33,290 bases of DNA. Origin: Bacteroidota bacterium (GTDB taxonomy: Bacteria > Bacteroidota > Bacteroidia > Chitinophagales > Chitinophagaceae). The notes beneath the pieces were generated by a model. It was not told the origin of the DNA. It saw only the letters and a program-made list of their open reading frames with translations, and searched no databases. Of the stretch, positions 1-33,290 are shown one piece after another. The translations under genes were made by a program, and so were the position numbers. The stretch lies in NCBI GenBank assembly GCA_016868455.1, contig VGGV01000022.1:1-33290 (forward strand). Direction: 5' to 3'. Within the stretch, counting starts at the first letter, position 1, and each line of letters opens with the position of its first letter.

Positions 1-1
1 G

Positions 2-76
2 TGGGAGTTGACGGGATCGAACCGCCGACCCTCTGCTTGTAAGGCAGATGCTCTGAACCAGCTGAGCTAAACTCCC
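2..76 (-). tRNA. tRNA-Val (anticodon UAC)
   Basis: The minus strand folds as a 75-nt cloverleaf. The acceptor GGGAGTT pairs with AACTCCC, the D-arm is TAGCTCAGCTGGTTCAGAGC, the anticodon stem TCTGC/GCAGA closes the 7-nt loop CTTACAA, and the T-arm contains GGTTCGATCC. U33 is followed by anticodon UAC, which reads GUA valine codons. The discriminator base is A at position 2. CCA is not encoded as far as the window shows. Confidence 0.95.
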
Positions 77-112
77 TTGTGAACTATGTGAAACAATCAG
101 TTTTAGGGACGG

Positions 113-144
113 CAAAGATAAGGCTGTGAGGCTTCCCGTACAAA
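113..144 (-). promoter_or_regulatory. Bacteroidota-type promoter of tRNA-Val
   Basis: On the minus strand TTTG (141-144), 20 nt of spacer and TATCTTTG (113-120) form an exact match to the TTTG / TAnnTTTG promoter of Bacteroidota primary sigma factors. It lies 37 nt upstream of the tRNA-Val 5' end. The same spacing recurs before tRNA-Lys in this window. Confidence 0.75.
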
Positions 145-179
145 ATATTTTCCTTCTATTTTAACCACAATATCATTGT

Positions 180-725
180 ATGGCAACTACTTACTGCGGG
201 TTTGTTCTTGGTAAGGGAAAAGGCACTGTTCACCAGCATTATCATGATAATGAATACGGATTTCCCATTGATGAAGATAACCTGCTGTTTGCTCGGCTGG
301 TGCTGGAAATAAACCAGGCGGGATTAAGCTGGGAAACAATTTTAAAAAAGAAAGAACATTTTTTTAAAGCTTTCGATGGGTTTGAAATAAAAAAAGTGGC
401 ACGGTACACCGAAAACAAGAAAAATAAACTTTTAAAAGATGCCGGAATTATCAGAAACCGCTTAAAGATTGACGCAGCTATTCATAATGCCCAATGTATA
501 TTGGAAATTCAAAAAGAATATGGGTCATTCAAAAAATGGCTTGATGAATTACACCCCAAAACCAAAGAGGAATGGGTGAAAATATTTAAAAAGACTTTTC
601 GGTTTACAGGTGGTGAAATTGTAAATGAATTCCTGATGAGTACCGGATACTTGCCTGGTGCACATACAGAAACCTGTCCGGTGTTTAAAAAAATAATAAA
701 ACATAAGCCGGCATGGTTGAAATAA
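180..725 (+). CDS. tag: DNA-3-methyladenine glycosylase I
   Basis: This is a base-excision repair enzyme of the Tag family, 181 aa, close to the usual 180-190 aa. It removes 3-methyladenine from alkylated DNA. The N-terminus carries Cys6 and the YHDNEYG motif (His22), and the C-terminus His162 and Cys166; together these match the Cys-His-His-Cys zinc site of Tag. The signature 'EINQAGLSW' (43-51) gives the active-site Glu43 and Trp51 of the base pocket, and 'DAGIIRNRLKI' matches the helix-hairpin-helix region. The ATG at 180 sits about 13 residues before the first conserved block, as expected. It is divergent from tRNA-Val and convergent with the broken gene at 734-1024. The identification is strong; no lesion is visible. 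Confidence 0.93.
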   Translation: MATTYCGFVLGKGKGTVHQHYHDNEYGFPIDEDNLLFARLVLEINQAGLSWETILKKKEHFFKAFDGFEIKKVARYTENKKNKLLKDAGIIRNRLKIDAAIHNAQCILEIQKEYGSFKKWLDELHPKTKEEWVKIFKKTFRFTGGEIVNEFLMSTGYLPGAHTETCPVFKKIIKHKPAWLK

Positions 726-733
726 CCTGGCAA

Positions 734-1024
734 TTAATTAGGATTAACTTCAGGCAGGCGGTAATGCTGACCGTCCAGTACAAATAGTTCATCAATCTCA
801 CAGGTCCAGAACTTATACAACGGCTATTTTTTCAGCAATTTTTCGACTTCGCCTTTATCATCTGCATTCAGGGTAATCCAGGCCCTGTTGGTTTCCAGGC
901 TTACCGCATAATGGTCAACAATACCTTTATTGATAAGATAATTGATATAAGTGCGGTGCGGGGGGACAAGCGTCATAAATGCTTCGCTCATCTCAAAATG
1001 TATCGTAGCCTGGTATTTGGGCAT
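734..1024 (-). pseudogene. Small YCII/muconolactone-isomerase-like protein, interrupted by an amber codon
   Basis: The reading frame starts at ATG 1022-1024 (MPKYQATIHFEMSEAF...) and runs 66 codons to a TAG at 824-826. The same frame then stays open for 29 more codons (PLYKFWTCEIDELFVLDGQH..., ending LPEVNPN) to a TAA at 734-736. The full frame is thus 96 codons plus the final stop. The downstream piece reads as a natural continuation and I recall this small ferredoxin-like-fold family ending this way, so TAG most simply replaces a sense codon such as TCG. The function of the family is unknown; a YCII or muconolactone-isomerase-like alpha/beta fold is a guess from size and pattern. As written, a 66-aa product lacking its last strand would be made. 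A sequencing error is possible. Confidence 0.7.
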
Positions 1025-1098
1025 GCTGATTAAATGACAATTTAAAACTTAGAAAGTTGCACGGGGCGGGTACAATGTTCAAAATTATTAATTTTACT

Positions 1099-1180
1099 TC
1101 GTAGCTCAGGAACGTTAGCCCTCCCGATAGTTATCGGGATGGTTCAGTCCCGCCATCGGCGGGATTGACAGAGCAGGGGG
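1099..1180 (+). pseudogene. tRNA-Val fragment with two inserted palindromes
   Basis: From 1109 the sequence copies the intact tRNA-Val at 1241 in three blocks: GGAACGTTAGC (1109-1119), TGGTTCAG (1140-1147) and TTGACAGAGCAG (1165-1176). Between blocks 1 and 2 lies a stretch holding the palindrome TCCCGATA-GT-TATCGGGA (1122-1139), which replaces D-arm bases TCAGT. Between blocks 2 and 3 lies TCCCGCC-ATC-GGCGGGA (1148-1164), which replaces the start of the anticodon arm. The text GTAGCTCAG at 1101-1109 also resembles a tRNA D-arm start. It cannot fold as a tRNA and has no T-arm. It lies 132 nt (start to start) upstream of the real tRNA on the same strand. Confidence 0.8.
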
Positions 1181-1240
1181 AACATAGTTATGATTGTTAT
1201 GTTATCAATAAGAAAAACCAGATTTGGATAAATTTATTTA

Positions 1241-1315
1241 GGAACGTTAGCTCAGTTGGTTCAGAGCGCTGCTTTGACAGAGCAGAGGTCACTGGTTCGA
1301 GCCCAGTACGTTCCA
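1241..1315 (+). tRNA. tRNA-Val (anticodon GAC)
   Basis: This is a 75-nt cloverleaf. Acceptor GGAACGT pairs with ACGTTCC, the D-arm is TAGCTCAGTTGGTTCAGAGC, stem CTGCT/AGCAG closes the loop TTGACAG (anticodon GAC, reading GUC), and the T-arm contains GGTTCGAGCC. The discriminator is A1315. A weak -7-like box CAGATTTG lies at 1220-1227, between the decayed copy and this gene. Confidence 0.95.
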
Positions 1316-1393
1316 CTTTACCCCCGAAGTCCCGTATAAAACGTGACGAGGGAGGGCTTTTTTGTTAGGAATTACAGATCACTGGTCGTGATG

Positions 1394-1410
1394 ATCCCGC
1401 TATGCGGGAT
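1394..1410. repeat. Short palindrome ATCCCGC-TAT-GCGGGAT
   Basis: Two perfect 7-nt arms enclose a 3-nt loop in the 1316-1508 gap. Size and base composition match the palindrome inside the tRNA-Val fragment at 1148-1164. There is no T-run beside it, so it is probably not a terminator. Confidence 0.6.
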
Positions 1411-1458
1411 GTCTTAATGCCAGTTGCTGCGTCAGTATTCGGGTCCGGTATGTTTCAC

Positions 1459-1483
1459 AAAAAAACAGCGGTATCTGCCGCTG
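1459..1483 (-). terminator. Rho-independent terminator of the caspase-family gene
   Basis: On the minus strand CAGCGG, a 6-nt loop and CCGCTG (1466-1483) are followed by seven T (1459-1465), starting 26 nt past the end of the caspase-family frame. Confidence 0.75.
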
Positions 1484-1508
1484 CTTTTCTTATTCAGTAA
1501 GGTTCTTT

Positions 1509-3545
1509 CTATTGATTGGGCACTATCGTAAAGTTCAATCCGAAAATAGTTCCGTTTTGTGCAGTATTGATCTTGCCGCCGGCGCCTCTTGTTCCACTGT
1601 TATTAACTTCTGACTCTTTGAATATTTTGGCAAGATTGTTCAACACGCCGCGGCTGCGGCTGCTGGCGTCATCATTGGTGGTCAGTATATCTTCCAGGTC
1701 AAGCGGATCAGCTGAAAGAAACACCTTGAACACTTCTTCACCATAAGGCGGCGCAATTTTTATGACCAGGGTTTTATTAAAAAGTGAATCACCTTTGTTC
1801 ACAGCACAATCCTCCCACCTGATAGGGGCGGGGTTATCGTTTATGTCAAGGAGTTTCTTGTTGGGGATAACCGGGTTAATTTTCCCATCTGGCTGAATGT
1901 CCACCACATTCACATAATTTTTTTTCGTACCTGTATTTACTACTTTAAGGTACACATCATCATCCTCCTTTAATTCAAGCCTTCCGAATTTGGTGCGGCT
2001 CTTAATTTTTGCATGGTCTGTATTTCCTTTTTCATCCAGGAATACCAGTTCCACCCTGGCTGAAAGGCCCTGTTCAGTAAATTTAAGGTTGTTCAGATAC
2101 CGGAAAGGGTCGTACCGTTTCAATACTTCTTTAACGGCTTCAGGATTTGTGATATCAACATCATCCGCAAACAAAGATCCTGTGTTAGCATAACGAAGCG
2201 CCCAGCCGCTGCCTGATTCAGATCTTCCGATATATAACTCACATGACGAATTGATCTCTGCCAGTTGAAAATTTTTCAGCACTTCCCGCAATTTTTTACT
2301 GTCGGCTTCCTGTAATGAATCAAGGCTGAGCTTAATTTTATTATTGCCGTACATTGTTTCGGTTACAAAAGCCCATGGCCTTTGTTTCACCAGGTCTGCA
2401 TTGTCCTTGTCTAATTTTACAGTGGCCGTAAAATTGCCTGCTGCTGTTACTGTTCCTTTGGCTATTGGTTCTGCACTATTTACCCCGGTTGTGCCGGCAG
2501 GGTAGAAGCTTATAACAGATCCAACGGTACAGCCGGATACAGTACCGGCATTCAGTGAAATTTTTCTGCTGTCGCTTTGCGCCGGGTTAATGGTGATGTA
2601 GGGTTGCTGACGCTGGTACTTGCCGCCAAATAATTCCCGGTCAATCCCGTCACCTTCCAGTACCGGTTTTTGTTTAGGAGCTTTTTCCCGCATCACTCCT
2701 TCAATTTGGGCGAACAAAGCCCTGTAGGTGATTTTACCTTCCAGATTTGAAATGGCTTTGCTGAATGCATAGGAAAGTGATCCGACGGCTTTGTTCTGGT
2801 CATCCAAACACTCAAAATTTAATTCCTGTGCCTGTGCGCCCGACAGTACAACATAAGTTGCTGCATCCGCCAGGTTCAATTTTGTTCTTGTATTTTCTTT
2901 AAAAACACCGTTGGGGTCTTTTGTGGATGTGATCTTCTTTTTTTCAAAATTGGCGCTCACCATAGGGCTGTTATTGCCTCTTGCCAATGCAACTCCGCCC
3001 CGTGTGCCGCTTCCTGAATGGCAGGCATCAATGATTACCAGCAGGTCCCCGCTTTTGCCAAGCTTGTTACGAAGTTGTGTTACGTTCTCTCCAAACAGGT
3101 CATCCCGGAAATAGCCGGTTGCCACTTTACTGTAAATACTTTTGTCAATAAAAAAAACGGCCCCATAGGGAACAATGGCTTCATCAAGCCCATCTGCTTC
3201 TTCATTTACATTGTCATCCTCCAGTTGCTGGCCGTGCGAAGAAATATGAACTACGACCACATCACCCCTGGCTGAGCTTTGAATGAGTTTATCCAGCGCT
3301 CTTTCAATACCCTTTTTGGTTGCTGCCGAATCTACGATGGTACTAATATTACCGGATTGGAAATTTTGCTTTTGCAAAGCGTTTTGAATAAGCGGCACAT
3401 CGTTCAGTGCATTGATGGGCCTTCAGCCGTTTTCATCCGGATCGGGATAGTCGCCAATGGCTATGATAAGTGCCCGTTTGGTTTGAGCCTCACCGTAGAG
3501 GGAAGGCACTGCCAGTAAAAGGATTGAAACAATTATCTTTTTCAT
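1509..3545 (-). pseudogene. Secreted caspase-family (C14) protein, interrupted by an in-frame TGA
   Basis: The frame starts at ATG 3543-3545 with a signal peptide (MKKIIVSILLLAVPSLYGEA) and the first caspase-fold strand (KRALIIAIGDYPDPDENG). Codon 41 is TGA (3423-3425). The frame then continues RPINALNDVPLIQNALQ... without a break to position 1509, 678 codons in all. Reading the stop as TGG (Trp) gives ENGWRPINALND, a typical caspase-family start. The C14 dyad is visible as His104 (HISSHGQ) and Cys175 (VIIDACHSGSG), numbered on the full frame. Beyond about residue 310 is an uncharacterised C-terminal region of roughly 350 residues. TGA is an ordinary stop for neighbouring genes (plsX, mtaB), so recoding is unlikely. 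A shorter product could start at an internal GTG (3398), but it would lack the signal peptide and first strand. Confidence 0.8.
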
Positions 3546-3592
3546 AAACCTGGTTTTAGGTATGGTGGTTAAAATGCCTGTATAAAAATAAG

Positions 3593-3862
3593 ATGATTAG
3601 CGAAATGCCGGTATACCCAATAGCGGGTATACGGCTGGCCCGTTCTTTTATGCTGGCGGGGGCCAATCATGTCATTATGAGTTTGTGGAGTGTGGATGAT
3701 GAGGCTACAGCTTATTTAATGAACCGGTTTTTATTCCATTTGCAAAAACCTTCCCGTTTTATGCCATCAGAACCTTTACGGCAGGCGATACGGGATACCC
3801 GGAAAAAATTTCCCAAACCATCACAGTGGGCCAGCTTTTCATTGTTTGGGATAGACTATTAA
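3593..3862 (+). pseudogene. C-terminal remnant of a CHAT-domain protein
   Basis: The 89-residue frame contains LARSFMLAGANHVIMSLWSV, then DDEATAYLMNRFLFHL and later WASFSLFGIDY. This is the end of a CHAT (caspase HetF associated with TPRs) domain. The His strand, the catalytic Cys (usually SACETG) and all N-terminal repeats are missing. Recognisable homology starts near 3636. Just upstream, at 3611-3632, lies the inverted repeat GTATACCC-6 nt-GGGTATAC, and nothing CHAT-like precedes it. The frame ends with TAA directly abutting the 3' end of mtaB. With the broken caspase gene, 48 nt away and divergent, it looks like the ruin of a clan-CD peptidase locus. Confidence 0.75.
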
Positions 3863-5155
3863 TCAGATTTTCCACTCTACAACCTCATTGGCCCATTCCT
3901 TCCGGTAAGAAGTGCTGATGCGGATGTAGTTATCTGAATAACCTTCCATCATATCATTTTTATTGTGGCCTTCAAACAAAACTTTTCGGGTTTGCCCCAC
4001 ATGCTGCCCTATGAAGTATTGCATCTTCATGTAAGAAAGATTACGGAGTGTTTTATTTCTTTCATGCCGTAGGTTGGCAGGAACAACCGGCTTCAACGAA
4101 AGGGCATGGGTATTATCCCTTTCGGAATAGGTAAAAACATGCAGGTAAGCAATATCCAGCGAATGCAAAAAATCAAATGTCTCTTTAAAATCTTCATCCG
4201 TTTCGCCCGGAAAGCCCACAATCACATCCACACCGATGGCGCAGTGGGGCATCACTGTTTTAATCAGCGCCACCCTTTCAGCATATAATTCTCTTTTATA
4301 CCGGCGGCGCATCATGCCTAAAATTTTATTGCTGCCGCTTTGCAGCGGAATATGAAAATGCGGCATGAATTTGTCGCTGTTGGCTACAAATTCAATGATC
4401 TCATTGGTAAGAAGGTTTGGCTCAATGGATGAAATGCGGTAACGCTGAATACCTTCAACCTTATCCAGTTCCTTTATAAGTTCAAAAAAATTCTCTTCTC
4501 TTCCACTGATGCTGGTGGTGGTGCCGGCCCCCTCTGAGCCTTTGCCAAAATCTCCGAGGTTCACCCCGGTCAATACAATTTCTTTTACCCCGCCTGCAGC
4601 CAGTTCTCCTGCATTCTTTACAACATTGCTGATAACATCACTCCGGCTTTTGCCCCTTGCCATGGGAATAGTGCAGAAAGAACAGGTGTAATCACAGCCC
4701 TCCTGTACTTTTAAAAAAGTCCGTGTCCGGTCATTTAGGCTCCAGGAAGAATGGAAGCCGGTTACTTCATTAATATCGCAACTGCAGATTTTGGCCGAGT
4801 CGCCCTTAACCAGTTCCCTGATATGTTGTGCTATATTGAATTTTTCTGCAGCGCCCAGCACCAGGTCAACTCCCGGTATTTCGGATATCTCTTTTGGTTT
4901 TAACTGGGCATAGCAGCCGGTAATGACAACGAGGCTTTCAGGCGCTTTGCGTTGTATGCGGCGAACAATCTGCCGGCATTCTTTGTCGGCATTATCAGTT
5001 ACGGAACAGGTGTTGATGACATACACATCGGCAATGTCGTCAAACTCTTTTTTTGCAAAACCTTCGTTTTCGAGTATACGGGACAGAGAAGATGTTTCTG
5101 AAAAATTGAGCTTGCAACCAAGAGTATGAAATGCCACTGTTCTTGATTCAGCCAT
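3863..5155 (-). CDS. mtaB: tRNA t6A37 methylthiotransferase
   Basis: This radical-SAM enzyme adds a methylthio group to t6A37 of tRNAs, making ms2t6A. It has 430 aa, typical for MtaB. The N-terminal UPF0004 domain supplies cluster ligands Cys14 (TLGCKLN), Cys50 (NTCSVTD) and Cys81 (GCYAQ). The radical-SAM motif CxxxCxxC is at 154-161 (GCDYTCSFC), and a TRAM domain follows from about 375. The TLGCKLN start and HTLGCK context favour MtaB over MiaB and RimO. It acts downstream of the t6A pathway, whose first enzyme TsaC is encoded at 27986. The gene is single, convergent with the CHAT remnant. A -7-like box TATTTTTG lies about 70 nt upstream of the start. Confidence 0.92.
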   Translation of the reverse strand: MAESRTVAFHTLGCKLNFSETSSLSRILENEGFAKKEFDDIADVYVINTCSVTDNADKECRQIVRRIQRKAPESLVVITGCYAQLKPKEISEIPGVDLVLGAAEKFNIAQHIRELVKGDSAKICSCDINEVTGFHSSWSLNDRTRTFLKVQEGCDYTCSFCTIPMARGKSRSDVISNVVKNAGELAAGGVKEIVLTGVNLGDFGKGSEGAGTTTSISGREENFFELIKELDKVEGIQRYRISSIEPNLLTNEIIEFVANSDKFMPHFHIPLQSGSNKILGMMRRRYKRELYAERVALIKTVMPHCAIGVDVIVGFPGETDEDFKETFDFLHSLDIAYLHVFTYSERDNTHALSLKPVVPANLRHERNKTLRNLSYMKMQYFIGQHVGQTRKVLFEGHNKNDMMEGYSDNYIRISTSYRKEWANEVVEWKI

Positions 5156-5225
5156 ACTGGTTCTTCTGCTGTTTTCAGTTCTGCAAATTCTTCTGTTAAG
5201 CTTTCGCAGTACACAGCAGAGCCGG

Positions 5226-5233
5226 CAAAAATA
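5226..5233 (-). promoter_or_regulatory. -7 box upstream of mtaB
   Basis: The minus strand reads TATTTTTGCC, an exact TAnnTTTG match, 70 nt before the mtaB ATG. No clear TTTG is seen 19-21 nt further upstream. Confidence 0.45.
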
Positions 5234-5313
5234 CGTTTAAAATTTTTAAGGTTGTTTTGCAGGCAGCAGTCAGTGTCAGCAGCAATCCCTTATTTTTATC
5301 CAAACTTTTGAGA

Positions 5314-5787
5314 GTGAATAAAAAATGGCTTCCCTATTTTCTGATAGCGATGATGGTAATGGCCATTATCCTGATCAGGCAGTGTAAAAATGAAACCGAA
5401 CCTGCACCAAAGCCAAAAGTGACCAATACTGACCGGCTCCGGGACCCCGCCAGTTATCCGACGAATCGTGACAGGGGTTTTGACCGCAGAACTTCTTACC
5501 TGGAGTACAGCAACCACGCCGCCTGCCGGATGCAATGCCGGAAAATTTCACAATCGGAAGTAGAGGAAATAATGAAGGACGGAAAGATCAATTATAATAA
5601 AAGTGACCTTCAGAATGCCCGCTGCCCCCGATATGCCCTGGAGGGTATTACTAAGGACAACCAGCGGGTGCATATCATTTTTGCACAGTGCGATGAAAAA
5701 ACGGTGGTGGTAACTGTTATTGACCTTGAAACCGATTACCAATGTGCCTGCCCCGGTGATGATGATAGATATAAAAACAAACGATGA
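5314..5787 (+). CDS. Membrane-anchored DUF4258 protein
   Basis: From the GTG at 5314 the product is about 157 aa. It has a basic start (VNKKWLPY), one N-terminal membrane segment (FLIAMMVMAIILI), a short linker, then a DUF4258 domain: YSNHAACRMQCRKIS near the start of the domain and RYALEGITKDNQRVHIIFA followed by TVVVTVIDLE. DUF4258 is an uncharacterised small alpha/beta domain with some resemblance to RelE-like folds; the function here is unknown. The frame is open back to TTG 5257, but GTG 5314 places the lysines right before the membrane helix. Its stop overlaps the plsC start (ATGA at 5784-5787), so the two are probably translationally coupled. The DUF4258 domain has seven cysteines (CRMQC, ARCPR, AQCDE, CACPG), possibly disulfide-forming on the outer side. 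Confidence 0.75.
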   Translation: MNKKWLPYFLIAMMVMAIILIRQCKNETEPAPKPKVTNTDRLRDPASYPTNRDRGFDRRTSYLEYSNHAACRMQCRKISQSEVEEIMKDGKINYNKSDLQNARCPRYALEGITKDNQRVHIIFAQCDEKTVVVTVIDLETDYQCACPGDDDRYKNKR

Positions 5788-6548
5788 TGCGGATAATGGC
5801 AAAGCTTCTGAAAGCAGTTTACAGCGTTTATGCCGGCTTCACATTTGTGCTCATCATGCTGCTGATCTTCCCTTTTGCCTTTATCGCCACTTTTTTCGGA
5901 AGCATCCGGGGTGGCAATAGGGTGTACCGGCTTTGTATGTTTTGGGCCGATCTGTGGTTTCCGCTGATCTTTATCCGGCATATAAGGATATTTGAAGCGC
6001 CGCATGACAAATCGAAGTCGTACATCTTTCTCAGCAACCATATATCCTATCTGGATGCTGCCATTATCCCCAAGGCGTATCGCCAGCCCATACGTCCATT
6101 GGGCAAAGTGGAAATGAGTAAAGTACCTGTTTTCGGATTTATCTACCGGAATGCGATCGTAACAGTTGACCGCAGCAGCCCAGCCAACCGTACCAAAAGC
6201 GTAAGGGTCTTAAAATCGCTGATAAACAAAGGTATTTCCGTACTTGTTTTCCCGGAAGGAACTTTTAATATGGGTACAGCACCGCTCAAAGAGTTTTACG
6301 ATGGGGCTTTCAGGGTGGCGATTGAAACACAGACACCCATCAAGCCGGTTTTATTTCTCGATGCTTACCAACGCATGCCGTATCAAAGCTTATTCCTGAT
6401 GTCACCCGGCATCAGCCGGATTGTTTATCTGGATGAAATTCCTGTGGAAAATTATACAACGGATGATGTTTCAGTCCTGAAGCAGGAGGTTTACAAGATT
6501 ATGGAAGGTAAACTGCTTTACTATAATGCTGCCCGGAGAAAAGCCTGA
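5784..6548 (+). CDS. plsC: 1-acyl-sn-glycerol-3-phosphate acyltransferase
   Basis: This membrane acyltransferase converts lysophosphatidate to phosphatidate in phospholipid synthesis. It has 254 aa. A hydrophobic segment (about 12-40) precedes the catalytic HX4D motif NHISYLD (His86, Asp91). Substrate-binding blocks VDRSS (128-132) and FPEGTF (156-161) follow in the normal order. The start overlaps the DUF4258 stop by 4 nt; an ATG at 5796 is an alternative. PlsX, an earlier enzyme of the same pathway, is encoded separately at 16875-17813. It could instead act on another acyl acceptor such as ornithine lipid precursors, but FPEGT and context fit PlsC. Confidence 0.88.
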   Translation: MMRIMAKLLKAVYSVYAGFTFVLIMLLIFPFAFIATFFGSIRGGNRVYRLCMFWADLWFPLIFIRHIRIFEAPHDKSKSYIFLSNHISYLDAAIIPKAYRQPIRPLGKVEMSKVPVFGFIYRNAIVTVDRSSPANRTKSVRVLKSLINKGISVLVFPEGTFNMGTAPLKEFYDGAFRVAIETQTPIKPVLFLDAYQRMPYQSLFLMSPGISRIVYLDEIPVENYTTDDVSVLKQEVYKIMEGKLLYYNAARRKA

Positions 6549-6584
6549 TTCGGCCTTTCTCTTTACCTTGAGCATTGATTTTTT

Positions 6585-9056
6585 TTGAATATTGAATATT
6601 TTCTTTTGTACGCAGAAGTTATTATACCGTCGGCACTTCCCAAAAACTACACCTGGTCTGTGCCCCCCCATCTGCATGAACTGGTACAACCAGGCTGCAG
6701 GGTGGAAGTGAACCTGGGCAAAACAAAGAAATATGCCGGCGTGGTAAAAAAACTGCATGAAGAGAAGCCCGAATTTTTCGAAACAAAGGATATACTAAAT
6801 GTACTGGATGCTGAGCCGGTGGTGTTTGAAGAACAACTGAAGCTCTGGGACTGGATGGCGTCTTATTATATGTGCAGTGAAGGCGAAGTGATGGCTGCGG
6901 CCCTGCCGGCCCATTTCAAACTTTCCAGTGAAACCATTCTTGTTTACAGCGAAGAATATGGGGATGACTTTTCTTCACTTGATCATGATGAATATATTGT
7001 TGCAGAGGCCCTGCTGCTGAAAAAAGAGCTGAACCTGTCCGAGGTTCAGCAACTGCTGGATTCCCACAATGCCTATCCGGTTATTTCAAGGCTGGTTAAT
7101 AAAAAGGTTTGTTATGTGTGGGAAGCATTAAAGCAAACCTATTCTCCCAAAAAGGAAACCTTCATTGTACTGAGTCCTTCTTACAATAATGAGAAGCAGC
7201 TGGAACAACTGCTGAATGAAGACAAAAAATGGCAGAAGGCCGGCAAACAGATGGAATTATTGCTGGCATTCCTGCATTTGCAGAGAACCGAAGGAGAAAT
7301 AACCAAAGCGGCGCTGCTCAAAAAATCAGGCGCTTCCGAATCGCAGTTAAAAGGGCTGATCAGTAAAAACATTTTGCGGGCGGAAAAAAAGATTATTGAC
7401 CGCATACAGTACCTGCCAAAGAACGTTATGATAGACTTTGAGCTCACAGAAATACAGGAAAGGGCATTACAGCAGGTAAAAGAACAATTGCAGGAGAAAG
7501 CGGTATGCCTGCTGCATGGCGTTACCTCAAGCGGCAAAACCAATATTTATATTAAGCTGATTGAAGAATACATCAGACAGGGCAAACAGATATTGTACAT
7601 GCTTCCTGAAATTGCACTTACATCACAGGTGATAAGAAGACTGCAGAAACATTTTGGCGGTTACATCGGGGTTTATCATTCCAGGTTTTCACAGAATGAG
7701 AGAGTGGAAATATGGAATAAGGTCAAAAGCGGGGAACTCCGGGTGATACTGGGGGCAAGATCATCCGTATTTCTGCCGTTTCAAAACCCGGGGCTGATAA
7801 TTTGTGATGAAGAGCATGATGTTTCTTTCAAACAACAGGAACCGGCGCCAAGGTATAACGGGAGGGATGCAGCTGTTTACCTGGCTTCACTTTTTGGCGC
7901 CAAAACCCTGCTCGGCAGCGGCACCCCGTCAGTTGAAAGTTATTACAATGCAACTGCCGGAAAATATGGTTTGGTGGAGTTGCTGCAGCGGTATGGCGAC
8001 CTGAAACTGCCGCCTGTTGAATTTATTGATACAAGGAAAATTATCCAGAAGGATAAGTCGAAGATTATTTTATCTCCCGCTTTGATTGAGACAGTGAATG
8101 AAGTGATGGCAAAAGGCAAACAGGTAATACTTTTTCAGAACCGCCGGGGTTACGCCCCCTACCAGGTATGTAAAGTGTGCGGATGGATTCCACAGTGCAA
8201 ATATTGCGATGTGTCGCTCACTTACCATAAACTGAACAATAAATCCGTTTGTCATTACTGCGGCACCGCTTACCCCCCGGTGCACAGTTGCGCCGCCTGC
8301 GGCAGTGATCAGTTTGTGCAGCGCAATTTCGGCACCGAAAAAATTGAGGAACAATTGCAGGAAACTTTTCCGGATGCCAAAGTGGCCCGTATGGATATGG
8401 ATACTGTAAAAGGTAAGCATGCACATGATGTGCTGATACAGCAGTTTGAGCAGCGAAGGATTGACATTCTGGTGGGCACCCAGATGGTGGTAAAAGGGCT
8501 GGATTTTGACAATGTTGACCTCGTAGGAATTTTAGATGCTGACGGCTTATTGCATTTTACCGATTTCCGGGTAAATGAAAGGGCCTTTCAGCTGATTGAG
8601 CAGGTAAGCGGCCGGGCGGGCCGCAGGGAAGAAACAGGAAAAGTTCTGGTGCAAACTTTTCAGCCGCAGCACCCGGTATTGCAGCTGGTGCAGCAGCATG
8701 ATTATAAATTATTCTTTGCAGAAGAACTGAAGAAACGAAAAGAATTTTCCTACCCGCCGTTTACCCGTATCGTTCATCTTACATTTAAACATAAAATAAA
8801 AGATGTGGTGGAACGGGCGGCACATACATATACTGATGCTTTGAAGAATAAATACCGTCCCTACCTCGTGGGGCCTGCCGAGCCGGTCATTGGCCGTATA
8901 CGCAACCAGTATTTAATGGAACTGCTGCTGAAACTGCCCCGTGACACCAAAACCATCAATCAGAGTAAAAAAGACCTGCTGGTACAGATTGCCATCCTGC
9001 ACCAGCACAAAAGCTTCCGGAGTGTAACGGTGGTGGCCGATGTGGATGCAGTATAG
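6585..9056 (+). CDS. priA: Primosomal replication restart helicase
   Basis: PriA recognises stalled forks and reloads DnaB. The frame gives 823 aa. The N-terminal 3'-end-binding domain (YAEVIIPSALPKNYTW) is followed by a winged helix, then a superfamily 2 helicase with Walker A HGVTSSGKT near residue 310, the DEEH box (ICDEEHDVSF) near 407, and helicase motifs QGSGTPS-like (LGSGTPSVESYY) and GTQMVVKGLDFDNV. The zinc-binding cysteine cluster is clear between about 528 and 575 (CKVCGW, CKYCD, CHYCG, CAACG). No ATG precedes the conserved start: translation begins at TTG 6585 or, just as plausibly, TTG 6606 directly before YAEVII. It is followed 15 nt later by murB, so the two are likely co-transcribed. 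Confidence 0.93.
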   Translation: MNIEYFLLYAEVIIPSALPKNYTWSVPPHLHELVQPGCRVEVNLGKTKKYAGVVKKLHEEKPEFFETKDILNVLDAEPVVFEEQLKLWDWMASYYMCSEGEVMAAALPAHFKLSSETILVYSEEYGDDFSSLDHDEYIVAEALLLKKELNLSEVQQLLDSHNAYPVISRLVNKKVCYVWEALKQTYSPKKETFIVLSPSYNNEKQLEQLLNEDKKWQKAGKQMELLLAFLHLQRTEGEITKAALLKKSGASESQLKGLISKNILRAEKKIIDRIQYLPKNVMIDFELTEIQERALQQVKEQLQEKAVCLLHGVTSSGKTNIYIKLIEEYIRQGKQILYMLPEIALTSQVIRRLQKHFGGYIGVYHSRFSQNERVEIWNKVKSGELRVILGARSSVFLPFQNPGLIICDEEHDVSFKQQEPAPRYNGRDAAVYLASLFGAKTLLGSGTPSVESYYNATAGKYGLVELLQRYGDLKLPPVEFIDTRKIIQKDKSKIILSPALIETVNEVMAKGKQVILFQNRRGYAPYQVCKVCGWIPQCKYCDVSLTYHKLNNKSVCHYCGTAYPPVHSCAACGSDQFVQRNFGTEKIEEQLQETFPDAKVARMDMDTVKGKHAHDVLIQQFEQRRIDILVGTQMVVKGLDFDNVDLVGILDADGLLHFTDFRVNERAFQLIEQVSGRAGRREETGKVLVQTFQPQHPVLQLVQQHDYKLFFAEELKKRKEFSYPPFTRIVHLTFKHKIKDVVERAAHTYTDALKNKYRPYLVGPAEPVIGRIRNQYLMELLLKLPRDTKTINQSKKDLLVQIAILHQHKSFRSVTVVADVDAV

Positions 9057-9071
9057 CCGTATTTTTGATTT

Positions 9072-10100
9072 ATGCATATCCATGAAAATATATCGCTCAG
9101 GCCTTACAATACATTCGGTATTGATGCGGAAGCCCGCTACTTCGCCGGGTTTGCAGATGTTGACGAACTGGAGGAGGCTTTGAGTTTTAAACCCGGAACA
9201 CCGCATCTCATCCTCGGCGGGGGAAGTAATATATTATTCACCCAAGATTTTGACGGACTGATACTGAAAAATGAAATCAAAGGGATTATTGAACTGCATG
9301 AAGACAGCGAATACGTATATGTAAAAGCCGGTGCGGGGGAGAACTGGCACCGGTTTGTATTAAATTGTATTAAAAGAAACTGGTCGGGTATTGAAAACCT
9401 TTCGCTTATACCCGGCAATGTAGGCGCATCACCAATGCAGAATATCGGCGCCTATGGCGTGGAAATGGAGGATGTTTTTTGGGACCTGGAAGCTTATCAT
9501 ATACAAGAGAAAAAGATGTTTACTTTCACAAAAGCCGATTGCGGATTTGGATACCGTGAAAGTGTGTTCAAAAGAAAATACAAGGACCAGTTTGTGATAC
9601 TGAATGTTACATTTCAGCTTCGGAAAAAACCACGGTTCATTACAAGTTACGGTGCTATAGAACAGGAACTGGAAAGGATGGGAGTAAAAGATCTTTCCAT
9701 TAAAGCCATTTCCGATGCAGTGATAAGAATACGTTCTTCCAAATTGCCTGACCCTGCGGAAATCGGCAATGCAGGAAGTTTTTTCAAAAACCCTTCGGTA
9801 AGTGCTGAACAGTTTAAAAATCTGAAGGCGAAGTTTGAAAACATTGTTGGCTATCCCAATGCCGATGGCTCAGTAAAACTTGCGACCGGGTGGCTTATTG
9901 AACAATGCGGCCCCGAAAACGGGACAAGCTGGAAAGGTTACCGTAAAGGAGATGTTGGCTGTTATACAAAGCAAGCCTTGGTACTGGTGAATTATGGAAA
10001 TGTTTCGGGGAAGGAGATTTATGAGCTGAGTGAGAAAATATTACTGAGTGTCAAAAATAGATTCGGTGTTTTATTAGAACGAGAAGTAAATGTGATTTAG
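9072..10100 (+). CDS. murB: UDP-N-acetylenolpyruvoylglucosamine reductase
   Basis: This FAD enzyme reduces UDP-GlcNAc-enolpyruvate with NADPH to UDP-MurNAc, the second committed step of peptidoglycan synthesis. It has 342 aa. The FAD domain opens with LRPYNTFGIDAEARYF and LGGGSNILF, and includes IPGNVGASPMQNIGAYG. The catalytic proton donor Ser lies in NAGSFFKNP (about residue 236), and the C-terminal catalytic Glu in LEREVNVI. The Tyr-loop region typical of type I (E. coli-like) enzymes is present. It starts 15 nt after priA. Downstream a promoter-like sequence precedes an orphan signal-peptide ORF. Confidence 0.94.
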   Translation: MHIHENISLRPYNTFGIDAEARYFAGFADVDELEEALSFKPGTPHLILGGGSNILFTQDFDGLILKNEIKGIIELHEDSEYVYVKAGAGENWHRFVLNCIKRNWSGIENLSLIPGNVGASPMQNIGAYGVEMEDVFWDLEAYHIQEKKMFTFTKADCGFGYRESVFKRKYKDQFVILNVTFQLRKKPRFITSYGAIEQELERMGVKDLSIKAISDAVIRIRSSKLPDPAEIGNAGSFFKNPSVSAEQFKNLKAKFENIVGYPNADGSVKLATGWLIEQCGPENGTSWKGYRKGDVGCYTKQALVLVNYGNVSGKEIYELSEKILLSVKNRFGVLLEREVNVI

Positions 10101-10103
10101 TTT

Positions 10104-10130
10104 TTTGTAAACTCATAATTGAATATCTTG
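10104..10130 (+). promoter_or_regulatory. Probable promoter before the orphan signal-peptide ORF
   Basis: TTTG (10104-10107), 16 nt, then TATCTTG (10124-10130) resembles TTTG / TAnnTTTG with short spacing. It lies 19 nt before the ATG at 10150. Confidence 0.35.
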
Positions 10131-10149
10131 CTTTTAAGTTAAAAACTAA

Positions 10150-10230
10150 ATGAGTATGAAAAAAGCTGCCTTTATCTTGACCATATTAATTGCCTTAACC
10201 CTCTGTTCAGGAGGGCTTTCCGGGTTTTAG
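10150..10230 (+). CDS. Orphan signal-peptide ORF (26 aa), probably a truncated gene
   Basis: ATG at 10150 opens MSMKKAAFILTILIALTLCS followed by GGLSGF and a TAG. This is a complete Sec or lipoprotein signal peptide (basic start, hydrophobic core, Cys19) with only seven residues after the cysteine. It has a promoter-like sequence upstream and the usual short Bacteroidota leader. The next 10 nt lead straight into the 3' end of the DUF2723 gene, so there is no room for a mature protein. It is either the 5' end of an exported protein deleted downstream or a true micro-lipoprotein; the first is more likely. Function unknown. Confidence 0.4.
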   Translation: MSMKKAAFILTILIALTLCSGGLSGF

Positions 10231-10240
10231 GATAACCATT

Positions 10241-13200
10241 TTATTTATTAGTGTCTTTAGCTTTATTGCTGTCAGGTTTTGCAGTATTGGAAATGGTGGG
10301 GTTAGGAGTTTCAGCAGCAGGCTGTTTTACCTGAGTTTCCGGGGCATATCGTTTTTCCACTTCTTCCAGTACCATCATCATAGCCTCATTAATCCGGTAT
10401 TCAATTATCAAACCTTTTATTTTAGGGTCATTGGTAGTTTCACCTGCCGGTGTAATATCGGGAGTGTTGCCCCCGTTCATGGCAATATAGTAAGCTCTTT
10501 GCTGCTCCATATCCCTGCGAAGGCTTTTTCTTACTTTTTCTGCAAGATCTTTTTTGCCGGCTTTGTAGCAGGCTTCCAGGTACATGAGGTTTTGCTGGTT
10601 GTGTGAACCAAACCGGCTTACCAATCCGTAAGGCAGATTTTCCGGGGTAATACCGGATTCCACTTTATCAATCAGCCGGGTTGCTTCTTCTTTTTTTCCT
10701 GCATCAGCCAGGTTTCCGGCAGCTTCTCCATAAAGCGAACGGAGGTTCAGCAGGTGGCGTCGGTTTTCTTCATCAAAATACATCCCTTTCTTATTCGCCC
10801 CGCCAAATTCATATTTTGTCATCAGGTTCTTGTACATCACATCGCTGTTATTATCCTTGATTTGTGTGCCGCCCAGCCCTACTTCCCGCATACTGCGGTG
10901 TACCAGCCAGTTTTCCTGTGTGCCTTTTGCAAATACAGGTACCAGGCGATATGCGAGACCATCTTTGCGCAGATACGGCGCAAAGCCCAGTTCCCCAAAG
11001 GGTGAAGTGAAATAAACTGGCCTTTTCCATTGGTTGGTGGCAATGATGTTGAGTATCATAAAATCACTGCGTATCAGCCCGCCGTTGAGTTTATCCTGCG
11101 GAATTTCAAACCGGATTTCCGAAAGCACATTGTCGCCGGGGTTCACTGTTCCATTTTTTCTCACAAGGGACGTATCCACCGGTACCCGGAATTTAGCAAC
11201 CGGGAAACTGCCATAACCCACATCCCTTCCGGTTTCTTCATCATAATTAGGTTTGCCCAGGATATTTTTCATTACATCATAGAGGTCATAATAAATATTG
11301 GGGTCGCCCTGCGCCCGGTACCGCATCCATTCCCGGTTATGACCTTCAATCTGCTCTTCGGTCCAGATCACATCCACGGAGTCAGCAATGTTCACTTTAT
11401 AGCGAAGCTGGTTGATGTACCAGTCGATGCCAAGCAGGCTGTTGTTGATCACCCGTATATCAGGACGTACACCTTCCACTTCCTGTGCATACCATAAGGG
11501 GTAAGTGTCATTATCTCCAAAAGTGAAGATAATAGCATTGGGGGCGCAGCTTTCCAGATAATCTTTGGCCATATCAGGCGCCGTGGTTTTGCGGCTGCGG
11601 TCATGATCATCCCATTCCTGCTGCGCCATTAACAGCGGAACAACAAGACAAACTGCAGCGCTGGCTGCATTTAATACAGCGGTGTTTTTACCGCCGGATG
11701 AAACAGCCCTTAATCCATACACTAATGCTGAGGATACAATGGCATAAAGGGCTGTGACATATAACGGAGTCATTAAAGCTGCTCCGCCTGTATCATTCAG
11801 GCAGCTGAGCAGGGTAACAATAAAAGTGAGGCCGCCTCCCAGCATCCAGTTGTTTTGCCAGGTAAGTTTATCTTCTTTTTCACGGGCCAGTTTTACAAAT
11901 GCCACCACTGCAAGACCAATCCATACTGCAAAAGCGTAAAAAGAACCCACATAGGCATAGTCCCTTTCACGGGGCTGATTACCGGGCTGGTTAAGGTAAA
12001 GAACAACAGCAAGGCCCGTCATAAAAAACAGAAGGAAATTAACTATCCAATCTTTCTTGTTTTTGATAAACTGGTACACACAGCCGATAACACCCAGGAT
12101 AAGCGGAAGCAGGTACAGTTTATTGGCAGCCTTATTTTTCTTAATGCTTTCGGGCAATTTCGACTGGTCGCCCAGCCGTTTATTATCAATAAATGAAATG
12201 CCGGATATCCAGTTGCCATCCCGTTTATTGCCCAGACCCTGTACATCATTTTGCCGGCCGGAAAAGTTCCACATAAAATACCGCCAGTACATAAGGCTCA
12301 TCTGGTAGCTGAACAGCCAGTTGATATTGTCCCCGTAGCCCGGCTTTCGGATATTTCTTCCGCTGCCCCTGGGAAATTCTACAATATTATCGGGATCGGC
12401 GTTCTCCGTATTATCCAGCCCCAGCCAATCAATATAAAAATCGGCATGGTACTGGTCGTTGCTGGAATCCCATACACGGGGAAACAATTGCATATCCTTG
12501 CCCTCATAGCGGGGCTTATCATTTCTTCCGATAGGGAGATACATATTTTTTACTGTGGTATCATATGTTATCGTTCCATCATCAGATTTTTTTTCTTTAA
12601 TAATCGTTTTTGGTCCCCTTACATACCTCATTTCACCCTTCTTCATCGAAATGCCATTGGGGCTTTCCGGATCTGGTTTATAATCGGCCGCAAAATGGGG
12701 ACCATATACCAGCGGCGCCTCCCCGTATTGCTCACGGCTCAGGTAATACACCAGATTGATGGGATTGTCCACATTGTTCATGTCAATAGTGGGATTGGCA
12801 CTTGAACGGATAAGAACCGTGAAATACATAAAATACCCGATCATCATAAATGCATAACACCAAAGGGATAATTTAAGTATCCGAAGGGCTGCTGCTTTAA
12901 GGAAATAGCCTAATGCAACGCCGCCCCCTGCCAGCAGGATAAAGGGTAAGAACCGCAGACCGCTTCCCGGTTTAAAAATGAAAGGCAGGGCAGAAAGTGA
13001 CAGAAACAGTGTGAACCAGATGATTAATTTGGTTTGAGATATATTTTTTTCGTTGAAACGTAATGCCCAGGTTATAAGAACTGCAATTGCAATAAAGTAA
13101 AAAGCAAAACCAGAAAAGAAAGGCATGCCCAGTGTGTTCACAAAAAAGATATCAAACTGGCCCGCAGCTTTCATGGAGTATTGGATAACGCCTAACTGAA

Positions 13201-13909
13201 CGATCAAGGTGATCAAGCTGCCAATAACAAATGCCCAGATGGCACCCCAGGTGGAGGGTTGATAGCGGCGGTAATAATAAATCATTACAATAGCGGGTAT
13301 CACAAGTAGGTTTAATAAGTGAACCCCGATGGAAAGCCCCATCATAAAAAACAGGAAAACAATCCAGCGGTCGCTTCTCGCTCTTGCCCCCAAATCTTTA
13401 CCGGCATGTTCATCGGCATGTTCCCATTTCAGCATAGCCCAGAACACCAGTGCAGTAAAGAATGATGACAGGGCATACACTTCACCTTCCACAGCGCTAA
13501 ACCAGAATGAATCGCTGAAGGTATAAGCCAGGCCTCCTACAACTCCTGCAGCCATGGTGGTAAACATCTGGTTCCCCTTTAACTCTTCGCCCACACCCAC
13601 AAACATTTTGCGGGCAAAGTGGGTAATGCTCCAGAAAAGAAACAGGATCGTGGCGGCGCTGGCCAGGGCACTCATGAAGTTTACAGCAGCGCCGGCATTA
13701 TTTTCCCCGAAAAGAATTATGAAAAAACGGCCAAGCAGCACAAACATCGGGGCACCCGGGGGATGTGGCATCCCTACATTTTTGGCAACGGCAATAAACT
13801 CACCGGTGTCCCATAAACTGCCCCTTGCCTCACGGGTTAAAAAATAAGTGGCAAAGGCTACCAAAAAGACCAGCCAGCCGGTGATGTTATTGATTCTTCT
13901 GAAGCTCAT
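10241..13909 (-). CDS. DUF2723 / GT117 multi-pass membrane glycosyltransferase
   Basis: The 1222-aa protein starts MSFRRINNITGWLVFLVAFA and contains the family hallmark of a short periplasmic loop with acidic residues (TREARGSLWDTGEFIAVAKN, then VGMPHPPGAP). About a dozen hydrophobic segments occupy roughly residues 10-400 and 610-780, with a soluble stretch between them (about 430-600). The C-terminal third is soluble and ends in a low-complexity Pro/Ala/Asn/Lys tail. DUF2723 is the GT117 family of GT-C fold enzymes, to which the human O-mannosyltransferase TMEM260 belongs; in Bacteroidota a role in O-glycosylation of exported proteins is a reasonable inference, but donor and acceptor are unknown. 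A -7-like TATTTTTG (13944-13951) lies 35 nt upstream. The gene is monocistronic and intact. Confidence 0.85.
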   Translation of the reverse strand: MSFRRINNITGWLVFLVAFATYFLTREARGSLWDTGEFIAVAKNVGMPHPPGAPMFVLLGRFFIILFGENNAGAAVNFMSALASAATILFLFWSITHFARKMFVGVGEELKGNQMFTTMAAGVVGGLAYTFSDSFWFSAVEGEVYALSSFFTALVFWAMLKWEHADEHAGKDLGARARSDRWIVFLFFMMGLSIGVHLLNLLVIPAIVMIYYYRRYQPSTWGAIWAFVIGSLITLIVQLGVIQYSMKAAGQFDIFFVNTLGMPFFSGFAFYFIAIAVLITWALRFNEKNISQTKLIIWFTLFLSLSALPFIFKPGSGLRFLPFILLAGGGVALGYFLKAAALRILKLSLWCYAFMMIGYFMYFTVLIRSSANPTIDMNNVDNPINLVYYLSREQYGEAPLVYGPHFAADYKPDPESPNGISMKKGEMRYVRGPKTIIKEKKSDDGTITYDTTVKNMYLPIGRNDKPRYEGKDMQLFPRVWDSSNDQYHADFYIDWLGLDNTENADPDNIVEFPRGSGRNIRKPGYGDNINWLFSYQMSLMYWRYFMWNFSGRQNDVQGLGNKRDGNWISGISFIDNKRLGDQSKLPESIKKNKAANKLYLLPLILGVIGCVYQFIKNKKDWIVNFLLFFMTGLAVVLYLNQPGNQPRERDYAYVGSFYAFAVWIGLAVVAFVKLAREKEDKLTWQNNWMLGGGLTFIVTLLSCLNDTGGAALMTPLYVTALYAIVSSALVYGLRAVSSGGKNTAVLNAASAAVCLVVPLLMAQQEWDDHDRSRKTTAPDMAKDYLESCAPNAIIFTFGDNDTYPLWYAQEVEGVRPDIRVINNSLLGIDWYINQLRYKVNIADSVDVIWTEEQIEGHNREWMRYRAQGDPNIYYDLYDVMKNILGKPNYDEETGRDVGYGSFPVAKFRVPVDTSLVRKNGTVNPGDNVLSEIRFEIPQDKLNGGLIRSDFMILNIIATNQWKRPVYFTSPFGELGFAPYLRKDGLAYRLVPVFAKGTQENWLVHRSMREVGLGGTQIKDNNSDVMYKNLMTKYEFGGANKKGMYFDEENRRHLLNLRSLYGEAAGNLADAGKKEEATRLIDKVESGITPENLPYGLVSRFGSHNQQNLMYLEACYKAGKKDLAEKVRKSLRRDMEQQRAYYIAMNGGNTPDITPAGETTNDPKIKGLIIEYRINEAMMMVLEEVEKRYAPETQVKQPAAETPNPTISNTAKPDSNKAKDTNK

Positions 13910-13943
13910 AAATGATTGGTTTTACCCTTTTTTACAGGGTTAG

Positions 13944-13951
13944 CAAAAATA
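13944..13951 (-). promoter_or_regulatory. -7 box of the DUF2723 gene
   Basis: The minus strand reads TATTTTTGC, an exact TAnnTTTG match, 35 nt before the ATG. The -33 box is not clear. Confidence 0.45.
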
Positions 13952-14033
13952 GGGATATTCAGTTCAAGGATATCAGCAGGTAATCCCCTGCTTTTCAGGC
14001 AAAAATCTTAAAAAGGATGAAGGGAAGAAGCAA

Positions 14034-14843
14034 CTATTCAAAGTACACCTTAACAGTATGATAGGATAGCTGGCCTTCCCTGATCTTTTCAGAGAAGCCT
14101 TTGAGGCCGAATAAACCGGCGGCATTTCCTTTGTTGATGGCAATTTCAAGGTAGCCGGCGCTGTTGAAGAGGGCTACTTTTTCTCCTTCGGCCACATCGG
14201 CATAAGTTTCACTGATGCGGTCGATAAATTCACCCCGTGTAAAAACAATACGGAAATTTCTACCCTGCCGCTGTGTTTCAAACTGTTCACGGGTAATGTT
14301 GACAATTACATTTTCGAAGCTGTCAATAAAAATGATTTGGCCTTCAATATTATTATTGTCAAGGGTTGGCCGTAAATGCCTCTTTTCAATGTATTTAACA
14401 TCAGGTATGCCGATATTTTTAACAGATTCTCCGTTGGCAAGCTGATTTACAATTTTCCCCATAACGGAGGTGATATAAATTGTGTTTTTGGTGGCAGCTT
14501 CATCCAGGGGTATGCCGATAACCATTTCCGGTGTTTCTTCCAGTATCATTGTCAATAAACCATTGTCGGCACATAACAGGTATTGGTTGTTGTGAAAAAC
14601 AAGTATGAGTTGCTCGGGCTTTTTTTCAAACAAATTAACCAGGATGAGATGATAGGAGTAGTCTGGAAAATTTTTAAATGCTGAACGGCACACATAGGCC
14701 GCCTGCGAATAATTAAATGGCGGAATATTATGAGAAATATCCACGATTTGAAAATCGGGATTTAATTGCAGTAGCTGCGCCTTAACTGCACCGACTAAAT
14801 AATCGGGGCTGCCAATATCTGATGTTAAGGTAATGAGTGGCAA
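14034..14843 (-). CDS. SAM hydrolase / adenosyl-halide-synthase family (DUF62)
   Basis: The 269-aa protein starts PLITLTSDIGSPDYLVGAVK, the conserved N-terminal Asp-containing block of the S-adenosylmethionine hydroxide adenosyltransferase / fluorinase superfamily. IVDISHNIPPFN follows near residue 35. The C-terminal barrel ends FNSAGYLEIAINKGNAAG, the family's adenine-binding tail. Members of this kind usually split SAM into adenosine and methionine using water; halogenases carry an extra loop, which I did not identify. The physiological role is unclear. It lies 27 nt downstream of the SDR gene on the same strand, so it is probably co-transcribed with it. Confidence 0.85.
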   Translation of the reverse strand: MPLITLTSDIGSPDYLVGAVKAQLLQLNPDFQIVDISHNIPPFNYSQAAYVCRSAFKNFPDYSYHLILVNLFEKKPEQLILVFHNNQYLLCADNGLLTMILEETPEMVIGIPLDEAATKNTIYITSVMGKIVNQLANGESVKNIGIPDVKYIEKRHLRPTLDNNNIEGQIIFIDSFENVIVNITREQFETQRQGRNFRIVFTRGEFIDRISETYADVAEGEKVALFNSAGYLEIAINKGNAAGLFGLKGFSEKIREGQLSYHTVKVYFE

Positions 14844-14870
14844 GAGTTTCGGGTTTGCGTTGGATATTTG

Positions 14871-15680
14871 TTATTTCACCAATTTTCCGTCTTTAAAGAA
14901 AAATTTATACACCAGTTTATCCGCCAGTTTTGGGAAAAACTTTTGAAGGAACACAGTTCTTTTCCCGGTAAAAGTCAGTACCAGTGTTCTTTTCTTTTTT
15001 CTGATGGCGGTAAGAATATGTCCGGCACATTCTTCGGCGCTCATCATTTTACTTTCATCCATCGGTGTTTCGCCATGCGATTGACCTTCTTTATTCAAAG
15101 CTGCATTTCTGATATTGGAAGTTGTAAATCCGGGGCATACCCACATCACATGTACGCCATCGGCCATCAGTTCTGTTTTGATGGCTTCCAGCCAGCCCTG
15201 CACTGCAAATTTACTGGCTGAGTAGCCGCTTCTTCCCGGCAGGCCGCGGTAACCGGCAATGGACGATACACCAACAATAGTCCCCTTTCTTTCAATTAAT
15301 GAAGGAAGGGCATATTTGGTACAATAAACAGTGCCGTAAAAATTAATATCCATCACTTTTTTTATTACTTCTGTGTCGGTTTCCTTCAGCAATGCCCGCA
15401 TGGATACACCTGCATTGTTAATCAGGATGTCAATACCGCCAAATGCTTTAACAGTGCTTTCAATAAAACGGCGGCAATCATTCTCACTGCTCACATCGGT
15501 TACTGTTGTATGCAGGTAAGCAGAAGGAAATTCAGACTGCAGGCGGTACAGTTTATCATGATTGCGGCCGCAGGTGGCCACTTGGGCCCCCTGCTCAATC
15601 AGTGCGGCCACCAGCGCTTTGCCAATACCTTCGGAGCCGCCGGTGATGGCCACTACTTTATTTTTATAATAGCTGTTCAT
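14871..15680 (-). CDS. SDR-family oxidoreductase
   Basis: This classical short-chain dehydrogenase has 269 aa from ATG 15678-15680. The Rossmann motif is TGGSEGIG (about 13-20), then NNAG (about 87-90), the catalytic Ser in VSSIAG, and the YSASK active-site Tyr/Lys. The DxxS-type residues after strand 3 and the long hydrophobic, basic C-terminus (RTVFLQKFFPKLADKLVYKF) resemble membrane-associated SDRs related to 3-ketodihydrosphingosine reductases, but the substrate is not deducible. The frame stays open upstream to 15794, yet that extension crosses the tRNA-Lys gene and is rejected. It is followed by the SAM hydrolase gene. Confidence 0.85.
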   Translation of the reverse strand: MNSYYKNKVVAITGGSEGIGKALVAALIEQGAQVATCGRNHDKLYRLQSEFPSAYLHTTVTDVSSENDCRRFIESTVKAFGGIDILINNAGVSMRALLKETDTEVIKKVMDINFYGTVYCTKYALPSLIERKGTIVGVSSIAGYRGLPGRSGYSASKFAVQGWLEAIKTELMADGVHVMWVCPGFTTSNIRNAALNKEGQSHGETPMDESKMMSAEECAGHILTAIRKKKRTLVLTFTGKRTVFLQKFFPKLADKLVYKFFFKDGKLVK

Positions 15681-15721
15681 GTCATGTGAATTACAATTAC
15701 AAACGTACTTGAAAAACAGAC

Positions 15722-15752
15722 AAAAGAAAAAGCCTCCTGTCAACAGGAGGCT
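15722..15752 (-). terminator. Terminator of tRNA-Lys
   Basis: On the minus strand a perfect 10-bp hairpin (AGCCTCCTGT, 2-nt loop, ACAGGAGGCT; 15731-15752) is followed by TTTTCTTTT. It starts 6 nt after the tRNA-Lys 3' end and lies upstream of the SDR start. Confidence 0.85.
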
Positions 15753-15758
15753 ATCCGG

Positions 15759-15831
15759 TGATCCCGCTGGGACTCGAACCCAGGGCCCCAACATTAAAAG
15801 TGTTGTGCTCTACCAACTGAGCTACGAGATC
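15759..15831 (-). tRNA. tRNA-Lys (anticodon UUU)
   Basis: This is a 73-nt cloverleaf. Acceptor GATCTCG pairs with CGGGATC (one G-U), the D-arm is TAGCTCAGTTGGTAGAGCA, stem CAACA/TGTTG closes loop CTTTTAA (anticodon TTT), and the T-arm holds GGGTTCGAGTCCC. The discriminator is A. It has its own promoter and terminator. Confidence 0.95.
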
Positions 15832-15852
15832 AACCTTTTCATTTTGGGAGTG

Positions 15853-15884
15853 CAAAAATACAGGGTATGGCTTTTTGTGCCAAA
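15853..15884 (-). promoter_or_regulatory. Promoter of tRNA-Lys
   Basis: The minus strand holds TTTG (15881-15884), a 20-nt spacer and TATTTTTG (15853-15860), the same architecture and spacing as the tRNA-Val promoter at 113-144. It lies 21 nt before the tRNA 5' end. Confidence 0.75.
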
Positions 15885-15927
15885 ACTTTTTCAGTTAATA
15901 ATCAATGGTATTTTGAGGAGTAACAGG

Positions 15928-16788
15928 TTATTGGGTCACTTCAGCTGTGCCGTGGCCGGCCTGTTTTTTTTCCATCAGAAAAGCCAGCAATTTTTCCAGC
16001 ATTTGCCGGTATTGCCCCGTGTGGCCATGCTCGGTTTCAATATTAACGTTGGGTCGGTTTTGTTCTCCGAAATAAACACTCAGCGAACCATCTTTCCTTG
16101 CTTTTTCATTATCCTGCAATATGCTGTTATAACCCGATGCGGCCATTTTCTCAAATATCAGCCTGTCGGTTGTAAAAACAATGTCATCCTCATCCTGGGA
16201 ACTGCCGGTATACACTTCTCTGGCATCTTTTTGCCTGTCGCCGCCTGATAAATAGCTCTTAACAGACCAGGCGCCTTCAGTATTATTATGTAATGCTATG
16301 ATGCAGGCAATTCCGGCTGGCACCAGTTGTAAAAGACGCAGTGCAAACTTCTCTACCTCCACTACTGCTTCGGGGCTCACTTTCCCATTTTCTTCCAACG
16401 TTTGTTCAATTCCGGTTTTTGAGAAGATGCGGTTAGGATCAAAAGCATAGAAAACACCCCGTAACCTGAATTTGACCAGTCGCTGCTCATTATTCTCAAT
16501 TTTTAAGAGAGTTCCACCCCGCAATTCCAGTACAGACCGTGCTGCGTTTACTGAAGTGGTTTCATTGTCATGCATATTAAAGCAGAAAATATCACTGACA
16601 GGACCATATTGAATAAGTTTGAGCGGAATGGTGCGGTCGCCCAGTTTGTAATAAATCGTTTTTTCCATCGGAATGAACCGGGCTTCTGTGATAGCCAGGT
16701 TTTCGCCGGCGGGCTGCGCAGTTAAATCAGCAGCCATTATCAATGAAAACAACAGGGTAATTCTGAGCTCCAAGGTTCGAATTTGCAT
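15928..16788 (-). CDS. Secreted putative M14-like zinc hydrolase
   Basis: The 286-aa protein has a signal peptide (about 1-24, ending LTAQP). I recognise no named family, but the order of motifs parallels M14 metallocarboxypeptidases and succinylglutamate desuccinylases. HDNE (His73, Glu76) fits the HxxE zinc pair, FDPNR (Asn119-Arg120) the Asn-Arg carboxylate clamp, ALHNN (His167) the third zinc ligand, and NIETEHGH (Glu251 or Glu253) the catalytic Glu. SVYFGE and EHGHTGQYRQML are further strong-looking motifs. This would make it an exported amidase or carboxypeptidase, perhaps acting on wall peptides; that is inference. It lies 86 nt downstream of plsX on the same strand, so it may be the last gene of the yceD-rpmF-plsX operon, where fabH commonly sits in other bacteria. 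No internal lesion is visible. Confidence 0.6.
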   Translation of the reverse strand: MQIRTLELRITLLFSLIMAADLTAQPAGENLAITEARFIPMEKTIYYKLGDRTIPLKLIQYGPVSDIFCFNMHDNETTSVNAARSVLELRGGTLLKIENNEQRLVKFRLRGVFYAFDPNRIFSKTGIEQTLEENGKVSPEAVVEVEKFALRLLQLVPAGIACIIALHNNTEGAWSVKSYLSGGDRQKDAREVYTGSSQDEDDIVFTTDRLIFEKMAASGYNSILQDNEKARKDGSLSVYFGEQNRPNVNIETEHGHTGQYRQMLEKLLAFLMEKKQAGHGTAEVTQ

Positions 16789-16874
16789 TAAAGGTACTCA
16801 GTATGTTTCACCTGCATCTACCGTAAAACCGGTATTTTGTGCCAAAAGAAAAACCAGGGATAAACTGGCAGGTA

Positions 16875-17813
16875 TCAGGCCAGTTCTTCTTTCATCTTCT
16901 GCATCACATTTTTTCCCAGCATCAGCTGTGCAAGATGGATCATATTCATAAAGGCTTTTGCTCCTGATATGCCGTGTCCGATGATAACCGGCTTGGCCAC
17001 ACCCAGCACCGGGGTGCCGCCATAATTCTCGAAATTGAAGCGTTCAAAATATTCATCTTTTACCTGTCGGTGATGGCTGATGTCATAAAGCGATTCAGCC
17101 ATTTTCAGGATAATGTTGCCGGTAAAGCCTTCGCATACCATTACATCAGCTTTGCCGGTAAATATATCACGGCCTTCAATATTGCCGCAGAAGTTGATAT
17201 GCTTATTCTCTTTCAACAGGGGGTAAGCAGCCTGGGCCAGCAAATTGCCCTTTCCTTCCTCTTCGCCTACATTGATAAGGCCTGTCTTCGGGTTTTCAAT
17301 ACCCAGTATCAATTGGGCATAAACCGAGCCCATGATTGCAAACTGGTTCAGCTGTTCAGGTTTGCAGTCAGCATTTAACCCCACATCCAGCAAAAGACCG
17401 GTGCCGCCGTTAACTTTTGGGACAATGGTGGATATGGCCGGCCGGATAACACCCTCCAGTGCTTTCATACTGAACAAAGCCCCTACCAGCATGGCGCCTG
17501 TATTACCGGCACTGATGAATGCATCCATTTTTCCTGTGGCAAGCAAATGAAAGCCTATGGCTATGGAAGATTGTTTTTTTTCTTTTAAGGCCCGGGTAGG
17601 ATGCTCCTGCATATCAATCACCTGGTCGGCATGAACGAATTTCAGATGATCCAACGGAACTTTGTGCTCTGCCAGCAGGGTTTCAATTTTAGTTTTATCG
17701 CCGATGAGCATCAGCGAAGCCGGAATACGATGACCTGATAAGTACAGCGAAATCCCCTTCACCGCTTCCAGCGGGGCATAATCGCCGCCCATCATATCTA
17801 TTCCGATAATCAT
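16875..17813 (-). CDS. plsX: Phosphate acyltransferase
   Basis: PlsX makes acyl-phosphate from acyl-ACP, the acyl donor for PlsY in phospholipid synthesis. The 312-aa protein starts IIGIDMMGGDYAPLEAVKG, the family signature. DAFISAGNTGAMLVGALF and LNADCKPEQLNQFAIMGSVYA give the central fold, CEGFTGNIILKMAE is the conserved CDGF-type motif, and the C-terminus has GVAKPVIIGHGISGAKAFMN. It lies 77 nt after rpmF, in the common yceD-rpmF-plsX order that couples ribosome and membrane synthesis. Confidence 0.93.
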   Translation of the reverse strand: MIIGIDMMGGDYAPLEAVKGISLYLSGHRIPASLMLIGDKTKIETLLAEHKVPLDHLKFVHADQVIDMQEHPTRALKEKKQSSIAIGFHLLATGKMDAFISAGNTGAMLVGALFSMKALEGVIRPAISTIVPKVNGGTGLLLDVGLNADCKPEQLNQFAIMGSVYAQLILGIENPKTGLINVGEEEGKGNLLAQAAYPLLKENKHINFCGNIEGRDIFTGKADVMVCEGFTGNIILKMAESLYDISHHRQVKDEYFERFNFENYGGTPVLGVAKPVIIGHGISGAKAFMNMIHLAQLMLGKNVMQKMKEELA

Positions 17814-17890
17814 TACAGATTACTGAAAGTAAAAAATCCAAAACCCAATTTACTTCATAAACCAGGTTCAGGATTAACTCTGAAATTAAT

Positions 17891-18085
17891 TTATTTCTTC
17901 ACGGGTGACTTCTCGGTCACCACTTTGCCTTTGTAATAAAGTTTTCCTTCACTCACATAGGCACGGTGACGAATATGGGTTTCACCCGTTGTGCTGTCAG
18001 TTGTTAATGTGGCAGCCGCTGCTTTGTAATGTGTTCTGCGTTTTGCACTTCTTTGCTGACTGTGTCTGCGTTTCGGATTTGGCAT
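17891..18085 (-). CDS. rpmF: 50S ribosomal protein L32
   Basis: The 64-aa product starts MPNPKRRHSQQRSAKRRTHY, the L32 signature, followed by the short beta part (THIRHRAYVSEGKLYYKGKVV). It has no cysteine, so it is the zinc-free form. It starts 17 nt after the DUF177 gene and precedes plsX, the usual operon position. Confidence 0.95.
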   Translation of the reverse strand: MPNPKRRHSQQRSAKRRTHYKAAAATLTTDSTTGETHIRHRAYVSEGKLYYKGKVVTEKSPVKK

Positions 18086-18102
18086 AATTCATGTATTAAA
18101 TA

Positions 18103-18654
18103 TTATTCTAAATCTTTAAACTTTTCCAGCCCTTTCCATATTGGATTGTCTTTGGTTTCTTTCCTTTCATCACCTGTTTCCATTTTGTGCAGCATTTCTT
18201 TTGCTGAGGGGTTGCAAAAAGGGCCGTCCATACTTTCATAAAGGCAAACCTTTTGCATGGGTATGCTCAGGTTGATGAACTCATATATCCAGTTGGCTAC
18301 ATCCAGATGGCTTTCACTCCGGCTGATGTAATAAACATCCGGGTCATCTTCCTTTTCATTCATCAGTTCCGGTTCCTCCACCATCTTTACGGTGATGTTG
18401 AATTCATCCCATAGTTCAAGCGGAAGCCGGCTGTTGCAGCGGTCGCAGGCTACTTCCAGCTGCCCGCCTATTTCAAATTTCAGCAGCATAAAACTGCTTT
18501 TTTTGTCAAGGGCCAGTTTGATATTGGCGTGGCAGTTTGTAAAATCCTGCTGCTGGTAAGCTTCAAAGAACCTGTCGTCAATGGTATAATTATAGTTATG
18601 AACGCCGGGTTTTAATCCTACAAATGCTATTTCAAACTCCCGCCGGCGGCTCAT
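18103..18654 (-). CDS. DUF177 (YceD-like) protein
   Basis: The 183-aa protein of the YceD/DUF177 family is linked to 23S rRNA and large-subunit assembly in plants and bacteria. The first half (about 1-80) leads to a CDRCNSRLPLELWDEF block with a CxxC pair; two further Cys lie in VCLYE and PFCNPS, so a four-cysteine zinc site is plausible. The acidic stretch ENEKEDDPDVYYI-like (NEKEDDPDVYYI) is typical, as is the Lys-rich tail NPIWKGLEKFKDLE. It is the first gene of the operon with rpmF and plsX. A -7 box TACCTTTG lies about 40 nt upstream of the ATG. Confidence 0.88.
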   Translation of the reverse strand: MSRRREFEIAFVGLKPGVHNYNYTIDDRFFEAYQQQDFTNCHANIKLALDKKSSFMLLKFEIGGQLEVACDRCNSRLPLELWDEFNITVKMVEEPELMNEKEDDPDVYYISRSESHLDVANWIYEFINLSIPMQKVCLYESMDGPFCNPSAKEMLHKMETGDERKETKDNPIWKGLEKFKDLE

Positions 18655-18671
18655 GGATCAACTTTTTAAAG

Positions 18672-18699
18672 TCCCGACTTTTTCGGGAGTGCAAAGGTA
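18672..18699 (-). promoter_or_regulatory. -7 box and leader hairpin of the DUF177-rpmF-plsX operon
   Basis: The minus strand reads TACCTTTG (18692-18699), matching TAnnTTTG. Just downstream, in the presumed 5' leader, the arms TCCCGA / TCGGGA (18672-18677 and 18683-18688) form a short hairpin related to the TCCCGATA palindromes found elsewhere in the window. Confidence 0.5.
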
Positions 18700-18830
18700 G
18701 GGTAAAGAAGCTATTCGGATATTGCCCTTCTTTACTTTTTTTGACCAAATGTCGGTACTTTCGTCCCATTTATTAACCACTCAATTTTAACGACTTGCAG
18801 CAGTTTTTGAGCCGTTTGTTTATCCGTTTG

Positions 18831-19907
18831 ATGAAAAGCCGGAGCTGGATATTACTGATACTCCTTACAGTTCTTATCAAATGGGCTTCCTGGTACCCGG
18901 ATTGGATGGAGAGGAATTACAGCAATGGCATCTATCCTGTTATATCCAGAATTCAGCGCTTCTTATTTGGCTGGGTTCCTTTCAGCATCGGCGATATTTT
19001 TTATGGGTTCCTTGTTTTAATAATCATTTATAAAACCCTCAGTTTACTGCGGACGGTTATCAGGAAAAAAATTAACCGGCAATATTTAATAACCTGCCTG
19101 CAGCAAATGATTTTCTTTTTCCTGTTTGTATATGTTTCCTTTAACCTGTTGTGGGGATTGAACTATAACCGGAAAGGGATTGCACAGCAACTGGAGCTGC
19201 AAATAAAACGTTATTCTATTGCGGATATTGACACGGTAACCACATTATTGCAAAACCGGTTAAATTATTATGCGCAATTTGTTACCGAAGAGCAGAGAGA
19301 TTCATTTAACCGGAAAAAGATCCTGTTCAGCCATGCGGCCAATGCATTTAAAGCTGCTTCGGGACAATATTCATTTTTAAAATATCAGAACCGATCTATA
19401 AAACCATCGCTGTTCAGTTACCTGGGCAATTATCTGGGCTTTCAGGGGTATTACAATCCCTTTTCAGGTGAAGGTCAGGTAAATACTACAGTGCCCCGGT
19501 TTCTGGAACCGTTTATCACCACTCATGAAATTGCACACCAGCTGGGCTATGCCAAAGAGAACGAAGCCAATTTTACCGGTTATCTTGCCTGTAAATCGTA
19601 TAACAATAATGTATTCCGGTATTCCGTATATTTTGACATGTACAATTACGCCATCGGCGAGTTGTTTTTACAGGACTCTGCCCTGGCTGCAAAGTTGCAG
19701 GAGAAGTTACACCCGCAGGTAAAGAAAGACAAGCGGGAAATGCTGGATTTCTTTCTTCGTTATAAAAACCCGGTTGAACAAATGATAGCCTGGGGTTATG
19801 GCCAGTTTTTAAAAGCTAACAACCAGCCATCCGGCCAAAGAAGTTATAATGAAGTGGTGGTGTGGCTGATTGCTTATTACAAGAAGTTTGGGGTGGAGGC
19901 TCTTTAA
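18831..19907 (+). CDS. DUF3810 membrane protein with a zinc-peptidase motif
   Basis: From ATG 18831 the product is 358 aa; the frame is open back to TTG 18795, which would add 12 residues. The N-terminal half has about three hydrophobic segments (SWILLILLTVLIKWASWY, GDIFYGFLVLIIIYKTL, MIFFFLFVYVSFNLLWGLNY). The soluble half carries HEIAHQLGYAKENEANFTGY, an HExxH metallopeptidase motif with a downstream Glu in NEAN as a possible third ligand. DUF3810 is widespread in Bacteroidota and Firmicutes and uncharacterised; the HExxH suggests a membrane-tethered metallopeptidase, by inference. It starts divergently from the DUF177 operon, and tspO starts 32 nt after its end. Confidence 0.82.
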   Translation: MKSRSWILLILLTVLIKWASWYPDWMERNYSNGIYPVISRIQRFLFGWVPFSIGDIFYGFLVLIIIYKTLSLLRTVIRKKINRQYLITCLQQMIFFFLFVYVSFNLLWGLNYNRKGIAQQLELQIKRYSIADIDTVTTLLQNRLNYYAQFVTEEQRDSFNRKKILFSHAANAFKAASGQYSFLKYQNRSIKPSLFSYLGNYLGFQGYYNPFSGEGQVNTTVPRFLEPFITTHEIAHQLGYAKENEANFTGYLACKSYNNNVFRYSVYFDMYNYAIGELFLQDSALAAKLQEKLHPQVKKDKREMLDFFLRYKNPVEQMIAWGYGQFLKANNQPSGQRSYNEVVVWLIAYYKKFGVEAL

Positions 19908-19939
19908 ACAAAACAGCACTTCAGTTGTTTTTAAAGTCT

Positions 19940-20413
19940 ATGAGTAATTTTCTGAAACTAGTAATATCCATTTCTATTCCCCTTGCCATTGGCGCCACCA
20001 GCGGATTTTTTACTGTTACCGGAGCGGAAAGCTGGTACCAGGGTATCAATAAGCCATCCTGGAACCCGCCCAACCGGATATTTGGCCCCGTATGGACAAC
20101 ATTGTATATCATGATGGGCATATCCTTTTTTCTGATTTGGAAAGCAGATACGAGCCGGGAAACAAAAAAAATGGCTATGGTTTTTTTTACAGCGCAGTTA
20201 GTGCTCAATTTTTTCTGGTCATTTATCTTCTTTAATCAGCAGCAACCCGGATGGGCGCTGGTAGAATTGGCAGCGCTATGGCTTATGATACTGGCTACCA
20301 TTTTTGCGTTTGGCAATATCAGCAAAACCGCCGCTTGGTTACTGGCGCCATATATAAGCTGGGTTAGCTTTGCTTCTATTCTCAATTACACAATCTGGCA
20401 AATGAACAGGTAA
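19940..20413 (+). CDS. tspO: TspO/MBR family protein
   Basis: The 157-aa protein has five hydrophobic helices. It carries the family signatures NKPSWNPPNRIFGPVWTTLY (WxPP and the following Trp/Tyr) and FFWSFIFF in helix 3, ending NYTIWQMN. TspO proteins bind porphyrins and sterol-like ligands and are linked to stress and tetrapyrrole control. The start is ATG 19940; the longer open frame from 19862 overlaps DUF3810 out of phase and is not supported. It follows DUF3810 by 32 nt and is convergent with dcd, with a GC-rich hairpin repeat between them. Confidence 0.92.
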   Translation: MSNFLKLVISISIPLAIGATSGFFTVTGAESWYQGINKPSWNPPNRIFGPVWTTLYIMMGISFFLIWKADTSRETKKMAMVFFTAQLVLNFFWSFIFFNQQQPGWALVELAALWLMILATIFAFGNISKTAAWLLAPYISWVSFASILNYTIWQMNR

Positions 20414-20421
20414 AGCTTTCT

Positions 20422-20450
20422 AAACTCCCCCTTTAGGGGGGTGGGGGGTT
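20422..20450. repeat. GC-rich hairpin repeat between tspO and dcd
   Basis: CCCCCTTTAGGGGG (20427-20440) is followed by a GTGGGGGG tail. It has the plan of the larger repeat seen at 27808, 27931, 28907 and 33197: AA(G)nCCCC hairpin, then a G-rich tail. It ends inside the dcd stop codon (20449-20451) and could serve as a two-way transcription end. Confidence 0.55.
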
Positions 20451-20985
20451 AAAACTTATTCTTCCACATCATACTCTCCACAGGCTTTTCGCCCTGCCCG
20501 CTGTACTTGGCATTCTTTTTCAAATGATAGGGATTTTCAATTTCCCCTTCCACAGGAAAATAAATGAGCTGGCCAACAGGCATGCCTTTATATACTTTCA
20601 CCGGTTGTTTTACAGAAATCTCCAGTGTCCAGTGGCCGCAAAAGCCCACATCGCCCTTGCCAGCAGTGGCATGAATATCTATTCCCAGCCGTCCGGTTGA
20701 TGATTTGCCTTCGAGGAACGGAACATGAGCATGGGTTTCGGTATATTCTTCCGTTACGCCGAGATAAAATATATGCGGGTAAAGAACAAATCCTTCTTCA
20801 GGGATTTCAAAATAGTCAATCCTGTTGTGTTTTTTGGCGTCAAGAATGTGCTCGTTGTAGGTAGCCAGCCATTTGCCTAGGTGAACGTCATAGGAATTAC
20901 TTCCCAGGTTATCCCTGTCGTAAGGAGTGATCTTGATAGTGCCTTTTTCTATTTCTTCAAGAATGCGTTTATCAGAAAGAATCAT
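20449..20985 (-). CDS. dcd: dCTP deaminase
   Basis: The enzyme deaminates dCTP to dUTP for thymidylate synthesis. The 178-aa protein starts MILSDKRILEEIEKG. It has LGSNSYDVHLG, the substrate loop EGKSSTGRLGIDIHATAG and the catalytic Glu in HWTLEISVKQP. The C-terminal KYSGQGEKPVES is the mobile lid that closes over the nucleotide. Length and motifs fit the monofunctional enzyme; a bifunctional deaminase/dUTPase cannot be excluded by eye. Its stop codon overlaps the edge of the GC-rich repeat. Confidence 0.92.
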   Translation of the reverse strand: MILSDKRILEEIEKGTIKITPYDRDNLGSNSYDVHLGKWLATYNEHILDAKKHNRIDYFEIPEEGFVLYPHIFYLGVTEEYTETHAHVPFLEGKSSTGRLGIDIHATAGKGDVGFCGHWTLEISVKQPVKVYKGMPVGQLIYFPVEGEIENPYHLKKNAKYSGQGEKPVESMMWKNKF

Positions 20986-21000
20986 GATTTATCACTGAGT

Positions 21001-21078
21001 ATTAATTATTAATTGACAAGCCTTCTGTTACATTTGCAAGTATAAATCTAAAATCTGCAATCGCAAATCTAAAATCCT
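21001..21078. repeat. Heptanucleotide tandem repeats in the dcd-PPTase gap
   Basis: ATTAATT twice (21001-21014), then five 7-nt units from 21044 to 21078: AAATCTA, AAATCTG, CAATCGC, AAATCTA, AAATCCT. They fill much of the divergent gap between dcd and the phosphopantetheinyl transferase gene, whose GTG start lies 5 nt after the last unit. Confidence 0.7.
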
Positions 21079-21082
21079 GATT

Positions 21083-21700
21083 GTGCCTGTTTTTTTTCAA
21101 CAACAAATTAACGAACATACCCGGCTGGGGGTGTGGAAGATTGAAGAAACGGAAGAATTCTTCAAAGGCAATGTGCCGGGGCACCGGGATGTAACGCATC
21201 CGCATAAACGGCTGCAGCACCTGGCGGGTCGTTTCCTGCTGCAGTTTCTTTTTCCTGATTTTCCTTATCACCTTATTGAAATTGCAGACACCCGGAAACC
21301 ATTTCTCCCGGATGAGCAATATCATTTTTCTATTTCGCATTGCGGCGATTATGCAGCTGTCATTGTGAGCAGTAAAAACAGGGTGGGGGTGGATGTGGAG
21401 GAACCAAAGGAGAAGATCTTAAGAATAGCTGAAAAGTTTATGAATGAAAAAGAGTTTACAAATTTCTACAACCCGCTTACAGCTCACGACTCACAACTCA
21501 CTACCCTTCTCTGGTCTGCCAAGGAATCCGTATTTAAATGGTATGGCAACGGGGGAGTTGACTTTAAGCAGCATATTCATTTATCCATTCATTTACCGGC
21601 AAATGAATCGATTGACTGTTATTTTTCAAAAAACAATTCAACTTTAAAAATCCATTATCGCCAGTTTGAAGGGCTGGTGCTTGCCTGGGTGCTGAGCTGA
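21083..21700 (+). CDS. 4'-phosphopantetheinyl transferase superfamily protein
   Basis: This enzyme transfers the phosphopantetheine arm of CoA to a carrier protein. The 205-aa product (Sfp-like size) has HFSISHCGDYAAVIVS, the magnesium motif VGVDVEEP (Asp and Glu ligands) and WSAKESVFKWYG (Glu plus two Lys), all in the right order. The start is GTG 21083; no ATG is available before the conserved region. Between ACPS motifs, at 21483-21501, three in-frame CTCAC units at 7-nt spacing encode AHDSQLTT, likely a small repeat insertion in a loop. The carrier protein it serves is unknown. Confidence 0.85.
   Translation: MPVFFQQQINEHTRLGVWKIEETEEFFKGNVPGHRDVTHPHKRLQHLAGRFLLQFLFPDFPYHLIEIADTRKPFLPDEQYHFSISHCGDYAAVIVSSKNRVGVDVEEPKEKILRIAEKFMNEKEFTNFYNPLTAHDSQLTTLLWSAKESVFKWYGNGGVDFKQHIHLSIHLPANESIDCYFSKNNSTLKIHYRQFEGLVLAWVLS
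21483..21501. repeat. Heptad repeat inside the PPTase gene
   Basis: CTCAC occurs at 21483, 21490 and 21497 (units CTCACGA, CTCACAA, CTCACTA). The period equals that of the intergenic arrays, but here the array is read in frame. Confidence 0.55.
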
Positions 21701-21896
21701 TCTTTGTAATAAATTGCTCATTGAGAGCCTCCGGCAAAACCGGGGTATTCGTAATTTTCCGAAGTAGGATTACGTTGCAAGTATTAGGAAATAGTACTTA
21801 GTTTGCACAGAGTAAAAAGGGATGAATTGCAGGGAAGTCAGAAGGCTGACACGAAAATCCCGCAGCCATTTTTACGAAACACTTAATCCAAAACTC

Positions 21897-22259
21897 ATGA
21901 AGACTATTCAAATTGACAATGAGGTGCTTTCTAACCTCTATGACGACTGCCAGGACAGTTTAAACGAGGTTTTTACAGAGTTTATCAGCAGCTATGAGGT
22001 CATGACACAGGACTTCAGTTCTGCATTTAACTCAGGTAACCTTTCTTCGCTGAAACGTTTACTCCACTTTCACGGGCCTTCATATATGTACCTTGGCCTG
22101 CCGCAGGTGGCTGATATGTTCCGGCAACTGGAACATAAATGCCGCGAGGTAGGCAATCATTTTGCTATTTCTGCTGATTTTATGCAGTTGAGAAACGTTA
22201 TGGATATCAGCTACCAGGGAGTAGCCAACCGGGTTAACTTATTGAAAGAGGCAGTATAA
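21897..22259 (+). CDS. Hpt-domain-like phosphotransfer protein
   Basis: From ATG 21897 the product is 120 aa, MKTIQIDNEVLSNLYDDCQD... It is all-helical in appearance and carries LHFHGPSYMYLGLPQVADMF followed by RQLEHKCREVG. This fits a histidine phosphotransfer (Hpt) domain: H-x-x-x-G-S-x-x-x-L-G followed by helix with LE. The usual Lys after the His is absent (HFHGPS instead of HxLKGS), so the site is a variant. The frame is open upstream to ATG 21822; a start there would add 25 basic residues. It is followed 81 nt later by a broken membrane gene, and may once have worked with it in a phosphorelay. Moderate certainty. Confidence 0.6.
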   Translation: MKTIQIDNEVLSNLYDDCQDSLNEVFTEFISSYEVMTQDFSSAFNSGNLSSLKRLLHFHGPSYMYLGLPQVADMFRQLEHKCREVGNHFAISADFMQLRNVMDISYQGVANRVNLLKEAV

Positions 22260-22340
22260 CCAGTTTCCTTTCTTAGTACATTATGAATCACCGGCTGATG
22301 TTTTGCCGGGCTCATTTAAAACTTCAATAAAGAAATTATT

Positions 22341-22762
22341 ATGAATAACCTGATGATATTGAAACAAAACGTAGACCGGCAGTGGAAAGAACTGGCAAAC
22401 TGGTTTATGGCCACCAGTTATTTCAATGAAGATTCTTTTATAACCCGGCTGCGCTATTTTCAGATCGCTTCTTTTCCAATTTCATCAATAACTCCGTAAC
22501 GGGGTATATTATTACAGCAAGCATCTGTTTATTCCTTATCATTGCCCGTTTCTTGATAGATTGTAACCGGGGAAAGCAAGCGTATAAAATAATGCTGCTG
22601 AGTGTTAACGCAGGGCTGATCCTGCTCACCATTTCCGAGGGGTTGCGTTCGGGTGAATTTCTGTTCTTTCTTCCTGTTATTATCACTTTCAGTTTTTTGG
22701 TTGATGTAAATAGCAGGAAGGACCTTGCCCTGACCTATATTAAGGACCTGATGGGTCTGTGA
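22341..22762 (+). pseudogene. Frameshifted membrane protein downstream of the Hpt gene
   Basis: ATG 22341 opens MNNLMILKQNVDRQWKELAN... and reads to about codon 39 (...ITRLRYF), after which this frame gives SFPISSITP and a stop. The -1 frame continues naturally from about 22457: DRFFSNFINNSVTGY, then two or three hydrophobic segments (IITASICLFLIIARF, IMLLSVNAGLILLTI, FFLPVIITFSFL) and stops at 22760-22762. Restoring one T in the TTTT run at 22457-22460 joins them (RYFSDRFFSNF). The joined product is about 140 aa with about three membrane helices. It is not recognised; it could be a small membrane protein or the N-terminus of a sensor. No programmed slippage heptamer is present. Confidence 0.6.
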
Positions 22763-22777
22763 TTCGGGGCTGAATGA

Positions 22778-23938
22778 TTATTCATCAGCTTCAGGGATAT
22801 TATTCTCAAGCAGGTTAAGATCGACATCTGTTCCGGATATCCCTTCAATGCTTCCCCGGATATGTGCCGCATTCAATAATACTTTTTCTAATTGCTTTTC
22901 CCTTGCCTTCCAGAGTTTTTCCATGGCATCCCTTTCTTTCTGGATGGAAAGCTTCATGTTCATAAAGCCTTCCCGTATGGCCTGCCATTGCTCGGCAAAT
23001 TCACGGCTGGTAAGGTAACTATAGAGGAGGCTCATTTTATCACCCCTGTTCTCCTGGCTTTTTAAAGCGGATGAAATTTTAATAATGCCATCCCGCAGCA
23101 TCTGCACCACGGGTTTCACTTCATCAAAACTGCAAATCCAGACACCGTCTTTTTCACCAAATCCATTCATGTCTTTAGGCAAAGCCTGTGTTACAATCAC
23201 AGCCACATCAGCATTCTGGCTGCGCATATCAGCCTTCAGCTTTTCAATCCAGTCGGCAGCGAAATCCTTAGTCCGCTTGCTTTCATAAATGATCTTGCCG
23301 CATTCCTGTCCGAAATTGTTGCGGACTGTTTGTATGCAGTCAGCGCCCCTTACACCTTTGCCTACTTCACTTATAACATCAAAGGGAAAGGCAACCCGCA
23401 GCATTTCTTCCAAAGCCAATTCCTGTACTTCCCCCTGCAACTGCATGCTTCCCTGCTCGGCTTTGCGCCGCATTTCTTCCGCCAGTTTTTTCTGGTCTTC
23501 CAGTTGCTTCTGCAGTTCTTTCAATTGTAATTGAAATTCTGTTTCTCTTGCAGCGATACGCTGTTCTTCTAACTTTCTTATTTCACCGGAAAGTTTTTCT
23601 CTTTCTTCATGCAGTTTTTTCTGAACTGAGATTTCCAGTTCAGCTTCTTTGGTTTTTAATTCCTGTTCCTTTTTCAGAATATCCAGCTGCTGTTGCCGGG
23701 CCATTTTCAGTTTTTCTTCATTCTCTTTATTGTTTTGCTCCAGCAGGCGCAGTTTGGTTTCAAAATCAGAAGCGAGATTTTTGCGGATAGCTTCTTCTAT
23801 TTCTTTTTCCTTGTTTTTTTTCCACTGCTCGGCCCTTTCGTTGGCTTCTTTGCGCACTTCTTCTTCTATTGATTTCCGGATGGATTCATTCGGCTCAAAT
23901 TCATGGCCACAGCTGGGGCATTTAATTTCTGTCGGCAT
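22778..23938 (-). CDS. DUF2130 protein (coiled coil plus nuclease-like domain)
   Basis: The 386-aa protein starts with a CPSCGH half-zinc-ribbon. A long charged coiled coil follows (about residues 20-185, rich in E, K, Q, R), then a globular domain with FPFDVISEVGKGVRGADCIQ, later CGKIIYESKRTKDF and DVAVIVTQALPKDMNGFG. The spacing GAD...YESK resembles a PD-(D/E)xK nuclease core, which together with the coiled coil recalls RmuC-like proteins; that link is inference. DUF2130 has no settled function. It is convergent with the frameshifted membrane gene and lies downstream of tRNA-Leu. Confidence 0.85.
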   Translation of the reverse strand: MPTEIKCPSCGHEFEPNESIRKSIEEEVRKEANERAEQWKKNKEKEIEEAIRKNLASDFETKLRLLEQNNKENEEKLKMARQQQLDILKKEQELKTKEAELEISVQKKLHEEREKLSGEIRKLEEQRIAARETEFQLQLKELQKQLEDQKKLAEEMRRKAEQGSMQLQGEVQELALEEMLRVAFPFDVISEVGKGVRGADCIQTVRNNFGQECGKIIYESKRTKDFAADWIEKLKADMRSQNADVAVIVTQALPKDMNGFGEKDGVWICSFDEVKPVVQMLRDGIIKISSALKSQENRGDKMSLLYSYLTSREFAEQWQAIREGFMNMKLSIQKERDAMEKLWKAREKQLEKVLLNAAHIRGSIEGISGTDVDLNLLENNIPEADE

Positions 23939-23968
23939 TCAGTTTTGCTTTGTGTCAAATCTACAAAT

Positions 23969-23995
23969 AAAAAAACCCCGGCATTTCTGCCAGGG
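23969..23995 (-). terminator. Terminator of tRNA-Leu
   Basis: On the minus strand CCCTGGCA, loop GAAA, TGCCGGGG forms an 8-bp stem with one G-U, followed by seven T (23969-23975). It begins 6 nt after the tRNA 3' end. Confidence 0.85.
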
Positions 23996-24000
23996 CCCTG

Positions 24001-24082
24001 TGCCCGGAACTGGATTCGAACCAGCACACCTCGCGGCGCCGCCACCTGAAGACGGTGCGTCTACCAATTTCGCCATCCGGGC
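24001..24082 (-). tRNA. tRNA-Leu (anticodon CAG)
   Basis: This is an 82-nt type II tRNA. Acceptor GCCCGGA pairs with TCCGGGC, stem CCGTC/GGCGG closes loop TTCAGGT (anticodon CAG), the variable arm is long and GC-rich (GCGCCGCGAGGTGT region), and the T-arm is CTGGTTCGAATCCAG. The discriminator is A at 24001. Confidence 0.94.
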
Positions 24083-24126
24083 AATTATGTTTGATGGCTT
24101 TTGAAGCGCTTAGCCATATTTATTCA

Positions 24127-24175
24127 GTGCGTCCACCATCCTTATAGCTATCGGGATCGCCATCCGGGCAATTAT
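24127..24175 (-). pseudogene. tRNA-Leu 5' fragment with a palindrome in its D-arm
   Basis: Reading the minus strand from 24175, ATAATT plus GCCCGGATGGCGA (24169-24157) is identical to the flank and nucleotides 1-13 of the real tRNA-Leu. TCCCGATAGCTATAAGGA (24156-24139) follows, then TGGTGGACGCAC (24138-24127), which is one base different from TGGTAGACGCAC of the real gene. The palindrome replaces D-arm bases 14-16. Similarity ends after GACGCAC. The copy starts 87 nt before the intact tRNA on the same strand. Confidence 0.8.
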
Positions 24176-24205
24176 AATAAGAACTTTTTGCCGGTGTAAC
24201 TGCTG

Positions 24206-24235
24206 TCCCAAAAGCTACCGGAATCGCAATCGGAC
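24206..24235 (-). pseudogene. Older, degenerate copy of the same tRNA-Leu 5'/palindrome unit
   Basis: The minus strand reads GTCCGATTGCGA (24235-24224) then TTCCGGTAGCTTTTGGGA (24223-24206). Aligned with the unit at 24127-24175, about 23 of 31 positions match with a single gap, and the junction falls at the same tRNA position. It lies 66 nt further upstream. Confidence 0.45.
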
Positions 24236-24244
24236 CTGGGAGTG

Positions 24245-24252
24245 CAAATATA
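24245..24252 (-). promoter_or_regulatory. -7 box upstream of the tRNA-Leu cluster
   Basis: The minus strand reads TATATTTGC, an exact TAnnTTTG match. A TTTG lies only 12 nt upstream. No better box is seen between the decayed copies and tRNA-Leu, so a transcript from here would carry both decayed 5' copies in its leader. Confidence 0.45.
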
Positions 24253-24398
24253 GGCGACTCCCGACAAACAGGAAAATAAGTGAAAACACATAGCATTCGG
24301 CATATTGCAGCGTATAACTGCAAAGACCCGTAACATTACTCACAGCCGTGGGGAAAAATGTCTCGTCCTGAAAAAAGTTGACTACAAAGTCAACAAAA

Positions 24399-24791
24399 AT
24401 GGAACAACTACGGATTAGATTAAAAACGGGTCCCCCTACACCACATTACAGTGAAGCTTTTAAAAAGAAAATAGTCCGGGAATTTGAGCAAGGCCTGCTG
24501 AACAAGGATCAACTACAGCGTAAATATGGATTAGGTGGTAAGAGCACCGTATTAGAATGGTGCCGCAAGTACGGTAAGTTTGCTTATCATTCACCTTCAA
24601 CAACCGGCAGACCCATGAAAGATCCCCAAAAGCAGCGTATCAAGGAACTGGAAAAAAAGCTAAAGGCAGCAGAGCTTAAGCTTAAAGTTTACGACAAGCT
24701 TATCGAGATACCCAACCGGGAACTGGACACTGACATTATAAAAAAAATAGAGGCCAGGTTGTCCGAGAGTTGGCGACAAAAAAAGAAGTGA
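24399..24791 (+). CDS. IS3-family transposase OrfA (helix-turn-helix)
   Basis: The product has 130 aa from ATG 24399; the open frame back to TTG 24378 is inside the terminal repeat region. YSEAFKKKIVREFEQGLLNK, DQLQRKYGLGGKSTVLEWCR is the helix-turn-helix DNA-binding segment that recognises the IS ends. A leucine-zipper-like helix follows (QRIKELEKKLKAAELKLKVY). The reading frame ends at TGA 24789-24791, 22 nt into orfB. The A_AAA_AAG heptamer just before the stop allows -1 frameshifting to make the OrfAB transposase. Confidence 0.88.
   Translation: MEQLRIRLKTGPPTPHYSEAFKKKIVREFEQGLLNKDQLQRKYGLGGKSTVLEWCRKYGKFAYHSPSTTGRPMKDPQKQRIKELEKKLKAAELKLKVYDKLIEIPNRELDTDIIKKIEARLSESWRQKKK
24779..24785 (+). 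promoter_or_regulatory. Programmed -1 frameshift heptamer A_AAA_AAG
   Basis: Within a run of seven A then G, in the orfA frame (CAA AAA AAG AAG TGA), the heptamer A_AAA_AAG sits three codons before the orfA stop. A -1 slip enters the orfB frame. This is the standard IS3-family arrangement. Confidence 0.8.
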
Positions 24792-25634
24792 GCATTACAT
24801 CTGTAAGCCGTCAGCTTGGCTATAGTAAACAAGCTTACTATAAATCAAAAACTAACCAACAAAAGAAAACCTGCTATCATACAATGGCAAAACAAAAAGT
24901 ATTGGCTGTGAGAAAACAACTGCCCCGCCTGGGTACAAGAAAACTCTATCATCTGCTTGCAGAAGATTTTTAAAAAGGACATCTAGCTGTAGGCCGGGAT
25001 AAATTATTTTCCATTCTGCGGGAAGAACAATTATTGATAGTAAAAAAGAAGCGGTTTACAAAAACAACCGATTCAAGACATGGGATGCACAAGTATCCTA
25101 ACCGGATAAAAGGATGGCTACCTGCAAACCCTGAGCAAATATGGGTAGCTGATATTACCTGGCTAAATATAAAAAAAGACTACGGCTACCTTCATTTGAT
25201 TACGGATGCGTACTCAAAGAAAATAATGGGCTATGAAGTAAGTGATAACCTGGCTGCAAGCAGCACAATTAAAGCGCTGGGGATGGCCTTAAGGAACAGA
25301 AAATATACAACCCCATTAATCCATCACTCCGACAGAGGTTTGCAGTATTGCAGTGCAGGATATACAAAACTGCTTACCGATAACAAAATAGCTATTAGCA
25401 TGACACCAGATGGTAGTCCTTATGATAATGCCATAGCCGAAAGGGTAAATGGTATTTTAAAAGATGAATTTGGGCTTGACGATACATTTGAAAATATGGA
25501 GCAGGCAAGGCGTGAAACGAAACAATCAATTGACTTATATAACAAGTTAAGACCGCATTTAAGCAATAATATGCTGACACCTGATGAAATGCACAAACAA
25601 AATAAACTGAAGCCAAGGGCCTGGCACAAAAAAA

Positions 25635-25668
25635 CCACAAGAACTTTGGAGGGTTCTTGTGGTTTTTT
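25635..25668 (+). terminator. Terminator inside the 3' end of orfB
   Basis: CCACAAGAAC, an 8-nt loop and GTTCTTGTGG form a perfect 10-bp stem, followed by TTTTTT (25663-25668) and preceded by seven A, so it may act in both directions. It lies 22 nt before the orfB stop codon. Confidence 0.75.
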
Positions 25669-25731
25669 ACCTTCGCTTCCACATTCCTAAACCAGTCAAC
25701 CTTTTTTAGGATTATTCATATTAAAAACCAT

Positions 25732-26538
25732 TTACACACTCACATTAAAATCCCTCAGCGCATCATTCAGGCTGGTCTTTAAATCCGTACTGGGTTTACG
25801 CTGACCGATTATCAATGCACAGCCCACCCCAAAATCTCCCGCAGGGAATTTTTTGGTATAAGAACCCGGGATCACCACACTGCGGGCAGGCACACGGCCT
25901 TTCATTTCTTTGGGTGAACGGCCACTTACATCAATTATTTTTGTGGATTGGGTAAGTACCACATTGGCGCCGAGTACTGCCTCTTTTTCAACAATGACTC
26001 CTTCCACTACAATACAGCGGCTGCCGATAAAGCATCCATCTTCAATTATCACCGGCGACGCCTGCAGGGGTTCCAGCACACCGCCGATGCCCACGCCACC
26101 GCTCAGGTGAACGCCTTTGCCTATCTGGGCGCAACTGCCCACGGTGGCCCATGTATCCACCATGGTGCCTTCATCCACATAAGCGCCAATATTCACATAG
26201 CTGGGCATCAGCACCACATTCTTTGCGAGGTAAGCGCCATATCTTGCCACGGCATGCGGCACGGCACGGACACCAAGATCTTTGTAGTTTTTTTTCAGCA
26301 GCATTTTATCATAGAACTCAAATGGCGCCAGATCCCATGTCTGCATGGGTTGAATGCCAAAGTAGAGGAGAATGGCCTGTTTAACCCATTCATTTACTAC
26401 CCATCCATTCTCAGTTGGGGAAGCAACTCTTAATCTTCCTTTATCCAGTTCTTCAATAACGGCATATACAGCATCACTGTATCTTGTTTCTTTCAGCAAG
26501 TCACGCATGGCCCATGCCGCTGAGATCAGGTCTTTCAT
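25732..26538 (-). CDS. dapD: Tetrahydrodipicolinate N-succinyltransferase
   Basis: This enzyme transfers succinate from succinyl-CoA to tetrahydrodipicolinate in the lysine/diaminopimelate pathway (succinylase branch). The 268-aa protein has an N-terminal helical part (LISAAWAMRDLLKETRY), then left-handed beta-helix hexapeptide repeats from about 100 to 210 (VVLMPSYVNIGAYVDEGTMV, IGKGVHLSGGVGIGG, CFIGSRCIVVEGVIV). GSYTKKFPAGDFGVGCALIIG forms the C-terminal end. The gene is monocistronic. A -7-like TATTTTCG (26556-26563) overlaps the first heptad of the repeat array upstream of its start. Confidence 0.93.
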   Translation of the reverse strand: MKDLISAAWAMRDLLKETRYSDAVYAVIEELDKGRLRVASPTENGWVVNEWVKQAILLYFGIQPMQTWDLAPFEFYDKMLLKKNYKDLGVRAVPHAVARYGAYLAKNVVLMPSYVNIGAYVDEGTMVDTWATVGSCAQIGKGVHLSGGVGIGGVLEPLQASPVIIEDGCFIGSRCIVVEGVIVEKEAVLGANVVLTQSTKIIDVSGRSPKEMKGRVPARSVVIPGSYTKKFPAGDFGVGCALIIGQRKPSTDLKTSLNDALRDFNVSV

Positions 26539-26560
26539 TCTTTTCAGGTTTGCTGCGAAA

Positions 26561-26647
26561 ATAGTGAATAGTGAATAGTGAATAGTGAATGGTCAATGAG
26601 GCCTGCCAATTTACAGAGGATTTACTCACTATTGACTATTCACCGTA
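26561..26647. repeat. Inverted heptad arrays between dapD and the GT4 gene
   Basis: Left array: ATAGTGA four times plus ATGGTCA (26561-26595). Right array, opposite sense: CACTATT, GACTATT, CACCGTA (26627-26647). The arrays can pair with each other across about 30 nt. Both divergent promoters (dapD -7 at 26556-26563, GT4 -7 at 26654-26661) lie at the outer edges. Confidence 0.75.
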
Positions 26648-26653
26648 CACAGT

Positions 26654-26661
26654 TACTTTTG
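26654..26661 (+). promoter_or_regulatory. -7 box of the GT4 gene
   Basis: TACTTTTG is an exact TAnnTTTG match. An ATTG at 26631-26634 sits 19 nt upstream as a weak -33 box. The ATG follows only 5 nt after the -7 box, implying a very short or leaderless transcript, or a start slightly further downstream. Confidence 0.5.
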
Positions 26662-26666
26662 CTGGC

Positions 26667-27827
26667 ATGAACATCGGCTTCGATGCTAAACGGGCTTACC
26701 ATAACGGTACGGGGCTGGGCCACTACAGCCGAAGCCTTATCCGTTCGCTTTCGGAATATTACCCGGAGCATCAGTATTACCTGTTCAATCCCAAACCGTC
26801 ATCGCTTTTTTCTTTAAAGGGCGATACTATTCATGAAGTGCTGCCATCCGGGTTTCTCCATAAAACATTTTCATCGGCCTGGCGCAGCAGCTGGGTAAAA
26901 AAGGACCTGCAGCGACTGAAGATTGACCTTTATCACGGCTTAAGTCATGAAATACCGGTTGGGATTCAAAAAACGGGAATCAGCTCCGTGGTCACTATTC
27001 ATGATTTAATACATGAACGACACCCTGAGCAGTACAACGCCATTGATGTAAAGATCTACCGAAAAAAAATCCGGTATGCCTGCACCCATGCCGACAAGGT
27101 GATTGCTATCAGTGAACAAACGAAAAAAGATATCATTGATTTTTATAAAACACCGGAAGAAAAAATAGCCGTGTGTTACCAAAGCTGCAACCCGGCTTTT
27201 GGCTCAAGGGTCAGCGAAGAGGAAAAGAAGCGGGTTAAAAAAATGTATGGATTTCCTGAGGAGTTTTTCCTGTATGTCGGCTCCATCATTGAAAGAAAAA
27301 ACCTGCTGGGCATCTGCAAGGCGATGTTTCTTTTGCGGGACGAACTAAATATACCGTTGGTGGTTATTGGCGACGGGAAAAGATACAAACAGCAGGTAAA
27401 GGATTATATCAGGCAGAATTCACTGGAGGACAAGATCATTTTCCTTTCAGAAAACCCGTCAGTCAGATTATTGCAGTCATTTCAATTGGCAGCAGATTTC
27501 CCATCCATTTATCAATCTGCCGTTGCCATGATCTATCCTTCTTTCTTTGAGGGGTTTGGTATTCCTGTACTGGAAGCATTATGGAGTAAATTGCCGGTGA
27601 TAACCTCCAATGTTTCCTGTTTGCCGGAGGCAGGAGGAGAAGGAGCTTATTATGTGAACCCGGCGAGTGCAGAAGAAATTGCAGCCGGGATGAAGAAAAT
27701 TTATTCAGACAGACAGTTTGCGGCAATAATGATTGAAAAAGGGTGGAAGCATGCACAGAACTTTACGCCTCAGAAACATGCAGAGGCAGTGATGAAAGTG
27801 TATAAAGGCCTCCCTCTATCCCGATAA
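26667..27827 (+). CDS. GT4-family glycosyltransferase
   Basis: The 386-aa GT-B enzyme starts MNIGFDAKRAYHNGTGLGHY, the usual N-terminal acceptor domain start. It has TIHDLIHERHPEQY and KVIAISEQTKKDI midway, then the donor domain FLYVGSIIERKNL, IYPSFFEGFGIPVLEALW (the E-x7-E motif) and VITSNVSCLPEAGG. It probably adds a sugar to an envelope glycan; donor and acceptor are not deducible. The frame is open to 26589, but that extension is repeat DNA upstream of the promoter. The last residues (GLPLSR) and the TAA stop are encoded by a GC-rich repeat and its TCCCGATA palindrome, so the natural C-terminus has been replaced. Confidence 0.87.
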   Translation: MNIGFDAKRAYHNGTGLGHYSRSLIRSLSEYYPEHQYYLFNPKPSSLFSLKGDTIHEVLPSGFLHKTFSSAWRSSWVKKDLQRLKIDLYHGLSHEIPVGIQKTGISSVVTIHDLIHERHPEQYNAIDVKIYRKKIRYACTHADKVIAISEQTKKDIIDFYKTPEEKIAVCYQSCNPAFGSRVSEEEKKRVKKMYGFPEEFFLYVGSIIERKNLLGICKAMFLLRDELNIPLVVIGDGKRYKQQVKDYIRQNSLEDKIIFLSENPSVRLLQSFQLAADFPSIYQSAVAMIYPSFFEGFGIPVLEALWSKLPVITSNVSCLPEAGGEGAYYVNPASAEEIAAGMKKIYSDRQFAAIMIEKGWKHAQNFTPQKHAEAVMKVYKGLPLSR

Positions 27828-27857
27828 ATATCGGGACCCCTCTGTGGGAGGGGACTT
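27808..27857. repeat. GC-rich hairpin repeat with a nested TCCCGATA palindrome
   Basis: Read on the minus strand: AAAGTCCCCTCC, CACA, GAGGGG (hairpin), then the 18-nt palindrome TCCCGATATTTATCGGGA (27819-27836), then TAGAGGGAGGCC. Without the palindrome it matches the repeat in cca (28907-28940): AAGTCCCCTCC, loop, GGAGGGG, ATGTAGGGGAGGC. The palindrome lies at the border between hairpin and tail. Confidence 0.7.
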
Positions 27858-27930
27858 TGGGTTTCCTTAAATTGTAAAATTCTTTTTTCTATCAAGGTTA
27901 ATGAAAACGACTATTATACTTTAGTTCACT

Positions 27931-27985
27931 AAAGCCCCTCTCCCCGGGAGAGGGGCTGGGCCTGCCTGCCGGCAGGGGTGAGGTC
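27931..27985. repeat. GC-rich hairpin repeat with a nested CCTGCCGGCAGG palindrome
   Basis: AAAGCCCCTCTCCC then CGGGAGAGGGGC (hairpin), TGGG, then CCTGCCTGCCGGCAGG (27961-27976), then GGTGAGGTC, ending directly at the tsaC ATG. Removing the 16-nt insert restores a TGGGGGTGAGG tail like that of related repeats. With the copy at 27808 it makes up most of the 158-nt GT4-tsaC gap. Confidence 0.65.
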
Positions 27986-28555
27986 ATGGTAGATTTTGAA
28001 AACGATATTGAACAGTGCCTTGCCGTATTGCGAAGCGGCGGGCTGATACTGTACCCAACCGACACGGTATGGGGGATCGGCTGCGATGCCACCAATGCAG
28101 AAGCGGTGGCGAAGATTTATGCACTGAAAAAAAGACCGGATGAAAAGGCAATGATCATTCTGGTGGCTGATGAAAGGGATGTGCTGCAATACACCGCTTC
28201 ACCCGACCTTACCGTGTTTGACTATCTCGCAAAAGCAACAAAGCCCACCACCGTTATTTACGAAGGCGCTATCGGGCTGGCCGAAAACCTTATTGCCAAA
28301 GATGGAAGCATTGCCATCCGTATCTGCAACGAGCCATTCTGCAAACATCTTATCAAACGCTTCCGCAAACCCATTGTCTCCACTTCAGCCAATATTTCAG
28401 GCGAAGCTGTGCCTAAAACCTTTGCTGAAATAAGCTTTGCAATAAAGCAGGGTGTTGACTATGCTGTTCAATACAGGCAGGATGATACCACCATTGCGCA
28501 ACCTTCTTCGGTGATAAAATGGAGTAATGGGAAAGTGGATGTTCTCAGGCCCTAA
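27986..28555 (+). CDS. tsaC: L-threonylcarbamoyladenylate synthase (Sua5/YrdC family)
   Basis: The enzyme makes threonylcarbamoyl-AMP from Thr, bicarbonate and ATP, the first step of t6A37 tRNA modification. The 189-aa protein covers the YrdC domain: GGLILYPTDTVWGIGCDA near the start, KIYALKKRPDEKAMIILV, and IRICNEPFCKHLI plus VSTSANISGE in the second half. The C-terminal Sua5 domain is absent, so this is the short TsaC type. Its start codon abuts the GC-rich repeat, so repeat DNA forms the whole translation initiation region. MtaB, encoded at 3863, acts on the product. Confidence 0.9.
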   Translation: MVDFENDIEQCLAVLRSGGLILYPTDTVWGIGCDATNAEAVAKIYALKKRPDEKAMIILVADERDVLQYTASPDLTVFDYLAKATKPTTVIYEGAIGLAENLIAKDGSIAIRICNEPFCKHLIKRFRKPIVSTSANISGEAVPKTFAEISFAIKQGVDYAVQYRQDDTTIAQPSSVIKWSNGKVDVLRP

Positions 28556-28557
28556 AC

Positions 28558-28599
28558 GACCAAACCCAAACCTACAAACCATAAACCATAAACCATAAA
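28558..28599. repeat. Heptad array between tsaC and cca
   Basis: Six 7-nt units follow the tsaC stop: GACCAAA, CCCAAAC, CTACAAA, then CCATAAA three times. The last unit ends 12 nt before the cca -7 box. Confidence 0.7.
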
Positions 28600-28611
28600 A
28601 TTCCTTCAGGT

Positions 28612-28619
28612 TATCTTTG
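28612..28619 (+). promoter_or_regulatory. -7 box of cca
   Basis: TATCTTTGCC is an exact TAnnTTTG match 7 nt before the ATG. The -33 region falls in the heptad array and shows no TTTG. Confidence 0.5.
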
Positions 28620-28626
28620 CCCGGGT

Positions 28627-30105
28627 ATGGACATAAAACTGAATACAAAAGAATCAACGATCATTAAAAAAGTGGCCCGTGCTGCTGAAGCGCTGGGACT
28701 GGAGACTTATTTGATCGGCGGTTTTGTCCGGGATAAAATTCTTGACCGGGAGACCAAAGATGCAGATTTTGTCTGCGTGGGCGATGCAATTGAACTGGCA
28801 AAAGAAGTCGCAAAACAATTTAATCCCGTACCCCAGGTTGATTATTTCAAAAACTTCGGTACCGCTTATATCCGTATCAAGACTTCCAATCGTAAAGAAT
28901 CTTCACAAGTCCCCTCCTCAGGAGGGGATGTAGGGGAGGCATTTGATATTGAATTTGTAGGAGCAAGAAAGGAAAGCTACCACCATGACTCAAGAAAACC
29001 TAATGTGGAGCCGGGCACTATCAAAGATGACCAGGACCGCCGCGACTTCACCATCAATGCCCTTGCCATCAGCCTGAATAAAAATAATTACGGTAAACGG
29101 GTTGATCCCTTCAATGGCATAAAAGATCTTGAAGCCGGTATCATCCGCACCCCGCTGGAGCCATCACAAACATTCAGTGATGATCCGCTGCGGATGATGC
29201 GGGCCATCCGTTTTGCAACGGAACTCCGTTTTACCATTGAAGAGAAAACATGGAAGGGGATCATTGAAACAAAAGAGAGGATCAGCATCATCTCTCAGGA
29301 AAGAATTACAGACGAGCTGAATAAGATCATTGCAGCTCCAAAGCCCTCCGTTGGTTTTGATTTATTGTATAAAAGCGGTTTATTGCAACTCATTTTTCCG
29401 CAGATGATTGACCTCGCCGGCGCTGAGTACAAAGATGGCCTGGGCCATAAAGATAATTTCTATCACACATTGCAGGTGCTGGACAATCTTTCTGGAAAAA
29501 CGGATGATCTCTGGCTGCGCTGGGCTGCTGTATTGCATGATATTGCCAAACCGGTCACCAAAAAATTTGAAGAAGGTCAGGGTTGGACCTTTCATGGGCA
29601 TGAAGTGGTAGGGGGAAAAATGGTCCCGAAGATCTTCAGCAAACTGAAACTGCCGCTGCATGAGGAGATGCGGTTCGTAAAAAAAATGGTGGAACTGCAC
29701 CTTCGGCCAATCAGCCTGACCAAAGAAAATATTACAGATTCTGCCATCCGGCGATTATTATTTGATGCAGGTGATGATTTTGATGCACTGATGCTGCTTT
29801 GCGAAGCTGACATTACATCAAAAAACAAACAAAAAGTAAAACGCTACCTCGAAAATTTTCAGCTGGTGCGCCAGCGCTGCAAAGAAGTGGAGGAAAAAGA
29901 TCATATCCGCAACTGGCAGCCGCCCATCACCGGTGAGATCATTCTGGAAACCTTCGGACTGCCGCCTTCCAGGCCGGTGGGTATTATCAAAGATGCACTG
30001 AAGGATGCCATGCTCGACGGAATTATACCCAATACGTATGAAGCCGCCTATGCTTTTATGCTGGAGAAAGGCAGGGAACTGGGCCTGCAGCCTCAAAAAT
30101 CTTAA
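28627..30105 (+). CDS. cca: CCA-adding/poly(A)-polymerase-type tRNA nucleotidyltransferase with HD domain
   Basis: The 492-aa protein completes or repairs tRNA 3' ends, consistent with tRNAs here lacking encoded CCA. The nucleotidyltransferase head has IGGFVRDKILDRETKDADFV (the metal-binding DxD is DAD), later IEFVGARKESY and RRDFTINALAISL, and the neck has DDPLRMMRAIRFA. An HD phosphohydrolase domain follows near residues 275-350 (FYHTLQVLDNL, LRWAAVLHDIAKP). An insertion of about 20 residues (KTSNRKESSQVPSSGGDVGE) lies between two head-domain strands. Much of it is encoded by a GC-rich hairpin repeat (28907-28940) that keeps the frame. All catalytic motifs remain, so the enzyme is probably active. 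Confidence 0.9.
   Translation: MDIKLNTKESTIIKKVARAAEALGLETYLIGGFVRDKILDRETKDADFVCVGDAIELAKEVAKQFNPVPQVDYFKNFGTAYIRIKTSNRKESSQVPSSGGDVGEAFDIEFVGARKESYHHDSRKPNVEPGTIKDDQDRRDFTINALAISLNKNNYGKRVDPFNGIKDLEAGIIRTPLEPSQTFSDDPLRMMRAIRFATELRFTIEEKTWKGIIETKERISIISQERITDELNKIIAAPKPSVGFDLLYKSGLLQLIFPQMIDLAGAEYKDGLGHKDNFYHTLQVLDNLSGKTDDLWLRWAAVLHDIAKPVTKKFEEGQGWTFHGHEVVGGKMVPKIFSKLKLPLHEEMRFVKKMVELHLRPISLTKENITDSAIRRLLFDAGDDFDALMLLCEADITSKNKQKVKRYLENFQLVRQRCKEVEEKDHIRNWQPPITGEIILETFGLPPSRPVGIIKDALKDAMLDGIIPNTYEAAYAFMLEKGRELGLQPQKS
28907..28940. repeat. GC-rich hairpin repeat inserted in frame in cca
   Basis: AAGTCCCCTCC, TCA, GGAGGGG, then ATGTAGGGGAGGC. The hairpin has perfect 7-bp arms. It is the same plan as the intergenic copies and is translated as part of SSQVPSSGGDVGEA. 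Confidence 0.7.
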
Positions 30106-30133
30106 ACTTGAACGGTAAATCGTAAATTCGCTT

Positions 30134-30715
30134 ATGGCAGTTTTAAAATTCAGGGTCTATTTTGAAGAAGATGAAAGTGTATACCGGGATGTGGTGATCC
30201 GTCATACACAAACTTTCAGAGACCTGCATGAAATCATACTGAGGGGCTACGAGTTCGACAATAAACACAAAGCTACTTTTTACCGCAGCAATGACCACTG
30301 GCAGCGGGGCCGTGAGATTTCATTGGAACAATACGATAAGGAATATATAGCTCCGCCATTGATAATGGCCGATACCGCCATCGGCTCCGAGATCCGTGAC
30401 CCCAACCAGCGTTTTATTTACCAGTATGATTTCAACAAGAACTGGACCTTCCTGGTGGAACTGATCAACGTTTCCAAAGAGGAGAACCCTAAAATTTCCT
30501 ATCCTTCCGTATCCCGCACGGAAGGCATTGCCCCCAGCCAGTACGGCACCAAGGGGCTGCTGGGCGAAAAATTCGCCGACATTGAAGAGAAATATGATCT
30601 TTCACAGGCAGGCGATGGGTTTGCGGAAAAAGACGAGGAAGGAGAGGATGTGAGTTTTGGGGAAGACGGCGCAGCCGGTGAAGAAGAAGAAGAAGAAGAA
30701 GAAGAAGAATTGTAG
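30134..30715 (+). CDS. PRiA4_ORF3-like (IS1096 TnpR-type) protein
   Basis: The 193-aa protein starts MAVLKFRVYFEEDESVYRDV and has FRDLHEIILRGYEFDNKHKA, FYRSN then later FIYQYDFNKNWTFLVELI. This matches the plasmid pRiA4b ORF-3-like family (PF07929), despite its name a common chromosomal family of unknown function. In Bacteroidota it recurs as a stand-alone gene with an acidic tail. The C-terminal 40 residues are strongly acidic and end in ten Glu, encoded by a perfect (GAA)10 run (30680-30709). It is followed 31 nt later by miaA, with a 14-nt direct repeat in the gap. Confidence 0.78.
   Translation: MAVLKFRVYFEEDESVYRDVVIRHTQTFRDLHEIILRGYEFDNKHKATFYRSNDHWQRGREISLEQYDKEYIAPPLIMADTAIGSEIRDPNQRFIYQYDFNKNWTFLVELINVSKEENPKISYPSVSRTEGIAPSQYGTKGLLGEKFADIEEKYDLSQAGDGFAEKDEEGEDVSFGEDGAAGEEEEEEEEEEL
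30680..30709 (+). repeat. (GAA)10 microsatellite
   Basis: Ten perfect GAA units encode a poly-Glu tail. Changes of unit number would alter tail length without breaking the frame. Confidence 0.9.
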
Positions 30716-30720
30716 GCACT

Positions 30721-30748
30721 AATTAATAATTATTAATTAATAATTATT
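30721..30748. repeat. 14-nt direct repeat before miaA
   Basis: AATTAATAATTATT occurs twice in a row (two heptads, AATTAAT and AATTATT, per unit). The second copy ends at the TTG proposed as the miaA start. Confidence 0.8.
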
Positions 30749-31661
30749 GGGTTCTCCAAAGAAAAAGTCTGTAATTATTATCTGCGGCCCTACCGCAGCG
30801 GGAAAGACTTCCGTTGCCATACAATTAGCCAGGCATTGCAGAACAGAAATTATCTCTGCCGACAGCCGCCAGTGTTATAAAGAATTGAATATTGGAGTTG
30901 CCAGGCCTTCTGCCACACAGCTGGAAACAATCAAACATCATTTTATCGCTTCGCATTCTGTTCAGGAAGAAGTAACGGCTGTTACCTTTGAGCAGTATGC
31001 CCTGCAAAAAACAAAAGAACTGTTTCAGCAGCATGATACGGTGATTATGACAGGCGGAACCGGTTTATACATCAAAGCATTTTGCGAAGGGCTTGATGCG
31101 GTGCCCGATGTGCCTGCAGAAATAAGGGAAAGCATTACCCGGCAGTATCAGGAAAATGGAATGGAGTGGCTGCAAAATGAGATAAAGGAAAAGGACCCTT
31201 CTTTTTATGCCAAAGGCGAGATACAGAACCCGCAGCGGATGATGCGGGCGCTGGAAGTGGTATTGTCAACGGGAAAAAGCATTCTTTCTTTCCACAAGGG
31301 GGAGAAGACAGTAAGGGACTATGACATTTTAAAGATCGGACTGGAACTGCCCAAAGAAGAACTGGTAAGAAATATCAATACAAGGGTGGATAAAATGATG
31401 CAGACGGGTTTGCTGAATGAGGTAAAAGGGCTGACGGGATTTAAGAACCTGAATGCCTTGCAAACGGTGGGCTATGCTGAACTGTTTGAACACTTTGAAG
31501 GGAAAATATCACTGCAGGAAGCAGCGGAGCGGATAAAGACCAGCACCTGGCAATACGCCAAAAGGCAGATGACATGGTTTAAAAAGGACAAAGAAATAAA
31601 GTGGTTTGCCCCGGAGCAGGTGAAGGAGATGGTTGAATTGGCAAAGGCAAATCTGTCTTAA
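30747..31661 (+). CDS. miaA: tRNA dimethylallyltransferase
   Basis: MiaA adds dimethylallyl to A37 of tRNAs reading UNN codons. The 304-aa protein has the P-loop ICGPTAAGKTS (about 12-22), SADSRQCYKELNIGVARPSA, which binds tRNA and the isoprenoid, MTGGTGLYIKAFCEG, and ALQTVGYAELFEHFEG, with RIKTSTWQYAKRQMTWFK near the end. No ATG is available before the P-loop; TTG 30747 (GSPKKKSV) is the best start and overlaps the AT-rich direct repeat. The two genes upstream (cca, PRiA4_ORF3-like) point the same way, so cca and miaA may share transcription. Confidence 0.92.
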   Translation: MGSPKKKSVIIICGPTAAGKTSVAIQLARHCRTEIISADSRQCYKELNIGVARPSATQLETIKHHFIASHSVQEEVTAVTFEQYALQKTKELFQQHDTVIMTGGTGLYIKAFCEGLDAVPDVPAEIRESITRQYQENGMEWLQNEIKEKDPSFYAKGEIQNPQRMMRALEVVLSTGKSILSFHKGEKTVRDYDILKIGLELPKEELVRNINTRVDKMMQTGLLNEVKGLTGFKNLNALQTVGYAELFEHFEGKISLQEAAERIKTSTWQYAKRQMTWFKKDKEIKWFAPEQVKEMVELAKANLS

Positions 31662-31708
31662 TCACTGTGAAATTCCCCCGGCTTACTCGATTAAGCTGGA
31701 GTAAAACG

Positions 31709-32205
31709 TCACTTTGAAATTTTTAAACTATTGATTTTATAACCGTCTGATTGCCTCGCCAATTCAATTGTTGCGTTGATAATTTTATTTGTCGATTTAA
31801 TTTTACTTGCTGTCACCAAAGCAATTTTGTCACTTTTATAGGTATAGTCCTGATTTTTATTATCATGCTTTGCTTCATGTGAAAAATTGATGGGTCGCCG
31901 TTATCAAAAATCATGGTTGAGTCATCTAATGTTGTCGGAAAGTTTGAATTCTTATTTTGAAGAAAGCTGTTTACCTCTTGTTTATTTTAAGTGTCAATAC
32001 TACTTAAATCGAGAACATCATTTTTTGTATTAATTGAATGATTTATATGGGTCATTGTGTCAACGCATAGTTTGATTAAATTAAAAGCAATTAAGTCTGA
32101 ATTATTATAGTTTTTGGTAAAGTCAGTCTTAGACTTGCAGCTACACAGTAAGATAGTCGTCATAATTAATAAGAGTCGAAAAGTTGTTGTCATTTTGGGT
32201 GTCAT
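31709..32205 (-). pseudogene. Lipoprotein gene with a stop codon and a frameshift
   Basis: The start is at 32205 (MTPKMTTTFRLL) or Met5 (32193). A lipoprotein signal peptide with lipobox LLCSC is followed by KSKTDFTKNYNNSDLI and so on to a TAA at 31987-31989. The frame continues past it as NKQEVNSFLQNKNSNFPTTL, DDSTMIFDNGDP, then needs a 1-nt shift near 31891-31894 to go on as INFSHEAKHDNKNQDYTYKS..., ending IKSTNKIINATIELARQSDG, YKINSLKISK and a TGA at 31709. So one nonsense change and one deletion break a gene of about 165 codons. It is not recognised. The region is clearly AT-richer than its neighbours, which suggests transfer. Confidence 0.6.
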
Positions 32206-32349
32206 AATTTATGGCAGCTATCTTGTATATAGGCGTCATTCCAGGTTCCAAGTTTAATTAATTTCAAATGCAAGGCAGAACAAGGCGGTCTGCAAAATAT
32301 GGTTATCACAATTTTGTATCAGACTGGCAGGTCGTTAGTGGCCGGGAGG
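32206..32349. other. Short gap without recognisable features
   Basis: About 145 nt separate the broken lipoprotein gene and the response regulator. I see no gene, clear promoter, hairpin or repeat here. Confidence 0.5.
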
Positions 32350-32992
32350 CTATATCAGTTTATGCTCATAGGCATACTTCACCAGGCCGATCACGGAGTT
32401 GGTGTTTGTTTTGCGGAAAATATTCTTGCGGTGGGTTTCCACAGTGCGTTCGGAAATAAATAAGGTCTCGGCTATCTGTTTGTTATTGTACTCTTTTTCA
32501 ATCAGCCGGATGATCTCCACTTCCCGGTCGGTAAGATGGGCCTCTTCTTTTTGTTTTTTGCGGTTGCTGCTGCGCTGCAGTTCATCCAGCACCTCCTCGC
32601 TGAAATAAATGCCGCCGCCCGCAATTTTTTTCCAGGGCCTTTACCAGTTCCTGCTTGCCGATATTCTTCAGCACATAACCGGCTATGTCTGCATCCTCAA
32701 TCATTTCATTCACCAGGTCGCCCTGCCCGCTCATCGAAAGGGCCAGTATTTTTACATGCGGGAATTTTTCCTTTACCTGTTTGGCCAGTTGATTGCCCGG
32801 CAGTTTGGGCATCATCACATCGGTGAGCAATATATCCACGGGTTTTTCTTTGATTTTGCCGAGCACTTCGGAAGCATCGGTGGTGGCAAAGGCAAAGTTG
32901 AATTTTTCGTGGCCCTTAAGTAAGGAAGTAAGGCCGTCAATTACTATTTGGTGGTCATCCACTATGCCAAGGGTGATCTTTCCGTTTTTCAT
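32350..32992 (-). pseudogene. NarL/FixJ-type response regulator, frameshifted in an A-run
   Basis: From ATG 32992 (MKNGKITLGIVDDHQIVIDG) the receiver domain is complete: the acidic pair DD in IVDDH, the phospho-acceptor Asp in ILLTDVMMP, and LALSMSG. At the end of the receiver the coding strand has seven A (32625-32631), after which the frame gives NCGRRHLFQRGG and stops. With six A it reads EKIAGGGIYFSEEVLDELQRS, then straight into a LuxR-type helix-turn-helix (LTDREVEIIRLIEKEYNNKQ, IAETLFISERTVETHRKN) ending at 32350. The full protein would be about 214 aa. It is downstream of a histidine kinase gene on the same strand and was its likely partner. The shift needed is +1, so programmed -1 slippage cannot explain it. 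Confidence 0.8.
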
Positions 32993-33007
32993 TCTGGTAG
33001 CCGGTTT

Positions 33008-33028
33008 AACGAACAAGCTTTGTTCGTT
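33008..33028. repeat. 9-bp palindrome just upstream of the response regulator start
   Basis: Arms AACGAACAA and TTGTTCGTT enclose a 3-nt GCT loop. It ends 15 nt before the ATG. It may be an operator, a leader hairpin covering the start, or another dispersed palindrome. Confidence 0.55.
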
Positions 33029-33139
33029 GCAGGTGGTAAAATACATAAAATTGGTTTTTGGTTAGTGATTAACACGGAAATGTTGACGTAAACAGGGATG
33101 CGGAGGTTGAAGAAATTGCAGTTGGGGAATTGATGAAGA

Positions 33140-33160
33140 GAGTCGGGAGTTCGGAGTCGT
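33140..33160. repeat. Heptad array between kinase and response regulator
   Basis: Three 7-nt units: GAGTCGG, GAGTTCG, GAGTCGT. Confidence 0.6.
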
Positions 33161-33196
33161 CTGATTTTGGAAGATATTTACTGGTATCATGGTCTT

Positions 33197-33226
33197 AAGT
33201 CCACCCTTAGAGAGGATTTAGGGGGC
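33197..33226. repeat. Degenerate GC-rich repeat at the kinase 3' end
   Basis: AAGTCCACCCTTAGAGAGG then ATTTAGGGGGCC resembles the AAGTCCCCTCC / GGAGGGG / ATnTAGGGGGAGGC repeat. The kinase stop codon (33218-33220) lies in its tail. Confidence 0.5.
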
Positions 33227-33290
33227 CGGCACATGCAGCGCAATCACTGTTCCGCGGCCGGGGGCTGAGTCGAAATCTACGGTCCCTTTC
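33218..33290 (-). CDS. Sensor histidine kinase, 3' end only
   Basis: The frame entering from the window edge reads KGTVDFDSAPGRGTVIALHV and ends PAP with TAA at 33218-33220. GTVxFDSAPGRGT is the C-terminal end (G2 box and last strand) of the HATPase_c domain of LytS/NarX-like kinases that partner NarL-type regulators. It lies upstream of, and on the same strand as, the response regulator at 32350-32992, 225 nt away. The rest lies outside the window. Its last codons and stop overlap a GC-rich repeat. Confidence 0.75.
   Translation of the reverse strand, partial: KGTVDFDSAPGRGTVIALHVPAP

Follow-up and report, generated by a model that had tools for sequence, protein, structure and literature searches.

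The window analysed here is a stretch of 33,290 nucleotides (contig VGGV01000022.1) from a Bacteroidota genome of the family Chitinophagaceae. ARAGORN finds four tRNA genes in it. The intact tRNA-Leu(CAG) gene lies on the minus strand at positions 24000–24082 (ARAGORN; RF00005, 49.4 bits) and is preceded on the same strand by two short modules. The order along this strand is a TATATTTG box (24252–24245), module 1 (24236–24206), the sequence AGTTCTTA (24185–24178), the hexanucleotide ATAATT joined to module 2 (24175–24127), a spacer, a second ATAATT and the intact tRNA-Leu(CAG). The TATATTTG box, which the initial annotation had placed at 24245, is present and is taken here to be a -7-like promoter box, while AGTTCTTA is presumably the boxA-like motif of tRNA leaders. 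Module 2 (24169–24127) is a clear copy composed of tRNA-Leu nucleotides 1–13 (24169–24157), the palindrome TCCCGATAGCTATAAGGA at the position of the D-loop (24156–24139) and the D-arm sequence TGGTGGACGCAC (24138–24127). Its 18-nt palindrome has two mismatches to the form common in the genome. The ATAATT at 24175–24170 duplicates the one that precedes the intact gene (24088–24083) and, together with the tRNA-Leu start, forms a perfect direct repeat of 19 nt spaced by 87 nt. The alignment score between tRNA-Leu and module 2 was reached by none of 2000 shuffles, upholding the earlier claim of a tRNA-Leu 5' copy that is interrupted by a palindrome upstream of the real gene. The third copy described at the same time exists as the decayed module 1 and resembles module 2 (0/2000 shuffles as good), but its direct likeness to tRNA-Leu is absent (905/2000). 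The two modules pair with each other in the minimum-energy fold, which was computed without a control. Note that plus-strand ORFs 24378–24791 and 25034–25690, just upstream of the tRNA-Leu promoter (noted region 24378–25690), look like an IS3-type transposase pair, as far as we can judge.

A second locus of this kind is found on the plus strand, where a 5' module (1109–1180) precedes the intact tRNA-Val(GAC) (1241–1316, ARAGORN). Its layout is like that of the tRNA-Leu module, but it carries two palindromes (1122–1139 and 1148–1164). The local score of tRNA-Val(GAC) against the module was reached by a single one of 2000 shuffles, in agreement with the parallel drawn in the initial annotation. 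The sequence TCCCGATA occurs seven times in the window (shuffled mean 0.66). The palindrome is found 55 times in the whole genome at up to two mismatches, with no occurrence of the reversed control. Some palindromes are seemingly located inside protein-coding sequence, as judged by eye (L035, L036 and L039, around position 1501) among the 15 loci at which dispersed copies were inspected.

The genome (2.64 Mb in 64 contigs, 36 tRNA matches) carries 5' copies, defined as the first 12 nt of the tRNA with at most two mismatches and no more than 350 nt upstream, at eight of its 36 tRNAs: Gly, Val(GAC), Ala, Arg, Cys, Leu(TAG), Leu(GAG) and Leu(CAG). A palindrome was found automatically at seven of these eight. 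Mismatched pairs of tRNA and upstream region, some of whose hits are due to related tRNAs, yielded 39 copies in 1151, of which 20 with a palindrome (binomial 2e-5). The pattern is therefore not a coincidence of two loci, as would have been suspected had it been confined to them; it recurs at other tRNAs of this genome and in other genera. tRNA-Trp, at three mismatches, may constitute a ninth case. The palindromes differ in kind, TCCCG..CGGGA being present at several tRNAs and TCCGCCGGTTGGCGGA at Gly and Cys. The tRNA-Leu(GAG) gene has the module type of the window with a perfect palindrome and a copy that extends through the anticodon arm. The motif AGTTCTT, which we also regard as boxA-like, lies upstream of several other tRNAs, e.g., at L023, L024, L026 and L027, with or without a tRNA copy. 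Several assembly contigs (C21, C5, C11, C12, C22) stop at or near tRNA genes, possibly because repeats of modules or duplicate tRNAs disrupt assembly there. At L015, a short tandem repeat with CCCGTTGCGAAGCGGG-type hairpins is found at a contig end upstream of tRNA-Pro.

The tRNA-Ala locus of this genome holds an additional component. One contig breaks off just beyond the tRNA, in the first part of an ORF, and a second contig starts with the same tRNA-Ala end and holds two identical ORFs of 83 codons. Behind each of them lies a 3' portion of tRNA-Ala in which TCCCGCAGGAGTGCGGGA takes the place of the anticodon arm, and the stop codon of the ORF is the TAG of the D-arm. The ORF codes for a GIY-YIG domain protein. 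The genome has five matches to PF01541, two of which adjoin a tRNA copy; for the other three, the closest tRNA match on the same contig is 3.9 kb or more away. Among the tRNAs of this genome, only tRNA-Ala has a nuclease gene beside it, the other seven of the eight modules standing alone, and no 3' copy was seen at these seven solo 5' modules. The window has no GIY-YIG nuclease gene and its contig no PF01541 match.

Fuller versions of these loci are present in relatives. A sequence pattern for 5' tRNA copies that carry a palindrome in the D-loop has matches in 6 of 147 genomes, the reversed control giving none, and the 83-residue protein has matches in 78 of 144 genomes of the family. The protein search, drawn from 30 search loci and 80 further stretches, provided 109 loci for examination, with the lowest-ranked matches left out; a nuclease ORF is found in 106 and at least 250 nt on both sides in 91, the remaining 15 of the 106 being set aside. 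Nuclease matches shorter than 50 model positions were discarded in the locus counts (55 in another step), as were tRNAs labelled Stop or ??? by ARAGORN and, in the strict count, those whose anticodon-arm stem measured at least 7. In the strict count, an intact tRNA on the same strand lies within 150 nt of the nuclease gene at 69 of the 91 loci, upstream of the gene in 57 and downstream in 12, and comprises 19 tRNA and anticodon classes; no intact tRNA is found within this distance at the other 22. A 3' half-copy of the same tRNA (its last 28 nt, at most six mismatches) directly follows the gene in 39 of the 57 loci, as compared to 17 of 2844 for tRNAs of other kinds. It is preceded by a palindrome, which typically replaces the anticodon arm, in 35 of the 39. 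A looser count, in which some tRNA calls are modules, gives a tRNA at 74 of 91 loci and a 3' copy at 41 of 60 (null 11/3190) with a palindrome in 37 of the 41; all 74 tRNAs are on the strand of the gene although both strands were allowed. Copies of the 5' end within 400 nt upstream of the tRNA are found at 35 of 72 loci.

The anatomy of these loci is well supported. The fuller order is promoter, one or more 5' half-tRNAs, intact tRNA, GIY-YIG gene and 3' half-tRNA. A second form has the gene upstream of the intact tRNA (L154, L158, L174, L056). The sequences establish that the half-copies are paired with their own tRNA and that a palindrome stands for an arm: it replaces the D-loop or the anticodon arm or, as in tRNA-Met and tRNA-Asp modules, the stretch directly following the anticodon, and the sequence toward the respective tRNA end is kept. 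Across 47 distinct 5' modules, identity with the tRNA drops from 0.83 at nucleotide 27 to 0.34 at nucleotide 28; in this profile, which leaves out L079 and tRNAs longer than 78 nt, the high identity of nucleotides 1–20 of 5' modules and of the last 30 nt of 3' modules is a consequence of how the modules were found. Palindrome families follow the kind of tRNA, e.g., TCCGCC..GGCGGA at tRNA-Met. Tandem arrays are likewise established, with a copy number that varies between loci and reaches seven at L068; the totals of 99 and 114 modules are inflated by one array, L079, with several tRNAs. In L077 and L079, tRNA-Lys modules are near-complete and are called by ARAGORN as tRNAs with altered or stop anticodons. 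A tandem array with five nuclease matches at a spacing of 315 bp lies at G431:C1:2945597-2947084. At the tRNA-Leu(GAG) locus L152, a 5' module GGCGA-TCCCGATAGCTATCGGGA-TGGT is accompanied by the intact tRNA, the nuclease gene and a 3' copy whose palindromes are different ones. Because this locus has the module type of the window together with nuclease and 3' copy, the copies in the window are read as solo 5' modules. The initial annotation had all copies upstream of the intact tRNA, which is correct within the window, whereas relatives also carry the complementary 3' half-copies downstream.

The protein associated with the modules scores 58.8, 54 and 36 bits against PF01541 (cut-off 22.6) for three nucleases, to none of which NCBIfam assigns a name. 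Residues Y4, Y15, G17, R25, H29 and E61 are invariant in 16 aligned nucleases and presumably are the GIY-YIG catalytic set (Y, Y-x-G, R, H, E). The nearest solved relatives by sequence are the UPF0213 proteins 1zg2 (E 1e-13) and 1ywl (3.9e-12), which consist of a single GIY-YIG domain, and the structure-specific nuclease SLX1 (1.6e-7). The nuclease phylogeny tracks tRNA identity. Distribution of the 13 label groups, one of them ‘none’, over a tree built from 76 columns of 109 nucleases, in which many forks are unresolved, takes 40 changes, compared to 79.6 on average in shuffles, none of 200 being as low; the labels are from ARAGORN, with a few misread modules, and are also clustered by near-copies and shared descent. 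The nuclease of this genome, which is unlabelled because its contig has no whole tRNA, is placed in the Ala clade, in keeping with its locus.

Matches to the nuclease profile are found in 251 of 395 sampled genomes of the phylum, a figure that does not imply linkage to a tRNA in all of them. Scanning of named genomes with a tRNA-Val-type query identified 55 loci, of which 47 in the strict count have a nuclease ORF of useful length and 37 also flanks. An intact tRNA is within 150 nt in 29 of the 37, upstream of the gene in 26, and a 3' copy is found in 20 of these 26 (null 6/210). Named hosts of such loci include Algoriphagus sp. A40, Cognataquiflexum rubidum, Aquiflexum gelatinilyticum, Flaviaesturariibacter flavus and Xanthomarina sp. 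F1114. One contig with the label Chloroflexi (L264, 1730–2115) features tRNA-Ile nucleotides 1–28 with CCCCGACATGTCGGGG at the anticodon arm, the gene and an intact tRNA-Ile with encoded CCA; the label is uncertain because the contig belongs to a metagenome bin. Among 39 congeners, the palindrome (at most one mismatch) is present in 12 of the 22 with a nuclease match and in none of the 17 without (Fisher 1.7e-4), an association that is suggestive only because most of the 17 have small genomes. The queries tried for carriage by phages or plasmids gave no match.

In genus g14, genome G013 has a promoter and tRNA-Ala with neither module nor nuclease. G112 carries a 5' module whose start GGGGAATTA resembles that of G013, then six more modules, an intact tRNA starting with GGGGGATTA, the gene and the 3' copy. 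The sequence downstream of the G112 element matches the opposite side of the tRNA in G013. Since the flanks lie on opposite sides of the tRNA, the pair represents a rearranged locus rather than a clean empty site. The pair G146 and G066 gave no clean empty site either, G146 holding a similar stretch of tRNA and nuclease elsewhere. In the congener G257, where 30 of 32 tRNA loci were read, tRNA-Val(GAC) is directly behind its promoter with no 5' copy, yet a 5' copy of tRNA-Leu(TAA) lies 70 nt in front of that gene, and matches at one to two mismatches are found further off for another four tRNAs.

Taken together, these data make it somewhat probable that the solo 5' modules seen in the window belong to a family of chromosomal, tRNA-associated GIY-YIG elements of the homing type, whose tRNA halves would serve as recombination arms and which would bring a replacement tRNA. 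DNA cutting, recombination through the tRNA halves and replacement of the native tRNA are inferred. The nuclease would make a DNA break whose ends are tRNA halves; such ends could recombine with tRNA sequence and the element would therefore enter a tRNA gene together with an intact tRNA of its own. Recurrent breaks in situ would multiply the modules into tandem arrays. Two versions of the cutting step can be conceived. The nuclease may cut unoccupied tRNA genes, the palindrome representing the destroyed site. This version is opposed by L235, where the anticodon arm of tRNA-Val(TAC) beside the nuclease is the same as in the present genome, which has no Val-type nuclease (one case compared); as the tRNA beside the nuclease is not recoded, a tRNA gene as target would leave open how the element avoids cutting itself. 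Alternatively, the palindrome itself may be the cut site, with the tRNA halves guiding recombination, which would fit the likeness of palindromes among tRNAs and their dispersal. The window lacks a nuclease gene, so that its modules would be either relics or the work of a nuclease that acts from another locus. The agreement between nuclease and tRNA could also come from long-term inheritance of the nuclease with the tRNA, which counts against this reading.

An unlikely alternative is that the system operates on RNA, the GIY-YIG protein being an anticodon nuclease that cuts tRNA and the half-tRNAs with altered arms being resistant RNA decoys or regulators. The correspondence between nuclease clades and tRNA kinds is compatible with such a role, as are the altered anticodon arm of many loci and the modules that are near-full tRNAs called as tRNA by ARAGORN or Rfam. 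Many modules nevertheless keep only one half, 5' or 3', which cannot form a cloverleaf alone, and the gene ends within the tRNA copy and occurs in tandem arrays. It is similarly improbable that the loci reflect ordinary decay, in which tandem tRNA duplicates became pseudogenes and received an unrelated repetitive palindrome next to a bystander nuclease gene. The 55 dispersed palindromes of the genome, some in apparent protein genes, would agree with this reading, but the recurrence of the same palindrome position across tRNAs and genera, the flanking of one gene by both half-copies and palindrome families that follow tRNA kind are not accounted for. Still less probable is a function of the half-tRNAs as retained 5' leader structures that control expression or processing of the tRNA. 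The position of the modules between the -7-like box and the tRNA and the pairing of the window’s two modules speak for it, while their restriction to eight of 36 tRNAs, their variable copy number, their absence at tRNA-Val(GAC) of the congener and the 3' half-copies beyond the gene, which a leader leaves unexplained, speak against it. Chance is ruled out by the shuffles and the mismatched-pair nulls, the third copy being supported via the second one only.

The interpretation given in the initial annotation is partly supported by these results. Of the three options offered there, the one closest to the homing-type element favoured here is the tRNA-derived repeat by which the tRNA is regenerated. 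A mobile palindrome targeting the D-arm captures part of the picture, but the D-arm is rejected as a general target because in many modules it is the anticodon arm, or the sequence behind the anticodon, that is replaced, and the related loci add a GIY-YIG gene.

REP sequences and Rickettsia palindromic elements are short dispersed palindromes. The palindrome described here is like them short, present in many copies and found in some apparent genes, but it differs in replacing an arm of a tRNA copy and in accompanying a GIY-YIG gene. Mobile group I introns in tRNA genes insert around the anticodon, sometimes together with a homing endonuclease. In contrast, the tRNA of the present elements is whole and uninterrupted, and the 28 Rfam matches in 20 loci are all to tRNA, so a group I intron is rejected. 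Such introns are the subject of PMC3984707. The nearest system in behaviour is SegB, a free-standing GIY-YIG homing endonuclease of T-even phages whose gene adjoins tRNA genes and which is reportedly implicated in breaks within tRNA-containing sequence, tRNA and nuclease sequence being tandemly amplified by recombination (PMC13096335). Both systems share a GIY-YIG gene beside tRNA genes and tandem amplification, and linkage of the nuclease gene to its presumed target locus is found here at 69 of the 91 loci. SegB is phage-borne whereas the present elements are chromosomal, the proteins of the latter have little beyond the catalytic domain, and the passages on SegB in PMC13096335 mention neither half-tRNA palindrome modules nor a replacement tRNA. 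The element is not filed as a SegB member, cutting and homing being predicted from sequence comparison. Searches of open-access papers listed no account of half-tRNA modules with GIY-YIG genes.

A broader proposal, put forward tentatively and with less confidence than the assignment of the window, is that these loci define a new class of minimal mobile element. Its nuclease of ~85 residues would home into tRNA genes, with the two tRNA halves as portable homology arms that allow entry into unrelated genomes. It would bring a replacement copy of the essential tRNA, and would cut, or be licensed, at the palindrome that replaces an arm. Each lineage would largely be dedicated to one tRNA, and the family may exceed the Bacteroidota. 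If homing into tRNA genes is correct, essential tRNA genes would be invaded and replaced from outside in many bacteria. This would have consequences for our view of tRNA evolution, of the way in which an element may insert harmlessly into an essential gene, and of the role of the palindromes dispersed in these genomes.
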